The translations under genes were made by a program, and so were the position numbers. Below are positions 1 through 64,000 of a stretch of DNA of 64,000 nucleotides, in pieces. The notes under the pieces were generated by a model, which made no database searches, was not told the DNA's origin, and saw only the letters and a list, made by a program, of their open reading frames with translations. Numbering within the stretch: position 1 is the first letter of the stretch; each line of letters starts with the position of its first letter. Source of the stretch: Microvirga solisilvae (GTDB lineage: Bacteria; Pseudomonadota; Alphaproteobacteria; Rhizobiales; Beijerinckiaceae); the NCBI RefSeq assembly GCF_022808595.1, contig NZ_JAKUCN010000004.1, positions 1 through 64,000 of the forward strand. Reading direction: 5' to 3'.

Positions 1-2
1 CC

Positions 3-1061
3 GGCGCCAATCCAAGCCAGCGCATCCTGGTGCTCAAGCAGCCGGTGGGCGTGTGCGCGGCCATCACCCCCTGGAACTTTCCCAATGGCATGATCACCCG
101 GAAAGTGGGCCCGGCGCTGGCGGCCGGCTGCACCATGGTGCTCAAGCCAGCAGCCCAGACCCCGCTCTCGGCGCTGGCGCTGGCGGTGCTGGCCGAGCGG
201 GCGGGCATCCCCAAGGGCGCCTTCTCGGTCATCACCACGAGCGAGGCCAAGCCCATCGGGGAGGAGTTCTGCCGCAACCCGCAGGTGGCCAAGATCACGT
301 TTACCGGCTCGACCAACGTGGGCCGCTGGCTGATGCGCGAGGCGGCAGACGGGATCAAGCGGCTGTCGCTGGAGCTGGGCGGCAATGCGCCGTTCATCGT
401 GTTCGACGATGCCGATCTTGATGCGGCGGTGGAAGGCGCGATGGCCTCGAAGTTCCGCAATGCGGGCCAGACCTGCGTGTGCGCCAACCGGATCTATGTG
501 CAGGAGAGCGTGGCTCAAGCCTTTGCCGAGAAGCTCGCCGCGAAGGCGAGGAGCCTCAAGCTCGGCCGGGGCACGGAGGAGGGCGTTTCCATGGGCCCGC
601 TGATCGACGAGCGCGCGGTGGCGAAGATGGAGGAGCATGTGCAGGACGCGCTGGCCAAGGGCGGGCGGGTGCTGGTGGGCGGTAAGCGCTCGGATCTGGG
701 CGGCACGTTCTTCGAGCCCACCGTGATGACGGGCGTGAACCAGGCGATGAGGGTGACGAAGGAGGAGACGTTCGCGCCGCTGGCGCCGATCATCCCATTC
801 AAGGACGAGGCGGATGTGATCGGGATGGCCAACGACACGGAGTTCGGGCTGGCGTCGTATTTTTATGCCCGTGACATGGCGCGGGTGTTTCGGGTGGCGG
901 AGGCGTTGGAGAGCGGGATGGTGGGCGTGAACACGCCGGCCTTGGCCAACGAGATGGCGCCGTTTGGGGGCATCAAGCAATCGGGGCTGGGCCGCGAGGG
1001 CTCGAAATACGGCATCGAGGGCTTCCTCGAAATCAAATACATCGCTCTCTCAGGCCTCTAA
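3..1061 (+). CDS. gabD: NAD(P)-dependent succinate-semialdehyde dehydrogenase, 5' truncated by window edge
   Basis: C-terminal 352 residues of an aldehyde dehydrogenase; the family is about 480 residues long, so roughly 130 N-terminal residues lie outside the window. Visible hallmarks are PWNFP in the cofactor region, FTGSTNVGR, the general-base glutamate in LELGGNAPF and the catalytic cysteine in GQTCVCANR. The QTCVCANR form of the cysteine motif is typical of GabD-type enzymes, which oxidise succinate semialdehyde to succinate in 4-aminobutyrate breakdown. The frame is open to the first base, so the methionine-like GTG at 30 is internal. Substrate specificity is inferred from the family only. 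It converges on the ABC operon, with a hairpin between them. Confidence 0.85.
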
Positions 1062-1081
1062 GCCACAGCACAAAACGAACA

Positions 1082-1112
1082 AAGCCGGGCAGCTCAGCCC
1101 GGCTTTTCTTTT
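1082..1112. terminator. Bidirectional rho-independent terminator
   Basis: Perfect 9-bp stem AAGCCGGGC (1082-1090) / GCCCGGCTT (1097-1105) with a 6-base loop, followed on the + strand by TTCTTTT. It lies between convergent genes, so it can end both the gabD transcript and the ABC operon transcript. Confidence 0.8.
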
Positions 1113-1139
1113 CGCGCAGTCCTAATTGATCGAAATCTC

Positions 1140-1949
1140 TTACCGGATACCAGCGCGCATGAAGGATTGAACGAACTGTCTCTGGAAGAGAAGGAAGGCC
1201 AGAAGCAGGGGCGCCATGGTCATGACGGTCGCGGCCGTGATCACTGACCAATCCACGCCCGTTTCAGGAGCGCCGAACACGGCAAGACCCACCGTAAGAG
1301 GACGACTCTCGACGGAGTTGGTGACGATGAGCGGCCAGAGGAAGTTGTTCCAGTGATAGCTCACGGAGACGAGACCGAAGGCGATGTAGGTGGTCTTGCC
1401 GAGCGGCACGAAGACTCGCCATAGCACGCCGAAGGACGATGCGCCTTCCACACGCGCGGCCTCCACGAGTTCGTTCGGCACGCCCTTGAAGGTCTGGCGT
1501 AGCAGAAAGATGCCGAAGGCCGAGGCGATATAGGGCAGGGCGATCGCCGGGATCGTGTCGAGCAGGTTCAATGCGCTGATGACTCGGTAGTTTTCCACGA
1601 TCAGCACATCCGGCATGATCATGAGCTGTACGAGCACAAGTGCGAAGAGAACGTCGCGGCCGAAAAATTTGAACCGCGCAAAGGCATAAGCCGCCAGCGT
1701 AGCAATCACGAGCTGGCATACGAGAACCAGGCTCACCAGCATCAGGGTGTTCAGGTAGTAGCGCGCGAACGGCGCCTGATGCCAAGCCTTGACAAAGTTG
1801 TCGAGTGTCAGCGGCGCGGTCAGATCGAAACGCGTGGCGTATTCTGACGGATGGAATGCGCTCCACAGGCTGTAGGCCAGCGGCAGCAGCCACAGCAGGG
1901 CCAGTACCCAGGCGGCGATGGTTTCGACCGAATGATCTTTCTGTCTCAT
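1140..1949 (-). CDS. Carbohydrate ABC transporter permease (UgpE/MalG type)
   Basis: Inner-membrane permease of 269 residues, normal for the MalG/UgpE group. Several hydrophobic segments are visible and the cytoplasmic EAA loop that docks on the ATPase reads EAARVEGAS at about residues 180-188. It is the last gene of an operon read leftwards and overlaps the upstream permease gene by 4 bases (ATGA), which indicates translational coupling. It pairs with that permease to form the channel. The substrate cannot be read from the sequence; glycerol 3-phosphate (ugp) is one possibility by similarity, and other sugars or sugar phosphates are equally possible. Confidence 0.85.
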   Translation of the reverse strand: MRQKDHSVETIAAWVLALLWLLPLAYSLWSAFHPSEYATRFDLTAPLTLDNFVKAWHQAPFARYYLNTLMLVSLVLVCQLVIATLAAYAFARFKFFGRDVLFALVLVQLMIMPDVLIVENYRVISALNLLDTIPAIALPYIASAFGIFLLRQTFKGVPNELVEAARVEGASSFGVLWRVFVPLGKTTYIAFGLVSVSYHWNNFLWPLIVTNSVESRPLTVGLAVFGAPETGVDWSVITAATVMTMAPLLLAFLLFQRQFVQSFMRAGIR

Positions 1950-2863
1950 TGGTAATGAATCCTGCGGTCGAGATAGACGAACTTGGTCAGTGCCACACCT
2001 GCCAGGATCGCGATCAGCGTCACAGTCAGCGTTGCCGCGTAGGTGGTGTCCTGGAAGGTGAAGGCGACTTCATAGATGTAGTAGAGCAGGAGCGAGCTCG
2101 CGTTATTCGGCCCGCCCTTGGTCATGATGACGAGCTGATCCACGAGCTTGAAGGAATTGATGAGCGCGTTGATCGAGATGAAAAGCGTCGTCGGCATCAG
2201 GAGCGGCAGTGTCACGCGACGGAAGAAGTACCACCGGCTCGCACCTTCAACCTCTGCGGCTTCTTTCAGCTCGGGCGGAATGGTCTGCAAAGCCGCCAGA
2301 TAGAAGATCATGAAGAAGCCAGCCTCCTTCCACACCACCATAACGGCAAGGCACGTCATGACGGTGGAAGGATCGCCGAGCCAATTATTGCTCGCAAAAC
2401 CGAAATTCTTCAGGAATTGATCGAGCAGGCCGTAGCCCGGCGTGTAGAAGAACAGCCAGATATTCGCCACCGCGATCATGGGAAGAACGGTGGGTGTGAA
2501 GAAGGCAAGACGCAGGAAGGAACGGCCTGCGATCTTCTTGTCCACCCACACGGCCATCAGTAGCGCCAGCGCGATGCTGGTCGGGACGGTCGCCAGAGCA
2601 AAGACGATGTTGTTGCGCAGCACCTGCCAGAAAACATCGTCATCCAGCATGTAGGCGTAGTTCTCGAACCCGACGAAATTCGATGTGCCGCCACGGCCGA
2701 GCGAGAAGAAGCTGTGATAGAGCGTCGACAGGATCGGGTAATGGGTGAAGGTACCCAGCAACACGATGGCAGGCAGAAGCAGCAGCCAGGCATTGATGCT
2801 CGTCATCCAATTCCTGCGCTTGGCGGCTCTGGGCTCTGCGGCGCTCATGACGGCTGCAACCAT
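1946..2863 (-). CDS. Carbohydrate ABC transporter permease (UgpA/MalF type)
   Basis: Inner-membrane permease of 305 residues with a charged N-terminus, about six hydrophobic segments and an EAA loop (KEAAEVEGASRW, near residue 210). It is the partner of the downstream UgpE-type permease, with which it overlaps by 4 bases. The binding-protein gene lies 65 bases upstream, separated by a strong hairpin. The MVAAVMSAAEP start leaves room for a later ATG (about residue 6), so the exact start is uncertain by a few codons. Confidence 0.85.
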   Translation of the reverse strand: MVAAVMSAAEPRAAKRRNWMTSINAWLLLLPAIVLLGTFTHYPILSTLYHSFFSLGRGGTSNFVGFENYAYMLDDDVFWQVLRNNIVFALATVPTSIALALLMAVWVDKKIAGRSFLRLAFFTPTVLPMIAVANIWLFFYTPGYGLLDQFLKNFGFASNNWLGDPSTVMTCLAVMVVWKEAGFFMIFYLAALQTIPPELKEAAEVEGASRWYFFRRVTLPLLMPTTLFISINALINSFKLVDQLVIMTKGGPNNASSLLLYYIYEVAFTFQDTTYAATLTVTLIAILAGVALTKFVYLDRRIHYQ

Positions 2864-2890
2864 TGTCGGCTCCTAGTCGGAAGAGGGGAG

Positions 2891-2918
2891 GTGCTGCGGC
2901 AGAGGTCCGCCGCAGCAC
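2891..2918 (-). other. Intercistronic hairpin behind the binding-protein gene
   Basis: Perfect 10-bp inverted repeat GTGCTGCGGC (2891-2900) / GCCGCAGCAC (2909-2918) with an 8-base loop, just after the binding-protein stop codon and before the permease genes. No U-tract follows on the minus strand. Such stems often stabilise the upstream binding-protein mRNA or partly attenuate the permease genes; that role is inferred. Confidence 0.6.
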
Positions 2919-2928
2919 TTGAGCAACA

Positions 2929-4209
2929 TTACTTGTAGCGGCTGAGGATGCGCTCAGACTGCTTCTGCGCGCTCTCGAGAGCTTCCTGCGGGGTCTGCGT
3001 GCCGGTGACGGCTGCCTGAACCGCATCGTTCATGATCTTGTAGATGCGGCCGTTCTCGTGAACCGAGAGTTCGGCGACGGCATGCTGCAGCTGGTCGCGT
3101 GCGACGACGGCCTGCGGGAAGTCCTTGACGTAGTTCTTCATGACTTCCGTTTCGTAGGCGGCAGGCGTCACGGCGACATAGCCGGTCTTGATGCTCCACT
3201 CGGCGGCGCGCTCGGGAGCCGTCATCCACTGGATGAACTTCGCGGCTGCCTTTTGCTGCTCAGGAGAGGCGCTCTTGAACACATAGAAGTTGCCGCCACC
3301 GGTCGGCGAACCACGGCGCTCCTTGGCTGGCAGCATGGCGACGCCGAAGTTGAACTTCGCGCCTTCCTTCACTGCGGTCAGGTTACCGGTGGTGTGCCAC
3401 ATCATGGCCGTCTTGCCTTCGAGGAAGTCCGTGCGCAGAGTGCCCCATTCCACGGCGCCCTTCGGCATCACGCCGTCCTTGGCGGCGAGATCGACCCAGT
3501 ACTGCAGGGCTTCAACAGTCTTCGGTGCGTTGAAGGAGACCTGAGTGCCGGCCTCGTTCATGAGCTTCTGACCGTTCTCGATGGCGAGGGCTTGAAGCAT
3601 CCAGTAGCCGTAGCCGGTGGAGGGAATTTCCACGCCCCAGCGGGTCACGTTGCCGGAAGCGTCCTTCTTCACGAGCTTCTTCGACATCTCGGCCATCTCA
3701 GCCCAGGTTGTCGGCGGCTTCTCGGGGTCGAGGCCTGCTTCCTTGAAAGCGTCCTTGTTGTAGTAGAGGACGATGGTAGAACGCTGGAACGGGATGCTCC
3801 AGGTCTTGCCCTCCACACGGCCGTTTTCCATGAAGGCCGGATAGAAGCTGTCGAGCCACTTCTTGTCTACACCCTCGATCTGATCGATCGGCACGATGGC
3901 CTGCTCGTCCATGAGCGTGAAGAGGTCCGTGGAGAACAGCACCGAGAGCTGCGGGGGCTGACCACCCTTCATGGCGGTCATCGCCTTGGTCATCGTGTCG
4001 GTGTAGTTGCCCGAATAAACGGACTCGACCTTGATGTCCGGGTTCTCTTTCTGGAAGCCCTGGACCATGTCGTCGATGATCTTCGTGACAGGTCCGCCGA
4101 CGGCGACGGGGTAATACATAGTCAGGTTGACCGCATGGGCCACGGTGGCGCTCAGGCTTGCCGCCGTCATGAGGCCTGCCGTGAGCAGGGCTTTGGTTTT
4201 GAACTTCAT
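2929..4209 (-). CDS. Extracellular solute-binding protein, family 1 (sugar ABC transporter)
   Basis: Periplasmic binding protein of 426 residues. The N-terminus has a lysine-rich start, a hydrophobic core and a likely signal peptidase site after AHA (about residue 26). The mature part has the family 1 layout, with PVAVGGPVTKIIDDMVQGF near the start and a GGGNFYVFKSA segment later. It delivers ligand to the two permeases encoded downstream. The neighbourhood (HAD phosphatase, UgpC-like ATPase) suggests a sugar, sugar phosphate or glycerol-phosphate-type ligand; the actual ligand is unknown. It sits third in the operon, after the HAD and ATPase genes. Confidence 0.85.
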   Translation of the reverse strand: MKFKTKALLTAGLMTAASLSATVAHAVNLTMYYPVAVGGPVTKIIDDMVQGFQKENPDIKVESVYSGNYTDTMTKAMTAMKGGQPPQLSVLFSTDLFTLMDEQAIVPIDQIEGVDKKWLDSFYPAFMENGRVEGKTWSIPFQRSTIVLYYNKDAFKEAGLDPEKPPTTWAEMAEMSKKLVKKDASGNVTRWGVEIPSTGYGYWMLQALAIENGQKLMNEAGTQVSFNAPKTVEALQYWVDLAAKDGVMPKGAVEWGTLRTDFLEGKTAMMWHTTGNLTAVKEGAKFNFGVAMLPAKERRGSPTGGGNFYVFKSASPEQQKAAAKFIQWMTAPERAAEWSIKTGYVAVTPAAYETEVMKNYVKDFPQAVVARDQLQHAVAELSVHENGRIYKIMNDAVQAAVTGTQTPQEALESAQKQSERILSRYK

Positions 4210-4288
4210 TGTCCTCCCCCTCGGGGTTTATGGAAGCCACACGCTTGCGACCTTGGCGAGCCGCGAGCGTCCTTTCAGAGGATGAGCC

Positions 4289-5290
4289 TCACGCGTGCGA
4301 TGCAGTGCCCGCGCGACGCTTTCCGCTGTCCCTGTCAAACAGATGTATATGACGGTTTTGCCACTCCAGCGAGACTTGTGCACCGGTCGGTAGCGAGCAG
4401 TAACCGGTCTGGCGAACGGAGACGTTCTCGCCTTTCACGTCGCACAGGACGATGCTGTCGGCCCCGAGATACTCGACGGCTTTGACGGTAGCCGGAACGC
4501 CGTTGCCTTCAACGATCGACACATGCTCCGGCCTCACGCCTAGCATGGCGTTGTCCTGCCAGGAAATGATGTTCATGGGCGGCGTGCCGATGAAGCGTGC
4601 CGTGAAATCGCTCGCGGGCTCATTGTAAAGCTCATGCGGGGCGCCGTTCTGCTCGATATGACCGTCGCGCATGAGAATAACGCGATCCGCCATGGTCATG
4701 GCTTCGGTCTGATCGTGCGTGACATAGACCATGGTCATGCCAAGGCGCTGCTGCAGGCTGCGGATTTCCGTGCGCATTTCATGGCGGAGCTTTGCGTCGA
4801 GGTTCGATAACGGCTCGTCCATGAGACAGACAGGCGCTTCGGCAATAATGGCGCGACCCAGCGCGACGCGCTGGCGCTGGCCGCCGGAGAGCTGGCTCGG
4901 CTTGCGCTCGAGCAGATGGCTCAGGCCCACGATATCCGCCACTTTCTTCAGGCGCTCGTCACGCTCGGCGCGTCCGACGCCACGGACCTTCAGGCCGAAG
5001 ACGATATTTTCAGCAACGTTCAGGTGCGGAAACAGCGCGTAAGACTGGAACACCATGGAGATGTGGCGCTGCGCGGGCGAGAGATGCGTGACCTCCCGCC
5101 CGCCGATGGTGATCGTGCCTGAGTCGACTTCTTCGAGACCTGCGATCAGCCGCAAGGTTGTCGACTTGCCACAGCCGGAGGGGCCGAGCAGGACGAGAAG
5201 CGTGCCCGCATCGGCCTTGAAGCTGATATTGTTGACGCCGCCGACGCCACCCCATGTTTTCGATACTGCGTTGACGACAATCTCGGACAT
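4289..5290 (-). CDS. Sugar ABC transporter ATP-binding protein (UgpC/MalK type)
   Basis: Cytoplasmic ATPase of 333 residues that powers the importer. Walker A GPSGCGKST is at about 36-44, the signature LSGGQ at about 134-138, Walker B CLMDEP at about 155-160 and the switch histidine in VTHD near 192. A C-terminal regulatory (TOBE-type) region follows from about residue 235, as in MalK/UgpC; at 333 residues it is slightly short for that group. It lies 24 bases downstream of the HAD gene and 79 bases upstream of the binding-protein gene on the same strand. Confidence 0.88.
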   Translation of the reverse strand: MSEIVVNAVSKTWGGVGGVNNISFKADAGTLLVLLGPSGCGKSTTLRLIAGLEEVDSGTITIGGREVTHLSPAQRHISMVFQSYALFPHLNVAENIVFGLKVRGVGRAERDERLKKVADIVGLSHLLERKPSQLSGGQRQRVALGRAIIAEAPVCLMDEPLSNLDAKLRHEMRTEIRSLQQRLGMTMVYVTHDQTEAMTMADRVILMRDGHIEQNGAPHELYNEPASDFTARFIGTPPMNIISWQDNAMLGVRPEHVSIVEGNGVPATVKAVEYLGADSIVLCDVKGENVSVRQTGYCSLPTGAQVSLEWQNRHIHLFDRDSGKRRAGTASHA

Positions 5291-5314
5291 GAGAACGATC
5301 CTTGGCGTTGGAGA

Positions 5315-6124
5315 TCAGACGGCCTGACGGCGTTTTGCGTTGAGGAGGAGCTCGGCCAGCTCGGCAAAGCCGTCACCGGAATGGCCCTTGGCGATATAGG
5401 CCGGCTTGTTCTTCAGCCGGTGCTCGAAAGCGTGAATGTTGGCGACGCCGACGCTGAGTGGGAAGGCCTCGAACATCGGCTCATCATTCGGCGAGTCGCC
5501 CGCATAGATCACGGATTTCTTCGCCTCTTCCCAATCCATGCCGAACGCATCGGCCAGAAATGTCTTGGCCATGCTGAGCTTGTTGTAGTCGCCGAACCAG
5601 CCGTTCACATGGATGGAGCTGACCTTTGCCTGCGCCCCGTGGCGTTCGAAGATCGCGACAATTCTGTCGACTTCGGATTCCGGCAGCGCAGGAACGTCCT
5701 CGCAGAAATCGATGGCAAGGTCGGCGAGACGATAAGCCTGATCGCTGGCGAGCGCTGAACCGGGAACAGATTCGAGCACTTCCTTCTCGATGGCATCGAG
5801 CTTGGCGCGGTTCTTCTTCAGGTCTTCAGGACTGGCCCAGAAATGCTGGTCCATCTTTTTCCGCTGGCGGTCGTAGCGGAGATAGAAGGCGCCATTCTCG
5901 CCCACGATACCATCCACCGGCCACATACGGGCGATGTGATCGCACCACCCGGCCGGGCGACCGGTGACGGGAACGACCAGGAAGCCTGCACGCTGCAAAT
6001 TTTCCAGGGCGGCATAGGCCGAGGCCGTAAGCATGCCTTCCGTCGTAATGGTGTCGTCGATGTCGGTAAGGATGACGCGCACGGACCGCGCCTTTTCCAG
6101 CGGAAGCTGAGAAAGGGGGATCAT
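5315..6124 (-). CDS. HAD-IIB family sugar-phosphate phosphatase
   Basis: Protein of 269 residues of the Cof/sucrose-phosphatase/mannosyl-phosphoglycerate-phosphatase class. Motif I is DIDDTIT (Asp21 nucleophile, Asp23 acid/base), motif II is VTGRPAG, the motif III lysine is in NKLSMAK and motif IV is GDSPNDEPMF; an inserted type IIB cap lies between II and III. I start at ATG 6124 because GGGAGGAG sits four bases before it; an upstream in-frame start at 6202 has no such site. It is the first gene of the ABC operon, the slot that ugpQ-type enzymes take in some ugp operons, so it probably dephosphorylates the imported compound or a derivative. Substrate unknown. Confidence 0.8.
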   Translation of the reverse strand: MIPLSQLPLEKARSVRVILTDIDDTITTEGMLTASAYAALENLQRAGFLVVPVTGRPAGWCDHIARMWPVDGIVGENGAFYLRYDRQRKKMDQHFWASPEDLKKNRAKLDAIEKEVLESVPGSALASDQAYRLADLAIDFCEDVPALPESEVDRIVAIFERHGAQAKVSSIHVNGWFGDYNKLSMAKTFLADAFGMDWEEAKKSVIYAGDSPNDEPMFEAFPLSVGVANIHAFEHRLKNKPAYIAKGHSGDGFAELAELLLNAKRRQAV

Positions 6125-6324
6125 GCTGCTCCTCCCATAGAGGTGGAGCTGCAGGGTTGCAGGGCGCTTTCGTGCATAAGCAGGCGTTTCCTTCTGCGGC
6201 ACTCATCGGTGCCTTATGTAAAACCTAGATGACGGAATTTGGAGCTTCAATCATACTTCTGTGGAATGTTCCAACTTTTTTGACCAGGTTACGCTATTCT
6301 CGGTTGTGCATGGAGGCTTGAAGC
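6125..6324. promoter_or_regulatory. Divergent promoter region between the ABC operon and deoR-type gene
   Basis: About 200 bases between two divergent transcription units. It contains a perfect short palindrome TGGAATGTTCCA (6262-6273) that could be the operator for the adjacent DeoR-type repressor. No confident -35/-10 pair was identified. Control of both units from here is inferred from gene order. Confidence 0.4.
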
Positions 6325-7134
6325 GTGTCCTTCCCAGAAGGCAAGAAGGCTGTGCGCCAGCGCCTGATCGTGGCTGAGCTGGGCCTGAGCCCGGCCGTGC
6401 GAACCTCCGACCTTGCACGACGGCTCGGCGTCTCTGCGGAGACGGTGCGGCGCGATATCGAAGAACTGACCCAGCGCGGGCTGGTGAGCCGCACCTATGG
6501 CGGCGCGGCCGGGCGACAGCTGGGCCTTCAGCCCGAATTCCAGGACCGGAACACCCTTGCCGTCGAAGAACGAGAGGCCATTGCCCAGATCGCCGTCAAA
6601 CTGGTCCAGCCGGGTGATGTGATCATGATCGACTCAGGATCCACCACGGCGCGGTTCGCCCAGATTTTGGCCGAGAGGGCAGAACGAATCACGGTGATCA
6701 CGAATTGCTTCGCGGTTGCCAGCGCTCTTGTATCGCAGAACAGCGTCAGGGTTCTTTTCTGCCCGGGCGATTTCTCGGCCCGTGAGCGAGGCGTCTATGG
6801 TTCGGAAACCAACGCCTTTCTCCGACGCTTCAATGCAGATATCGCCTTCATCGGTGCGAGCGGTCTCACCCTCGAAGGGCCGAACGATGTGGAAACCCAG
6901 GCGTGCTGGGTGAAAAGAACCATGATCGAGCGGGCGGAGCGCAGCGTCCTCCTCCTCGATTCCGCGAAGTTCAACCGCCGCCATCTCGAACTCGTCTGTT
7001 CCATGGCAGAATTGTCAGACATCATCACGGATCACGTGCCGGATGGGGCTCTGGTCGACAGGATCGCAGCCAGCAATGTGGCTCTGCATGTTGCAGAGCA
7101 GGGTGATAAGCCGCGCGTTCTTGCAACGGCTTAG
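6325..7134 (+). CDS. DeoR/GlpR family transcriptional regulator
   Basis: Regulator of 269 residues. The N-terminal helix-turn-helix includes RTSDLARRLGVSAETVRRD (about 26-44) followed by the typical SRTYGGA. The C-terminal domain has the DeoR sensor features, with IDSGSTTARFAQ and FIGASGL, which bind a phosphorylated sugar in known members. The start is GTG at 6325: GGAGG at 6312-6316 is 8 bases upstream and the nearer upstream ATG at 6310 runs into a stop. It is divergent from the HAD/ABC operon and lies 42 bases before a glycerate kinase gene, so it probably represses both in the absence of a sugar-phosphate effector. Confidence 0.88.
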   Translation: MSFPEGKKAVRQRLIVAELGLSPAVRTSDLARRLGVSAETVRRDIEELTQRGLVSRTYGGAAGRQLGLQPEFQDRNTLAVEEREAIAQIAVKLVQPGDVIMIDSGSTTARFAQILAERAERITVITNCFAVASALVSQNSVRVLFCPGDFSARERGVYGSETNAFLRRFNADIAFIGASGLTLEGPNDVETQACWVKRTMIERAERSVLLLDSAKFNRRHLELVCSMAELSDIITDHVPDGALVDRIAASNVALHVAEQGDKPRVLATA

Positions 7135-7176
7135 ACAGGCTCTTCACGTCAGGAATTTATCGCGTAAGCTCACGGC

Positions 7177-8427
7177 ATGACAGATGATGCAGCAATCCTC
7201 CGTGCCTTGTTCGACGCTGCCTTGAAGGTCGCTCTGCCTGACGGGAAATTCGAGACCTGTTTGCCGCCCAAGCCGAAGGGGCGGACGATCGTTCTCGGTG
7301 CCGGCAAGGCTTCGGCACGCATGGCGGCGGCTTTCGAGCAGGCCTGGGCGAAAGAAGGCGGCACCTGCGAGGGGCTTGTCGTCACCCGATATGGTCATGC
7401 TGTTACTGTGCAATCCATTGAAATCGTGGAGGCCTCTCACCCTGTTCCCGACGAGGCCGGATTGAACGCGGCCAAACGTATTCTGGCACTCGCTCATGAA
7501 GCAGGCCCCGACGATCTCGTCGTTTGCTTGATCTCAGGCGGGGCCTCGGCGCTTCTCTCGCTTCCCGCTGCAGGCATCACATTCGCAGACAAGCAGGCAG
7601 TGAACCGTGCTCTTCTGAAATCAGGCGCCCCCATCGGCGAGATGAATCTCGTCCGCAAGTCGCTCTCCGCTATCAAGGGCGGCAGGCTGGCCGCAGCTGT
7701 CGCTCCGGCGCAGCTCGTTACCTATTTGATATCCGATGTTCCAGGAGACGATCCATCCAGCATAGGATCCGGGCCAACAATTCCCGAGCGTATCGACCCG
7801 GAGACCGCTTTATCGATCCTCGGAAAATATAGCATCGAGGTTTCTCCCCATGTGGTTCAGGCCATGCGCGTCAACATCGTTGAGAGTTCGGCAGCAGGGG
7901 GAGAGATGCATATGCTCGCAACGCCCAAGATGGCTCTTGACGCGGCGGCAGACAAAGCACGCGAATTTGGCCTGACACCCTTGATCCTCGGGGATGCGAT
8001 TGAAGGGGAGGCGCGTGAAGTTGCGCGCGTGATGGCTGGAATTGCGCGATCCGCAAATACACATGGAATGCCTGTTGCTGTTCCATGCGTGCTACTCTCA
8101 GGCGGTGAGACGACGGTGACCGTTCGCGGCCAGGGCCGTGGTGGTCGTAATGCGGAGTTCCTGCTGGCCCTGGCTTTGTCGTTGCGCGGCGCGAAGGGCA
8201 TGTCCGCTCTTGCCTGCGATACGGATGGAATCGATGGATCGGAAAACAATGCCGGGGCATGGTTTGATCAATCCATTTTCGCAGCTGCAGACGCGAAAGG
8301 GCTGAACCTTTCGGAATATCTCGCCAGCAACGATGCCTACAGTGCTTTCGCGCAGATCGACAGATTGATCGTAACGGGGCCGACCCTAACGAACGTGAAT
8401 GACTTTCGCGCTATTCTCATCCGTTAA
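7177..8427 (+). CDS. Glycerate 2-kinase (DUF4147/MOFRL family)
   Basis: Protein of 416 residues with an N-terminal DUF4147 domain and a C-terminal MOFRL domain. Visible motifs are VLGAGKASARMA (about 32-43), the glycine-rich CLISGGASALL (about 117-127), ISDVPGDDP and the MOFRL stretch GRGGRNAEFLLALA. Characterised members convert D-glycerate to 2-phosphoglycerate; older annotations call the family hydroxypyruvate reductase (TtuD). It follows the DeoR-type gene by 42 bases. This suggests that catabolism of the imported compound ends in glycerate, although no glycerate-producing enzyme is in the window. Its stop overlaps that of the convergent histidine kinase gene. Confidence 0.88.
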   Translation: MTDDAAILRALFDAALKVALPDGKFETCLPPKPKGRTIVLGAGKASARMAAAFEQAWAKEGGTCEGLVVTRYGHAVTVQSIEIVEASHPVPDEAGLNAAKRILALAHEAGPDDLVVCLISGGASALLSLPAAGITFADKQAVNRALLKSGAPIGEMNLVRKSLSAIKGGRLAAAVAPAQLVTYLISDVPGDDPSSIGSGPTIPERIDPETALSILGKYSIEVSPHVVQAMRVNIVESSAAGGEMHMLATPKMALDAAADKAREFGLTPLILGDAIEGEAREVARVMAGIARSANTHGMPVAVPCVLLSGGETTVTVRGQGRGGRNAEFLLALALSLRGAKGMSALACDTDGIDGSENNAGAWFDQSIFAAADAKGLNLSEYLASNDAYSAFAQIDRLIVTGPTLTNVNDFRAILIR

Positions 8428-9203
8428 AGTGCACCGACCGCGCCGGTAATGTTTTTCTCCGGAATCGTCAGGGTGACGCTCGTGCCGTGGCCTTCCACGC
8501 TGTCGATATCGAGCCCGCCGCCATGAAGCTTCAGGATATGCCAGGCCAGGCTTAATCCAAGGCCCGTACCGGGCAGTTGCTTGGCATTCTGCCCACGGAA
8601 GAAAGGCTGCATCAGGAAGGGTAGGTCCCGGTCGGAAATGCCGATGCCTTCATCCTTCACCGTAATTACGATGCAGTCATCGAGCGCATAGGATGTAACG
8701 GTAATCGGTTGGCCGGCCTCCGAATATTTCATGGCGTTGGAGAGCACGATCACGAGCGCTTGCTCCAGGAGAATAGGATCTCCCACGATCGCTTCCGGCA
8801 GTTCGCTGATGTCGATGTCAAACGGGCGTTCGGGCTCATGGCTGTTCTGCTCGCGGCAGGCGCGCAGGATCAGGGCTTCAGGGTTGAACTCGCTGGGATT
8901 GAGAAGCATCCCGCCGGCGCTGGCGCGCGTATAGGACAGGATCATCTCGATCAGCTCGTCCAGCCGCAGGCTGGACCGCCAGATTCTCTCGGCCCTATGC
9001 CGGACGTCATCCGCGCTCATCTTCTCGGCGCGTCGCATCATCCCTTGAGCAAGGGCATTGATGGTCGAAAGCGGCGTCCTGAGCTGATGAGCAAGAAGAG
9101 CGATACGATCCAGCGGTTGGAAGATCTTCCTCTCGCTGGGTCGGACAGCCGCGGCCTGCTGAGGCTTGGAGGGCTTTTTAGGGGGCCTTTGGGCAGGAGG
9201 CAC
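8424..9203 (-). CDS. Soluble sensor histidine kinase (HisKA/HATPase_c)
   Basis: Protein of 259 residues with a HisKA dimerisation domain (LLAHQLRTPLST, phospho-acceptor His39) and a HATPase_c domain (N-box NAMKYS, G1 DEGIGI, G2 GTGLGLSL). No transmembrane segment or sensor domain precedes the H-box, only about 30 proline- and lysine-rich residues, so it should be cytosolic and sense through a partner. The GTG start at 9203 lacks a clear ribosome site; the frame stays open for some 17 codons further up without ATG, GTG or TTG, so an unusual start cannot be excluded. No response regulator gene is adjacent. Its stop overlaps the glycerate kinase stop. Confidence 0.8.
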   Translation of the reverse strand: MPPAQRPPKKPSKPQQAAAVRPSERKIFQPLDRIALLAHQLRTPLSTINALAQGMMRRAEKMSADDVRHRAERIWRSSLRLDELIEMILSYTRASAGGMLLNPSEFNPEALILRACREQNSHEPERPFDIDISELPEAIVGDPILLEQALVIVLSNAMKYSEAGQPITVTSYALDDCIVITVKDEGIGISDRDLPFLMQPFFRGQNAKQLPGTGLGLSLAWHILKLHGGGLDIDSVEGHGTSVTLTIPEKNITGAVGAL

Positions 9204-9563
9204 AGAAAACTCGTACTTTTTAAGTATATAACGTTCAATCCAGCTCCCGAATTAGAGCAGTAAAATGCCGTGTCCATGCTTTGGGCTTTAGAAATGTGAA
9301 GCTGCGCACATTGAAGTGGTTCCGACTGTTCAGATTTGTTTTTGAACCCGTGAAGTTTCGCATTTCCGAAATAAATATGGCGAATTAATAATATTTAACG
9401 CGCGTCTGCGGAGAGTATTATTTTGGAATCCTATCGGAATGCTCTCGATTTTGTGGACAGGTTCTTAGGGTATTCGTCAGAGGCCACACTTTCCTGTCAC
9501 GCTTGAAACCTGCACTTCGTTAAAGCGTTTCCTTGCCGGATATCATAGCCAAGGAGAATGATC
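9204..9563. other. Intergenic region between histidine kinase and csbD
   Basis: About 360 bases with no supported gene. It includes a locally AT-rich part (about 9360-9420) and, at its right end, the candidate EcfG promoter of csbD and its ribosome site GGAG at 9553-9556. It should also hold the promoter of the leftward histidine kinase gene, which I could not place. Confidence 0.6.
9505..9529 (+). promoter_or_regulatory. Candidate EcfG (general stress) promoter of csbD
   Basis: GAAAC (9505-9509), 16-base spacer, CGTT (9526-9529), against the EcfG consensus GGAAC-N16/17-CGTT; one mismatch. It ends about 34 bases before the csbD start. CsbD proteins are classic general-stress products, which supports the assignment. 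Confidence 0.5.
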
Positions 9564-9740
9564 ATGGATCGTGATCGCACTGAAGGCAGCATGAAGAACA
9601 TCAAGGGCCGCGTGAAGGAAGGCGTCGGCAAGGCTATCGGCGATTCCAAGATGGAAGCCGAGGGCAAAATGGATAAGACCGAGGGTCGTATCCAGAATAC
9701 GATTGGCGGCATGAAAGACAGCATGCGCAAAGGCAGCTGA
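9564..9740 (+). CDS. CsbD family stress protein
   Basis: Small hydrophilic protein of 58 residues with the CsbD signature: NIKGRVKEGVGKAIGD, then a second related unit KMDKTEGRIQNTIGG. Members are induced in general stress and their molecular role is unknown. I prefer ATG 9564 to ATG 9558 because GGAG at 9553-9556 is 7 bases upstream of the former and only 1 base from the latter. A strong terminator follows, so the gene is monocistronic. Confidence 0.88.
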   Translation: MDRDRTEGSMKNIKGRVKEGVGKAIGDSKMEAEGKMDKTEGRIQNTIGGMKDSMRKGS

Positions 9741-9754
9741 TCCTGAAGTTCTAA

Positions 9755-9785
9755 AAAGAACCCGGCCATGGCCGGGTTCTTTTTA
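9755..9785. terminator. Bidirectional rho-independent terminator
   Basis: Stem AGAACCCGGCC / GGCCGGGTTCT with loop ATG, followed by TTTTT on the + strand and preceded by AAAAA, so it works in both directions. It separates csbD from the convergent tusA gene. Confidence 0.85.
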
Positions 9786-10013
9786 TGCAGGCTTGCCCGC
9801 TCGCATAATCAGGAAGCTGATATTCTTCTCGTTCTGCTGTTGCTCTAAGAGTTCGTCCCCAAGCTCTCGGATGAGATTAGGAACATCGATACCCGCCAGA
9901 GGATCCGTACAGATAACTCGTAATTGATCGCCTGGGTTCATGGAAAGCAACGCTTTGCGCGTGCGCAAAACCGGAAGCGGGCACTTCAATCCGGACAGAT
10001 CGAGTTCAATCAT
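9783..10013 (-). CDS. TusA-family sulfur carrier protein
   Basis: Protein of 76 residues with the TusA/SirA motif LKCPLPVL, whose cysteine carries persulfide sulfur, at about residues 8-15. Start chosen at ATG 10013, with AGGA about 8 bases upstream, rather than the longer TTG-type frame from 10040. The gene overlaps the 3' end of mobA by 8 bases, so the two are translationally coupled. Sulfur delivery to molybdenum cofactor or to a thiolation pathway is suggested by its company with mobA and mrp, but the partner is not known. Confidence 0.82.
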   Translation of the reverse strand: MIELDLSGLKCPLPVLRTRKALLSMNPGDQLRVICTDPLAGIDVPNLIRELGDELLEQQQNEKNISFLIMRAGKPA

Positions 10014-10665
10014 CGAGGCTTTCCTGCCCGCATTCAGCATTGATATTTGTACGTTTCATGAAGCTCTCCGCCGCATCGAGATCTTCAGGGGTATTGATAT
10101 TGAAGAAAGGGTCTACCTGATCCACGGACCATGATGCTGTTGCGAGTCCATGCAGTCTTACCCAATCCTCCACACGACGTAAGCCTTTGCATATCAGCGC
10201 ATCGCGCAGATTGCCGCATAGGGATACCGGCCAAAGGCCTGTCGCGAAATGATGTCGCGATCCTGAAGCGGCACACGCGATCAAACTACGTGAAGCAGCA
10301 CGCGCCGCATGAAGGCGCTCGACAAGGTCCATGGGGATGAAAGGCGTATCGCCTGGAACGCTGACGATCCATTCGATGGAGGGGTTGTTTCTTGCAGTCC
10401 ACTCCATCGCTGCGAGAAGCCCTGCAAGCGGACCAGGATGATTGGGAACGGTGTCTGGTACGACGGTGAGGTGTGTCTGCGCGAAGCGGCCCGCATTACC
10501 GTTCGCGTTGACAATCATACTTTCGCATTGAGGTTCTAATTTCCGGACGACATGAGACAGAAGGGCTTGTCCACCGAGCTCCAAAAGCGTCTTGTCTATG
10601 CCGCCCATGCGCCTTGAAAGGCCGCCTGCGAGAATGACGCCCAAGGTAGTGGGAGTGGACCCCAT
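10006..10665 (-). CDS. mobA: Molybdenum cofactor guanylyltransferase
   Basis: Cytosolic enzyme of 219 residues that transfers GMP from GTP to molybdopterin, giving the bis-MGD cofactor. The nucleotide-binding signature LAGGLSRRMGGIDK is at about residues 12-25, PGPLAGLLAAM follows near residue 78 and VPGDTPF near 103, as in MobA. Length fits the family. It lies 6 bases downstream of mrp and overlaps tusA, so the three form an operon read leftwards. The MobB partner is absent from the window. Confidence 0.88.
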   Translation of the reverse strand: MGSTPTTLGVILAGGLSRRMGGIDKTLLELGGQALLSHVVRKLEPQCESMIVNANGNAGRFAQTHLTVVPDTVPNHPGPLAGLLAAMEWTARNNPSIEWIVSVPGDTPFIPMDLVERLHAARAASRSLIACAASGSRHHFATGLWPVSLCGNLRDALICKGLRRVEDWVRLHGLATASWSVDQVDPFFNINTPEDLDAAESFMKRTNINAECGQESLDD

Positions 10666-10671
10666 GCTGGA

Positions 10672-11799
10672 TTACTCGATGACGATACGCGGGGCGGGAC
10701 GCGCAACTGCGCCGCCGGACAAAGATGTCCATATCTGCTGCGCCATGGCCTTGTAGATCTGCGCATGCGGTCCGCTCGGATCTGTGGCCGTGACAGGGCG
10801 CCCTGAATCCGAAAGTTCGCGGATCGTCATATTGAGCGGGACCTCTCCGAGGAAGGGAACGCCGAGGCGTGCGGCTTCATCTCTTGCGCCACCATGTCCG
10901 AAGATGTGCGAAGCCTGGCCGCAATGGGGGCATACGAAGGTCGCCATGTTTTCGATGATGCCCAGGATCGGGATTTCCACGCGCTTGAACATGGAGACAC
11001 CGCGGCGTGCATCGATGAGCGCCAGATCTTGCGGTGTGGATACGATTACCGCACCTGCCAGAGGCGTCGCTTGGGCCATGGTGAGCTGCGCATCGCCGGT
11101 GCCGGGCGGCATGTCGACGACGAGTACGTCGAGATCACCCCAGGCAACCTCGCGCAGCATTTGCGTGATTGCGGACATCACCATCGGTCCGCGCCAGATC
11201 ATCGCCGCTTCCTCCTCAACGAGGAACCCGATGGACATGACTTTCAGGCCATAGGCTTCCATGGGCTCGAGAATGCGGTTCTCGAGCAACTTGGGCTTTC
11301 CTTGAATGCCGAGGAGCTTCGGCATGGAAGGGCCATAGATGTCGGCATCGAGAATGCCGACCTTCAGGCCGAGAGCCTTGAGGCCGAGGGCGAGATTGCA
11401 GGCCGTGGTCGACTTGCCGACGCCGCCCTTGCCGGATGCAACGGCAATCACGTGCTTCACGCCAGGGATGCGCTGGCCCTTGGCTTGAGCCGCTGCATGG
11501 GGGCGCTGTGCTGCAGCCGGGGAGGGAGGCGATGCCGCCGCGCCTGCAGGGCGGTCTGCCGTGAGGCTGGCGAAGACACCCTTCACGCCAGGCAGACCCT
11601 GGACGGCCGTTGCCGCAGCCTGGCGAACCTGTTCCATGGCCTGTGCTTCGGTTGGATCGATCGCGATAGAGAACATCACCCGGCCCGCGTCGTCGATATG
11701 GACGTCCGACAAGCGTCCTGATGCGACGAGGTCCGTCCCACTGGCTCCGACCGGTACGGTGGAGAGCGCTTGCAGCACATGGTTACGCGTGATCGCCAC
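10672..11799 (-). CDS. mrp: Mrp/NBP35-type Fe-S cluster carrier ATPase
   Basis: Protein of 375 residues. An N-terminal MIP18/DUF59 domain (about 1-80) is joined by an alanine/proline-rich linker to a ParA/MinD-like ATPase with the P-loop ASGKGGVGKST and the CPHC motif that holds a bridging Fe-S cluster. I start at GTG 11799 (MAITRNHVLQAL): AGGAG is 8 bases upstream and this matches the usual Mrp N-terminus, while the longer frame to 11907 adds unrelated residues. It leads the mrp-mobA-tusA operon, linking Fe-S supply with molybdenum cofactor and sulfur transfer. Confidence 0.9.
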   Translation of the reverse strand: MAITRNHVLQALSTVPVGASGTDLVASGRLSDVHIDDAGRVMFSIAIDPTEAQAMEQVRQAAATAVQGLPGVKGVFASLTADRPAGAAASPPSPAAAQRPHAAAQAKGQRIPGVKHVIAVASGKGGVGKSTTACNLALGLKALGLKVGILDADIYGPSMPKLLGIQGKPKLLENRILEPMEAYGLKVMSIGFLVEEEAAMIWRGPMVMSAITQMLREVAWGDLDVLVVDMPPGTGDAQLTMAQATPLAGAVIVSTPQDLALIDARRGVSMFKRVEIPILGIIENMATFVCPHCGQASHIFGHGGARDEAARLGVPFLGEVPLNMTIRELSDSGRPVTATDPSGPHAQIYKAMAQQIWTSLSGGAVARPAPRIVIE

Positions 11800-11899
11800 G
11801 ATGGAGGCTCCTGAAAGTCGAGCAAACAGATTTCTGAGCATCATGTATAGCCTTGCGACCCATTCGTTAAGGCGTTGCTTGGCCGTCATAGAGGATATC

Positions 11900-11924
11900 C
11901 GAACCAAAACCGAGCCTGTCCGTT
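11900..11924 (+). promoter_or_regulatory. Candidate EcfG promoter of the PNPOx-like gene
   Basis: CGAAC (11900-11904), 16-base spacer, CGTT (11921-11924); one mismatch to GGAAC-N16-CGTT. It lies about 90 bases before the start of the PNPOx-like gene, a family often called general stress protein 26. Confidence 0.45.
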
Positions 11925-12015
11925 GTCAAAACACTCCCTCGGGGCCTGCCGAAGCCAGCCGAAAGCCGCGCTTGCAGGTCGCCCCGTGACGACACTGCCC
12001 AATCAGGAGAGGATG

Positions 12016-12519
12016 ATGCACCAGCACGGCCATAACGATCCGAATGCCAAGAAGCTCTATGATCTCATCAATGACGTGAAAATCGCCATGATGACCACCA
12101 TTGATACCGATGGCACGCTGCATAGCCGGCCCATGTACAACCAGGAAGCCGATGAACATGGCGATCTCTGGTTCTTCACGCAGATCCAGTCGCCCAAGAC
12201 GACTGAGCTTTCTCGCGACAACGAGGTCAATCTAGGCTTCAGCGATCCGAGCAGCCAGACCTATGTCTCCATCTCCGGCAGGGCCGAGATTGTACGCGAC
12301 AAGGCCAAGATCGAGGAGAAGTGGTCTGAGCCCTTGCGTGCTTGGTTTCCGAAAGGCGTGGACGATCCGCAGATCGCGCTGATCCGCGTGCATCCTTCCA
12401 AGGGCGAGTACTGGGACAGCCCGTCCTCGACGATCGTGCATCTTTATGGATATGCCAAGGCCGCGCTCACCGGAAAACCTCCTCATCCGGGTGATCAGGC
12501 AAAGGTCAATCTCAATTGA
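12016..12519 (+). CDS. Pyridoxamine 5'-phosphate oxidase-like (general stress protein 26 type) flavoprotein
   Basis: Protein of 167 residues with the split-barrel fold seen in PNPOx-like proteins: IAMMTTIDTDGTLHSRPM near residue 20 (beta strands that bind FMN or F420-like ligands), DLWFFTQ and GEYWDSPSS at the C-terminal side. The exact reaction is unknown; relatives are stress-induced. Two adjacent ATGs occur at 12013 and 12016; GGAG at 12006-12009 favours the second. A terminator follows, so it is monocistronic, with a candidate EcfG promoter upstream. Confidence 0.82.
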   Translation: MHQHGHNDPNAKKLYDLINDVKIAMMTTIDTDGTLHSRPMYNQEADEHGDLWFFTQIQSPKTTELSRDNEVNLGFSDPSSQTYVSISGRAEIVRDKAKIEEKWSEPLRAWFPKGVDDPQIALIRVHPSKGEYWDSPSSTIVHLYGYAKAALTGKPPHPGDQAKVNLN

Positions 12520-12544
12520 TGCTATAACGACAATTCAAGCAACG

Positions 12545-12568
12545 AGGGCCGCTTAAGCGGCCCTTTTT
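12545..12568 (+). terminator. Rho-independent terminator
   Basis: Stem GGGCCGC / GCGGCCC around a TTAA loop, followed by TTTTT. Ends the PNPOx-like gene. Confidence 0.85.
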
Positions 12569-12700
12569 CATGCCTCTTATTTGCTTCTTTCTTGGACGCC
12601 CCAGCTTGAGTATGATCGGTGCCAAGCCAACAAAAGTGACCCGGAACTTATCCGCAGGTTGACAAAAGAACAGGAAAGGGGCGTTCCCAGGGAGGGAAGG

Positions 12701-13966
12701 ATGAAATCCATCTGGCTTGCCGCCGTCTCCACTGTAGCCTTCGCGTCCACGGGTCTTACCCAGCCTGCCACTCAGCCGCCGACCAGCAATCTCGAAAAGC
12801 TGCAAACATTCCAGAGCACAGGTACTGTCGAGCCTAAGCAGATTCCCCAGGAAGGCCGTCGTGCCGACGCCATTCGCAAGAATCTTGAAAAGATCAAGCT
12901 ACCGGCAGGGTTCAAGATTGATCTTTATGCCGTCGTACCTGATGCCCGTCACATGGCGGTTGGTCCCAATGCCGGTGTCGTCTTCGTCGGAACCCGCAAG
13001 AACAATGTCTATGTCGTGACGGATCGCGATAAGGACCGCATGGCCGATGAGGTGAAGCAGTTCGCTCCGTCCGTCGAGTTCAAGATTCCCAATGGTGTCT
13101 GCTTCTCGCGAGACGGTATGCTCTATGTTGCGGAACAGAACCGGGTGCTGCAATTCCCGGCGGCCGAGTTCTTCTACGAAGGACCTGATGTGGCAGCCGG
13201 CATCGTTGCCAAGCAGGGCGAGTTGATTCCACCGACGGAGGAGAGCTTCAACCACACTGCCCGAGTCTGTCGGGTCGGCCCCGACAACAAGCTCTACATT
13301 GCGCTTGGCCAGCCCTACAATGTTCCGCCGAAAGAGAAGATGGAGCTTTACCGCAAAGTCGGCATCGGCGGCATCATTCGCATGGATCAGGACGGCAAGA
13401 ATCGCGAGGTCTATGCGACCGGCATTCGCAACTCGGTTGGGATGGACTTCAATCCTGCCGACAAGTCCTTGTGGTTCACCGACAATCAAGTCGATGGCAT
13501 GGGTGATGACCAGCCTCCCGGCGAGTTGAACCGCGTCGTTCAGATGGGGCAGAATTTCGGCTTCCCGTATTACGGCGGCGGCATGGTTCGCACCGTCGAG
13601 TACAAGGACGACCAAGTGCCATCAGGCACCATTGCGCCGCAGGCCGAGATGGCACCGCATGCCGCCGATCTCGGAATGGTCTTCTACAGCGGTAAGATGT
13701 TCCCTCGATCCTATCAGGGCGGCATCTTCTCGGCTCAGCACGGATCGTGGAACCGAACCAAACCAGTAGGGGCGCGGGTGATGTTCACGCCTCTCAAACC
13801 CGACGGCACGGCCGACAAGCCGCAGGTCTTCGCCGAGGGATGGCTCAACGAGAACGGCGAATATCTTGGCCGGCCAGTTGACGTGGCCGTGCTGCTTGAC
13901 GGCTCGCTTCTCGTCTCTGACGACACGGCGGGTGCAGTTTATCGCATCTCTTACGAAGGTCAGTAG
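12701..13966 (+). CDS. Secreted PQQ-dependent sugar dehydrogenase (sorbosone dehydrogenase family)
   Basis: Protein of 421 residues with a signal peptide (about 1-24, ending near GLTQPA) and a six-bladed beta-propeller sequence of the glucose/sorbosone dehydrogenase family. Propeller motifs include NGVCFSRDGMLYVAEQNR, ATGIRNSVGMDFNP, WFTDNQVDGMGDD and AQHGSWNRTKPVG. Members oxidise sugars or sugar aldehydes in the periplasm with PQQ. Start at ATG 12701 follows the purine-rich GGGAGGGAAGG; an upstream in-frame start at 12581 would put residues ahead of the signal peptide. The cytochrome c gene 58 bases downstream is a plausible electron acceptor, though a terminator-like hairpin lies between them. 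Confidence 0.85.
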   Translation: MKSIWLAAVSTVAFASTGLTQPATQPPTSNLEKLQTFQSTGTVEPKQIPQEGRRADAIRKNLEKIKLPAGFKIDLYAVVPDARHMAVGPNAGVVFVGTRKNNVYVVTDRDKDRMADEVKQFAPSVEFKIPNGVCFSRDGMLYVAEQNRVLQFPAAEFFYEGPDVAAGIVAKQGELIPPTEESFNHTARVCRVGPDNKLYIALGQPYNVPPKEKMELYRKVGIGGIIRMDQDGKNREVYATGIRNSVGMDFNPADKSLWFTDNQVDGMGDDQPPGELNRVVQMGQNFGFPYYGGGMVRTVEYKDDQVPSGTIAPQAEMAPHAADLGMVFYSGKMFPRSYQGGIFSAQHGSWNRTKPVGARVMFTPLKPDGTADKPQVFAEGWLNENGEYLGRPVDVAVLLDGSLLVSDDTAGAVYRISYEGQ

Positions 13967-13976
13967 GGCTCCTTAC

Positions 13977-14010
13977 GCCAGGCGTGCCGATCGGCACGCC
14001 TGGCTTCTTT
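13977..14010 (+). terminator. Hairpin/terminator between dehydrogenase and cytochrome c genes
   Basis: Perfect 12-bp stem GCCAGGCGTGCC (13977-13988) / GGCACGCCTGGC (13993-14004) with loop GATC, followed by TTCTTT. The weak U-tract suggests partial read-through into the cytochrome gene. Confidence 0.7.
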
Positions 14011-14023
14011 CAAAGGAAACGCC

Positions 14024-14353
14024 ATGAAGATCACTTTTGCTCTGGCTGCTGCCGGGGCTTGCTTGATCGGGTTCTTTCCCATGGTCGCCGAGGCAGCCGA
14101 TGCCAGGGCCGGTCGACAGAAAATCACCACGTGCCAAGCCTGTCATGGCCTGGACGGGCTTTCGAAGAACCCCGAAGCCCCAAACCTCGCGGGGCAGATC
14201 CAGGGTTATCTCGTAAAGGCGCTGACGGAATACAAATCCGGCGCACGGCAGAACGAGACTATGAACATTGTAGCAAAAGACCTGTCAGAACAGGATATGG
14301 CCGATATTGCGGCCTATTATTCCTCCATTCAGGTCGACGTTCTGCCTCCTTGA
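14024..14353 (+). CDS. Periplasmic class I cytochrome c (c553-like)
   Basis: Protein of 109 residues with a signal peptide cleaved after AEA (about residue 25) and a single heme-binding motif CQACH at 37-41. The methionine in NETMNIVAKDL near residue 80 is the likely distal heme ligand, as in small cytochromes c553/c4-like domains. AAAGGAAAC lies before the ATG. Gene order suggests it accepts electrons from the preceding PQQ dehydrogenase and passes them to the respiratory chain. Confidence 0.85.
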   Translation: MKITFALAAAGACLIGFFPMVAEAADARAGRQKITTCQACHGLDGLSKNPEAPNLAGQIQGYLVKALTEYKSGARQNETMNIVAKDLSEQDMADIAAYYSSIQVDVLPP

Positions 14354-14436
14354 GCGGGGGATTGAAGCTGGCCGCCCTTTCTTCGGAGGGCTGGCTTCGC
14401 TATTGTCCTGCCTCCTGAAACGGCTAGGAGCAGGCG

Positions 14437-15729
14437 ATGGTGGACATCGCAACCAGGGTCTATAACCACACCTGGAAAATCGACCCGATCGTCCGGTCGG
14501 TGCTGGATACGGACTTCTACAAGCTCCTGATGGCGCAGACGATCTTTCGCCGCCATCGGGATGTGCAGGTCACTTTCGGTATTCACAACCGTACAACACG
14601 GATCCCGCTGGCCGACATCATCGATGCAGGCGAGTTGCGCGAGCAGCTCGATCATGTGCGCAGCCTCTCCCTGACCCGCGGTGAGTCCACTTGGCTGCGC
14701 GGCAATACCTTCTACGGCAAGCGGCAGATGTTCTCGCCGGAATTCATGGACTGGCTCGAGACCTTCCGCTTTCCGGAGTATCTGCTTGAGAAGGAAGACG
14801 GCCAGTATGTGCTGACTTTCCATGGACCGTGGATCGAGACCACCATGTGGGAAATCCCGGCGCTTGCGATCCTCAACGAGCTGCGTTCACGCGGCGTCCT
14901 GAGAGGCATGGGCAAGTTCGAGCTGCAGGTGCTCTATGCCCGCGCCATGACACGCGTGTGGGAGAAGATCGAGCGCCTGAGAAAGCTGCCGGGTCTCTCC
15001 ATTTCCGATTTCGGCACGCGCCGCCGCCACGGCTTCTTGTGGCAGGATTGGTGCGTGCAGGCGATGATCGAAGGAATGGGATCGTCCTTCCTTGGTACGT
15101 CCAATTGCCTCATCGCCATGCGTCGGGAGGTCGAAGCCGTAGGCACGAACGCCCACGAGCTTCCGATGGTCTATGCGGCACTCACCGACAGCGATGAGGA
15201 ATTGGCGAAGGCCCCCTACAACGTGCTCGCCGATTGGCAGCAGGATTACGAAGGCAATTTGCGCGTTATCCTGCCCGATACCTACGGCACGACGAATTTC
15301 CTGCGGAACGCGCCTGATTGGGTTGCGTCCTGGACTGGTATTCGCATCGATTCAAAGGATCCGATCGAGGGCGGTGAGGAAGCCATTGCCTGGTGGCAGC
15401 AGCGGGGACAGAATCCGAAGGACAAGCTCGCGATCTTCTCAGATGGCCTCGACGTTGATGTGATCGAGCGCATCCATCAGCATTTCAGCGGGCGCATGCG
15501 CATCGGCTATGGCTGGGGCACGCTGCTGACGAACGATTTCCGCGGGCTTGCTCCCAATGGTGGGCTCGATCCGATCTCCATCGTCTGCAAGGTCATCTCG
15601 GCCGATGGTCGTCCAACAGTGAAGCTCTCCGATAATCCGACGAAGGCTCTCGGGCCGGAGGCTGAGATCGAGCGTTACAAGCGAGTGTTTCATGTAGGGG
15701 CGCAAACGGCGCAGCCGGTTGTGGTGTGA
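14437..15729 (+). CDS. pncB: Nicotinate phosphoribosyltransferase
   Basis: Cytosolic enzyme of 430 residues that joins nicotinate and PRPP to nicotinate mononucleotide, the first step of NAD salvage. Signature segments are [12 protein letters not shown] near residue 22, the conserved [11 protein letters not shown] near residue 190, GTSNCLIAM and the C-terminal phosphate-binding part [10 protein letters not shown]. Length matches the proteobacterial PncB group. TAGGAGCAGGCG lies before the ATG. The pxpA gene follows after only 4 bases, so the two are co-transcribed. Confidence 0.92.
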
Positions 15730-15733
15730 GGCC

Positions 15734-16498
15734 ATGAAAATCGATCTGAACTGCGATATGGGCGAAGGCTTTGGTCCCTGGCCCATGGGTGATGACGAGG
15801 CAATGCTCGATATCGTGTCGTCAGCGAATATCGCTTGCGGCTTTCATGCGGGCGACCCGTCCATCATGTTCCGCACGGCAGAGACGGCGAAGCGCAAGGG
15901 CGTGGCGATCGGCGCACATCCCGGCTTCAACGATCTTCACGGTTTCGGACGGCGTGTCATCCGCGGTGACAGTCCTGCCGAGATCGAGCGCATGGTGGCT
16001 TACCAGATCGGCGCCATGCAGGCTATTGCCGCGCTAGCCGGCCATCAGGTCACTTATGTGAAGGCGCACGGGTCGCTCAACAATATGGCGAACGAGGACG
16101 AGAGCCTCGCGCTCGCCATCGCTCGCGCCATCAAGGGTGTCGATGCAAGACTCATCAACATGTGCATGCCGGGCCTCCTGATGGAGAAGGCATCGGAGCA
16201 AATCGGTGTCCGGGTCGCGCGTGAGTTCTTCGCCGACCGCACCTATGAGGATGATGGCACGCTGACGTCACGCAAGAAGCCGGGTTCCGTTCTGCACGAT
16301 GCCGATGCCGCAGCCGAGCGCGTGCTGCGCACGCTCCAGGATAAAGCGGTCCTCACCACATCGGGCAAGCGTATTCCCATCGAGATCGACACGATCTGTG
16401 TCCACGGCGATGAGCCGAGCGCGGTTGCCATGGCACGCACGATCCGCGCCAAACTCGAAGCGAATGGAATCGAGATCGCACCGTTCTCAGGGACGTAA
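15734..16498 (+). CDS. pxpA: 5-oxoprolinase subunit A (LamB/YcsF family)
   Basis: Protein of 254 residues with the family signatures [14 protein letters not shown] at the N-terminus, [11 protein letters not shown] near residue 36, IGAHPGF and VKAHGSLNN. In bacteria PxpA works with PxpB and PxpC to open 5-oxoproline with ATP; neither partner gene is in the window. I start at ATG 15734 (MKIDLN), 4 bases after the pncB stop, because the upstream in-frame codons lie inside pncB. No adjacent transporter is seen, so the role here may be general 5-oxoproline disposal. Confidence 0.85.
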
Positions 16499-16512
16499 AG
16501 CTACAGTGAGTA

Positions 16513-17457
16513 TCAGCTCTTTGGAACCAGACGCAGCGTTGGCATCCCTGCTTCTGGACGCTGCGAACGCGATGTCGCCAACGCGTTTGCGCTGAAGGAC
16601 CGAGTGAGGAATGATTTGAGGGCGGCCAGCGTCTCGTCGGGGGCCTCCTCGGCAAGATAGTGGCCGCAATCGATCCCGTGACCTTCCACATGATCTGCCC
16701 ATTCGCGCCAGACGGATAACACGTCATACCAGCGCTCCAGGCCATTCCTTAAGCCCCAGAGCGCCTGCACTGGGCACATAATGCGATTTCCAGCCTTCTT
16801 GTCGGCTTCATCCAACTGCATATCGATGGTTGCGCCGGCGCGGTAATCCTCGCACATGGCATGGATGGTCTCAGGATCGGTGTAGCAGCGCCTGTACTCA
16901 GCGAGTGCATCCGCATCGAACATCGTGCGCCCGCGCCGCAGATAGAACGTGTCGGGGTCGGCTGAGATCAACGTTTCCGGGATCGGGTTCGGTTGCGCCA
17001 GAAAGAACCAGTGCCAGTAGCCCATGGCGAAAGCCATATCCGTGCGCACGAAATGCTCGTAGGTCGGCAGGATGTCCAGAACGGAAAGTGCTACGATCAG
17101 TGACGGGTGATCAAGCGCCATCCGATAGGCGCAACGACCGCCGCGATCATGGCCGATTACGGCGAAACGTTCGAAGCCGAGAGCCTGCATGACCTCGACC
17201 ATGTCGCGCGCCATGGCACGTTTGGAATAGGGCGCATGATCCGCATTTGTCGGCGGCTTGGAGCTGTCGCCATAACCCCGCAGATCCGCGCAGACAACGG
17301 TGTAGTCCTCGGCCAAATGTGGCGCTACGCGGTGCCACATCGCGTGTGTCTGCGGATGCCCGTGCAGAAGCAGGACGGGTGGTCCTTCGCCTGCATGGCG
17401 AAGGTTGATAAGGGCCTCGGATGTCTCGATCCGGCGATGTGTGAAGTTCTCGAACAT
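16513..17457 (-). CDS. Alpha/beta hydrolase, predicted haloacetate (fluoroacetate) dehalogenase
   Basis: Protein of 314 residues with an alpha/beta hydrolase fold: oxyanion segment LHGHPQTH near 31-38, nucleophile elbow GHDRGGR with Asp104, Asp128 after strand 6 and His266 in CGHYLAEE. Arg105 and Arg108 (carboxylate binding) and the His149-Trp150 pair with Tyr205 (halide pocket) are in the places known from fluoroacetate dehalogenase FAcD. This makes defluorination/dehalogenation of haloacetates the best prediction; a related epoxide hydrolase would lack the Arg pair and the HW pair. It is a single gene, convergent with pxpA. Confidence 0.75.
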   Translation of the reverse strand: MFENFTHRRIETSEALINLRHAGEGPPVLLLHGHPQTHAMWHRVAPHLAEDYTVVCADLRGYGDSSKPPTNADHAPYSKRAMARDMVEVMQALGFERFAVIGHDRGGRCAYRMALDHPSLIVALSVLDILPTYEHFVRTDMAFAMGYWHWFFLAQPNPIPETLISADPDTFYLRRGRTMFDADALAEYRRCYTDPETIHAMCEDYRAGATIDMQLDEADKKAGNRIMCPVQALWGLRNGLERWYDVLSVWREWADHVEGHGIDCGHYLAEEAPDETLAALKSFLTRSFSANALATSRSQRPEAGMPTLRLVPKS

Positions 17458-17557
17458 GAGTCGAAGTGTCTTACACTTTCACGGCCTATTCCAGTGCGGC
17501 GAAAGCAGGCGAGACAGGTTTGCTAGGCATAGTCCTGTCCCGCCCGCCATGAGAGGG

Positions 17558-18223
17558 CTACCAGGATCGACGTTCGCCGTTGTCGATGTGGATGATGCCA
17601 TTTCGATAGATCTTGAGGCCTCCGACTTCCGGGCGTGCTCGCAGATAGGCGAGCACTCCGCGTGCGCGCGCCCTGACACGAAAGTCCATGGCGCGGCAGG
17701 AAAGATGCAGGGAATGGCGGGCCCCGCCTGCCCGCCAGTTGCGACTGCTGCTGCGATGCGTGGATTCGACGCTGACGGGCCCGAACTTGCTGGCAACATC
17801 AGCCACGACCTCCCGGAGATCACCCGGCAGGCAATTGGTCGGCGCGCTCTCGCGCAGGGTGATTGTGCCTTTCGCGACCAGAGATGCAAAGCCTGAGAGC
17901 GTCCGACTTCCGAGGTTGCCGGCATCCGGCAGGCTGCCGGTGCTGGCGGGGTCTGTGATCCGGTCATTCGAGGGGAGGCTGGAATATTCGGCTGTGGGAA
18001 CGGCCTTATGGAGGGATTTAACTTTCGGAAGAGGTTTCGGGGCGGGATTGGCGGCAGGTGAAGAGTCCGGTTTGGGATCGGAGATTGGAATTGGAATGAC
18101 GATCCCGATTGGTGCCGTCATTGGGCTTTGGGCATGAGCGACTTGGGCTGACAGTCCGGCAAGGCATGCGCCGGCCACGAAGCCAAGCCAAGGTGCGCGA
18201 CGAACTTTGAATTCGGTGCTCAT
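17558..18223 (-). CDS. Secreted M15-like (YcbK/DUF882 type) peptidoglycan peptidase
   Basis: Protein of 221 residues with a signal peptide (about 1-31, AHA then QSP), a proline/lysine-rich linker (about 35-70) and a C-terminal M15A-type domain. The zinc motif appears as HSLHLSCRAMDF (His and Asp in the H-x6-D pattern, with Cys where most relatives have Gly) and the third ligand as HID near the C-terminus, with GGLKIYRNG before it. It probably trims peptidoglycan stem peptides or is a cell-wall binding relative. Start at ATG 18223, with GGAG 7 bases upstream, is preferred to the frame from 18250. Confidence 0.75.
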   Translation of the reverse strand: MSTEFKVRRAPWLGFVAGACLAGLSAQVAHAQSPMTAPIGIVIPIPISDPKPDSSPAANPAPKPLPKVKSLHKAVPTAEYSSLPSNDRITDPASTGSLPDAGNLGSRTLSGFASLVAKGTITLRESAPTNCLPGDLREVVADVASKFGPVSVESTHRSSSRNWRAGGARHSLHLSCRAMDFRVRARARGVLAYLRARPEVGGLKIYRNGIIHIDNGERRSW

Positions 18224-18577
18224 CGGGTTCTCCCCGTTTTGAGCCCCCACAAGGGAACGCCGTATGGGTGGTCCTCCCGCAACGGCAATAATGTTATTGG
18301 CCAGTAAACTGGCAGTTGCGTTTACCGCTTAGTCGCAAGTACCTATGCCGTAGCCTAGATGATGCAAGAGAGGCGTCAGAATTTTCCATAACTCAAAAGA
18401 GTTATCGTTTATGAGATCCTTATTTTAAAAGGATTTTAGCCTGTGAAAAATTTATTACTTTAACGTAATATAATTATTACTTAAACGTAACGTATTACGT
18501 TCCATGCGCTCTTGTCGACATTCCCGGCCATACACATATCATGTTGCGAGCCGTAACATCGGCGACTGGAGATTGGA
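18224..18577. other. AT-rich intergenic region with direct repeats before the DUF4112 gene
   Basis: About 350 bases without a supported gene, clearly more AT-rich than its surroundings from about 18380 to 18500. It contains a near-perfect 15-base direct repeat ATTACTTTAACGTAA (18454-18468) and ATTACTTAAACGTAA (18476-18490), 22 bases apart, and an inverted pair ACGTAATA (18463-18470) / TATTACGT (18493-18500). These may be regulator binding sites for the rightward DUF4112 gene or the leftward peptidase gene. Confidence 0.5.
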
Positions 18578-19015
18578 ATGCCCGCTGTCCGTAGCGACCT
18601 GTTCGATGCCATCAAAACCGCCGGCCCAAGCCGAGAGGATTCTCTTGCGCGCGTCGCCCTCGTGGCAAAGCTGATGGACAGCGCTTTCCTCATTCCAGGC
18701 TTGAACCGCCGGGTCGGCCTCGATGCCGTCCTCGGCCTCATCCCAGGCGTTGGCGATGCTCTATCTGCAGCACTCGCCAGCTACATCATTTGGGAAGCGC
18801 GCCAGCTTGGTCTGCCGCGCTGGAAGATCGCGCGCATGGTCGCGAATGTCGCTGTAGACACGGCGATCGGCGCTATTCCGCTGGCCGGCGATGTGTTCGA
18901 CGTGTTCTTTAAATCCAATCAGCGCAATCTGCGCATCATTCACGAGCATCTCGGCACGCCCAAGCGCGGACCCATGGAAATCGACGGCACAGCAGTGCGC
19001 ATCGACGAGCGCTGA
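18578..19015 (+). CDS. DUF4112 membrane protein
   Basis: Protein of 145 residues matching the DUF4112 pattern: LMDSAFLIPGLNRRVGLDAVLGLIPGVGDALSA spans about 32-65 (only part quoted as motif PGVGDA) and a second PLAGDVFDVFFKSN near 108-121. One or two hydrophobic segments (ALSAALASYIIW, VAVDTAIGAIPLAG) suggest membrane association. The function of the family is unknown. The next gene starts 2 bases after its stop, so the two are translated together. Confidence 0.8.
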   Translation: MPAVRSDLFDAIKTAGPSREDSLARVALVAKLMDSAFLIPGLNRRVGLDAVLGLIPGVGDALSAALASYIIWEARQLGLPRWKIARMVANVAVDTAIGAIPLAGDVFDVFFKSNQRNLRIIHEHLGTPKRGPMEIDGTAVRIDER

Positions 19016-19017
19016 TC

Positions 19018-19401
19018 ATGAGAAAGCTACTTTGGATTCTCGCCTGGACGGGCGTCGCGATCTGGTCGCTCTTCGCGTGGGGTGCTTATGGTTTGCTCGA
19101 TTTGTTCGGAGGCCTCGCCGTTCGCAACGCCGATATCGTGACAGATCATCCTGAAACGGTGGAATGGCTGTCCTGGGCACTCGCGACGTTGCGAAGTTTA
19201 GGACTGGGCGCCATCGTGTTCGTTTGGGCCTCGGTATCTTTGGTCATCCTCGCCGTTGCGGCCCTGCTCGGACGGGTTCTCTCACCTTCGCGTCAGGCCC
19301 ACCAGAACAGCCAGTGGCGTGATTTCCCTGAAAGGGCAGGCGGTCCCGATACCAATCTGCCACATCTCAGAACGCCGCCGCGTCAAATCGAGCGACGTTG
19401 A
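19018..19401 (+). CDS. Hypothetical membrane protein
   Basis: Protein of 127 residues that I do not recognise. It has two hydrophobic spans (about 4-32 and 62-89) separated by a short polar loop, and a charged C-terminal tail of about 38 residues rich in Arg, Gln and Pro. It follows the DUF4112 gene by 2 bases and shares its terminator, so it is probably a functional partner of that membrane protein. Confidence 0.65.
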   Translation: MRKLLWILAWTGVAIWSLFAWGAYGLLDLFGGLAVRNADIVTDHPETVEWLSWALATLRSLGLGAIVFVWASVSLVILAVAALLGRVLSPSRQAHQNSQWRDFPERAGGPDTNLPHLRTPPRQIERR

Positions 19402-19417
19402 GAAACGAGGCAAGAAG

Positions 19418-19450
19418 AGAAAAGCGCGGTCATGAACCGCGCTTTTTCTT
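19418..19450. terminator. Bidirectional rho-independent terminator
   Basis: Stem AAAGCGCGGT / ACCGCGCTTT with loop CATGA, T-run TTTTTCTTTTT on the + strand and A-rich flank on the other side. It sits between the DUF4112 unit and the convergent amino acid ABC operon. Confidence 0.8.
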
Positions 19451-19451
19451 T

Positions 19452-20246
19452 TTACCGATGAGTGGAGATGAACTGCTTGAAGCGTTCCGATTTCGGAGCG
19501 CCGAACACCTCTGCGGGCGGTCCTTCCTCTTCCACCACACCCTTGTGCAGGAACACCACGCGGTTCGACACGTCGCGGGCAAAGCCCATCTCGTGCGTTA
19601 CGACCAGCATGGTGCGGCCTTCTTCCGCGAGTGAGCGCATCACACGCAGCACTTCGCCCACAAGTTCAGGGTCGAGGGCAGAGGTCGGCTCGTCGAAGAG
19701 CATCACGTCAGGGCGCATGGCCAGCGCGCGCGCGATCGCCGCGCGCTGCTGCTGGCCGCCGGACAGGTGAGAAGGATATTGGTTGCGCTTGTCGGCGATG
19801 CCGACCTTCGCGAGCAGTTCTTCCGCTTCGGCGATGCACTCCGCTTTCGGACGCTTCTGCACATGGACAGGCGCTTCGATAACGTTCTCCAGGATCGTCA
19901 TGTGAGACCAGAGATTGAAGCTCTGGAACACCATGGCGACACGAGACCGTATACGGTCGACCTGATGCTGATCCTCCGGCATCATGCCCTTGCGGCTTTT
20001 CTTCAGCCTGATCGTCTCGCCTCCGATGGTGATATCGCCGCCATCGGGCACCTCGAGCATGTTGATGCAGCGAAGCATGGTCGACTTGCCGGAGCCGGAG
20101 GCGCCAAGGATCGAGATCACGTCACCCTCGTTGGCGCTCAAGGAAACGCCCTTGAGAACTTCGAGCGGGCCGAAGTTTTTGCGCAGATTGCTGATCGAAA
20201 CAGCAGGAACGGTCTGAGAAGACAAAGGCAAAACTCCGTTAGACAT
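19452..20246 (-). CDS. Polar amino acid ABC transporter ATP-binding protein (HisP type)
   Basis: Cytoplasmic ATPase of 264 residues. Walker [10 protein letters not shown] is near 48-56, the signature [16 protein letters not shown] near 165, Walker [15 protein letters not shown] follows and the switch is VTHEMGFAR. Length and motifs are those of HisP/GlnQ-type ATPases. It is the last gene of the import operon and overlaps the permease gene by 8 bases. With two permeases and three binding proteins upstream, it probably energises uptake of basic or other polar amino acids. Confidence 0.9.
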
Positions 20247-20964
20247 GCGCAGCCTCCAGGCGCGGCTCGATGGCCGGCGGGCGGCGAAGATGAGGCGAGA
20301 GCCACCATTCGATGGCCATGATGATGCGCGTGATGATGAAGTTCATGACGAGATAGATCACACCGGCGACAACGAAGACTTCAACGGCGCGGAAGGTTTG
20401 AGAGATCATCTTCGCGGCAAGTCCCGTAACTTCCATCATGGTGATGACGGAAGCGAGCGATGTGGCCTTCACCATCAGAATGATCTCGCTGCCATAGGCA
20501 GGAAGCGCCTGGCGCACGGCGATCGGGAAGATGATGCGGCGGAAGAGTAGGAAGCCCGACATGCCACAAGCGCGCGCGGCCTCGACCTGATGGTGAGGAA
20601 CGGCTTGCAGACCACCGCGAATGATCTCGCTGCCATAGGCCGCTGTGTTCATGGTCAGAGCAAGAACCGCACACCAGTAAGGTTCACGGAAAAAGCCCCA
20701 AAGGCCGAGAGCATCCAGTGTCGGACGGAACTGGCCGAGGCCGTAATAGATCAGGAAGATCTGCACGAGCAGAGGCGTTCCGCGAAATACGAAGACATAA
20801 GCCTGCGCCGGCCAGTCGAGCACCTTGATGTTCGACATGCGCATGAGCGCGAGCAGCATCGCGAAGATCGCGCCGAACGCGATCGACGTGAAGGCGAGGT
20901 TGAGCGTGAGCGGAACGCCGGCGATGAGACGCAGGAACGCTTCCTGCATGAAGGCGAAATCCAT
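20239..20964 (-). CDS. Polar amino acid ABC transporter permease (HisM type)
   Basis: Inner-membrane permease of 241 residues. [19 protein letters not shown] is the first span, [15 protein letters not shown] the conserved early segment and [20 protein letters not shown] the EAA loop. Length is typical for HisM/ArtM permeases. Its start overlaps the stop of the upstream permease gene by one base, and its end overlaps the ATPase gene by 8 bases. Confidence 0.88.
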
Positions 20965-21686
20965 CAGGAAGCCCTCCGCATGCCGCGCAGCGAATAGGTT
21001 TCCGCACGCTGGAAGAAATAGGTCGAAACAACGGTGATTACGAGATAGAGCATCGCTGCCGTGATGTAGAAATCGAAGGGGCGGCGCGTGGACCCTGCCG
21101 CGACCTGCGACTGGCGCAGCAATTCGACCAAGCCCGTGACCGAGATCAGTGCGGATTCTTTCAGTACCAGCTGCCAGGTATTGCCGAGGCCTGGAATTGC
21201 ATAGCGCAGGACCTGTGGCGCGATGATGCGCCGGAACATCAGCCAGCGATGCATGCCGACCGAGCGCGCGGCTTCCAATTCGCCGCGGCTTACCACCTGA
21301 TAGGCACCGCGGAACACTTCCGCCTGATAGGCGCCTGAGACGATGCCGATGGCCATGGCGCCCGAGGCGAAGGCCGGCACGCCGATGAAGCCATCCGCTC
21401 CGAAAAGGCTGCCGATGGCGCCGAGCGCCGCGCTGCCACCGAAATAGAACAGGTAGATCACGAGAAGATCGGGAATGCCGCGCAGGATGGTGGTGTAGCC
21501 GTCAGCCAGCCAGCGCACCGGCGCATTGCCACCGATCTTTCCCCAGGCCACGAAGGTTCCGACAATGGCGCCCGCGAGGAAGCCGCAGGTGGCGACCGCA
21601 ATCGTCATGCCCGTTGCCGTGAGAAGAGCCCATCCCCAGCCATTGGGGCCGAACCCGACGAGTTCGAAATAGCTCAATTGTTGCAC
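20964..21686 (-). CDS. Polar amino acid ABC transporter permease (HisQ type)
   Basis: Inner-membrane permease of 240 residues, partner of the HisM-type protein. RGIPDLLVIYLFYFGG is the HisQ counterpart of the conserved early segment and EAARSVGMHRWLMFRRI the EAA loop. The start is GTG at 21686 with only a weak ribosome site. The first binding-protein gene ends 139 bases upstream with no clear terminator in the right direction, so read-through is likely. Confidence 0.88.
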   Translation of the reverse strand: MQQLSYFELVGFGPNGWGWALLTATGMTIAVATCGFLAGAIVGTFVAWGKIGGNAPVRWLADGYTTILRGIPDLLVIYLFYFGGSAALGAIGSLFGADGFIGVPAFASGAMAIGIVSGAYQAEVFRGAYQVVSRGELEAARSVGMHRWLMFRRIIAPQVLRYAIPGLGNTWQLVLKESALISVTGLVELLRQSQVAAGSTRRPFDFYITAAMLYLVITVVSTYFFQRAETYSLRGMRRAS

Positions 21687-21825
21687 GCTTTAACTTTCTT
21701 GACTATGCGCGCTCTCTAAAGCGGAAAGCGGGCCGTTTCCTCATATTATTCACCCGGCTTTGCCGGTGTCTGCTCCCCAGAACAGCAGGGCCATGCCGGG
21801 GAGCGGTATTTTTTTCGCTCTCTTG

Positions 21826-22671
21826 TCAGGTTTGCGGCGTCATGTCGATCTTGAACCACTTCTGGGTGAGCTTTTGCACCGTTCCATCGGTGATGGCGGC
21901 CTGAATGGCCTGATCGAACATGGTCTTGAGTTCGGCATCGTCCTTGCGAAGGCCGACCGCCACGCCCCGCCCGAGAACGTCGCCGCTGATCGCACCGCCG
22001 ACGATCTCCATGTCCTTGAATTCGGGCTTCTCAGTGGAGGCCTTCAGGGAGGAATGCGCCGCGAAGATCGCGTCCAGACGGCCTGCGGCAAGGTCGAGGT
22101 CGTGCTGCTCGGTGGTCTTGTATTCGCGAATCGTCACCGTGTCCTTCAAGTACTTCTCGAGAAACTGGGCATTGACGGTTGAGCCCTGCGTGCCAACGGT
22201 CTTGCCCTTCAGCATCGGCTTCCAGTCCTCGATCATCTTCTTGGCGGCATCGGGATCCTTGTCGAGGCTCAGGCGCTGGCCCTGGCCTGCGAGCTTCTCG
22301 AGGGGAGAGCCTTTGAGAACGCCCCAGCCATGCGGGCCGGAGGCATAGGGGCGCGAGAAGTTGATAGTCTCCAGCCGCTTCTCCGTGATGTTCATGCCAG
22401 CCATGATGGCATCGTATTTCTTGGCATTGAGCGCCGGGATGATGCCGTCCCAATCCTGGGACACGATCTCGCATTTCACCTTCATGCGTGCGCACAGGTC
22501 GTTGGCGAGGTCGATCTCGAATCCTTCGAGCTTGCCGCCGGCGCCTGTGAAGTTCCACGGTGCATAGGCGCCTTCGGTCGCGATCTTGATGGTCTTCTCT
22601 TGAGCCGAAGCCACACCCACGGAAAGTGTGGTGGCCAGCAGGGTGAGACCCAGTGCCTTGAGTATCCTCAT
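21826..22671 (-). CDS. Polar amino acid ABC transporter substrate-binding protein, paralogue 1
   Basis: Periplasmic binding protein of 281 residues (SBP family 3, lysine/arginine/ornithine-histidine type). A signal peptide ends at ASA (about residue 23), followed by EKTIKIATEGAYAPWNF. Ligand-site stretches are FEIDLANDLC, QDWDGIIPAL, MAGMNITEKR and GTQGSTVNAQ. It is closest to the permease genes and the most diverged of three tandem paralogues; RPYASGPHGW replaces the corresponding LPYASGPNGF of paralogue 2. AGGGGAACG precedes the start, a leader shared with the other copies. Confidence 0.9.
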   Translation of the reverse strand: MRILKALGLTLLATTLSVGVASAQEKTIKIATEGAYAPWNFTGAGGKLEGFEIDLANDLCARMKVKCEIVSQDWDGIIPALNAKKYDAIMAGMNITEKRLETINFSRPYASGPHGWGVLKGSPLEKLAGQGQRLSLDKDPDAAKKMIEDWKPMLKGKTVGTQGSTVNAQFLEKYLKDTVTIREYKTTEQHDLDLAAGRLDAIFAAHSSLKASTEKPEFKDMEIVGGAISGDVLGRGVAVGLRKDDAELKTMFDQAIQAAITDGTVQKLTQKWFKIDMTPQT

Positions 22672-22842
22672 CGTCGTTCCCCTGGTCAGCTTTAACTGAT
22701 CCTTTTACCCCCTGGCAGGCCACGACAGCTCGCCAGGCGATCTCTCAAGGTAACAGCCAAAAGCGAAGCCGGCGCAAGGCCTAATCCTGCCGAATCAACG
22801 GGCTGGATTGGCGTTTTCGGTCGCAGTTGATCCGTTTTCATA

Positions 22843-22872
22843 CAAAAAAGGCGCGGCCTGAGCCGCGCCTTG
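22843..22872 (-). terminator. Rho-independent terminator after binding-protein paralogue 2
   Basis: On the minus strand, stem AAGGCGCGGC / GCCGCGCCTT region followed by TTTTTTGTA. It separates paralogue 2 from paralogue 1 and should lower read-through from the second gene into the transporter genes. Confidence 0.75.
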
Positions 22873-22888
22873 ATGAAGATAGGAAGGA

Positions 22889-23737
22889 TCAGCCTTTCGG
22901 CGAGATGTCGATCTTGAACCACTTCTCAGACAGCTTCTTCACGGTACCGTCCTGGACGGCAGCCTGGATGGCGTCATCGAAAGCCTTCTTCAGCTCGGTG
23001 TCTTCCTTGCGCAGGCCGATGCCGACGCCTTCGCCGAGCAAGCCGCCGCTCATGGCGGGGCCGACGAGAACGTAATCCTTGCTGAACTCGGGCTTCTCGA
23101 GCGTGCCGATGAGCGCCGTGGAATCCGCCAGAACCGCGTCAATGCGGCCGGCGGCGAGGTCGAGGTCATGGGCCTCGGTGGTCTTGTACTCGCGGATCTC
23201 GGCGGCGCCCTTGTAGTACTTGTCGGCGAAGTTCGCGTGAATGGTCGAGCCCTGGACGCCGATGGACTTGCCCTTCAGGAGAGGCTTCACAGCCTCGATA
23301 GCCTTCTCTGCGGCTTCCTTCTGCGTGGCGAGGTTGAAGGTCTGGCCCGTGCCCGGCATCTTGGCGAGCGGCGAAGACTTGGCAACGAGGAAACCGTTGG
23401 GGCCGCTGGCATAGGGAAGGGAGAAGTTGATGGTCTTCTTGCGCTCGTCGGTGATGCTCATGCCGGCGACGATGGCGTCGTACTTCTTGGCCGTCAGAGC
23501 GGGAATGATGCCGTCCCAATCCTGAGCCACGATCTCGCACTTGGCCTTCATGCGGTTGCAAAGCTCGTTGGCGATATCGACGTCGAAGCCTTCGAGCTTG
23601 CCGCCAGCGCCCGTGAAGTTCCACGGAGCGTAAGCGCCTTCAGTCGCGATCTTGATGGTCTTCTGCTGGGCCGAAGCTCCGCCAACAGCGAGAGCCGTAC
23701 CAATAATGGCCAGGCCAACAGTTTTAGCGATTGTCAT
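22889..23737 (-). CDS. Polar amino acid ABC transporter substrate-binding protein, paralogue 2
   Basis: Periplasmic binding protein of 282 residues, SBP family 3. Signal peptide to about residue 23 (GGASA then QQK), mature start QKTIKIATEGAYAPWNF, then FDVDIANELC, QDWDGIIPAL, SITDERKKT, GVQGSTIHAN and LDLAAGRIDAV. Start at ATG 23737 (AAGGGAACG upstream) rather than the frame from 23869, whose extra 44 residues precede a normal signal peptide. It is very similar to paralogue 3 over its whole length. Terminators on both sides indicate separate expression. Confidence 0.9.
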   Translation of the reverse strand: MTIAKTVGLAIIGTALAVGGASAQQKTIKIATEGAYAPWNFTGAGGKLEGFDVDIANELCNRMKAKCEIVAQDWDGIIPALTAKKYDAIVAGMSITDERKKTINFSLPYASGPNGFLVAKSSPLAKMPGTGQTFNLATQKEAAEKAIEAVKPLLKGKSIGVQGSTIHANFADKYYKGAAEIREYKTTEAHDLDLAAGRIDAVLADSTALIGTLEKPEFSKDYVLVGPAMSGGLLGEGVGIGLRKEDTELKKAFDDAIQAAVQDGTVKKLSEKWFKIDISPKG

Positions 23738-23934
23738 AGTCGTTCCCTTGTTTTTGAGGCTCGGATACACCTTGAGCCTGTTGCTCGCAGCCTTCTTGAG
23801 GCCGCTCCGGAAGGAAGTAACGGCCAATCTCAGAAAAAAGGCAAGGGGCGCTTGAGGGGCCTTGCACAAGAGCCGGTCTGCAGGGCTAAGTCCAAGGTAG
23901 AGCTTGCCAAATCGCGCCCGAGCAGAGGCGGCTT

Positions 23935-23968
23935 AAAAAGGAAAAGGCGCGGCTGGCGCCGCGCCCTT
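23935..23968 (-). terminator. Rho-independent terminator after binding-protein paralogue 3
   Basis: Stem GGCGCGGC (23946-23953) / GCCGCGCC (23958-23965) with a 4-base loop; on the minus strand it is followed by TTTTCCTTTTT. It separates paralogue 3 from paralogue 2. Confidence 0.75.
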
Positions 23969-23979
23969 CCGGTTGGAGA

Positions 23980-24828
23980 TCAGCTCCGGGGTGTGATGTC
24001 GACCTTGAACCACTTCAGGGCCAGGGTCTTGAGCGTGCCGTCCTTGATGGCGCCCTGAATGGCTTCGTTGAAAGCCTTCTTCAGCTCCTGGTCTTCCTTG
24101 CGCAGACCAACGCCGACGCCCAGGCCGAGCATGCCGCCCGTGACGGAGGGGCCGACGAGAACGTAATCCTTGCTGAACTCGGGCTTTTCAAGGGTGCCGA
24201 TGATGCTGGTGGCATCGCCAAGAACCACGTCGACACGGCCGGCGGCGAGGTCGAGGTCATGGGCCTCGGTGGACTTGTACTCACGGATATCGACCGTACC
24301 TTTCAGATACTTGTCGGCATAAGCGGAGTGGATGGTCGATCCTTGAACGCCAAGCGTCTTGCCTTTCAGCAGCGCCTTGGTTGCCTCGATGGCCTTCTCG
24401 GCGGCAGCCTGCTGCGTGCCGAGGTTATACGACTCGCCCGTGCCGGGCATCTTGGCGAGCGGCGAAGACTTGGGAACGAGGAAGCCGTTTGGTGAATCAC
24501 CGTATGGGCCTGCGAAATCGATGGTCTTCTTGCGCTCGTCGGTGATGCTCATGCCGGCCATGATGGCGTCGTACTTCTTTGCGGTGAGCGCGGGAATAAT
24601 GCCGTCCCAATCCTGTGCCACGATCTCGCAGGTCACTTTCATGCGGGCGCAGAGATCCTTGGCCAGTTCGATCTCGAAGCCGTCGAGCTTTCCATCCGGT
24701 GTTGTGAAGTTATAGGGAGCATAAGCTCCTTCGGTCGCAATCTTGATGGTCTTCTGCTGAGCGACCGCGCTCCCGGTCACGAGGGCCGAGCCGAGGAGGG
24801 CCAAGCCGAGGGTCTTTGCGAAATTCAT
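23980..24828 (-). CDS. Polar amino acid ABC transporter substrate-binding protein, paralogue 3
   Basis: Periplasmic binding protein of 282 residues, SBP family 3, the same length as paralogue 2. Signal peptide to about residue 23 (SAVA then QQK), followed by QKTIKIATEGAYAPYNF, FEIELAKDLC, QDWDGIIPAL and SITDERKKT. It differs at likely ligand-pocket positions, for example GPYGDSPNGF and TPDGKL. Start at ATG 24828: the AAGGGA site sits 6-8 bases upstream of it and abuts the alternative ATG at 24834; paralogue 2 has the same leader spacing. Confidence 0.9.
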   Translation of the reverse strand: MNFAKTLGLALLGSALVTGSAVAQQKTIKIATEGAYAPYNFTTPDGKLDGFEIELAKDLCARMKVTCEIVAQDWDGIIPALTAKKYDAIMAGMSITDERKKTIDFAGPYGDSPNGFLVPKSSPLAKMPGTGESYNLGTQQAAAEKAIEATKALLKGKTLGVQGSTIHSAYADKYLKGTVDIREYKSTEAHDLDLAAGRVDVVLGDATSIIGTLEKPEFSKDYVLVGPSVTGGMLGLGVGVGLRKEDQELKKAFNEAIQGAIKDGTLKTLALKWFKVDITPRS

Positions 24829-24846
24829 AGCCATTCCCTTGAATGC

Positions 24847-24898
24847 GGCCCGTGCTTTTGCCGGGCCTTATTGCCTGCTGCCATGAGGCTGCAGGCAA
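24847..24898 (-). terminator. Hairpins after the FAH-family gene
   Basis: Two stems: TTGCCTGC (24871-24878) / GCAGGCAA (24891-24898) and GGCCCG (24847-24852) / CGGGCC (24862-24867). No long U-tract follows, so termination is only plausible. They separate the FAH-family gene from binding-protein paralogue 3. Confidence 0.4.
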
Positions 24899-24932
24899 CT
24901 ATGTTTCGCGGAATGGCAGAAAGGCAAGAGGG

Positions 24933-25631
24933 TTACACCACCTTCAGGCGGATATCTCCCAAGCCTTCGATGGATCCCACCATCGTTTGGCCTTTCGTGA
25001 CGGCGCCAACCCCTTCGGGCGTACCCGCAAAGATCACGTCACCGGGCGCAAGCTCGAAATAAGAGGAGAGATAGGCGATCTGCTCGGCAACCGACCAGAT
25101 CATGTCCGACAGGTCGGCCTTCTGCTTCACGGTGCCGTCGACGGACAGCGAGATCGCTCCCTTGGCAGGATGCCCGACTTTCGATGCCGGATGGATCGGG
25201 CCCAGAGGGCCTGAAAAATCGGCCGCTTTGCCGAGCTCCCAGGAGCGGCGCAGCTGCTTGGCCTCGTCCTGGAGATCGCGGCGGGTCATGTCGAGGCCGA
25301 TTGCATAGCCGAACACATGGTCGAGCGCCTGGGCCACGGGGATGTCCTTGCCGCCCTTGGCGAGAGTGACCACCAGCTCGATCTCGAAGTGATAGTTCTG
25401 GGTCTTCGGCGGGTAGGGGTGATCGATCGTCTGGCCTTCCGGCACGACCTGCAGGGCGTCGGCTGGTTTCATGAAGAAGAACGGCGGCTCGCGGGTCGGA
25501 TCGCCCCCCATCTCGCGGGCGTGGGCGGCATAGTTGCGGCCTACGCAATAGACACGCCTGACCGGGAAAAGATCGCTGGAGCCGGCAATCGGGAGCGCCG
25601 TGACGGGGGGAGTGGGAATCGCATAGGCCAT
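24933..25631 (-). CDS. Fumarylacetoacetate hydrolase family protein
   Basis: Protein of 232 residues with the FAH C-terminal-domain fold: VYCVGRNYAAHAREMG near the N-terminus, FFFMKPADAL, the metal-binding glutamates in HFEIELVV, and the C-terminal GDVIFAGTPEGVG. Members are acylpyruvases, oxaloacetate decarboxylases or hydratase/isomerases of catechol pathways; the length and VGRNY/AGTPEGVG motifs fit the short acylpyruvase-like group. Start at ATG 25631 (MAYAIPTP), since the frame up to 25844 would overlap the divergent gene. Divergent from the FAD-linked oxidase gene by 111 bases. Confidence 0.82.
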   Translation of the reverse strand: MAYAIPTPPVTALPIAGSSDLFPVRRVYCVGRNYAAHAREMGGDPTREPPFFFMKPADALQVVPEGQTIDHPYPPKTQNYHFEIELVVTLAKGGKDIPVAQALDHVFGYAIGLDMTRRDLQDEAKQLRRSWELGKAADFSGPLGPIHPASKVGHPAKGAISLSVDGTVKQKADLSDMIWSVAEQIAYLSSYFELAPGDVIFAGTPEGVGAVTKGQTMVGSIEGLGDIRLKVV

Positions 25632-25742
25632 GAGGGTTTTCTGGCTTTCCTGATGAAGAGGCAGAGAGGTCTTTCCTCTACCTACACCTTGCGGTTTCCA
25701 CGACAAGACGTCATGAACGAAGCCTCCACATGAGGAATGGCA

Positions 25743-27197
25743 ATGACCGCATATGGCAGCATCGGCACGGCTCTTGTCCAGGTTCTGACGAACAGGCTCG
25801 GCGAGGCCTATGTGCTGACGGCCGCCGGCGACATCGAAGGTCACATCACCGAGGCGCGCGGCCTTTACCGTGGCGAGGCCCTAGCCGTGGTCAGACCTAA
25901 GAATCGTGACGAAGTTGCGTTCGTGCTGAAAGAGTGCGCGAAGGCCGGTGTGCCTGTCGTACCGCAGGGCGGTAATACCGGGCTCGTCGGCGGCGGTGTG
26001 CCCTATGGCGGTGTAGTGCTCTCGCTCGCGCGCCTCGACAAGGTGCGCGAGATCGATCCGATCAATGCCACGATCACGGTTGAGGCTGGCTGTATTCTGA
26101 AAGCGGTGCAGGATGCGGCAAACGACGCGGGTTATCTTTTTCCTTTGTCGCTGGCATCCGAAGGATCGTGCCGCATCGGCGGGAATCTGGCCACCAATGC
26201 AGGCGGCACTGCCGTTCTGCGCTACGGCAACATGCGCGATCTGACGCTCGGTCTAGAAGTTGTGCTCGCGGACGGCCGTGTCTGGGATGGTCTCAAAGGC
26301 CTGCGCAAGGACAACACCGGTTACGATTTGAAGGATCTGTTCATCGGATCAGAAGGCACACTCGGAATCATCACAGCGGCGGTACTCAAGCTCTTCCCGA
26401 AGCCGTATTCGCGCGTCACGGCCTTCATCGGCTGCTCCTCTCCCTATGATGCGCTCAAGGTGTTCCAGCGCCTGCGGGAAGCGACAGGCGATCAGCTCAC
26501 CGCATTCGAGTATGTGCCCGAGTTCGGAATTGAGATTGTGCTCAAGCACATGCCGGGCTCGATCCGCCCACTCGCCGAGAAGCACAATTCATATGCCTTG
26601 ATTGAGCTCTCCTCGCCGCAGAAGGATGCGGATCTGCAGGGTCAGCTCGAAGCCGTACTAGGCGAGGCTTTCGAGGAAGGTCTGGTGCAGGATGCCGTCA
26701 TTGGTTCAAGCGAGGCGCAGAGCCAGGCGTTGTGGGGCTTGCGCGAACATCTCTCCGAGGTGCAGCGAATGGAAGGCGGCTCCATCAAGCACGATGTGGC
26801 GGTGCCGGTCTCGCGCGTGGCCGAGTTCATCGATATCGCGACGAAGGCCTGCGAGACTGAGATGCCGGGCGTGCGCGTCTGTGCCTTCGGTCACTTCGGT
26901 GATGGGAACATTCACTTCAATCTCACTCAACCTGTCGGCATGGACAAGGCTGCGTATCTCAGTGAGTGGGAACGCTTCAACCGGATCGTGCATGACATCG
27001 TCCATGGCGTGAACGGATCGATCTCCGCTGAGCATGGCGTCGGCCTTATCAAGCGCGATGAGCTAGTGCTCTATAAGGATGCGGTCGCGCTCGATCTCAT
27101 GCGCAGCCTCAAGCGTGCCCTCGATCCTCAGAACATCCTCAATCCAGGCAAGGTTGTCTCCATCGGAGACAATGCGCCTGCGGCTCTGCCAAAATAA
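25743..27197 (+). CDS. FAD-linked 2-hydroxyacid dehydrogenase (GlcD/D2HGDH type)
   Basis: Flavoprotein of 484 residues. The PCMH FAD-binding domain shows PQGGNTGLVGGG near residue 75 and GGNLATNAGGT; the C-terminal FAD-oxidase domain shows FGHFGDGNIHFN and the final EHGVGLIKR. This layout is shared by D-2-hydroxyglutarate dehydrogenase, D-lactate dehydrogenase and GlcD; the exact substrate is not decidable by eye. ATG 25743 is preferred to 25737 because GAGGA at 25732-25736 is 6 bases before it. A PfkB sugar kinase gene follows 8 bases later. Confidence 0.85.
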   Translation: MTAYGSIGTALVQVLTNRLGEAYVLTAAGDIEGHITEARGLYRGEALAVVRPKNRDEVAFVLKECAKAGVPVVPQGGNTGLVGGGVPYGGVVLSLARLDKVREIDPINATITVEAGCILKAVQDAANDAGYLFPLSLASEGSCRIGGNLATNAGGTAVLRYGNMRDLTLGLEVVLADGRVWDGLKGLRKDNTGYDLKDLFIGSEGTLGIITAAVLKLFPKPYSRVTAFIGCSSPYDALKVFQRLREATGDQLTAFEYVPEFGIEIVLKHMPGSIRPLAEKHNSYALIELSSPQKDADLQGQLEAVLGEAFEEGLVQDAVIGSSEAQSQALWGLREHLSEVQRMEGGSIKHDVAVPVSRVAEFIDIATKACETEMPGVRVCAFGHFGDGNIHFNLTQPVGMDKAAYLSEWERFNRIVHDIVHGVNGSISAEHGVGLIKRDELVLYKDAVALDLMRSLKRALDPQNILNPGKVVSIGDNAPAALPK

Positions 27198-27205
27198 GGT
27201 CTGTC

Positions 27206-28132
27206 ATGAAAAGCATCGATCTTCTCACCTTCGGCGAACCTTTGATGGAATTTGCGGAGGTGCAGCGCAATGGCGAGCGCCTCTACCTGCCGGGCTTTGG
27301 AGGCGATGTGTCCAACACCGCCGTTGCGGCCGCACGCCAGGGTGCGAAGGCTGCGATCTTCACGGCTCTTGGCCGCGATTTCTTCGGGCAGGATTTTCTC
27401 GATCTCTGGCATCGTGAAGGAATCGACTGCTCTTCCGTCATCCTGCGCAAGGATGGTCGCACCGGTGCCTATTTCATCAGCTATGGTGCAGAGGGGCATG
27501 TTTTCTCCTATGCCCGCGCCGGTTCGGCGGCGAGCCTGATCACTGTCGATGAGCTGCCTCTGGTCCAGATCGCCTCTGCGCGTATCCTGCACGCATCGGG
27601 CATTACGCAGGCCATTTCGGAAAGTTGCACCGATGCTGTCTTCGTAGCCATTCAGCATGCTAAGGCAAATGGCACGGTGGTGAGCTACGACACGAATCTT
27701 CGCCTGAAGCTCTGGCCGCTGGAGCGCGCCCGCGCCATCATTCATGGCGCGTCCGCCCTATCGGATATCCTGCTGCCAGGCCTAGACGATGCGCGACAGC
27801 TCACCGGACTGGAACGGCCTGAAGATGTCTGCGCTTTCTATCTCAATCTCGGTTGCGGCGTAGTAGCTCTGACCATGGGCAAGAACGGCACGATGGTCGC
27901 CACGAAGGAGAGGCTGGACGTAATCGCCGCAAAGCCGGTCGAGGCTATTGATGCGACAGGTGCAGGCGATACGTTTGACGGCGCCTTCCTCGCCGAGTGG
28001 CTCGTGCATCGCGATCCGTTCCGCGCAGCGGCCTATGCCAATGCGGCTGCAGCTTTGTCCACTCTGGGTCACGGTGCTGTTGCACCCATTCCACAACGCG
28101 CCAAGGTCGAGGGCTTTCTTCAGGGTGCATGA
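27206..28132 (+). CDS. PfkB-family sugar kinase, 2-keto-3-deoxygluconate kinase type
   Basis: Protein of 308 residues of the ribokinase/PfkB superfamily. It has the N-terminal LTFGEPLMEFAE, the substrate-site glycines in LPGFGGDVSNTAVAAARQG, and the C-terminal signature DATGAGDTFDGAF with catalytic Asp near residue 253. The GGDVSNTA form is typical of KdgK, which phosphorylates 2-keto-3-deoxygluconate in Entner-Doudoroff-type sugar acid catabolism. It is co-transcribed with the preceding FAD-linked dehydrogenase; no KDPG aldolase gene is nearby. Confidence 0.8.
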   Translation: MKSIDLLTFGEPLMEFAEVQRNGERLYLPGFGGDVSNTAVAAARQGAKAAIFTALGRDFFGQDFLDLWHREGIDCSSVILRKDGRTGAYFISYGAEGHVFSYARAGSAASLITVDELPLVQIASARILHASGITQAISESCTDAVFVAIQHAKANGTVVSYDTNLRLKLWPLERARAIIHGASALSDILLPGLDDARQLTGLERPEDVCAFYLNLGCGVVALTMGKNGTMVATKERLDVIAAKPVEAIDATGAGDTFDGAFLAEWLVHRDPFRAAAYANAAAALSTLGHGAVAPIPQRAKVEGFLQGA

Positions 28133-28133
28133 A

Positions 28134-28162
28134 AACGGCGGGCTCGAATGGCCCGCCGTTAA
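28134..28162. terminator. Terminator between sugar kinase and DUF4142 gene
   Basis: Perfect 10-bp stem AACGGCGGGC (28134-28143) / GCCCGCCGTT (28151-28160). On the minus strand TTTTC follows, on the plus strand only TTAAAG, so it serves the leftward DUF4142 gene best. Confidence 0.65.
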
Positions 28163-28185
28163 AGTTCTCACATCAGCAAGATCGC

Positions 28186-29010
28186 TTAGCGGCGACGGCT
28201 TGCCGTGCCGCCCGGAAGGCGGCGGGTTTCTGCAAGGTGATGCTCGATATGCGGCACTACGGAAGCCGCGAACTGGCGCAGGGACGGATCGCCCCCGGAC
28301 TGAGCATAGCTGGCGTGCAGGTTCAAGGCCTCCTGGTGCGCTGCACGCTGATACTGACCGTAGAGACGATCGAATTGCGTGCCGGACGTGGAGGCGAGCT
28401 GGTTCAGCATAGCCATCTTTTCAGGACTGAGCGGCATGGCGACGCGAACCTGGCTCACGGAGCCAGTGGCCTGCACATCGGTCGCTGTTCCCGCTGCTGC
28501 ACCGGTGGTTGCTCCGACGCCCGCACCCACGGCTGCGCCCACGGGGCCGCCAACCAACGCGCCGACACCAGCACCAGCCAGGGCGCCCGTGGCCGTGCCG
28601 CCAGCAGTGCCGGGAGCTGCAGTGGCTGCTGCTCCTGCGGTGGTGCCGGCAGCCGCACCGACGCCGGCGCCTACGGCTGCGCCAACGGGACCACCGATGA
28701 GAGCACCAATTCCTGCGCCGGCAAGCGTGCCGCTCAGCGAACCGGCAATGAACTCACCGGATGCGTTATAGACCGGGCGTCCGCCATTCAGCGCCTGGCT
28801 GGTCATGCCGTGATCGCGGATCATCTCGGTTGCGAAGCGGCGAACATTGGCGTTGCGCGAACGCTCGAGAGCAAGCTGGCTCGATGCGATTTCGAAAGCA
28901 TCGCCCTGGGCCGCCATCATGCGATAGGTTGAGCTATCCATCACCGTTTGAGAGAAAGCGGGAGCAGAGATGGATGCAAGCAGAGCTACAAGAGCAACAT
29001 GCTTCTTCAT
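28186..29010 (-). CDS. DUF4142 protein with a tandem glycine-zipper insertion
   Basis: Secreted or envelope protein of 274 residues with a signal peptide (about 1-20, PAFS). The DUF4142 helical (ferritin-like) domain is split: its first part (about 22-75, EIASSQLALERSRNANVRRFA) and second part (about 190-262, MLNQLASTSGTQFDRLY, AQSGGDPSLRQFA) flank about 110 residues of glycine/alanine repeats. The insert has two near-identical zipper units (about 97-120 and 145-168, each with GGPVGAAVGAGVGA). Glycine zippers usually insert in or span membranes. A perfect EcfG-type promoter lies upstream, so it probably belongs to the general stress response. Confidence 0.82.
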   Translation of the reverse strand: MKKHVALVALLASISAPAFSQTVMDSSTYRMMAAQGDAFEIASSQLALERSRNANVRRFATEMIRDHGMTSQALNGGRPVYNASGEFIAGSLSGTLAGAGIGALIGGPVGAAVGAGVGAAAGTTAGAAATAAPGTAGGTATGALAGAGVGALVGGPVGAAVGAGVGATTGAAAGTATDVQATGSVSQVRVAMPLSPEKMAMLNQLASTSGTQFDRLYGQYQRAAHQEALNLHASYAQSGGDPSLRQFAASVVPHIEHHLAETRRLPGGTASRRR

Positions 29011-29096
29011 GGTGGAACTCCTCTGTGTAAGGCGCAGAACACCGTGCGAAGCCTGTGGGGCTTGCTACGATCATAGGTGGCTGCTGTACCCCCTTC

Positions 29097-29121
29097 AACG
29101 AGGAGCGATCTGAGCGGTTCC
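29097..29121 (-). promoter_or_regulatory. EcfG (general stress) promoter of the DUF4142 gene
   Basis: On the minus strand GGAAC (29121-29117), 16-base spacer, CGTT (29100-29097): an exact match to the alphaproteobacterial EcfG consensus. It lies about 87 bases before the ATG at 29010. Confidence 0.75.
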
Positions 29122-29213
29122 AGAAAAGGAAAAGATATCGCTGCCAAGCTCAATTCATGAATTCATGCCAAGCTTGTGGTGCGAGAAAGGTATCAATCCT
29201 ATCTTTGCGAAGG

Positions 29214-29693
29214 CTAGGACATGGCGATCGCCACGGCTTCCACAGCCTTGGCCAGAGCTTTCGGTTCGACTGAGAAAACGGCGTGCGGTGTGCCGGCTGC
29301 AGCCCACACGATGTCGTGCGCGAGAAGATCGGGATCGATGAAGGTCTTCATCGGACGATCATGACCGAAAGGCGGAATGCCGCCGATGGCGAAGCCCGTC
29401 CAGTCGCGCACAATGCGCGCATCCGGTCGTGTGAGAGCTTCACCGATGCTGTGCGCTACGCCGTCCTGATCGACACGGTTCTTGCCGGATACGAGTAGCA
29501 GATATGGCGTACCGCTTGCGGCGCCCTGGAACACCAGCGACTTGACGATCTGCGCTACGTCGCAGTCGCAGGCTGCGGCCGCTTCCTCTGCGGTGCGCGT
29601 CGATTGCGGCATTGCACGGACGTGAATCTCCAGCCCGAGTTTGGCCGCGAAATCCTTGACCTTCCGCGAACTCGTTGAAAGCGGTGCATTCAT
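29214..29693 (-). CDS. YbaK/ProX-type aminoacyl-tRNA deacylase
   Basis: Protein of 159 residues of the YbaK/prolyl-tRNA synthetase INS superfamily, which hydrolyses mischarged aminoacyl-tRNA. Visible family features are the catalytic-lysine region AQIVKSLVF near residue 50, GFAIGGIPPFGH near 103 and DIVWAAAGTPHAVF near the C-terminus. The tRNA or amino acid specificity cannot be told. The start overlaps the stop of the upstream metallophosphoesterase gene by 4 bases (ATGA). Confidence 0.88.
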   Translation of the reverse strand: MNAPLSTSSRKVKDFAAKLGLEIHVRAMPQSTRTAEEAAAACDCDVAQIVKSLVFQGAASGTPYLLLVSGKNRVDQDGVAHSIGEALTRPDARIVRDWTGFAIGGIPPFGHDRPMKTFIDPDLLAHDIVWAAAGTPHAVFSVEPKALAKAVEAVAIAMS

Positions 29694-30604
29694 GGTTGCG
29701 CCTGGGTCTGTCTGATGCGGGCGAGCGAGAGCATGCCCATGCCGCCGACCGTGCCATCGGGATTCAGGCCTCGCAATTCCGCCGTCAGCAGAAAGCCTGT
29801 CTCGTCGCGATCGATGGTGAAGAGGTGATAGCCGGCCTTGTGCGTCAGCGTTCCACCGCGTGCGGAGGCAGAAGGCGCACCGACGATGGGAACGGGCCCA
29901 CGCGGTCCGTCGAAATGCGCGAGCGAGCCCACATGGTTGTGGCCGTGCAGAATGAGTTCCGCGCCGACGCGCTTGATCATGCTCCCGAAGCGCTTGGCAT
30001 CGGTGAGCTCGCGCCCGGGATTCGCACCACCTACATGCGGCGGGTGGTGAATGAGCACGATGCGGAAGCAGGATGGATCTCGTCCCAGTTCGGCGAGCAT
30101 GGCCTCCACGTCTTTCGTCTGCTGCGAGCCGACGCGGCCGGTGGCGACGAAGGGCAATGTCGGAATGGCGGAGGAGAGGCCGATGATCGCGATCTGTCCG
30201 TAGCGGCGCAGATAAGGAAAGACGGCTTCGCGCCCGTTATCGCCGCGTGTCCATGGCCCGATCTTCTTGAGCAAACCTTCCAACGATCCACGCACATAGG
30301 CGTCGTGATTGCCGGGCACGAAGGTCACGCGGGATGGGTCGCCGAGGCTCTCCATGAATATGCGCGAGGTTTCCCATTCGTCGGGCAGGCCGATGTTGCA
30401 GGTGTCGCCGGTGCAGGTGATGTGATCGGGCTTCTGCGCATGGATGTCGGCGACGAGTTCCGCCAGGAGTTCCATGTCATGCAGATCTTGCCGGCTGCGG
30501 TGCCAGTTGTACCAGCCGGTCAGGCGCTTGCTCAAAAGCTGCTTCAGGCGGGGCCGGGGGAGGGGCCCGACGTGAGGGTCGGTGAGATGAGCGATGCGGA
30601 ACAT
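29690..30604 (-). CDS. Metallophosphoesterase (calcineurin-like)
   Basis: Protein of 304 residues with the full set of calcineurin-type metal ligands: LTDPHVG (Asp, His) near residue 6, TGDTCN, PGNHDAY, LIHHPPH and HGHNH. It resembles 3',5'-cAMP phosphodiesterase (CpdA)-type and related enzymes, but the substrate is unknown. I start at ATG 30604 (MFRIAHLTD), the usual position just before the first strand; the frame to 30685 adds 27 residues with no match to the fold. Coupled to the YbaK gene. Confidence 0.85.
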   Translation of the reverse strand: MFRIAHLTDPHVGPLPRPRLKQLLSKRLTGWYNWHRSRQDLHDMELLAELVADIHAQKPDHITCTGDTCNIGLPDEWETSRIFMESLGDPSRVTFVPGNHDAYVRGSLEGLLKKIGPWTRGDNGREAVFPYLRRYGQIAIIGLSSAIPTLPFVATGRVGSQQTKDVEAMLAELGRDPSCFRIVLIHHPPHVGGANPGRELTDAKRFGSMIKRVGAELILHGHNHVGSLAHFDGPRGPVPIVGAPSASARGGTLTHKAGYHLFTIDRDETGFLLTAELRGLNPDGTVGGMGMLSLARIRQTQAQP

Positions 30605-30709
30605 GATGACCTGGTGCAAGTGAACTCGGGAGAGTTCGCCCGCGCCAAGCGCGTCGTCAAGCGTTGCCGCATCAGATGGCGGCAACGGCAGGGCAGAAAT
30701 TCTGCCGAA

Positions 30710-30829
30710 TTAGTACTGGGCGCCCGGGATCAGCGTCGAATAGATCGCGCGATCTTCCAGGTTGAGGGCCGGCTTCCAGGAGAAACGAGCCGAGCGGTTG
30801 AGACGGGACAGGAAAATGGTCAGAAACAT
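30710..30829 (-). CDS. Small ORF, 39 residues, hypothetical
   Basis: ATG at 30829 with AAAGG about 9 bases upstream, encoding MFLTIFLSRLNRSARFSWK and a further 20 residues ending LIPGAQY, then TAA. The short hydrophobic start and basic middle are followed by a polar tail. It lies in an otherwise empty gap upstream of the metallophosphoesterase gene and has alphaproteobacterial-looking codon use. I do not recognise a family. Confidence 0.4.
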   Translation of the reverse strand: MFLTIFLSRLNRSARFSWKPALNLEDRAIYSTLIPGAQY

Positions 30830-30962
30830 TGGAACACCTTTGGTTGGCGCTGTCTTAGACCTTAGTAGGGTGTCGGTCACGCGCTATTCCCATGGAGCAG
30901 CTATGCATGGGACGAATGTCTCCGTTCATCTTCCCGTAAGTTTCATGTGATCTATTCCGCCA

Positions 30963-31445
30963 ATGTCCGACTCTGCGCCTTCGAGCAAAGCCACCCGTTT
31001 CCTGACCTGGGGCTTGCATACCTATTGGCGCTTCGCCCGGGGCATGACTCTCGGGGTCCGGGCCGTCGTCCTCGACAGCCAGAACCGGGTCTTCCTGATC
31101 AGACATACCTATGTGCCCGGCTGGCACCTGCCCGGCGGAGGAGTGGAGACGGGGGAAACCGCCATCGACGCCCTGACCCGCGAGCTGGTGGAGGAGGCCT
31201 GCATCGTCCTCGACGAGCCGCCGGCCTTGGCGGGCGTCTTCTTCAACAGCCGGGTGTCGCGGCGCGACCATGTGCTGGTCTATGTGGCCCGCCGCTTCAC
31301 GGTTCTGGCTGAGAAGCAGCCTGACCGAGAGATCGCGGAGGCCGGGTTCTTTCCCCTCGACAACCTGCCCGAGGGCACGACGGCGGCGACCCGCCGACGC
31401 CTTGCCGAAATTCTCGAGGGCCAAGCCCCGTCGGCGACCTGGTAG
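30963..31445 (+). CDS. Nudix hydrolase
   Basis: Protein of 160 residues with a Nudix box GGGVETGETAIDALTRELVE at about 58-77 followed by EA; the REL-EE metal ligands are intact, while the usual glycine after EE is shifted to Ala-Cys. The preceding HLPGG is typical. The N-terminus has an aromatic stretch (LTWGLHTYWRFARGMTLGVRAV) seen in a membrane-associated-looking subgroup. Substrate unknown. Single gene. Confidence 0.83.
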   Translation: MSDSAPSSKATRFLTWGLHTYWRFARGMTLGVRAVVLDSQNRVFLIRHTYVPGWHLPGGGVETGETAIDALTRELVEEACIVLDEPPALAGVFFNSRVSRRDHVLVYVARRFTVLAEKQPDREIAEAGFFPLDNLPEGTTAATRRRLAEILEGQAPSATW

Positions 31446-31603
31446 AAGAGTAGGGTTTGCGTGGCACCCGCGAGGCTGCTATGGCCAAGACCATAAAAGG
31501 AAACGCCGCACCCATGACCCGCATCCGGATTCAGCGACGACGACAGGGCTGACGCATTCGTCACGCCGCCCTTGTTGTCATTTCATGCGCTTTGAGTCCG
31601 TCC

Positions 31604-32113
31604 ATGACCGAGCTTTCCCTGATCATCCGTTCCGAGCAGCCCATCGATGCCGAGGCCATCGAGCGCCTTCATGAGCGCGCCTTCGGTCCAGGCCGCTTTG
31701 CCCGCACGGCTTCCCGCCTGCGGGAGGGCGCGGGCCATCATCTCGATCTCTCCTTCACCGCCATGGTGGGCACGCTGCTCGTCGGCTCCGTGCGCCTGAC
31801 GCCGGTGATGGCGGGCGAGGTGCCCGCTTTGATGCTGGGTCCGCTGACCGTCGAGCCTGCTTTCGAGAACCGTGGCATCGGCGCCGCTCTCATGCGCCGC
31901 TCGCTCGATGCGGCCAAGGCCAGCGGACACGCGCTGGTCCTGCTCGTGGGTGACGAGCCCTATTACAGCCGCTTCGGCTTCAAGCGCGTTCCGCCCCAGC
32001 CGCTGCAACTGCCCGGCCCGGTCAACCCGATGCGCTTCCTCGCCCTGGAGCTGGAGGAGGGAGCGCTTGCCCGCGCCAAGGGGATCGTCACGCCTCTGCC
32101 GAAGACGGCCTGA
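31604..32113 (+). CDS. GNAT family N-acetyltransferase (YhbS type)
   Basis: Protein of 169 residues. The acetyl-CoA binding motif A reads GPLTVEPAFENRGIGAALMR near residues 78-97 and the following GDEPYYSRFGFKR is the YhbS-type segment. Start at ATG 31604 (MTELSL); a TTG at 31592 is in frame but not supported. Acceptor substrate unknown. The ribosome site is weak. Downstream lies an 845-base gene-poor stretch with repeats. Confidence 0.83.
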   Translation: MTELSLIIRSEQPIDAEAIERLHERAFGPGRFARTASRLREGAGHHLDLSFTAMVGTLLVGSVRLTPVMAGEVPALMLGPLTVEPAFENRGIGAALMRRSLDAAKASGHALVLLVGDEPYYSRFGFKRVPPQPLQLPGPVNPMRFLALELEEGALARAKGIVTPLPKTA

Positions 32114-32155
32114 TTTCGGATTTTCTTGCGCCTGCCGGTCTCTTGGAACCTCCGT

Positions 32156-32257
32156 CCTCATCCTGAGGAGGCGCGTGATTGCCGTCTTTACGGATGTTTC
32201 GGTGCGCTCTGGAGCCTCCTTCGAGACGCATCCTCACGGCTGCTCCTCAGGATGAGG
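32156..32257. repeat. Dispersed palindromic repeat A, copy 1
   Basis: Bounded by a perfect 15-bp inverted repeat CCTCATCCTGAGGAG (32156-32170) / CTCCTCAGGATGAGG (32243-32257). The internal CTCCTTCGAGACG of the right half is also in copy 2 (43973-44070), while the matching left inner arm has decayed here. Could act as a terminator-like structure for the GNAT gene. Confidence 0.75.
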
Positions 32258-32549
32258 GCGGAGCGTGATCGAGCGATGGTTGTTCACCAGGAATTTGCAC
32301 GGCTTGTGAGATGTCAAAGAGCGAGCGGGAATGTTCTCGCGAGCGTGTGGCTCCGAGGTTTGGGGTGAGGGAGACGCGAGAGGTCGTCCGGTTCGCTTGT
32401 GAGAGTGAGAAGAACCTGACGGCCCCTCGCGCACGGTTCTTTTAGGCGGACACCGCGTCTTGCAACGATGGGCCTCCTGGGCCGGCTTGCGAGGCCGAAC
32501 CAGGACCGTTCCCGGCTCCATCATTCACGACGCCTCGCGAGCGCGCCCC

Positions 32550-32624
32550 TCATCGAGCCAGGACACCAACACATATAGCCAAGGTTAGGACCATTGTCAA
32601 GAACAAAAGCGGAACATTCCTCAT
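32550..32624 (-). CDS. Candidate 24-residue hydrophobic peptide
   Basis: ATG at 32624, with GGGAGGA (minus strand, within the left arm of repeat C) 6-8 bases upstream. It encodes MRNVPLLFLTMVLTLAICVG plus VLAR and a TGA stop: a single membrane-spanning stretch. The ribosome site comes from the repeat, so the reading frame may be fortuitous. No family recognised. Confidence 0.25.
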   Translation of the reverse strand: MRNVPLLFLTMVLTLAICVGVLAR

Positions 32625-32629
32625 AGGCC

Positions 32630-32859
32630 GTCCTCCCGGACGGTGCCGCCGAGCCGGGATCGCGTGTCGAATAAGGCTCTGGTCACCTCTCCCCGGTGGG
32701 GAGAGGTCGAGCGGAGCGAGGGTGAGGGGGTGAGACCTCTCCGGAAAGACCTGTAACCCCTCACCCGGACCTGACGGTCCGACCTCTCCCTCAGGGAGAG
32801 GTGACAAGCGCCACTCTGGTCCAACGATCCCGGGTTCTGCTCCGCAGCCCCGGGAGGAC
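32630..32859. repeat. Composite mosaic repeat C, copy 1, with repeat B inside
   Basis: Outer arms GTCCTCCCGG (32630-32639) and CCGGGAGGAC (32850-32859) are exact inverted repeats. Each end forms a hairpin. Between them lies repeat B, 32683-32804, bounded by TCACCTCTCC / GGAGAGGTGA and carrying internal hairpins. Compared with copy 3, both outer arms carry matching (compensatory) base changes. Confidence 0.75.
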
Positions 32860-32958
32860 GCCAGTCGTCTCCTGTCTCGGCCATCCCGATCCGAGAAGCG
32901 CTGCGCTTGAGATCATCGGGATCACCGGCCTTATGCCGATGATAACGCGCTCAATGCA

Positions 32959-35037
32959 TCACGCCCGCCGCCGGCCCTCTGTCAGCCAAGCCGCGAGCGT
33001 TGCGCCGATCAGCAGCGCGAGGCCGATGAAGCCCAGCGCCAGCGGGAAGACGGAAACGCCGCGCACGATGGCGCTGTCGCTGGGCTTGAGGCCGATCCAG
33101 TCGCTGCCTGCCAGGCGCGAGCCCGAATGCACGGCGAGAATACGGGGGATGGTGATGTTCTGATCGCCCATTGTCGCCACGCGCCGCACGGAGCCGCCGG
33201 TCGCCTCGGCGATGGGCGCGAGCGCTTCCGTATTGCTGAACACATCCATCAATTCGCGCGGATTGGCAGGGCCGATGCTGACAAATGCGATGAGCTCGCC
33301 CGAGCGCACCGTGTGAAGCCCCAGCTCCTTGCCCTCGACTTCCGCTGTGAACAGGCCGGGTCGGCTCTCCGACAATGCGATGCTGGTCTCGGCGCCGCTC
33401 GGCGCGATGAGAGTCGCGGCTTCAGCCGTGTCTTCCATCGTCTGCCGTTCGATGCGGATGTTGCGGCCGCTGGCGGAGGCGCGCAGGGCTTCCTCTTCGA
33501 GCGCGGGTTCCTTCATCAGCCAATGAGCGAGACGGCGCAGCAGGTCGAGATGCGGACCGCCATCCTGATAGCCGCGCGCCCAGAGCCAGGCGTGATCGGA
33601 GAGAAGCAGCGCAACGCGTCCCTTCTCCTCGCGACGCAGCACGAGAAGCGGCAGATCGTTCGCACCCGACATGAGCGTCGAGCCCGATTGCACATCCGAG
33701 CCGATGATGCGCAGCCACTCGCCCCATGAGGGCGGCGATGTCTCTGAGCCGGGAAGCTCGCGCGTCACCGGATGGCGATTGCCGGTCTCGGTGATGCTTG
33801 CCTTGTAGGGCTGCTCCACGACGCGGCCGTTGGGAACGCCGGGAATGACAGGCGCGAGACGTGTCTGTGCGAGGCTGCCGTAACTTGCGAATTCAGGACC
33901 CGCCGCCACGAGGATCGCACCGCCCTCGCGCACATAGCGCACGATGTTCTCGAAATAGCCGGAGGGCAGGATGCTCTGGTTCGCGTAGCGATCGAAGATG
34001 ATGAGATCGAAATCCTTGATCTTCTGCTGGAACAGCTCGCGCGTCGGGAAGGCGATGAGCGACAATTCGTTGATCGGCGTGCCGTCCAGTTTTTCCGGCG
34101 GGCGCAGGATGGTGAAGTGAACGAGATCCACATTGGCATCGGACTTGAGCAGGTTGCGCCATGTGCGCTCGCCCGCATGAGGCTCGCCGGAGACGAGCAG
34201 CACGCGCAGTTTCTCGCGAATGCCCTCGATGGGAACGACGGCGCGGTTGTTGGCCTGCGTCAGCTCGTTGGGAAGGCCGTCGACCTCCAGCTCGACCACA
34301 TTCGTGCCGCCATGTTCGATCAGCACCTGAAGGGAGAAGGGCGTGTCGGCGCGCACCGTCTGGCGGGAGAGAACCTGACCATCGCGACGTAAGGTGACGA
34401 GCGCGGAGCCGGTGCCGCCGCGCTCCATCACCTGCGCGCGGATCGTCTGCTCCTTGCCGACGATGCCGAAGCGCGGCGCCTCAAGCAGCTTGATCTGCCG
34501 GTCACGTTCGTCGGGGCGTCCCGTGATGAGAGCATGCAGCGGCGCGCGGAAGCCGAGCGCTTCGGCGGAGGGCGGAATGTCGTGCACCACGCCGTCGGTG
34601 ATGAAGATCACACCTGCCAGACGATCCGGCGGAACATCGGCGAGGCCATTGGAGAGCGCCGCGAACAAACGTGTGCCGTCATCGCCGCTGCCGTCATCGG
34701 CTTCGATATAGCGCGGCTCCACGTCAGTGAGCGCGCCGAAACGCCGTTCGAGTTCAGTCCTCACCCGGTCGGTCATGGCCGTGCGGTCGCCGAGCGTCTG
34801 CGATGTGGATCGGTCGGTAACCACCGCTACGATATCCTTCACCTTCTCGCGCTCTTCCTGAACGAGTGACGGATTGGCCAGAGCAAGAAGCACCAAGGCG
34901 AGAGCGACGGCGCGAAGGATCGCGATGGGGCCGCGCGACATCAGCGCGAGGAGCGCCAGCAAAGCGGCGACAGCGCCGACAGCCCAGAGGGCATAGATGG
35001 GAATGAGCGGGGAGAAGCTGAGCGAAAGAACGGACAT
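32959..35037 (-). CDS. Large membrane protein with VWA-like and glutamine-amidotransferase-like domains
   Basis: Protein of 692 residues. Two N-terminal membrane spans (about 12-58) are followed by a VWA-like region with an intact metal-site pattern DRSTS (Asp75, Ser77, Ser79), a middle part resembling the class I glutamine-amidotransferase-like fold (LRVLLVSGEPHAGERTW near 281, then DLIIFDRY and REGGAILVAAGP), and a C-terminal membrane span (about 660-683). It is the last gene of the MoxR/DUF58/DUF4159 cluster, 4 bases after the DUF4159 gene. Function unknown; probably a membrane partner worked on by the MoxR ATPase. Confidence 0.75.
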   Translation of the reverse strand: MSVLSLSFSPLIPIYALWAVGAVAALLALLALMSRGPIAILRAVALALVLLALANPSLVQEEREKVKDIVAVVTDRSTSQTLGDRTAMTDRVRTELERRFGALTDVEPRYIEADDGSGDDGTRLFAALSNGLADVPPDRLAGVIFITDGVVHDIPPSAEALGFRAPLHALITGRPDERDRQIKLLEAPRFGIVGKEQTIRAQVMERGGTGSALVTLRRDGQVLSRQTVRADTPFSLQVLIEHGGTNVVELEVDGLPNELTQANNRAVVPIEGIREKLRVLLVSGEPHAGERTWRNLLKSDANVDLVHFTILRPPEKLDGTPINELSLIAFPTRELFQQKIKDFDLIIFDRYANQSILPSGYFENIVRYVREGGAILVAAGPEFASYGSLAQTRLAPVIPGVPNGRVVEQPYKASITETGNRHPVTRELPGSETSPPSWGEWLRIIGSDVQSGSTLMSGANDLPLLVLRREEKGRVALLLSDHAWLWARGYQDGGPHLDLLRRLAHWLMKEPALEEEALRASASGRNIRIERQTMEDTAEAATLIAPSGAETSIALSESRPGLFTAEVEGKELGLHTVRSGELIAFVSIGPANPRELMDVFSNTEALAPIAEATGGSVRRVATMGDQNITIPRILAVHSGSRLAGSDWIGLKPSDSAIVRGVSVFPLALGFIGLALLIGATLAAWLTEGRRRA

Positions 35038-35041
35038 TAGC

Positions 35042-37846
35042 TTATTGCCCCAATCGCTCGAGCAGAGCAGGCACGTGCACCTGATCGGCCTTGTAGTTTC
35101 CGGTGAGCGAATACATCACGATGTTGATGCCGCTGCGATAGGCCATCTCGCGTTGACGCGGATCGCTGCCGACGACGGGGAAGAGATATTCTCCACGCGT
35201 GCCGGTGGCCCATGCGGCGGCGAGATCGTTCGATGTGATGATGATCGGCGAGACGCTGTCGCCGGAGCGGGCGGGACGGTTCTCCTCGCCTTCCGGTACG
35301 GGCGGCAGGGCCTCGACCCAGGTCTGGCCTGTGGCGTAGCGGCCGGGGAAGTTTTCGAGAATGTAGAACGTCTTCGTTAGCACGTGATCCGTGGGCACGG
35401 GCTCGAGTTCCGGAATGTCGAGAGTCGCCAGCATGCGGCGCAGATACTGACCTTCCGCGCTCACCGCGCCGTCGGGGCGGTTGTTGAAGGCATCGCGCGT
35501 GTCGAAGATCACCGTGCCGCCGCCCTTCATGAAGGCATCGAGCTTGCGGATCGCCGCTTCCGAGGGAATGGGACGCGAGGGGACGATGGGCCAGTAGATC
35601 AGCGGATAGAAAGCAACCTCATCCCGCGAGAGATCGATGCCGATGGGATCGCCGGGCGTGAGCGCGGTGCGTTGGGAGAGAACATCCGTCAATCCGGCAA
35701 GCCCGGCCTTGCTCGCCTCGTCCACGCCCGCATCGCCGGTGATCACATAAGCCAGTCGTGTCACGAGCGCGGGGCTCGCATTCTCGTCCATGCGGCGTGG
35801 GATCAGCTCCTGAGCCCTCACGTCGAAGGCGGATGTGAAGAACATCATCGCAGCCAGAAGCACGGAGGCGGCTGCGCCCATCTTCCGGATGCGCCCCGAG
35901 AGATTGGAGACATGTCCGCCGAGCCACAGGGAGGCGAGCGTGTCCGCGAGAAGAAGGATGAGAGCGATCATGAAAAGAGGCATGCGCAGATCGACGGTTT
36001 GCGCACCCGCAAGCGGCGCGATGCGCGCATTGAGCGGGGCGATGTTGAGCGGCGCGAGCTTGTCGCCCGCAAGAAGCGCGTTCACCGCGAGGCTCGAATC
36101 CACGGGGCCGTAGAAGCCCGGCGGATGCTCAGCTGTGGCGCGTTCGCTGTAATTGCGCGCGACGGCGCGGGCATTGGCGGGCGGTGTCGTGAGCACGCCG
36201 TAGCCGTCGAGGGTGAGGCGCGGAGCGACGGTTTCGATCTCCGTGTTGCGCGCTTCCGCATTCACGTCGTTTGGCGCACCGGCCAGAGCCGTGATCCGGC
36301 GCAGCATGTCCACGAAGAGGCCCGAGAGCGGCAGGTTCGACCACGTTGTGTCCGCCGTCACATGGAAGAGAACGACCAGGCCGTCGCCGCGCTTGTCCGC
36401 TGTCACGATCGGCGTGCCATCAGCCAGCGAGGCCCAGGTGCGCGAAGGCAGATCGCCGTCGGGTTCTGCCAGAATCTGGCGGCGGATGCCGATCTCCTCC
36501 GGCACGTTCAGGCCGAAGAAGGGGCTCTCGCGGGTAAACGGCGCGAAGGTCTTCGGCGTGTCCCATGAGAGCGATCCGCCGAGGCTGCGTCCACCGCGAC
36601 GCAGGCGCACGGGCACGAGCTCGTCGTTGCCTGCGGCAAGGCGCGAGCCGGCGAAGCGCAGCAGCAATCCGCCCTGCTCGACGAAGGCGGTGACCTTGCC
36701 GAGCGTCTCGCGGTCGAGGCCGCCCACATCGGCGAGCACGAGAATGGAGACCTGCTCGTCGATGAGCTGGTTCACCGCATCGGCCACGCCGCCGCGTCCG
36801 TTTCGAATTTCCGAATAGGGCGAGAGCGCGCGTTCGATGTAGTAGAGTGGCGAGAGAAGCGGCTGCGTCTGGTCGGCGGTGCCGCCGAAGACGAGGCCGA
36901 CGCGCCGACGCTTGCTGCTCTCGTCGACGAGGTTCACAGCTCCGGCGGAACCTTCGCCGAGAATCTCGATGCGCGCGATGGAATTGCGGATCTCGGTGGG
37001 CAGGTCGAATGAAACGCTCGTCTCCGTTGCGCTCGCATCGAAGCTGAAGCGCATGTCGGCGAGCGGCAGGTTCTTGAGGTCCGTTGCGCGCAGCGTTCCG
37101 GAATCGCGGCCGTTGGGCTCGGGCCTGATGACACGGGCAGTCAGGCGACCGCCCGCATTCTCGACGCCTGCGACGGCAAGCGTGGAGGCCCGCTCGGATT
37201 TGAGCACCGTGATCCGTCGACCATCCGCCATTTGCGCCAAGCCGTCGATGAAAGCCTGCCCATCAACGCCCGCGACCCCATCGCTGATCCAAACGATGTT
37301 GGCATCCGGCGTGCTTTCCATGAAGCCACGGATGGAGGGAAGATGCGCGCCGCGATCCTGTAGATAGGGCTGGGGCTTCAAGGAGCGCAGCCGTTCCATG
37401 GCCGCAGCCGGGTTGGAAAGCTCGAGCGCCGCCGGCTGTTCCGCCGTCGCGACGAGAGCAACCGTGCGTCCGTCGCGGCCAGCCGCCTCGATGCGTTCGG
37501 ACGCGAGGTTCATGCGGTCGCGCCAGTCATGCGCTGCGGCCAAGCCGTTGTCCACGACCACGAGAAGCGGTGCGCGGCTGCCGTCTTCTGCCAGCGGATT
37601 CCAGATTGGCCCTGCTGCTGCAAGGATGAGGAAGGCTGCCAGCAGCAGACGCATGAGCAGGAGCCACCAGGGCGTGCGCGCAGGCGTCTCTTCCTCGGGC
37701 CGCAGATCGGCGAGAATCTTGAGCGGCGGGAAATCCACGCGCTTGGGCTGCGGCGGCGTGATGCGCAACAGCAGCCAGATCGCGGGGAGCGCCGCGAGCG
37801 CCGTGAGCACGAGCGGAACGGTGAAGGTGAGGGGAAGGCCGAACAT
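35042..37846 (-). CDS. DUF4159 protein with BatA-like N-terminus
   Basis: Protein of 934 residues. The N-terminal BatA-type part has two membrane spans (about 8-28 and 60-80) around PPLKIL. A VWA-like region with a degenerate metal site (VVVDNGLAAA, Asp99 but Gly/Ala instead of the two serines) follows, then an amidotransferase-like middle, further spans near 650-710 and a C-terminal DUF4159 domain from about 720 (LAYVITGDAGVDEASKAGL, GGGTVIFDTRD, YDLTG-like end MYSLTGNYKADQVH). Function unknown. It sits between the DUF58 gene (3 bases) and the 692-residue membrane protein gene. Confidence 0.82.
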   Translation of the reverse strand: MFGLPLTFTVPLVLTALAALPAIWLLLRITPPQPKRVDFPPLKILADLRPEEETPARTPWWLLLMRLLLAAFLILAAAGPIWNPLAEDGSRAPLLVVVDNGLAAAHDWRDRMNLASERIEAAGRDGRTVALVATAEQPAALELSNPAAAMERLRSLKPQPYLQDRGAHLPSIRGFMESTPDANIVWISDGVAGVDGQAFIDGLAQMADGRRITVLKSERASTLAVAGVENAGGRLTARVIRPEPNGRDSGTLRATDLKNLPLADMRFSFDASATETSVSFDLPTEIRNSIARIEILGEGSAGAVNLVDESSKRRRVGLVFGGTADQTQPLLSPLYYIERALSPYSEIRNGRGGVADAVNQLIDEQVSILVLADVGGLDRETLGKVTAFVEQGGLLLRFAGSRLAAGNDELVPVRLRRGGRSLGGSLSWDTPKTFAPFTRESPFFGLNVPEEIGIRRQILAEPDGDLPSRTWASLADGTPIVTADKRGDGLVVLFHVTADTTWSNLPLSGLFVDMLRRITALAGAPNDVNAEARNTEIETVAPRLTLDGYGVLTTPPANARAVARNYSERATAEHPPGFYGPVDSSLAVNALLAGDKLAPLNIAPLNARIAPLAGAQTVDLRMPLFMIALILLLADTLASLWLGGHVSNLSGRIRKMGAAASVLLAAMMFFTSAFDVRAQELIPRRMDENASPALVTRLAYVITGDAGVDEASKAGLAGLTDVLSQRTALTPGDPIGIDLSRDEVAFYPLIYWPIVPSRPIPSEAAIRKLDAFMKGGGTVIFDTRDAFNNRPDGAVSAEGQYLRRMLATLDIPELEPVPTDHVLTKTFYILENFPGRYATGQTWVEALPPVPEGEENRPARSGDSVSPIIITSNDLAAAWATGTRGEYLFPVVGSDPRQREMAYRSGINIVMYSLTGNYKADQVHVPALLERLGQ

Positions 37847-37849
37847 AAT

Positions 37850-38776
37850 CTAGCGCCCTCCCATGACGGTGCCGCGCGCAGTCGAAACCAGCGTCATGAG
37901 ACGCAAAGCCGCTTCGCTCGCCGGGCGGTCGGTGCGGTGGATGGTGAGCGTCCAGCCGCGCCGGCGCGTGACTTCCAAGAGCTTGGCCCGGTGCTGTTCG
38001 ATGCGCTCGCGATAGACGCGGCCCCAGGCCTCCGCGTCGCCGATGCGCAGCGAGAGTCCATCTTCCAGATCGTGCAAAACGGCCTGGCCCTGGAACGGAA
38101 ACGTCTCTTCCACCGGATCGACGATCATCACGAGATGTCCCCGCGCTCCGCGTGACGAGATGCCTTCCACCATGGCGGCGATGTCGCGCGCAGGCGAGAG
38201 GAAGTCGCTGATCAGGATCGCCTCGTGCTGAGGTGCGATGGGTGCGGAAGGCGGCAGGTCTTCTTCCAGGGAGAAGCGGTCCGCCACCAGGGTCTGCGCC
38301 ATGGTCTCGGCGATGCGCCGCGTGGCGCGCGGAGCCATGAGCCCCAGCATGCCGACCTTCTCGCCCGCTTCCACGAAACAGCTCGCGAGCGCGAAGCCCA
38401 GCACGATGGCGCGCTCGATCTTGGGAGCCTGCGCGAGATCCGACGCATAGCCCATGGAGGCGGAACGATCGATCCAGACCCAGAGCGTCTGCGCGGTTTC
38501 CCATTCCCGCTCGCGCACATAGAGGCGGTCGTCGCGGCCGGAGCGGCGCCAGTCGATGCGCTGCGCGGCCTCGCCCGCCACGAAGGGACGGAACTGCCAG
38601 AAGCTCTCGCCGATGCCCGCCCGCCTGCGGCCATGAAGGCCATGGGCGAGATTCGCGGCCACGCGCCGTGCTTCGAGCACGAGGCGCGGCATGCGGTGGG
38701 CGAGCGAGAGCGCGCTCTCGGTGACTTGGCGCCCCGGCGAGCGGGCGCTTTCGGGAAGGACCCGGACACGGGCCAT
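37850..38776 (-). CDS. DUF58 (VWA-like) protein
   Basis: Protein of 308 residues. The DUF58 signature GESFWQFRPFVAGEAAQRID (about 56-75) with DRLYVRERE is followed by a VWA metal site DRSASMGYAS (Asp103, Ser105, Ser107 intact). DUF58 proteins are standard partners of MoxR ATPases and are thought to present substrates for metal insertion or complex assembly. The MoxR gene lies 11 bases upstream and the DUF4159 gene follows after 3 bases, so the cluster is an operon. Confidence 0.87.
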   Translation of the reverse strand: MARVRVLPESARSPGRQVTESALSLAHRMPRLVLEARRVAANLAHGLHGRRRAGIGESFWQFRPFVAGEAAQRIDWRRSGRDDRLYVREREWETAQTLWVWIDRSASMGYASDLAQAPKIERAIVLGFALASCFVEAGEKVGMLGLMAPRATRRIAETMAQTLVADRFSLEEDLPPSAPIAPQHEAILISDFLSPARDIAAMVEGISSRGARGHLVMIVDPVEETFPFQGQAVLHDLEDGLSLRIGDAEAWGRVYRERIEQHRAKLLEVTRRRGWTLTIHRTDRPASEAALRLMTLVSTARGTVMGGR

Positions 38777-38787
38777 GGCCGCGATCC

Positions 38788-39804
<1,017 letters not shown>

Positions 39805-40002
39805 GAGGTCATTCTCCCTCTCGTTGCAATCGCCCCCAAACACCTAGTCTGCCTTCGTTTGCTATCGAGTGGCAAGGGTCGATGCGCCGCAGCGAAAGGA
39901 CCCGAGGGTGGACGTGGCGTCCGGGGACTCTATGCTGAGGAACTAGCCGATGGCAGCCCTTCGTCGATCCTCAACCTTCACAATCTTGTTCACGCTTGCG
40001 TC

Positions 40003-40605
40003 ATGACGGATTCCAATTCCTCACCTCCCGGCTCTGCCCTGGCCCGCCTCACGCAGGCCATCGGCTCCGATGCCAAGCGAAAGGGCCCCCCTCCGGTGGA
40101 GCGCTGGAACCCGCCCTATTGCGGCGAGATCGACATGCGCATCGCGGCGGACGGCTCTTGGCATTACATGGGCTCGCCCATCAGCCGGCCTGCCCTCGTG
40201 CGCCTGTTCTCCACGGTCCTTCGCAAGGACCCGGAGCGCTATGTGCTCGTCACCCCCGTGGAGCGGGTGGGGATCATCGTCGAGGATGCTCCGTTCCTGG
40301 CGGTCGAGATGGCGGTGGAAGGCGAGGGGGCAGAGCGGCAGATCGCCTTCCGCACCAATGTGGACGATCTCGTGCAGGTGGGGCCCGACCATCCTCTGCG
40401 GTTCGAGCAGGACGCTCATGGAGGCGTGAAGCCCTATGTGAAGGTACGCGGCGACCTGTGGGCCCTCGTCACCCGCGCTCTGGCGCTCGACCTGATCGCG
40501 CTCGCCGAGGAGCGGGAGGTCGAGGGGCAAAGCCTGTTCGGGATCGCTGTCGGGCAGGCTTTCTTCCCCATTGCGTCGGCCGCCGACCTGGAGAGCTTGG
40601 CATGA
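40003..40605 (+). CDS. DUF1285 domain-containing protein
   Basis: Protein of 200 residues with the DUF1285 pattern: PPVERWNPPYCGEIDMRIAA near residue 28, then DGSWHYMGSPISRPALVRLF and YVLVTPVERVGI, and VRGDLWALVTRALALDL near the end. Function unknown. Start at ATG 40003; the much longer open frame leftwards is antisense to moxR. It overlaps the CoA pyrophosphatase gene by 4 bases and opens a four-gene unit that ends with the CCA-adding enzyme. Confidence 0.87.
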   Translation: MTDSNSSPPGSALARLTQAIGSDAKRKGPPPVERWNPPYCGEIDMRIAADGSWHYMGSPISRPALVRLFSTVLRKDPERYVLVTPVERVGIIVEDAPFLAVEMAVEGEGAERQIAFRTNVDDLVQVGPDHPLRFEQDAHGGVKPYVKVRGDLWALVTRALALDLIALAEEREVEGQSLFGIAVGQAFFPIASAADLESLA

Positions 40606-41240
40606 GGGCCGCTTCCCTCGATGCGCAGGACTTCCTGGCGCTCGCCGCCGAGCGGCTGCGGCCCGAACCGCCGCATCTGGAGGATGCGCTTGCCAATCCG
40701 CGCGGCGACCACAGCCTCGACAACGTGCCCCTGGTCTATCCTCTCAATCCGAAACCCGCCGCCGTGCTGGTGCCGGTGGTGATGCGCGACGAGCCAACCC
40801 TGCTGCTCACCGAGCGTTCGGCCCACCTGCGCCAGCATTCGGGACAGATCGCCTTTCCGGGCGGGCGCGTCGATCCGGAGGACGACTCGATCCTGGCGGC
40901 CGCTTGCCGGGAAGCTCAGGAGGAGATCGGCCTCGACAGCCGTTTCATCTCGCCGCTAGGCTACCTCGATGCCTATCTCTCCACCACCAATTACCTCGTC
41001 GTTCCCGTCGTGGCGCGGGTTTCCGAATCCTACACGCTCGACATCAATCCCAACGAGGTGGCGGATGCTTTCGAGGTGCCATTGAGCTTTCTCATGAATC
41101 CCGAACGGCACGAGCTGCATTCACGGGAATGGAAGGGCAAGGTCAGGCGCTATTATGCAATGCCCTACGAGGAGCGCTATATCTGGGGGGTGACGGCGGG
41201 AATCATCCGCAATCTTTATGAAAGGCTCTATGCATCGTGA
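40602..41240 (+). CDS. CoA pyrophosphatase (Nudix)
   Basis: Protein of 212 residues. LTERSAHLRQHSGQIAFPGG leads into the Nudix box with REAQEEIGLD, as in the CoA-specific NudL/YeaB group, where the LLTxRSxxLRxHxGQxxFPGG stretch recognises CoA. It would cleave CoA to 4'-phosphopantetheine and 3',5'-ADP. It is coupled to DUF1285 upstream (ATGA) and to the DUF6111 gene downstream (GTGA overlap). Confidence 0.87.
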   Translation: MRAASLDAQDFLALAAERLRPEPPHLEDALANPRGDHSLDNVPLVYPLNPKPAAVLVPVVMRDEPTLLLTERSAHLRQHSGQIAFPGGRVDPEDDSILAAACREAQEEIGLDSRFISPLGYLDAYLSTTNYLVVPVVARVSESYTLDINPNEVADAFEVPLSFLMNPERHELHSREWKGKVRRYYAMPYEERYIWGVTAGIIRNLYERLYAS

Positions 41241-41494
41241 CGCGCGCGTTCCTGCAGGGATTGGTGTTGTTTCTCCTGCCTTTCGTTCTCTTCGGTCTGT
41301 ATCTGGTCGCCCGTCGCCGCAATGCGCTTGTCTGGTCGTCCTGGAGCGATCAATCGCTCTGGCTCGCCATCGCGGGGGTCGTTATGGTCATCGCTTCGCT
41401 CCTCGTCACGGGCCTCGTAACAGAGCGGCATAAAGGCGCCTTCGTGCCGACACATATGGAAAATGGACGCGTCGTTCCGGGACAGTTTCAGTGA
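41237..41494 (+). CDS. DUF6111 family small membrane protein
   Basis: Protein of 85 residues with two membrane spans (about 5-25 and 42-62) and a short conserved cytoplasmic tail (FVPTHMENGRVVPGQF). Start at GTG 41237, overlapping the upstream stop (GTGA). Function unknown; the family is known mainly from this gene order between CoA pyrophosphatase and the CCA-adding enzyme in Hyphomicrobiales. Confidence 0.8.
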   Translation: MTRAFLQGLVLFLLPFVLFGLYLVARRRNALVWSSWSDQSLWLAIAGVVMVIASLLVTGLVTERHKGAFVPTHMENGRVVPGQFQ

Positions 41495-42732
41495 GTGACA
41501 CTCTCGATCACAAGGCGCTCCAAGTGCTGCTCGAGCGCCCGGCTTTGCGCCGCCTGCTCGAGGCCTATAACGGCGCGGTCGAAGAGACGCGCATCGTCGG
41601 TGGCGCCGTGCGCAATGCGCTGATCGGCAAGCCGCTCTCCGATATCGACTGCACCACGACGATGCTGCCTGAGGCCATCATCGAGCGCGCCAAGAAATCC
41701 GGATTCAAGTTCGTGCCGACCGGCATCGATCACGGCACGATCACGGTGATCGTCGACGGCGAGCCCTTCGAGGTCACGACATTGCGTGAGGATGTGGAAA
41801 CGGACGGACGACATGCTGTTGTCCGTTTCGGACACGATTTCGAGCTCGATGCCAAGCGGCGTGATTTTACCATCAACGCTTTGTCGCTCGGTCTCGACGG
41901 CAAGCTCTATGACTACACCAACGGCGTCGCCGATCTCGCTGCGCGGCGCGTGCGCTTCATCGGTGAAGCACGCACTCGCATCCGCGAGGATTATTTGAGG
42001 ATTCTGCGTTTCTTCCGCTTCCATGCGGAATATGCGCGCGATGGTCTGGATAGAGAAGGCCTCGAAGCTTCAGGGCTTGAGCGCCAGGGCTTGGCGACGC
42101 TGTCGAAGGAACGGATCCGACAGGAGCTTTTGAAGCTTCTCGTGGCGCAAAGGGCGCAGGAGACGATCCGCACGATGGCCGAGCACGGCTTTCTCACATG
42201 GCTTCTGGCCGGTGCCGCAGAGTTCGGACGCTTCGCCCGCGTGGCTGATTTCGACCAGGGCAATCCTGTCTGGCGGTTGGCGGCGCTCGCCGTCATGGTC
42301 GAGCAGGATGCGGAGCGCCTGCGCGAGCATCTGCGCCTGTCCAACGACGAGCAGAAAAAACTTGCGGCTTATGCGCAATTGCTCGCCGTTCTGAAGACAT
42401 GGGCGTTGCCGTTCGATGGCAGCGCCATTCGGCGCCTCGTTGCCGAGCACGGCGTCGAGACATTGAATATCGTCTTGGCTGCGATCAGGGGAGAGCCTGC
42501 ACCTCACATTCTCGGCGATGCGTGGATCGCATTGGAGAACTATCGGAGCGGCGCGGAGAGCGTGCCGGTCTTTCCGCTGCGCGGCGCTGATCTCGTCGAG
42601 CGCGGCATTCCGAAGGGGCCGAAGGTCGGCGAGATTCTTAGTGCCGCTCGTCAGGCATGGCTCGCGGAAGGATGCCGGACGGATGAGGCTTACGCGAAGG
42701 ATTTGTTGAATAGGGTTCTGGCGCAGGCCTGA
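41491..42732 (+). CDS. cca: CCA tRNA nucleotidyltransferase
   Basis: Protein of 413 residues that adds or repairs the 3' CCA of tRNA. The class II nucleotidyltransferase head has GGAVRNALIG and the metal-binding LSDIDCTT (Asp-x-Asp), then RRDFTINALSLGLDG and the ATP/CTP-choosing arginine helix RVRFIGEARTRIREDYLRILR (partly quoted). The start is GTG 41491, overlapping the DUF6111 stop by 4 bases. Length is typical for alphaproteobacteria. It is the last gene of its operon; composite repeat C/B follows 8 bases after the stop. Confidence 0.9.
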   Translation: MSDTLDHKALQVLLERPALRRLLEAYNGAVEETRIVGGAVRNALIGKPLSDIDCTTTMLPEAIIERAKKSGFKFVPTGIDHGTITVIVDGEPFEVTTLREDVETDGRHAVVRFGHDFELDAKRRDFTINALSLGLDGKLYDYTNGVADLAARRVRFIGEARTRIREDYLRILRFFRFHAEYARDGLDREGLEASGLERQGLATLSKERIRQELLKLLVAQRAQETIRTMAEHGFLTWLLAGAAEFGRFARVADFDQGNPVWRLAALAVMVEQDAERLREHLRLSNDEQKKLAAYAQLLAVLKTWALPFDGSAIRRLVAEHGVETLNIVLAAIRGEPAPHILGDAWIALENYRSGAESVPVFPLRGADLVERGIPKGPKVGEILSAARQAWLAEGCRTDEAYAKDLLNRVLAQA

Positions 42733-42740
42733 CACTAGCC

Positions 42741-43033
42741 GTCATCCCGGGGCTGCGAAGCAGAACCCGGGATCGTTGTCAGAATGTGGCTCTGATTACC
42801 TCTCCCCTGATCTCGGATGTTTCCGAGATCAGTCTTTTGCTGGAGCAAGTCGGGAACACCCGACTTGCGGTGGGGAGAGGTCGAGCGGAGCGAGGGTGAG
42901 GGGGTGAGACCTCTCCGAAAAGGACAGTAACCCCTCACCCGGACCTGACGGTCCGACCTCTCCCTCAGGGAGAGGTATTCCAGCGCTTCATCCTGCTCGC
43001 GATCCCGGATCGGCTTCCGCCGTCCGGGATGAC
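42741..43033. repeat. Composite mosaic repeat C, copy 2, with repeat B and a 61-bp double hairpin inside
   Basis: Outer arms GTCATCCCGG (42741-42750) and CCGGGATGAC (43024-43033). Inside lies repeat B (42797-42977), nearly identical in sequence to the B of copy 1. B is interrupted at 42808-42868 by 61 bases made of two perfect palindromes: TGATCTCGG/CCGAGATCA and GCAAGTCGGG/CCCGACTTGC. The insert begins and ends exactly at palindrome ends. The whole element lies between the convergent cca and hemF genes. Confidence 0.8.
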
Positions 43034-43045
43034 GCTTGAGAGATT

Positions 43046-43942
43046 TTAAGGCCACCGCACCGTCGGCGGCATGGACGACAGGATTGAGGCGATGTTGCCG
43101 CCTGTCTTCAACCCGAAGATCGTGCCGCGGTCGTAGAGCAGGTTGAACTCCACATAGCGCCCGCGCCGCACCTGCTGCTCATGACGGTCTGCCTCTGTCC
43201 ATTTGTCGAACACGTTGCGGCGCACGATCTCGGGATAGACCTTCAGGAAAGCCTCGCCCACATCCTTGGTGAAGGCGAGGTCCTGGTCCGGATTCCCGGT
43301 CCAGTGATAATCGTAGAAGATTCCGCCGATGCCGCGCGGCTCATGGCGATGCTTGAGATAGAAATACTCGTCGCACCACTTCTTGTATTTCTCGTAAGAG
43401 CCTTCCGGCGCATGGCGGCTGCAGGCCTCTTCCATGATCGCGTGGAAGGCGATGGTGTCGGGATCGTCCTGCGTGCGTCTGCGGTCGAGCACGGGCGTGA
43501 GATCGGCGCCGCCGCCGAACCAGGCTTTCGTCGTCACCACGAAACGCGTGTTCATGTGCACGGTCGGCACGTTCGGATTCCACGGATGGGCGATCAGCGA
43601 AATGCCGCCGGCCCAGAAGCGCGGATCCTGATCGGAGCCGGGAATCTGGCCGCGAAATTCGGGTGCGAACTCGCCATGCACGGTCGAGACATGCACGCCC
43701 ACCTTCTCGAACACGCGGCCGCGCATCATCGACATCACGCCGCCGCCGCCCGGCGCGCCGCTGTGGTCCTTGCGCTCCCAGGGGGTGCGCTCGAAACGGC
43801 CGGGTGCGGAAGCCTCGGAGGGGAGAGGAGCCGCCACCTCGTCCTCGATCTCCTCGAAGGCGGCGCAGATCCGGTCGCGGAGAGAGGCGAACCAGAGCGG
43901 GGCCTCGATCTGCATGCGCTCGATATCGGCTTTGTCGGTCAT
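43046..43942 (-). CDS. hemF: Oxygen-dependent coproporphyrinogen III oxidase
   Basis: Cytosolic enzyme of 298 residues that decarboxylates coproporphyrinogen III to protoporphyrinogen IX in heme synthesis. Conserved stretches are [40 protein letters not shown], and the C-terminal [16 protein letters not shown] and LKTGG. Length is normal. Start at ATG 43942 (MTDKADIE); the frame from 43978 would begin inside repeat A. The gene is flanked by two different dispersed repeats. Confidence 0.93.
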
Positions 43943-43972
43943 GGCAAGGCTATCCTTCAGATCAGATCGAGA

Positions 43973-44070
43973 CCTCATCCTGAGGAGCCGCGTAGCGGCG
44001 TCTCGAAGGAGTGTCCAGAGTGCGCTGGAACCTCCTTCGAGACGGGCCTCCGGCCCTCCTCAGGATGAGG
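43973..44070. repeat. Dispersed palindromic repeat A, copy 2
   Basis: Perfect 15-bp outer inverted repeat CCTCATCCTGAGGAG (43973-43987) / CTCCTCAGGATGAGG (44056-44070), plus a perfect inner one CGTCTCGAAGGAG (43999-44011) / CTCCTTCGAGACG (44032-44044). It lies between hemF and trmL on the same strand and could terminate or attenuate the trmL transcript. Confidence 0.8.
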
Positions 44071-44083
44071 ACGGGGTTTGCGT

Positions 44084-44578
44084 TCACGGACTCAGTGTAT
44101 CCGAATGGGGAAATGAATGGGTCTGCCGCAAGGCTTCCCCGAGAATCATGGCGGCGGTCACGGCTACGTTGAGCGAGCGCATGCCCGCCTGCATGGGCAC
44201 GATAATACGGGCATCGGCGGCCACATGAACCTCGTCCGGCACGCCTGCCGATTCCCGGCCCACGAGGATGATGTCGTTGGGTTCGTAGGCAAAATCCGTA
44301 TAGGGCACGGCGCCCTTGGTGGTGGCGAGCACCAGCCGGCCTTTGCCTTCCCGGCGCCATTCCTCGAAGGCCCTCCAGGAAATGTGACGTGTGATGGTCA
44401 CGTGGTTGAGGTAATCCATGCCGGAGCGACGCAGGTTCCGATCCGAGACGTCGAAGGCCGCAGGCTCGATGATGTCCACAGGCACGCCGAGACAGGCGGC
44501 GAGGCGCAGCATGGTGCCGGTGTTCTGCGGGATATCCGGCTGGAAAATGGCAAGACGTGGCTTGGAAAGACCTGGCAT
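44084..44578 (-). CDS. trmL: tRNA (cytidine(34)-2'-O)-methyltransferase
   Basis: Protein of 164 residues of the SpoU (SPOUT) family, close to TrmL in length. The N-terminal FQPDIPQNTGTMLRLAACLG is the family motif 1, DIILVGRESAGVPDEV motif 2 and PMQAGMRSLNVAVTAAMILGE motif 3 (knot and SAM site). TrmL methylates the ribose at wobble position 34 of certain leucine tRNAs. It is transcribed towards hemF and divergent from the ABC exporter gene. Confidence 0.88.
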   Translation of the reverse strand: MPGLSKPRLAIFQPDIPQNTGTMLRLAACLGVPVDIIEPAAFDVSDRNLRRSGMDYLNHVTITRHISWRAFEEWRREGKGRLVLATTKGAVPYTDFAYEPNDIILVGRESAGVPDEVHVAADARIIVPMQAGMRSLNVAVTAAMILGEALRQTHSFPHSDTLSP

Positions 44579-44677
44579 GCACCCGTCATCGGGGCAGCCG
44601 GGGCTCGCGTCAAGTGAACGGTTCGTTCCTCCTCGTGTTAAAGCAGGGGGACGTCAGGACAAGATTCGGGGAAGGAC

Positions 44678-46543
44678 ATGTTCCGTTGGCTGGAAACGCG
44701 GGTCGATCCGTTCGCCCCGTTCGATGAGAATGCCACGCCGCCGAACACGGTGAGCGGCTTCACCTGGCATTATCTCAAGCCGGTGCGTTTCTGGCTCGCT
44801 GTCCTGTTCGTGGTGGCGCTGATCGGCGGCCTGTTCGAATCGTCCCTCTACATCATGCTGGGCTGGCTGGTGGACATCCTCGCCCATTCGACCCCTGAGA
44901 CCATCTGGGCCGATCACGGCACCACGCTTCTGGTGATGGCGGGGCTCGTCATTTTCGTCAGGCCCATCCTGCATTTCGGGCATGACCTGATCTCGGGCCA
45001 GATCATCATCCCGCAGAGCACCAACATGATCCGCTGGCGGACCCATGTTTACACGCTGGGTCATGCAGTCAGCTATTTCCAGGCCGATTTCGCAGGGAGA
45101 CTCGCCAACCGTGTCATGCAGGGCGGCGGCGCGATCCGCTCCATCGCCACAACCCTGATCGATACGCTGCTCTACGTGGTGATCTATGCGGTGACTGCGC
45201 TCGGCGTGTTTTCCAGCGTCAGCCCCTGGCTCGCCCTGCCCATGGCGCTCTGGATCGTGGGCTACGGCCTGCTCCTGCGCTTCTTCGTGCCCCGCGCCAA
45301 GGAGCGCTCGCTGAAGGTGGCCGATACCCGCTCCGTCCTTATAGGTAGGGTGGTCGACAGCTACACCAACATTCTCACGGTCAAGCTCTTCGCCCGCGCC
45401 GACGAGGAGCGCTCGGCGGTCAAGGAGGCGGTGAGGACGAATACGGAGGCCTTTCTCCGGTCCTTAAGGCTGAACGCGAGCGTCGCGGGTCTTCTCGCGG
45501 TCATGAACAGCCTGCTGCTCGCCGCCACCGCCGCCTTGTCGGTGATGCTGTGGAGCCAAGGCATCATGACGAGCGGCGAGGCGGCAACGGGCCTGGCGCT
45601 CGTCATGCGCATTCTCGCCATGTCCGGCTGGGTCATGCATACGGTGCGCGACGTGTTCGAGAATATCGGCACGGTCCAGGAGAGCATGCAGACCATCGCC
45701 CGCCCGCATGGGCTGGTGGACGTGGACGCGGCGCCCCGCCTGAAGGTGGCGCGGGGCGAGATCCGCTTCGAGGACGTGTCCTTCCATTACGGTAAGGAGG
45801 GGGGCGTGATCGAAGATCTCGACCTGACGATCCGCGCTGGCGAGAAGGTGGGGCTCGTGGGCACCAGCGGCGCGGGCAAGACCACCATCACCTCGCTGCT
45901 GCTGCGCCTGCACGATGTGGAGAGCGGACGCATCCTCATCGACGGGCAGGATATCGCGGCGGTCTCCCAGGATTCCTTACGCTCCTCCATCGCGGTCGTG
46001 ACCCAGGACACCTCGCTCCTCCACCGCTCGATCCGGGACAACATCGCCTACGGCCGGGTCGGAGCGACCGAGCGGGATATCATCGAGGCGGCCCGGCTCG
46101 CCCATGCCCATGACTTCATCATGGGTCTGGAGGACCACCGGGGCCGGCGCGGCTACGACGCCCATGTGGGCGAGCGGGGCGTCAAGCTCTCCGGCGGTCA
46201 GCGCCAGCGCATCGCGATTGCCCGGGTGATCCTCAAAGATGCCCCCATCCTGGTGCTGGACGAGGCCACCTCGGCCCTGGATTCGGAGGTCGAGGCGGCG
46301 ATCCAGGAGTCACTCTCGACCCTCATGGAGGGCAAGACGGTGCTCGCCATCGCCCATCGCCTGTCCACCATCGCGGCCCTCGACCGGCTCATCGTGATCG
46401 AGGAAGGGCGGATCGTGGAGGAGGGGAGCCACGCGGAATTGCTGCTCGCCGGCGGCCTTTACGCCCGCCTCTGGCGGCGCCAGTCGGGCGGCTTCCTCGG
46501 GGCGGAGGAAGGGCAAGGCGCCCCGGAGACGGTGTCCCTGTAA
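44678..46543 (+). CDS. ABC exporter with fused membrane and ATPase domains
   Basis: Half-transporter of 621 residues. The membrane domain (about 30-325) has six hydrophobic spans; the ATPase domain (from about 350) has Walker A GTSGAGKTT, signature LSGGQRQRIAIARVIL, Walker B ILVLDEATSALD and switch AIAHRLSTI. It would work as a homodimer in the inner membrane. Substrate unknown; the type is the broad MsbA/lipid and multidrug exporter group. A single gene with GGGGAAGGAC before its ATG. Confidence 0.87.
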   Translation: MFRWLETRVDPFAPFDENATPPNTVSGFTWHYLKPVRFWLAVLFVVALIGGLFESSLYIMLGWLVDILAHSTPETIWADHGTTLLVMAGLVIFVRPILHFGHDLISGQIIIPQSTNMIRWRTHVYTLGHAVSYFQADFAGRLANRVMQGGGAIRSIATTLIDTLLYVVIYAVTALGVFSSVSPWLALPMALWIVGYGLLLRFFVPRAKERSLKVADTRSVLIGRVVDSYTNILTVKLFARADEERSAVKEAVRTNTEAFLRSLRLNASVAGLLAVMNSLLLAATAALSVMLWSQGIMTSGEAATGLALVMRILAMSGWVMHTVRDVFENIGTVQESMQTIARPHGLVDVDAAPRLKVARGEIRFEDVSFHYGKEGGVIEDLDLTIRAGEKVGLVGTSGAGKTTITSLLLRLHDVESGRILIDGQDIAAVSQDSLRSSIAVVTQDTSLLHRSIRDNIAYGRVGATERDIIEAARLAHAHDFIMGLEDHRGRRGYDAHVGERGVKLSGGQRQRIAIARVILKDAPILVLDEATSALDSEVEAAIQESLSTLMEGKTVLAIAHRLSTIAALDRLIVIEEGRIVEEGSHAELLLAGGLYARLWRRQSGGFLGAEEGQGAPETVSL

Positions 46544-46753
46544 GGGAATATAGGTTGGAACATCTCCAATCCACCTATGGACAGCGGGGCTTGGCCGTGC
46601 CAAAGAGCCAGCGCGCGGCGACTCCCAGTCGCATTGCGTGCGCGTTGACGCGTATGCTTGTTCCTTAATCAAGGAGCCGGTGTGCCGAATGCCTTGTTTC
46701 GCAAGGCATTGCCGATGCGCGGTTCTCGTTTTTGATCATTGCTGGAGAGCCAC

Positions 46754-47302
46754 GTGGCCGAGACCACCACTCATGTCGCTGAGCCGACACGGCGCGATTT
46801 CCTTTACATCGCCACGGGCGCGGCCGCCGTTGTCGGCGGAGCCACCCTGGTATGGCCTTTCGTTCAGTCCCTGGCGCCCGACGCGGCGACGGTGGCTGCA
46901 GGCGCCCCCGTCGAAGTCGACCTGACCCCGATCGCCGAAGGGCAGATCGTGAAAGTCTTCTGGCGCGGCAAGCTCATCTTCATCCGTCACCGCACGGCCG
47001 AGGAAATCAAGGCTGCCGAGGATGTGAACGTGGCTTCGCTCCGCGATCCGCAGGCCGACTCGGCCCGCGTGAAGGAAGGCAAGGCCCAGTGGCTCATCGT
47101 TTACGGCAACTGCACCCATCTGGGTTGCGTGCCGCTCGGCCAGCAGGGTGAGTATCACGGCTGGTTCTGCCCTTGCCACGGCTCGGTGTTCGACACCTCC
47201 GGCCGCGTGCGCGGCGGTCCGGCTCCGATCAATCTGCCGATCCCGCCCTATGCCTTCGCGTCCGACACGAAGATCATCATCGGCCAAGAAGCCACGGCGT
47301 AA
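46754..47302 (+). CDS. petA: Ubiquinol-cytochrome c reductase iron-sulfur (Rieske) subunit
   Basis: Protein of 182 residues, anchored in the inner membrane with its cluster domain in the periplasm. The N-terminus has a twin-arginine motif [15 protein letters not shown] and one membrane span. The 2Fe-2S ligands are in CTHLGCVP and CPCHGS, each giving Cys and His. It moves electrons from ubiquinol to cytochrome c1. Start is GTG 46754, with GGAG 6 bases upstream, not the TTG at 46739. First gene of the bc1 operon. Confidence 0.93.
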
Positions 47303-47328
47303 CTGCAAGCGACGATCAGGCGATATCC

Positions 47329-48609
47329 ATGAGCCAGCATTCCACAACTTACGTTCCCAAGAGCGCCTTCGGTAAGTGGTTCGAGAGCCGCTTGCCCATC
47401 GCAGGCCTCGTCCATTCCTCGTTCATCGCTTTCCCGGTGCCGCGGAACCTGACCTATTTCTGGACCTTCGGCGCCATTCTCGCCTTCATGCTCGTCTCGC
47501 AGATCGTGACGGGCGTGGTGCTGGCGATGTACTACACGCCGAACGCCGCCATGGCCTTCCAGTCCGTCGAGCACATCATGCGCGACGTGAACTACGGCTG
47601 GCTCATCCGCTACCTGCACGCCAACGGCGCCTCGATGTTCTTCGTGGCCGTCTACGTGCACATCTTCCGCAACTTCTACTACGGCTCCTACAAGGCGCCG
47701 CGTGAAGTGCTCTACATCCTCGGCGTGATCATCTTCCTCCTGATGATGGCCACCGCCTTCATGGGCTACGTGCTTCCCTGGGGCCAGATGAGCTTCTGGG
47801 GCGCGACCGTGATCACCAACCTCTTCTCGGCGATCCCGGTCGTCGGCGAGACCATCGTCAGCTACCTCTGGGGCGGCTACTCGGTGGGCAACCCGACGCT
47901 CAACCGCTTCTTCTCCCTGCACTACCTGCTGCCCTTCATGATCGCGGGCGTCGTCGCCCTGCACATCTGGGCACTGCACGTGCCGGGCCAGAACAACCCG
48001 ACCGGCATTCCGATCAAGTCGGGCAAGGACGCGGTTCCGTTCACGCCCTACGCCACGATCAAGGACATCTTCGCCGTCGTCGTGTTCATGCTCTTCTTCG
48101 CCTATTGGGTGTTCTACATGCCGAACTATCTCGGCCATGCGGACAACTACATTCCGGCGAATCCGGCGGTCACGCCCGCGCACATCGTGCCCGAGTGGTA
48201 CTTCCTGCCCTTCTACGCGATCCTGCGCGCCATTCCCGACAAGCTCGGCGGCGTCATCGCCATGGGCGCTGCCATCGTGATCTGGTGCTTCATGCCCTGG
48301 CTCGACACCTCCAAGGTGCGCTCCACGGCCTACCGCCCGCTCTACAAGCAGTTCTTCTGGCTGTTCGTGGTGGTCTGCTTCCTGCTCGGCTGGCTCGGTT
48401 CCCGTCCCGCCGAGGGCTGGTACGTGATCGCCTCGCAGATCTGCACGGTGTACTACTTCGCCCACTTCCTCATCGTCCTGCCGGTGCTCGGCTTCGTCGA
48501 GCGTCCGCTGCCGCTGCCGAACTCGATCCTCGAGTCGGTGATGGGCGTGCAGAAAGGTGGAGCGGGTGTGCCTGCCGGCGCCAATGCCGAGCCGAACACC
48601 AAGGGCTGA
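47329..48609 (+). CDS. petB: Cytochrome b of the bc1 complex
   Basis: Integral membrane protein of 426 residues with eight hydrophobic spans. The heme-ligating histidines lie in the helix with [12 protein letters not shown] and in the fourth helix near [11 protein letters not shown]; the quinol-site PEWY motif is in [11 protein letters not shown]. It carries hemes bL and bH. Start at ATG 47329 ([10 protein letters not shown]), 26 bases after petA; the open frame upstream runs through petA out of frame. Cytochrome c1 follows 23 bases later. Confidence 0.93.
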
Positions 48610-48632
48610 TGCGAGAGTTGAGGAATAGAACA

Positions 48633-49517
48633 ATGATGAAGCGTACTCTTCTCATCGCAGCAGCCGTCCTCGGCTTCTCCGCTTCCGCATACGCTGCCGG
48701 CGAGACCCCGGTCCCGCCGCAGCAGAAGTGGACGTTCCAGGGACCGTTCGGCAAGTTCGACCGGGCTCAGCTGCAGCGCGGTTTCAAGGTCTATCGCGAG
48801 GTCTGCGCCTCGTGCCACGGCCTGAGCTATGTGGCTTTCCGCAACCTCTCCGCGGAAGGTGGTCCGGAATTCTCCGAGGCCCAGGTCAAGGCGCTGGCCG
48901 CCGAGTACAAGATCCAGGACGGCCCGAACGAGGCCGGCGACATGTTCGAGCGTCCCGGCCGCCCGGCTGACCGCTTCCCGTCGCCGTTCCCGAACGAGAA
49001 CGCAGCTGCCGCCGCCAACGGTGGCAAGGCTCCGCCGGATCTCTCCCTGATGGCCAAAGCCCGCACATACGAGCGCGGCTTCCCCTGGTTCATCACCGAC
49101 GTCTTCCGTCAGTATTCCGAGAACGGCGCCGATTATCTCGTCGCGCTGCTCAACGGCTACGAGGAGGCTCCGGCCGGTTTCACGGTTCCGCAGGGTGGCC
49201 ATTACAACCACTACTATCCGGGCCATGTGATCGCGATGCCGAAGCCGCTCAGCGACGGTCAGGTCGAGTATGCGAAGAACGAGGCCGGTCAGCCTCAGGC
49301 TCCGGAAACCGTCGAGCAATACGCCAAGGACGTGACGGCCTTCCTCACCTGGACGGCTGAACCGCACCTCGAAGCGCGCAAGCGCCTTGGATTCCAGGTC
49401 ATGCTGTTCCTGCTGGTGCTCTCGGGCCTGCTCTACTTCACGAAGAAGAAGGTGTGGGCGAATGTGGGCGGCGAGGTCGAAGGCCACGCAACGCCTCCGA
49501 TGACCCACAACCCCTAA
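48633..49517 (+). CDS. petC: Cytochrome c1 of the bc1 complex
   Basis: Protein of 294 residues with a signal peptide (about 1-22, SAYA), the heme motif CASCH near residue 54, the distal methionine in VIAMPKPL near residue 205 and a C-terminal membrane anchor (FQVMLFLLVLSGLLYFTKKK, near 264). It passes electrons from the Rieske protein to soluble cytochrome c. AGGA is 8 bases before ATG 48633. Last gene of the operon; a strong terminator follows. Confidence 0.93.
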   Translation: MMKRTLLIAAAVLGFSASAYAAGETPVPPQQKWTFQGPFGKFDRAQLQRGFKVYREVCASCHGLSYVAFRNLSAEGGPEFSEAQVKALAAEYKIQDGPNEAGDMFERPGRPADRFPSPFPNENAAAAANGGKAPPDLSLMAKARTYERGFPWFITDVFRQYSENGADYLVALLNGYEEAPAGFTVPQGGHYNHYYPGHVIAMPKPLSDGQVEYAKNEAGQPQAPETVEQYAKDVTAFLTWTAEPHLEARKRLGFQVMLFLLVLSGLLYFTKKKVWANVGGEVEGHATPPMTHNP

Positions 49518-49532
49518 GTTCTCCAGAGGTTT

Positions 49533-49562
49533 AAAAAGGCCCCGGTTCCCGGGGCCTTTTTT
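49533..49562 (+). terminator. Rho-independent terminator of the bc1 operon
   Basis: Long stem AAAAAGGCCCCGG / CCGGGGCCTTTTTT with loop TTC. Ends petABC. Confidence 0.9.
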
Positions 49563-49597
49563 CATGATACAAAGGAACATCAAACGGGGGCTAAAGC

Positions 49598-49876
49598 ATG
49601 ATCTGGAATCCTTTCAGCAAGAAGAAGCAAAGCGACGAAAGTGAAGAGGTTCTTGTCTTCATGCCCGCGCTTGTGGCCATTCTCACGCAAATGGAAGAGC
49701 GCAAGGGATCGCCTCTGAATCAGGAAGAGGTGGAGAAGATTCGCGACCACTTCCTGCCCAACGCCATGCGCGTTCCTCTCGCGGCTGCCGAGAAGCTGGC
49801 CGAGGATCGCGGCTACGACGATGTCGACCCCGATCATTGCTGGGAAGATTGGCAAGCCCTCAAGGCATCGGCCTAA
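49598..49876 (+). CDS. Conserved hypothetical small protein
   Basis: Protein of 92 residues, hydrophilic and acidic, without signal peptide or membrane span. It reads like a small cytosolic helical protein (VFMPALVAILTQMEERKG, then EVEKIRDHFLPNAMRVPL). GGGGG lies 7 bases before ATG 49598. I do not recognise a named family. It is followed 64 bases later by a 2H-phosphoesterase-like gene. Confidence 0.7.
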   Translation: MIWNPFSKKKQSDESEEVLVFMPALVAILTQMEERKGSPLNQEEVEKIRDHFLPNAMRVPLAAAEKLAEDRGYDDVDPDHCWEDWQALKASA

Positions 49877-49940
49877 GCTTCTGCAGGGGTACGTTTCTGA
49901 TAGGGTGACTTCCGGCAGCGATGATTTTAAGTCGGTCGTC

Positions 49941-50549
49941 ATGCTGCAGACCATCGCCGACACGATCTGGGGCGAGCCATGCCTCGCCTATCACGTTCAG
50001 CCGGAGCTCTCGCTCGAGACGCGTGCGTCCCTCGGAGAGCTTCAGCATGCCATCGCCAAAAGCTGGCCCGTACCCCTCTATTTCGCTCCCGCCGAGGCGC
50101 TTCACATCACGCTCTATGCGCTGATCAATGTGAAGGATCGCTTCGACAAGGAAGGCTATTGGAGCAGCATTGCCGAACCCTGCCGCGCCTTGCTGGACGA
50201 CCTCTGCACCGGACATGCGCCTTTGGAATTACGGTTCTCCGGCCTGAAGGTCACGGATACGGCGATCATCGCCACGGCGACGGACGAGACCGGTCTCATC
50301 ATGAGAATTCGGGAGAGGATCGCGGACCTCATCCCGCCTCCACCGGGACTCAAACCCATGCGCTACAATCTCATCCACTCCACGCTTGCACGCTACCGGA
50401 CATCGGATGCGGTGCCTGACGATGCGGTTCGTGCTGTGCAATCCATCCCGGTTTCGATCACGGCCCCCATCGAGCGCCTCAAGATCGTTCGTGAAACCGT
50501 TTTTCCCTGCCTGGCGATGGACGAGATCTTTTCGTTCCCGCTTCGCTAG
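49941..50549 (+). CDS. 2H phosphoesterase superfamily protein (2'-5' RNA ligase-like)
   Basis: Protein of 202 residues with the two catalytic motifs of the superfamily, HITLYA near residue 55 and HSTLARY near residue 148, each H-x-T. Members hydrolyse 2',3'-cyclic phosphates or ligate RNA; the substrate here is unknown. Start at ATG 49941; the same frame is open further up but overlaps the preceding gene. No strong ribosome site was seen. Confidence 0.72.
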   Translation: MLQTIADTIWGEPCLAYHVQPELSLETRASLGELQHAIAKSWPVPLYFAPAEALHITLYALINVKDRFDKEGYWSSIAEPCRALLDDLCTGHAPLELRFSGLKVTDTAIIATATDETGLIMRIRERIADLIPPPPGLKPMRYNLIHSTLARYRTSDAVPDDAVRAVQSIPVSITAPIERLKIVRETVFPCLAMDEIFSFPLR

Positions 50550-50619
50550 GGGCTATTGGGAATCCCGCCCCACAGCCGCTATGGTCTCAGCCTGAGACTC
50601 AAGGCGAGAAGGCGGGAGC

Positions 50620-51498
50620 ATGAGGAAGGCAATCTTAGGCATCATCGGCGGATCGGGGGTCTATGACCTTCCGGGGATCGAGGACATGCGCGAGGTGCGC
50701 ATCGCTTCTCCCTGGGGCGAGCCCTCCGACGTGCTGCGCATGGGCCGTATCGGCGAAACCCAAGTGGCCTTTCTGCCGCGCCATGGCCGCGGCCATCGCC
50801 TGTCTCCCTCCGACATCAATTATCGCGCCAATATCGACGTGATGAAGCGTGCGGGCGTGACCGACCTGATTTCGGTTTCCGCCTGCGGCTCCTTCAAGGA
50901 TGAGTATTATCCCGGCTTCTTCGTGCTGGTGGATCAGTATGTGGACCGCACGCATAAGCGAGAGAACTCGTTCTTTGGTGCGGGTTGCGTGGCGCATGTG
51001 CCGATGGCTCATCCGGTCGGTCCTCTGCTGCGGCAGCGCATCGCCGATGCGGCGGTGGCCGAGAAAATCCACTTCACGCTTGGCGGCACGCTCGTGTGCA
51101 TCGAGGGGCCGCAATTCTCCACTTACGCCGAGTCCATGACCTACAAGAAGCTGGGCTACGACGTGATTGGCATGACGGCGATGCCGGAGGCCAAGCTCGC
51201 GCGCGAGGCCGAGATCACCTATGCCACTATCGCCATGGTGACGGATTACGATTGCTGGCATCCCGACCACGACAGTGTGGATGTGGCCTCCGTCGTCGCG
51301 GTGGCCCATCAGAACGCCGCGAAGGTGGCGCGGCTCGTCGCCCGCATCGCGCGCGATTTCCCAGCCGAGCACGAGCCTTGCCCCGCAAAGTCCGACCGTG
51401 CGCTCGACGGCGCCATCATGACCGCTCCCTCCGCACGCGACCCGGAGCTTTTGAAAAAGCTCGATGCCGTTGCGGGGCGCGTGCTAAACCGCGCTTAA
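50620..51498 (+). CDS. mtnP: S-methyl-5'-thioadenosine phosphorylase
   Basis: Protein of 292 residues that phosphorolyses methylthioadenosine (from polyamine synthesis) to adenine and 5-methylthioribose 1-phosphate. Phosphate-site IGGSGVYDL is at the N-terminus, with [20 protein letters not shown] near residue 53, [13 protein letters not shown] near 164 and the MTA-type base-site [15 protein letters not shown] near 184. GGCGGGAGC precedes the ATG. The apt gene follows 26 bases later, so the released adenine can be reused at once. Confidence 0.92.
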
Positions 51499-51524
51499 AG
51501 ATATCATTCAAGGCAGGCTCAACC

Positions 51525-52070
51525 ATGGACCAGCGTCTCATCACCGATCTGAAAGCAGCGATCCGCTCGATCCCGGATTATCCGAAGCCCGGCATCGTGT
51601 TTCGCGACATCACCACGCTTCTCGGCGATGCGCGCGCCTTCCGCCGCTCCGTGGACGAGCTTGTCCATCCCTTCGCTGGCGGGCGCGTGGATAAGGTCGC
51701 GGGCATCGAGGCGCGCGGTTTCATTCTGGGCGGCGCCATAGCGCATCAGCTCTCCTCCGGCTTCGTGCCGATCCGCAAGAAGGGCAAGCTCCCGCACGAG
51801 ACCGTGCGCATCGCCTATTCGCTGGAATACGGCGTGGACGAGATGGAGATCCATACGGATGCCATCGGCCAGGGTGAGCGCGTGATCCTGGTGGACGATC
51901 TCATCGCCACCGGCGGCACGGCGGTAGCCGCAACACAGCTTCTGCGCCAGATGGGCGCGAACATCGTGGCTGCCTGCTTCATCATCGATCTGCCGGATCT
52001 CGGTGGTGCGAAGAAGCTGCGCGATCTCGGCGTTGAGGTGCGCAGCCTCGTGAGCTTCGAGGGGCATTGA
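51525..52070 (+). CDS. apt: Adenine phosphoribosyltransferase
   Basis: Protein of 181 residues converting adenine and PRPP to AMP. The PRPP-binding motif [13 protein letters not shown] is near residues 122-134, with FRDITTLL near 26 and [14 protein letters not shown] near 62. Start at ATG 51525 (MDQRLITDL); the open frame further up is within mtnP. It uses the product of mtnP; prs, which makes PRPP, lies about 9 kb downstream on the other strand. Confidence 0.93.
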
Positions 52071-52083
52071 GGATACGCCTGTC

Positions 52084-52659
52084 ATGACGGCTGATCGCAT
52101 CCTGGGTGCATTGGAATTTCTGCGCGAAGCGGAAAGGCTGAAATGCACCCTGCGCAGCGGTTTCACATCCGATGGGCGCCCTGAGAGTACGGCGGAGCAT
52201 ACGTGGCGTCTTTGCCTCATGGCGCTCGTCTTCGCGGATGAGTTCGACGGCATCGATGTGTTGCGCCTCATCAAGCTCTGCATCGTACACGATCTCGGCG
52301 AGGCGCTGAGCGGCGACATTCCCGCCATCATGCAGACGGAAGGCAGCAACAAATCCGCTCAGGAAAGAGCTGATCTGGAAGTGCTGACGACATCACTTCA
52401 TGCTGAAAAGCGCGCAGAGATTTTGTCGTTGTGGGAAGAGTACGAAGCGGCGCAAACGCCGGAAGCCATTCTCGCCAAGGGCCTCGACAAGCTGGAGACC
52501 ATTCTCCAGCACGTTCAAGGCAAGAACCCCGCCGATTTCGACTACGCTTTCAATCTCGGCTATGGGCGCAAGCACACTTCCGCCCATCCGCTGCTCGCGC
52601 AGATCCGCGCCATTCTTGATGAAGAGACGCGCGCGCGGGCTGAACAGAAACGCCTTTAA
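52084..52659 (+). CDS. HD domain hydrolase (5'-deoxynucleotidase/YfbR-like)
   Basis: Protein of 191 residues of the HD_3 group. Metal ligands are in TAEHTWRLCLMA (His) and VHDLGEALSGDI (His-Asp), with a third Asp in GLDKLETI. Relatives dephosphorylate deoxynucleoside 5'-monophosphates. It starts 13 bases after apt, so the three genes mtnP-apt-HD are probably one operon for purine salvage and pool control. The stop is 7 bases before repeat C copy 3. Confidence 0.82.
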   Translation: MTADRILGALEFLREAERLKCTLRSGFTSDGRPESTAEHTWRLCLMALVFADEFDGIDVLRLIKLCIVHDLGEALSGDIPAIMQTEGSNKSAQERADLEVLTTSLHAEKRAEILSLWEEYEAAQTPEAILAKGLDKLETILQHVQGKNPADFDYAFNLGYGRKHTSAHPLLAQIRAILDEETRARAEQKRL

Positions 52660-52666
52660 CAAGGAC

Positions 52667-52766
52667 GTCATCCCGGACGGCGCAGCCGATCCGGGATCGC
52701 GTGACGATACAAGCGCTGGATCCTGCAAACGATCCCGGATCTTCGCTACGCTTCGTCCGGGATGAC
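52667..52766. repeat. Mosaic repeat C, copy 3, without insertion
   Basis: 100 bases with outer arms GTCATCCCGG (52667-52676) / CCGGGATGAC (52757-52766). Each half forms its own hairpin, CCCGGacgg...CCGGG and CCCGGatctt...CCGGG, joined by about 30 bases. This is the empty form of the element that contains repeat B at 32630 and 42741. It lies between convergent genes. Confidence 0.78.
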
Positions 52767-52773
52767 GATGCGA

Positions 52774-53790
52774 TTAAGCGCGACGCTCCCAGAACACCAT
52801 GCCGTCGAAGGAGAAGACCTCCTCGCCGTGCTGGTTCGTGGCAGCGTTGTGGTGGAACACCAAACCCCAACCGGGGCGCGAATTCGATACGCGCTTGCCT
52901 GTCACTGTCGAGCGGTAGGTGATGGTGTCGCCCGCATAAACCGGCTTGAGCCATTTCAGGTTGTTGAAGCCGGGCGAGGGGCCAAGCCTGGCGGGCCGCG
53001 AGCCGTGAGCGAGCGCATGCTCGCGGATGCGGCTCCGATAGCCCACCATCTGCTTCATCCATATGCTTGCCGTATGCCAGCCGGAGGCGCAGAGCGCGCC
53101 GAAGAGGCTGTCTTTCGCGGCTTCCGCATCCACATGGAAACGCTGCGGGTCAAACTGCTTCGCAAAGCCGATGATGTCGTCGGCTTCAAACGTGTAGGTG
53201 CCGAGCTCCTCCGTCTCTCCGATCACGAGATCCTCGAAGAACGGGTTGGAGGAAATGTGCGGCAGCTCGCGCTTCGGCGTGCGGTCCGGCATGGCGGAAG
53301 CCGCAGCCGCGAGAGCGCTGGGGCCTGCGCCCTTGACGGGCTCCGCATCGCGGCGGCCGAACATGATCCAGTTCTTCTGCGTGAAGACGGTCTCGTCCGT
53401 TTGGTTCAGCATCTCGAACTGGAAGCTCACGAGGCCAAGCGAAGGGCGGCTCTTCGACGGGCGGCTGTCCAGGATCGTCATGCGCGAGCGAAGCGTATCG
53501 CCGGGGCGCACGGGCTTGATCCACTTTACCTCCTCGATGCCGGGCGAGCCCAGGGACGTGGAATCGAGGATCAGGTGATCTGCGATCAGGCGCATGTTGA
53601 TCGAGCAGGTGTGCCAGCCCGAGGCGATGAGCGTGCCGATGAAGCTGTCCTTGGCGGCTACCTCGTCCACGTGGAAGGGCTGCGCATCGTATTCGCGCGC
53701 GAAGGCGAGCAGCTCGTCCTTGGTGACAGTGTGGGGCCCGAGCATCTGCGTGGTACCGGGCGTGAGGTCTTCGAAAGCGTAACGGGGCAT
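52774..53790 (-). CDS. MaoC-like dehydratase with two hotdog domains
   Basis: Protein of 338 residues made of two homologous hotdog domains (about 1-145 and 180-338). Each has the same pattern: FxxDLxxG start, D/EYDxQPFHVD or QFDPQRFHVD, then AAKDS, ASGWHT and KPVxxGDT. The catalytic Asp-His hydratase dyad is suggested by QPFHVD and QRFHVD. MaoC domains hydrate enoyl-CoA; a fused tandem pair is unusual but known. No acyl-CoA genes are adjacent. Confidence 0.82.
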   Translation of the reverse strand: MPRYAFEDLTPGTTQMLGPHTVTKDELLAFAREYDAQPFHVDEVAAKDSFIGTLIASGWHTCSINMRLIADHLILDSTSLGSPGIEEVKWIKPVRPGDTLRSRMTILDSRPSKSRPSLGLVSFQFEMLNQTDETVFTQKNWIMFGRRDAEPVKGAGPSALAAAASAMPDRTPKRELPHISSNPFFEDLVIGETEELGTYTFEADDIIGFAKQFDPQRFHVDAEAAKDSLFGALCASGWHTASIWMKQMVGYRSRIREHALAHGSRPARLGPSPGFNNLKWLKPVYAGDTITYRSTVTGKRVSNSRPGWGLVFHHNAATNQHGEEVFSFDGMVFWERRA

Positions 53791-53823
53791 GGCTCGCTCT
53801 ATGCGGGTTTTATGCGCTTGGAT

Positions 53824-54501
53824 TCAGACCAGCGAGGGACTGAACTGTCCAGCTGCGTTGTGCGCCAGGCGGATCGGTTCGGGCAAGCGATACTTTGGTG
53901 AGCAGCGTAGCACGAGTTCCGTCGCGCTGGGGATATCGGCCAGATGCCCCGGCGAGATGAACATCGGGTTCTTGGCCGTGCGGGTGCGCAGCGCAACCCC
54001 GATGGTTTCCTTCCGGTCGATCAGGGGTGCTGCCGAGCCCTTCTCCTCGCCTAGATCCTTGTAGCGCCCGCAGAGCAGGGTCTTGCCGCAGCCGATGGTG
54101 GGCCGCTGCAGCCACAGGCCCATATGGCTCGCGATGCCGATGCGGCGCGGATGGGCGATGCCCATGCCATCGAACAGGAACACGTCAGGTTCCGACTTCA
54201 GCTTCTCGAAGGCTTCCTCCAGCACCGGACCCTCGCGGAAGCTCAGCAGGCCGGGAACATACGGGAATGGGGTAGGGCGCTGCGCCAGCACCGTCTCGAC
54301 GGGCAGAAAGCCCGGATAGGTCACGACGACGATGGCAGCCTGCGATTGCTCGTTCTTCACGCTGACATCGACGCCTGCCACGAGCTTGACCGCATCGAGA
54401 TCGATGGGCCTGTCGGACACGACCTCCCGCCGCAGCTCCTGCTGGAGCGCGATGGCCTCGGAGGGGGAGAGATTCCAGGGGTGGCGGTGATGAAGCTGCA
54501 T
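53824..54501 (-). CDS. nfi: Endonuclease V
   Basis: Protein of 225 residues that nicks DNA near deoxyinosine. VAGVDVSV carries the first catalytic Asp, the family motif PYVPGLLSFREGP the glutamate, and FLFDGMGIAHPRRIGIASH the second Asp and the histidine. I start at ATG 54501 (MQLHHRHPW), as the longer frame begins with TTG at 54537; both remain possible. Single gene, convergent with nothing close and divergent from the next membrane protein gene. Confidence 0.88.
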   Translation of the reverse strand: MQLHHRHPWNLSPSEAIALQQELRREVVSDRPIDLDAVKLVAGVDVSVKNEQSQAAIVVVTYPGFLPVETVLAQRPTPFPYVPGLLSFREGPVLEEAFEKLKSEPDVFLFDGMGIAHPRRIGIASHMGLWLQRPTIGCGKTLLCGRYKDLGEEKGSAAPLIDRKETIGVALRTRTAKNPMFISPGHLADIPSATELVLRCSPKYRLPEPIRLAHNAAGQFSPSLV

Positions 54502-54712
54502 GAGGTGAAGAGAGTTTGTCGCCAGGCTAACGCTCAAGGTCGGGGAACGATCCGTGAGTCTTGCGCTTCAAAGGGTCACAAGCTCAGGCTCATGGCCAAG
54601 CCTTGGATACATAGGGGAATTCCTTAGGCACTTGATCTGAATGTTCGCTACGCCCAAGCGGATGTATCCCCCTCGTGACTTGAAACGATAGTACCTGAGT
54701 CACGAGGATATC

Positions 54713-55873
54713 ATGCACATCATGATGATGACGAAGCGGGCAGGGGCTGCCTTTGCCGCACTTGGAACCGCCATGTGGGCGCTGCCTGTAGAAGCGCATG
54801 TGAAGTGGTTTGCCCCTTACATTGTCGACGCGGCGCCGCAGCCGATCAGCGCCACGCTCACCAATACCTGGTTCTGGACCGGCATCGGTCTCGTGCTCGC
54901 CTTCTTCTTGGCGACGCTCACGGTCGAGCGCACCTTCATCGGCCGCAGCGTTCTGTCGGGTCTGGATCGTGTCAGCGCGCCGCTCTGGAGCCGCTCGGAC
55001 GATTTCATGCGTGTGTCCATCGGCGCGTTCTTCGTTGCGATCTTCGCGGTGGGCGGCATTTATCTTACGCCTGATCTGAAGACGAATTCGGAAGTGATTT
55101 CCTGGGCGCAGCTTCTGATCGCGGCCTGCGTGTTCTCACGCCGGACCATGCCGATCGCCGCTGCCGGCATCATTGCTCTCTGGGTGGTGGCGCTTCGCGA
55201 ATACGACTTCTTCCACCTGCTCGACTATCTCGCGCTCGGTGTCGGCGTCGCGGCTTATCTCGTGATGGCATCGACCGATAACCCGAAATGGCATGCGCGC
55301 CGCTTCATGGCTCTGCGCTGGGGCATCGCGATTGCGCTCATGTGGTCGAGCCTCGAGAAGTTCGCCTATCCGGATTGGTTCTACCCGCTCGTCGAGGAGA
55401 AGCCCTTCCTGACCTTCGGCATGCCGCGCGACGTATTCATCCCCATGGCTGGCGTGTCTGAGTTCACCCTCGGCTTCGGCCTGCTCTGGAGCCCGCTGGT
55501 GCGTCGTCTCTCGGCCGTGTCGCTGCTCGTGATCTTCTTCACCGCGGTTTACCCGTTCGGCCGCATCGACCTCGTCGGTCATGCGATGATCATGGCGGCT
55601 CTCTTCGTCGTCGCCGCCGATCCGTGCCGTGACGCAAAAGCCATCGCGGTGAAGGTGCCGACGCTGCCCCGCCTCGGGAGTTTGGCTTCGGTTCCTGCCG
55701 GCCTTGCGGTTGCCCTCGTGGTGTTCGTCATGGGCTATTGGGGGCTGCACGGAATGTTCTACGGTGCTGAGGGCGGCGCAGCTCAGATCATCGAGCAGAC
55801 CACCCACGCGCCGAATAAAGAACACCCGCATGGATCTCAGGCTGTTCAGGCCGCGCCTCACAGCCACCACTGA
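54713..55873 (+). CDS. Multi-span membrane protein with signal sequence and His-rich tail
   Basis: Protein of 386 residues. A signal peptide (about 1-29, ending VEA then HVKWFAPYIV) is followed by some eight hydrophobic spans and a C-terminal tail rich in His (KEHPHG ... PHSHH). The middle resembles DoxX-like membrane proteins (RRFMALRWGIAIALMWSSLEKF), but I do not assign a family firmly. The His tail and exported N-terminal His suggest metal binding. GAGG is 6 bases before ATG 54713. A truncated haemoglobin gene follows. Confidence 0.7.
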   Translation: MHIMMMTKRAGAAFAALGTAMWALPVEAHVKWFAPYIVDAAPQPISATLTNTWFWTGIGLVLAFFLATLTVERTFIGRSVLSGLDRVSAPLWSRSDDFMRVSIGAFFVAIFAVGGIYLTPDLKTNSEVISWAQLLIAACVFSRRTMPIAAAGIIALWVVALREYDFFHLLDYLALGVGVAAYLVMASTDNPKWHARRFMALRWGIAIALMWSSLEKFAYPDWFYPLVEEKPFLTFGMPRDVFIPMAGVSEFTLGFGLLWSPLVRRLSAVSLLVIFFTAVYPFGRIDLVGHAMIMAALFVVAADPCRDAKAIAVKVPTLPRLGSLASVPAGLAVALVVFVMGYWGLHGMFYGAEGGAAQIIEQTTHAPNKEHPHGSQAVQAAPHSHH

Positions 55874-55881
55874 ATAACCTC

Positions 55882-55912
55882 AAACCAGACCGTTATGAGC
55901 GGTCTGGTTTGA
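55882..55912 (+). terminator. Rho-independent terminator (weak U-tract)
   Basis: Stem AAACCAGACCG / CGGTCTGGTTT, perfect 11 bp, loop TTATGAG, followed by GATCTT. Ends the His-tailed membrane protein gene. Confidence 0.65.
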
Positions 55913-55985
55913 TCTTCAACAAAGACATTTGACCGGGATGGAGGCATCTGCTTTCCATCCCGTTCTGCGAAGAGGAGAGGTTTGT

Positions 55986-56411
55986 TTGACCCAGCACGTT
56001 CCAACAGGCCGTAGCATTCCCCTCATCATGCCAGCCGAGAGCGTGACGGAGGAGATGATCCGTGAGCTTGTCGTCACTTTCTACGACCGTGTGCTGAAGG
56101 ATTCCGAACTCGGCCCGATCTTTCACCACGCGCTCTCGGGCCGCTGGAGCGAGCATCTGGCGATCATGGTGGATTTCTGGTCCTCGATTGCCCTAAGGAC
56201 GGCGCGCTACAGCGGCAAGCCGCAGGCGGCGCATTTCGGTCTTGAACTCACGCCTGAGCTGTTCACGCGCTGGCTTGCATTGTTCGAAAAGACGGCACGC
56301 GAAATCTTCGAGCCGGATACAGCGGAGTTCTTTATCGTCCGCGCTCAGCGCATTGCGGAGAGCCTGCAGATCGGCCTCGGCATCGGGCCGAAGGCGTTGC
56401 GGCTGCCTTAG
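55986..56411 (+). CDS. Group III truncated haemoglobin
   Basis: Protein of 141 residues with the 2-on-2 globin pattern of group III: TFYDRVLKDSELGPIF (B helix and CD turn, Phe32-Tyr33), HLAIMVDFWSS (E helix) and the proximal heme histidine His83 in AAHFGLELTPELFTRWL. It should bind O2, NO or act as a redox protein. I start at TTG 55986 because GGAGAGG (55974-55980) is 5 bases upstream; ATG 56028 has no such site. Its stop overlaps the stop of the opposite small membrane gene. Confidence 0.82.
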   Translation: MTQHVPTGRSIPLIMPAESVTEEMIRELVVTFYDRVLKDSELGPIFHHALSGRWSEHLAIMVDFWSSIALRTARYSGKPQAAHFGLELTPELFTRWLALFEKTAREIFEPDTAEFFIVRAQRIAESLQIGLGIGPKALRLP

Positions 56412-56572
56412 CGCTCCCACCATTCCAGATCGTCGGCGGTGCCCCTCGGCAGGAGGGATGAAATCGCGATCATGAGAAGGCCGCAGGCTACAAGCACGGC
56501 AACGAAAAACTCGGCCGTTCCGAGGCCGGGCGAGACAAGCGTGGCAATGGCGTTTTCAAAAGCATCCTGCAT
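56408..56572 (-). CDS. Small membrane protein, 54 residues
   Basis: ATG 56572 with GGAGG about 9 bases upstream, encoding MQDAFENAIATL, then a single hydrophobic span (about 20-41, EFFVAVLVACGLLMIAISSL) and a charged, Trp-rich tail LEWWER. The arrangement (short N-terminus, one span, acidic/aromatic tail) is that of many small inner-membrane proteins. The gene overlaps the haemoglobin stop by 4 bases, tail to tail. I do not recognise a family. Confidence 0.6.
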   Translation of the reverse strand: MQDAFENAIATLVSPGLGTAEFFVAVLVACGLLMIAISSLLPRGTADDLEWWER

Positions 56573-56611
56573 GGGATCAACCCTCCATGCAGGACATCAA
56601 AGCAGAACGGG

Positions 56612-56697
56612 CCTGAACGCCCGAAAAAGCAGGCGTTCAGGTTTCCGACAGATTTATTAACGGTTAGAGGTGGTTCCACAGGCATGGAACCACCTCT
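56612..56697 (-). terminator. Two hairpins after ychF
   Basis: AGAGGTGGTTCCA (56666-56678) / TGGAACCACCTCT (56685-56697), a perfect 13-bp stem, and CCTGAACGCC (56612-56621) / GGCGTTCAGG (56632-56641). Both lie between ychF and the small membrane gene on the minus strand. Neither has a strong U-tract on that strand, so they may terminate ychF only in part or shape the 5' region of the small gene. Confidence 0.5.
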
Positions 56698-56754
56698 CTT
56701 CTGTGATAAGTCGCATTTTTGACGGCGAACCGGACCCACTTCGCCGAAAATGCT

Positions 56755-57852
56755 CTAGGTATTGAAGCGGAAGTGCATCACGTCGCCGTCCTGAACGACG
56801 TATTCCTTGCCCTCAAGGCGCAGCTTGCCTGCATCGCGCGCGCCGGCTTCGCCCTTCAGCGAGACGTAATCGGCGTAAGCGATGGTCTCGGCGCGGATGA
56901 AGCCCTTCTCGAAATCCGTATGGATCACGCCGGCAGCGCCCGGGGCCTTGGTGCTCTTGGTGATCGTCCAGGCGCGCGCTTCCTTCGGGCCCACGGTGAA
57001 GTAGGTGATGAGGCCGAGCAGCTCGTAACCCGCGCGGATCACGCGGTTCAGGCCAGGCTCTTCGAGGCCGACGGCCTCGAGATATTCCTTCTGCTCCTCG
57101 GGCGGCAGAACGGCGATCTCGCTCTCGATCTTGGCCGAGACCACAACCGCCTTCGCGCCTTCTTCCTTCGCGCGCTCGAACACCTTCGCGGAGAAACCGT
57201 TGCCCTTGTCGGCGGAGGATTCCTCCACGTTGCACACGTAGAGAACAGGCTTGGAGGAGAGGAGGCCCAGCATCTGGAACAGGCGCTCTTCCTCAGGCTT
57301 GCGCTCCACGATGCGGGCGGGCTTGCCGTCGCGCAGCAGAGGCAGGCAGCGATTGACGAGGTCGAGCGTTTCCTTCGCTTCCTTGTCGTTGCCCTTGGCC
57401 TTCTTTTCGAGCGCAGTGACGCGCTTCTCAAGGCTGTCGAGATCGGCCAGCATCAGCTCGGTTTCGATGGTCTCGATATCGGCGATGGGATCGATCTTGC
57501 CTTCGACGTGGGTGATGTCCGTGTCCTCGAAGCAGCGCACCACGTGAGCGATCGCATCGACTTCACGGATATTGGCGAGGAACTGGTTGCCGAGGCCTTC
57601 GCCGCGGGATGCGCCGCGCACGAGGCCGGCGATATCCACGAAGGTGAGGCGCGTCGGAATGATCTGCGCCGAGCCCGCGATGCCCGCAAGCTGATCGAGC
57701 CGGTCGTCCGGCACCGCCACGTCGCCGACATTCGGCTCGATGGTGCAGAACGGATAGTTCGCAGCCTGCGCCGCAGCGGTCTGCGTCAGCGCGTTGAAGA
57801 GGGTGGACTTGCCCACATTCGGCAGGCCGACGATGCCCATCTTGAAGCCCAT
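56755..57852 (-). CDS. ychF: Redox-regulated ATPase YchF (Obg-like)
   Basis: Protein of 365 residues, the normal length. The P-loop [15 protein letters not shown] is at 8-22 and the family hallmarks [18 protein letters not shown], then [19 protein letters not shown] follow; the NKxD specificity site is replaced as in ATP-using YchF. A coiled-coil and a TGS domain (about 280-365) form the C-terminus. It associates with ribosomes. It lies 4 bases downstream of pth, the common arrangement. Confidence 0.93.
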
Positions 57853-57856
57853 GGCC

Positions 57857-58480
57857 TCACTCCTTGGTTTGGTTGGCCTTTTCTCCGGGCCGTTTCACGT
57901 CCGTCCAGCCTCTCGCCTCCATGGCGAGGTGGACCTTGTTCTGAAAGCTTCCGTCCTCACCCTTGGCGAGGAGGGCTGAATTGTCCGCGATGATGCGGCA
58001 CAGGTCTTCGACCCATGCCTCTTCGCTCTTTCCGAAATCGCCGAGCACATGGTGCTGCACGAGCGGCTTGTGGCCGGGATGGCCGATGCCGAGCCGCACG
58101 CGGCGATAATCGTTGCCGCAATGGGCCGAGATCGAGCGCAGGCCGTTATGGCCCGCATTGCCACCGCCGATCTTCACGCGCAATTTCGCGGGCGGAAGAT
58201 CGAGCTCGTCGTAGAAAACCGTCACGTCGTTCAGCGGGATCTTGAAGAAGTTCTGCGCTTCTCCCACCGATTGGCCGGACAGGTTCATGAAGGTCTGCGG
58301 CTTCAACAGCAGCACCTTCTCGCCGCCGATCACCGCATCCGCCGTCTCGCCCTGAAAGCGCTTGCGCCAAGGACCCGCGTTATGAACGCGCGCAATCTCG
58401 TCCACAGCCATGAAACCGATATTGTGGCGGTTTTTGGCGTAGCGATTTCCCGGATTACCAAGGCCGACGAAGAGACGCAT
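57857..58480 (-). CDS. pth: Peptidyl-tRNA hydrolase
   Basis: Protein of 207 residues that frees tRNA from dropped-off peptidyl-tRNA. It has the N-terminal [19 protein letters not shown] with the catalytic His (about His20), [13 protein letters not shown], the Asp in FYDELDLP and [13 protein letters not shown]. Length is normal. It sits between a hypothetical gene (whose frame overlaps pth by 151 bases) and ychF. Confidence 0.93.
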
Positions 58481-58899
58481 GTAAGAGAGGCTTCATAGTT
58501 ATCGGATGCTCGTTTCTGCTCAGACTGATCCTTAGGGTGCTGAAGCGTCTCTCGAGCAAGCTGCATGGCGATGAGATAAGTAAGATTATTCTTCTTTCCC
58601 CTCAATCCTCTTTTCCATTCCAGAGGATGGATAACCTCGACCTCGACCAATTGCGGGTTAAAGTTGACACCTCTCGGCAGCTCGAACGAAGCAACGCTCG
58701 ATCCATCGACGAGGAACGAGTAGAAATCTTCGCCCTGGTCAGGTGTCCAATTGAGCAGGATTGCCGATTGAACCTCTCCGAAGTGTTTGAGCAGAACCGA
58801 GCGGGGCGCCCTGGCGTGAGGATCTGACAGCAGCCAAGCCTGCGACGACCGCAACGACCTTTCGATTTCGCGCTCTAACTTGCTTCCGATCAGCTTCAT
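58330..58899 (-). CDS. Hypothetical protein, 189 residues, 3' end overlapping pth
   Basis: Starts at ATG 58899. Residues 1 to about 115 look like a genuine globular domain ([40 protein letters not shown]). From about residue 120 on the sequence becomes low-quality, and the last 50 residues are read from pth in another frame. Codon and base composition between 58500 and 58900 is less GC-rich than in the neighbouring genes. The natural stop has probably been lost, or the gene is acquired and decaying. It interrupts the usual rplY-pth-ychF order. I do not recognise a family. Confidence 0.5.
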
Positions 58900-58931
58900 G
58901 GTGAGAACTCAGGTTCCCCATTTTCATAATG

Positions 58932-58961
58932 AAACGCTCCGGCCTTGCGGTCGGAGCGTTG
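58932..58961 (-). terminator. Terminator after rplY
   Basis: Stem AACGCTCCG / CGGAGCGTT (58933-58941 / 58952-58960) around a GC-rich loop, followed on the minus strand by TC and an AT-rich stretch. It lies between rplY and the hypothetical gene. Confidence 0.55.
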
Positions 58962-59000
58962 AAGCCGATCGATGGGCTTTAAACGCCCGATCAAAGCCGA

Positions 59001-59612
59001 TTAGGCAGCGGCGCCTTCAGCAGCGGGAGCCGCCTCTTCTTCCTTCAGGCCGGTCGGGGCCACGACGGTGACGAGGGTGGCGTTCTCCGTGGAGGTGGCC
59101 TTCGCGCCCTTCGGCAGCTTGATGTCGTTCAGGTGGACCGAGGAGCCGATGTCGAGACCCTCGACCGAAGCCTCGATGAAGTCCGGGATCGCGTCGGGCG
59201 AAACCGCGAGTTCAACCGAGTGCTCGACGATCTGGATCGTGCCGCCGCGCTTCACGCCGGGGCTCTTCTCCTGGCCGACAACGTGCACCGGAACCACGAC
59301 CTTGATGGTCTGGCCCTTGGCGACGCGCAGGAAGTCGACGTGCACGGGGAAATCCTTCACCGGGTCGAGCTGGTAGTCGCGCGGAATGGCGCGGACCGTC
59401 TTGCCGTCGACGTCGATGTCGAAGATCGTGGTCAGGAAGTGGCCAGCGAAGATCAGCTGCTTCGTCTGGTTGAAATCGAGAGAGATCGCCTGGGCGGGCT
59501 GACCGGCGCCGTAGATGACGGCAGGAACTTGGCCTTGGCGACGAACGGCCCGGGCGGCCCCCTTGCCGCTCCGGTCGCGCGCCACGGCCTTGATTTGCTT
59601 AATTTCGCTCAT
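59001..59612 (-). CDS. rplY: 50S ribosomal protein L25/general stress protein Ctc
   Basis: Protein of 203 residues, the long (Ctc/TL5) form. The N-terminal L25 domain has RDRSGKGAARAVRRQGQVPAVIYGAG and binds 5S rRNA. The C-terminal beta domain (from about residue 95) ends in an alanine/glutamate-rich tail (EEAAPAAEGAAA). Start at ATG 59612 (MSEIKQIKA), with AAGGA 9 bases upstream; the frame from 59669 adds residues with no match. First gene of the rplY-pth-ychF group. Confidence 0.92.
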   Translation of the reverse strand: MSEIKQIKAVARDRSGKGAARAVRRQGQVPAVIYGAGQPAQAISLDFNQTKQLIFAGHFLTTIFDIDVDGKTVRAIPRDYQLDPVKDFPVHVDFLRVAKGQTIKVVVPVHVVGQEKSPGVKRGGTIQIVEHSVELAVSPDAIPDFIEASVEGLDIGSSVHLNDIKLPKGAKATSTENATLVTVVAPTGLKEEEAAPAAEGAAA

Positions 59613-59810
59613 GGTCGTGGTCCTTAAAAGGGTGGTTAGAAAACCGATGGCCGCCCAGGCTTCCATCAAGGAAATCTACCGGCGGCCATGAGGTCCGCGC
59701 CCGTGCCTCCAAGGGTGTCGAGCGGGCGCGAGGCGGCTTATAGGGGAAAGCAGGCGGAAATGCAACGGAAGCCCTGGCAGAAAGGGGTGTTATCTCATAA
59801 CGTCGATGCC

Positions 59811-60755
59811 ATGAGGAACCTGCTGAAAGCCATCGGGCATTTTCTATCCCGCCAGAGCCCGCCTGAGAAGCCAGCGGATGGGGGCTATCGTGCCTATACG
59901 AAACGCTTCGACAGGATTGTGACATCGGAAGCCCTCATTCGGGAGCATGATCCTGCCCTTGTCGACGGAAAGCCTCTTCGAGAATTTTATAAGGAATTTC
60001 GCGCGTTTACTCAGTCTTGGAGGATGCAGGCCGACATCGCTGCTCTCGAAGCAGGCGCGCGGGTGAAGACCAAAATCGGAGAAGGCAGGCTTAAGGATAC
60101 GGTTGTCAGCCTCCTCATCGACCACTCTGGATCCATGCGTGGCCAGAAGACGCTCTTGACCATGGAGGCGGTCTCCATCGCAACGGAATTGCTCGTGAAC
60201 CTCGGGGTCAAGGTTGAGGTCCTCGGATTTACGACCTCATCCTGGCAAGGCGGCACATCGCGCTGGCTTTGGCTCAACCGCGGCAAGCCTCCTTGTCCTG
60301 GCCGTCTGTGCGATCTCCTACATATCATCTATCGGGAAGCCAGCGAGACCTTCCCAGGAAGCGCACAGAACCTGAGTGCCATGCTTCTGCCCGACCTTCT
60401 CAAGGAGAATGTTGACGGCGAAGCCATCGAGTGGGCCGTGGAACGCCTGCGCATGAGGCCTGAGACACGAAAGAAACTGATCGTTCTCTCGGATGGTGCG
60501 CCGGTTGACGACTCGACTCTTCATGCGAATGGAGACGGTTACCTCATGCGCCATCTGGTTCAGGTGCTCGCCGAGGTAAAGGCTGCTGGCGATATTGCGG
60601 TTGCGGGACTCGGGATCTGTTATGCCTCCGAGGGGCTTTACCGGCTCTCGGCGGAGATCACGACACCGGGCGATCTGAGAGGCCCTCTCATCGATCTCCT
60701 GGAAAAAGTGCTGGTCGACGCGGATTCCGACCAGCCGCAAGGGGTCTATCACTGA
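59811..60755 (+). CDS. CobT-like VWA protein (C-terminal half of cobaltochelatase CobT), orphan
   Basis: Protein of 314 residues. After about 85 residues of CobT-like linker comes a VWA domain closely following CobT: VVSLLIDHSGSMRGQ with an intact metal site (Asp104, Ser106, Ser108), VKVEVLGFTT, GKPPCPGRLCDLLHIIYR, LLKENVDGEAIEWA and LSDGAPVDDSTL. CobT, with CobS and CobN, inserts cobalt in aerobic B12 synthesis, but is about twice as long and its partners are absent here. It may serve another metal-insertion AAA+ ATPase. ATG 59811 has a weak ribosome site; ATG 59760 is an alternative. Confidence 0.72.
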   Translation: MRNLLKAIGHFLSRQSPPEKPADGGYRAYTKRFDRIVTSEALIREHDPALVDGKPLREFYKEFRAFTQSWRMQADIAALEAGARVKTKIGEGRLKDTVVSLLIDHSGSMRGQKTLLTMEAVSIATELLVNLGVKVEVLGFTTSSWQGGTSRWLWLNRGKPPCPGRLCDLLHIIYREASETFPGSAQNLSAMLLPDLLKENVDGEAIEWAVERLRMRPETRKKLIVLSDGAPVDDSTLHANGDGYLMRHLVQVLAEVKAAGDIAVAGLGICYASEGLYRLSAEITTPGDLRGPLIDLLEKVLVDADSDQPQGVYH

Positions 60756-60815
60756 CCCGGCTTACGGCGCCGAATTCCATAGCAGTACATCCGACTGTAG
60801 CAGCTTGCTTTTTGC

Positions 60816-61748
60816 TCAGTCGAACAGGCTCGACACCGAGCTTTCCGTCGCCGTGCGGCCGATGGCTTCGCCCATCAGCGGGGCGATCGAGATGACGCGG
60901 ATGTTGTGCGCCACCTTCACGGCTTCCGTCGGCAAGATGGAATCGGTGATCACCAGTTCCTTCAGGCGCGAGCCTGCGATGCGAGCCACCGCGCCGCCCG
61001 AGAGCACGCCATGGGTGATGTAGGCATAGACCTCTTTCGCGCCTTGGGCGAGGAGGGCGTCGGCGGCGTTCACCAGGGTGCCGCCGGAATCCACGATGTC
61101 GTCCACCAGGATGCAGGAGCGGCCGGACACGTCGCCGATGATGTTCATGACCTCGGACTCACCCGGGCGCTCGCGGCGCTTGTCCACGATGGCGAGCTGG
61201 GCGTCGATGCGCTTGGCGAGCGCGCGGGCGCGCACCACGCCGCCCACGTCCGGCGAGACCACCACCCGGTTGCCGCCGTCGAGGTGTTCCTTGATGTCAC
61301 GGGCGAGGGCCGGTGCGGAGAACAGGTTGTCGGTCGGAATGTCGAAGAAGCCCTGGATCTGACCGGCGTGGAGATCAAGCGTCAGCACACGGTCGACACC
61401 CGCATGGGTGATCAGGTTGGCGACGAGCTTGGCCGAGATCGGGGTGCGGCCCGACATGCGTCGGTCCTGCCGGGCATAGCCGAAATAGGGGATCACCGCC
61501 GTAATGCGCTTGGCCGAAGAGCGGCGGAGCGCATCGGTGATGATCAGGAGTTCCATCAGATGGTCGTTCGTGGGGAACGAAGTCGACTGGATGATGAAAA
61601 CATCCTCGCCGCGCACATTCTCCTGGATCTCGACGAACACTTCCATGTCCGCGAAGCGCTTCACTTGGGCCTTGGCCAGCGGCACATTGAGATAGGCGGA
61701 GATGGCCTCGGCCAGGGGACGGTTGGAATTTCCCGCAACGAGCTTCAT
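60816..61748 (-). CDS. prs: Ribose-phosphate pyrophosphokinase
   Basis: Cytosolic enzyme of 310 residues that makes PRPP from ribose 5-phosphate and ATP. Family motifs: [20 protein letters not shown] near residue 32, [11 protein letters not shown] near 95, [14 protein letters not shown] near 130 (catalytic His), [12 protein letters not shown], and the PRPP loop [13 protein letters not shown] near 220. Length is normal. PRPP feeds pncB and apt, which are also in this window. Confidence 0.94.
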
Positions 61749-61940
61749 GCAAGCGACTTCTGCTTTGAGTGACCCGAGCCCGCTGCGCGACGATCATCCT
61801 CCGCGCGGCCAGGCGCATGGCTCTTAGCAGCGATGAGAAACCCTCACAACATGCAAATATGGTACCGTCAGCCTTCAGCGAAATGTGGATAGCATGTCGA
61901 GTCGGGAACTGGCGGAAGATCGCTCATCTTGAGTGAAATG

Positions 61941-61954
61941 TTATTATATAATAA
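61941..61954. promoter_or_regulatory. AT-only palindrome before a small membrane protein gene
   Basis: Perfect 14-base palindrome TTATTATATAATAA in a short AT-rich patch 45 bases before the gene at 61999. It may be part of a promoter or a protein-binding site; no consensus was matched. Confidence 0.3.
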
Positions 61955-61998
61955 TACAACCTATGATCGACACAAATTAGCGGCCAGGAGCTGAGATA

Positions 61999-62310
61999 AT
62001 GATCATCTGGAGTGGTTGGGGATTTTTGATCGTGTTTATCGCTGCCCTCAGCGGGGTGGCCGCAAGTGCGATTCCTGGGCCTATGGCCTTGAAGATGGGA
62101 GCGCTGGCCGTGTTCGCGGCTGTGGGCACCTGGGCCTTATCTTATATGCTGAACAAGCGTGAGGTGCGAGTTCTCGTAGATCCCTCCACTGGCGAGAAGG
62201 TCGTGCTAGGGCATAACGACAGCTTGTTCTTCATCCCAGTGCGTTTCTGGCCTTACCTCATCCTGATCCTCGGGTTGGCTCTAGTTCTGATCAACAGCTT
62301 CAACCAATAA
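61999..62310 (+). CDS. Hypothetical membrane protein
   Basis: Protein of 103 residues with three hydrophobic spans (about 3-26, 31-50 and 82-100) and a middle polar loop (NKREVRVLVDPSTGEKVVLG). The loop is reminiscent of short zinc-ribbon-free envelope proteins in Hyphomicrobiales, but I do not recognise the family. GGCCAGGAGCTG precedes the ATG, with GGAG 8 bases upstream. Single gene, convergent with a lipoprotein gene. Confidence 0.68.
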   Translation: MIIWSGWGFLIVFIAALSGVAASAIPGPMALKMGALAVFAAVGTWALSYMLNKREVRVLVDPSTGEKVVLGHNDSLFFIPVRFWPYLILILGLALVLINSFNQ

Positions 62311-62314
62311 AATC

Positions 62315-62785
62315 TCAAGGCGTACCCGTCGTGTCGTCGTTGCTTGCAACGATGAACTCGGCGATTTCGGCAATGCTGGCCTGAGCCAGCTCGGCGAGCG
62401 TGTCCTTGTCGAGTGTTGAAATTGAGGTTGCAGGTGCTTTGGCCGGGTTGGATCCGGCCAGGCGCTTGGCACGGCGCTTTTGGGAATCGAACACATCCCA
62501 GACATAAGAAATTTTGGTTTCTCCATCCTCTGTGGTGGCGGAGAGATAGCCGCGGATGCGATAACGGGCCTGAGCGCTTGAGCCGACCAGATCGACTTTA
62601 CGGTCGGAGGCTGCGGTCGCGAGTTCGCCGAGCAGGGCCGTTTGAACCGGGGCAGGGGCGCCGTCGATGCTTTCCAGCGCCACCGGCACGCCCTCGGGCG
62701 AGCCGCTCATGAGGGAGCCCTGGCAGGCGCTCAAGGCAGCCGTCATCACGATTGCAGCAATCCGTCCCCAGCGTTTCCCGGCCAT
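62315..62785 (-). CDS. Hypothetical lipoprotein
   Basis: Protein of 156 residues. Signal peptide MAGKRWGRIAAIVMTAALSA followed by Cys21, giving the lipobox LSAC, so it should be lipid-anchored. The mature part is a small alpha/beta sequence (ALLGELATAASDRKVDLVGS, ARYRIRGYLSAT, SYVWDVFD) of no recognised family. Start at ATG 62785, with GGGAG 5 bases upstream; the longer open frame from 63742 is antisense-like to the benE gene. No neighbour shares its operon clearly. Confidence 0.72.
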   Translation of the reverse strand: MAGKRWGRIAAIVMTAALSACQGSLMSGSPEGVPVALESIDGAPAPVQTALLGELATAASDRKVDLVGSSAQARYRIRGYLSATTEDGETKISYVWDVFDSQKRRAKRLAGSNPAKAPATSISTLDKDTLAELAQASIAEIAEFIVASNDDTTGTP

Positions 62786-62847
62786 GAAGGCTCCCGTTCT
62801 TTTTCTCGGTAATGAAACATTAACCGTGACGGGCGCGCTCGTCCAGT

Positions 62848-64000
62848 TCAGCCACGCTTGCGCAGTTGAAGGATGAGGAAGTCGAGACCGAGGGCGATCA
62901 GGCCGGCGGCCAATCCCCAGAAGGCGGAGCCGATTCCGTATAGCGTAATTCCGGAGGCGGTGACGGCCAGCGTCAGCACGGCGGGAAAGCGCTTCGCCTC
63001 CTCGGAGAGGGCCGAGCCCAGGGCACCAGCAAAGGCTCCCATGAGGGCGAGGCCCGCCACCGTCTTGATCAGTTCCGGCGGCAGGGCCGCGATCAGGCCG
63101 ATCAGCGCGGCGCTGAAGGCGGCGAAGACGAGATAGCTCAGGGTGTAGAACGGTCCGACCATCCAGCGCTTGCCCGGATCGGGATGGGTATCTGGCCCGG
63201 TGCAGATGGCGGCGGAAATGGCGGCGAGGTTGCTGGTATGGGCTCCGAACAGGGCCGTCACCATGGAGGCGAGGCCCGTCACTGCCAGAATCGGCCGGGT
63301 CGGCGGGTTGTAGCCGGAGGCGCGCAGTACCGCGAAGCCCGGCAGGTTCTGCGAGGCCATGGTCACCAGGAAAAGGGGAAGACCCAATCCGATCAGAGCC
63401 GCAGGCTCGAAAGAGGGGGCGATGAAGGTGAGCGTCGAGAGGCTGAAATCGGAGGTGAGGGGGCGGGCGAGGCCGCCGCCGAAGGCGATGCCGAGGCCCA
63501 CGAACAGGACCGCGAGAACGGCGAGCGCCGGATTGAACAGGCGCACGACCAGGAACAGGCCGACCAGGGGCAGCACGAGGCCGGGCGCTCCCTGCGCGCT
63601 CTCGAACACCGCCATGACGAAGCGGATCAGAACGCCCGCGAGCATGGCGGCTGCAATCGAGGTGGGGATCTTCTCGATCAGCCGGCCGAACGGCTTGATG
63701 AAGGCGGCCAGCATGATGAGCAGGCCTGCCATCAGGAAACACCCAACGGCGGCATGGATGGAGATGCCGCTGGAGGCGGCGATCAGGGCCGCGCCCGGCG
63801 TCGACCAGGCCGTGACCACGGGCATCCTGTAGCGCATGCTCAAGAAGCCGCTGGTGGCGGCCATGGCGAGGCAGAGCGCCGCCACCCAGGAGGTGGTCTG
63901 CGCCGCGTCGGCCCCAACGGCCTGGGCCGCCGCGATGATGATGGCGATCGTGCTGCCGAAGCCCACAAGGGCCGCAACGACGGCTGATGTGACGATCGAC
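62848..64000 (-). CDS. BenE-family (benzoate/H+ symporter-like) transporter, 5' truncated by window edge
   Basis: At least 383 residues with about 11-12 hydrophobic spans. Family features are VGFGSTIAIIIAAAQAVGA near the start, PVVTAWSTPGAALIA, PLFLVTMASQNLPGFAVLRA and GAHTSNLAAISAAICTG. The frame stays open past the GTG at 63966 to the last base (VTSAVVAALV), so the gene begins outside. BenE members import benzoate or related aromatic acids; many paralogues have other or unknown substrates. Confidence 0.85.
   Translation of the reverse strand, partial: SIVTSAVVAALVGFGSTIAIIIAAAQAVGADAAQTTSWVAALCLAMAATSGFLSMRYRMPVVTAWSTPGAALIAASSGISIHAAVGCFLMAGLLIMLAAFIKPFGRLIEKIPTSIAAAMLAGVLIRFVMAVFESAQGAPGLVLPLVGLFLVVRLFNPALAVLAVLFVGLGIAFGGGLARPLTSDFSLSTLTFIAPSFEPAALIGLGLPLFLVTMASQNLPGFAVLRASGYNPPTRPILAVTGLASMVTALFGAHTSNLAAISAAICTGPDTHPDPGKRWMVGPFYTLSYLVFAAFSAALIGLIAALPPELIKTVAGLALMGAFAGALGSALSEEAKRFPAVLTLAVTASGITLYGIGSAFWGLAAGLIALGLDFLILQLRKRG

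Follow-up and report, generated by a model that had tools for sequence, protein, structure and literature searches.

Nested palindromic repeats in Microvirga and their probable growth by successive insertion into hairpin centres

Introduction

The genome of a Microvirga (3.7 Mb, assembled in 22 contigs) holds three families of small palindromic repeats that carry no gene, here termed C, B and D, whose loci probably document how one element after another inserted itself into hairpin centres. The window, by which we mean the whole stretch of 64,000 nucleotides that was analysed (contig 17), holds one locus with C alone, one with C filled by B and one with C filled by B that is itself filled by D; the strongest evidence, however, is a series of orthologous alleles in an RluA-type gene outside the window. 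The growth and spread of palindromic repeats is an old open question, and has long stayed so because such repeats lack genes and seldom leave an empty site that can be recognised. What is new here is an unusually clean and complete insertion series, both CGTC-REPs and REP dimers within palindromes being already known.

Three states of one element in the window

Copy 2 (42741..43033, 293 bp), in which D fills B and B fills C, is flanked by two genes that converge on it: one encodes a CCA-adding-type enzyme (41491-42732, plus strand), the other coproporphyrinogen oxidase (43046-43978, minus strand). The left half of its C (42741..42792) stops at a GCTC/GCGC junction, the B element including D occupies 42793..42982, and the right half of C (42983..43033) begins with GCGC. 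D (42807..42868) is a double hairpin, 61 nt net, that sits where the first B hairpin has its apical loop. Copy 1 (32630..32859, 230 bp) is C filled by B (32680..32807) without D, the loop of the first B hairpin being empty and reading CGGT. Copy 3 (52667..52766, 100 bp) is C alone, and its GCGC at 52713-52716 corresponds to the entry point of B in other C copies.

The sequence-only reading had described the three loci as these three states, and the sequence bears it out, as it does the near-identity of B at copies 1 and 2 (96% over 109 bp); copy 1 does contain C and B, but the same C ends had been ascribed to it, and its arms in fact read GTCCTCCCGG and not GTCATCCCGG. The states and their order, the junctions, and the occurrence of each part without the others around it are all directly observed.

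Folded as single-stranded DNA, these sequences give z-scores of -6.0 for C and -9.1 for D within its host hairpin, and the entire copy 2 folds far more strongly than its shuffles (-11.3). Nothing in the window matches Rfam at gathering score, and the 293-bp copy-2 query has no match in the plasmid and phage collections; B alone as a query finds weak plasmid matches in Bradyrhizobium, Azospirillum, Pleomorphomonas, Microvirga and Methylobacterium. As a separate observation, positions 21826-24834 of the window hold three tandem paralogous segments of ~0.85 kb (spacing 1066 and 1091 bp, 64-82% identity), each with one open frame on the minus strand.

The C element and the probable entry of B at its dyad

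C, 100 bp long, consists of two CGTC-REP-like hairpins in inverted arrangement. CGTC-REPs have CGTC, TGTC or CCTC at the outer end, a stem of 8-9 bp beginning with complementary AT and a loop of 4-5 nt, with loop exceptions mentioned in Bradyrhizobium; they have no dedicated transposase, and in Agrobacterium their dimers have spacers with a stem-loop at each end (PMC3733652). In copies 1, 2 and 3 each outer end of C carries CGTC, and C likewise has 8-bp stems starting with AT (in copies 2 and 3, ATCCCGGG/CCCGGGAT and ATCCCGGA/TCCGGGAT) and is laid out as an inverted dimer. The C stems enclose 11-18 nt rather than 4-5 nt, and for this reason C is not filed as a strict CGTC-REP dimer; it resembles one, would work like one and fits the superfamily. 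B, D and the stepwise series, in contrast, are absent from PMC3733652.

In the own-genome loci read around matches, which do not amount to a full census, C is alone in 33 copies and filled in 29; five further matches to the C pattern with centres of more than 300 nt were left out, since the regular expression merges across neighbouring repeats. The centre of the 33 C-only copies is 29-30 nt long, with the consensus ..GACGAGAATGGCGCCTTATCCTG.., in which GCGC occupies positions 14-17, at the dyad. Where C is filled, its left part ends ..GGCGC and its right part begins GCGCC.., such that GCGC borders the insert on both sides, and at least three of its four letters are kept on both sides in 24 of the 29. 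The consensus of B ends TGG..CCA and its terminal repeats read TGG..CCTCTCCC or TTCACCTCCCC. With terminal inverted repeats, no gene and a short target duplication (GCGC in 24/29 filled C), B has the features of a MITE, and it behaves as a miniature inverted-repeat element would on entering the C dyad and duplicating 4 bp there.

C is also filled in other ways. A different REP-like dimer sits at this point of C in two copies (L050, L191), and four-level nesting, C > B' > B > D, is found at C16:135046 (L002/L032). At the copy-2 site of relatives C is filled otherwise, namely by a shrunken B in the nearest relative (G032), by B' and a REP-like dimer in G149, by B' in G135 and by a REP-like dimer in G131, while other relatives are without C. 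At the copy-3 site C is present only in the source genome and in G032; the two convergent genes abut in ten congeners, and five further congeners have short gaps without C. The stepwise insertion that had been proposed from the window is thereby supported by a gain of C at the copy-3 site, by the ratio of empty to filled C and by the constant GCGC junction. The outcomes that the sequence-only reading had named as refuting this did not occur: the parts are found apart from one another, and their junctions do not vary in the manner of random decay.

Beside the C element of copy 1 lies a further unit. At a distance of 14 nt from the end of this C stands GTTCN7GTTCTTGAC, a promoter that resembles a LexA box (32596-32615 on the minus strand, with a chance expectation of 0.02). 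Together with a TATA-like -10 it leads into a conserved unit, ~300 nt long, in which GAGGGGCGCGCTCGCGAGGCGTCG is near-invariant (window 32411-32615, minus strand). The own-genome loci contain 20 distinct copies (L002-L004, L010-L015, L018, L021-L023, L025, L026, L029, L030, L061, L188, L196); 18 of them have the end of a C arm exactly 14 nt upstream, and a nineteenth has a variant arm at the same distance. The unit is also present in several congeners and has no match in Rfam or among plasmids; in passages from alphaproteobacterial papers, GTTCN7GTTC co-occurs with LexA.

An orthologous series in the RluA-type gene

One D of the source genome, at C16:29888, lies in frame within a gene for an RluA-type pseudouridine synthase (PF00849), and this single in-frame site was compared among orthologues from 29 Microvirga genomes. 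The site is empty (18 nt) in 15 species. Eight species carry a B''-type element of 144-156 nt without D, in which the loop of the second hairpin is TCAA (7/8) or TCCA (1/8), and four genomes (the source genome, G127, G125 and G141) carry B'' with D, 210-216 nt, D standing in place of the tetraloop TCAA. Other repeat-derived inserts are found in frame at the same place of the gene in G144 (L311, 201 nt) and G128 (L312, 171 nt), which suggests a permissive or preferred site. All 14 inserts have a length that is a multiple of three and keep the reading frame open, an observation that is direct, and the protein accordingly passes from RVLGRGEG.. through ..SDPPPQGEGE.. to ..SDPPPPKSDVSDLGRQERISGTPEIRGED..; the RluA-type protein of a B+D Microvirga would carry an insert of 66 residues.

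It could be argued that the series runs the other way, with C+B, or B+D, at the start and the short forms derived from it by precise deletion, for which the direct GCGC repeats around B might provide the means. We consider this very unlikely: the whole RluA insert is absent from 15 species, unrelated inserts are found at the very point of C that B enters, and deletions of D would each have had to restore the loop TCAA found in seven of the eight B-only alleles (the eighth has TCCA). Because such repeated and precise restoration of one loop is improbable, insertion is taken as the direction at this site, and the empty, B and B+D orthologues thus lend further support to stepwise growth. The tree of the RluA-type gene has poor resolution and a patchy distribution of D, and it pairs the source genome with G032, which has B'' without D; the gains of D can therefore not be counted, and two gains cannot be told apart from one gain followed by exchange between B copies.

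REPs have been reported in tRNA pseudouridine synthase genes (PMC3733652), and Rickettsia palindromic elements, like in-frame REPs, are repeats that lie in frame in conserved genes (PMC3733652, PMC2229807); in contrast to those cases, the RluA insert is itself nested and all its stages survive among congeners. A second D of the source genome (L203, G000:C16:38900-40100) belongs to a B-type element between rpsP and rimM, whose open frame runs into RimM and may provide a putative repeat-derived N-terminal extension of that protein.

Structure and hosts of the D element

D consists of two 26-nt hairpins joined by a linker of ~10 nt. In copy 2 its ends coincide, as the sequence-only reading had stated, with those of two perfect palindromes of 26 nt (42807-42832) and 24 nt (42845-42868), with the qualification that a single C makes the left border ambiguous. 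Compared with eight empty copies of the first B hairpin in the same genome, seven reading CACCTCTCCC-CGGT-GGGGAGAGG and one having CAGT, the net gain is 60-61 nt, and no clear target duplication of D is seen against these empty hairpins. Where a MITE would have a target duplication, D has a border ambiguity of 1-3 nt and, at the RluA site, a replaced loop.

A loose double-hairpin pattern matches exactly five places in the 3.7-Mb genome and the reversed control pattern none, so the D pattern is not a matter of chance. All five D elements sit at the tips of B-type hairpins, in both hairpins of B and in both orientations relative to it: two loci have D in the first hairpin of B, C12:244596 has it in the second hairpin of an oppositely oriented B, and C16:29888 and C16:39447 have it in B''-type hairpins. 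D-like double hairpins are present in 20/41 Microvirga genomes and in 18/119 genomes of the family. A stricter pattern, applied to one genome per species in ~85,000 species, yields 77 stretches, all alphaproteobacterial by label except for Proteobacteria-labelled bins; the named genera are Microvirga, Stappia, Hongsoonwoonella, Chelatococcus, Hansschlegelia, Rhodoblastus, Azorhizobium, Bosea and others, all of which we take to belong to the Hyphomicrobiales, and the remaining stretches are in bins labelled Hyphomicrobiales, Alphaproteobacteria or Proteobacteria. Among viral contigs one record has two D copies. The D core was not found as text in the papers searched, which is weak evidence of novelty.

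The D stems strongly covary, and their structure is plainly conserved while the sequence changes: in an alignment of 55 sequences 98.6% of the stem cells are paired, 13 of the 22 pairs are changed on both sides, and 145 double-changed cells are counted against 33.6 in shuffles. Template-switch repair can also keep palindromes perfect in the absence of selection, and for this reason the covariation alone is no proof of selection. The same caveat weakens the idea that the large hairpins are kept for an RNA role, such as transcription termination or protection of mRNA ends, with D as a favoured extension that strengthens the structure. This idea would gain from the covariation, from the position of copies 2 and 3, both between convergent gene ends, and from the finding of Bradyrhizobium REPs in transcribed 3' untranslated regions (PMC5082802), yet an in-frame D inside a coding gene, the patchy presence of the element and its little positional conservation between species make it doubtful in our estimation.

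How D comes to lie at hairpin tips is a separate matter. Flanking arms with at least six consecutive pairs surround 71% of 154 D-like elements, compared with 3.5% at random places in the same loci. Hosts of the B type account for 118 of the 154, and there an energy measure places 70% of D at p<=0.05; in the 36 non-B hosts the figure is 7/36 (19%), a weak tip preference, and because of this weak result the general claim of insertion at hairpin tips is scaled down. In these counts we have kept the matches in G116 and G049 (TCGGATATATCCGA), which agree with the loose pattern; they are not placed in clear hairpin tips, and we do not argue that they are D.

One possibility, to which we give rather less than an even chance, is that D entered B-type hairpins once or a few times and was then spread by the copying of B+D composites and by ectopic gene conversion, with no mover that chooses tips. 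Near-identical B+D composites do occur at many places in one genome (G130, G144), the RluA-gene D of G125 resembles another D in the same kind of hairpin of that genome (L163, L164), and most hosts are of the B type. Against only few entries stand the presence of D in both B hairpins and in both orientations, and its presence at the tips of unrelated hairpins (L081, L083, L084, L229, L257). A bolder proposal, and an unlikely one in our judgement, is that D is a gene-less mobile double hairpin whose target is defined by DNA shape and not by sequence: the apical loop of an extruded hairpin, which D replaces; if true, this replacement would point to cleavage and rejoining at hairpin tips and not to a classical transposase.

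Two other palindromic repeats were noted alongside these. In G116, a genome of the family, 39 places (e.g. L186) have a different double or triple hairpin repeat with the core TCGGATATATCCGA, which is not clearly within host hairpins. The window contains a further palindromic family (CTGAGGAG..CTCGAAGGAG) at 43973-44070 and 32182-32245, and in G078 and G105 a D-like element lies at the hairpin tip of a repeat of the CTGAGGAG..CTCGAAGGAG type (L083, L084).

The search for a mover

The sequence-only reading had pointed to a transposase of the TnpA-REP/RAYT type, and D might indeed be moved by a REP-associated Y1 enzyme in the manner of REPINs, since it has two inverted hairpins as REPINs do and Y1 transposases are encoded by 6/41 congeners. 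The evidence does not support this. No Y1 domain is present in the source genome, and D shows no association with Y1 among congeners, occurring in four of the six Y1-positive and 16 of the 35 Y1-negative ones. The GTAG tag is absent from the D hairpins in the alignment of 55 elements, and with neither this tag nor a genomic RAYT (Y1), D does not have the marks of a REPIN or GTAG-REP; movement by Y1 is accordingly highly improbable. A search in six congeners for an autonomous partner with D ends found no long element among 18 further matches to the D core; of these, 17 are copies of D, in several of which the second hairpin has decayed, and the remaining one is a single-hairpin remnant.

Discussion

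The preferred explanation is thus that the loci record successive insertions. B would enter C at its dyad, and the 4 bp GCGC then flanking it on either side would correspond to a short target duplication; D would then enter, or replace, the apical loop of a B hairpin; and the composites may later spread as one unit or through exchange between B copies. The elements would move as DNA, probably by means of an enzyme acting in trans, and hairpins that are extruded as cruciforms or single-stranded would expose the target loops, a plausible ground for the choice of target. To be set against this explanation are the failure to find a mover, the lack of a clear duplication at D, the patchy distribution of D and the weak tip preference outside B.

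Several known systems offer partial parallels. Rhizobium-specific intergenic mosaic elements (RIME), reportedly described in 1995, are said to be palindrome mosaics in Rhizobiales. The present elements likewise form an intergenic palindrome mosaic in Rhizobiales, a likeness drawn from the description of RIME and from citations in PMC2245857. REP dimers within palindromes were noted in passing in 2013 for Anabaena variabilis, Thermomicrobium roseum and Halothiobacillus neapolitanus, and in two of those three species target palindromes free of REPs were not found (PMC3733652). These too are small hairpin repeats inside longer palindromes, but D has neither the GTAG nor the CGTC tag, and here both empty and filled orthologous sites are available. 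Insertion sequences also target REPs, making palindromic repeats landing sites for mobile DNA (PMC1525189), whereas B and D have no transposase gene and are themselves palindromic repeats. The double hairpins of Allomyces mitochondria, as cited in PMC2800124, are thought to be mobile and lack flanking duplications; D is likened to them by description, although the Allomyces elements are organellar.

For Microvirga, this means that empty, once-filled and twice-filled alleles of one coding site survive in living congeners. Together with the constant landing point of B, the RluA series allows three questions to be tested in culturable bacteria: which way the elements grow, how they choose a target and what becomes of the host protein. 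In addition, the link between D and hairpin tips offers a way into structure-guided insertion.
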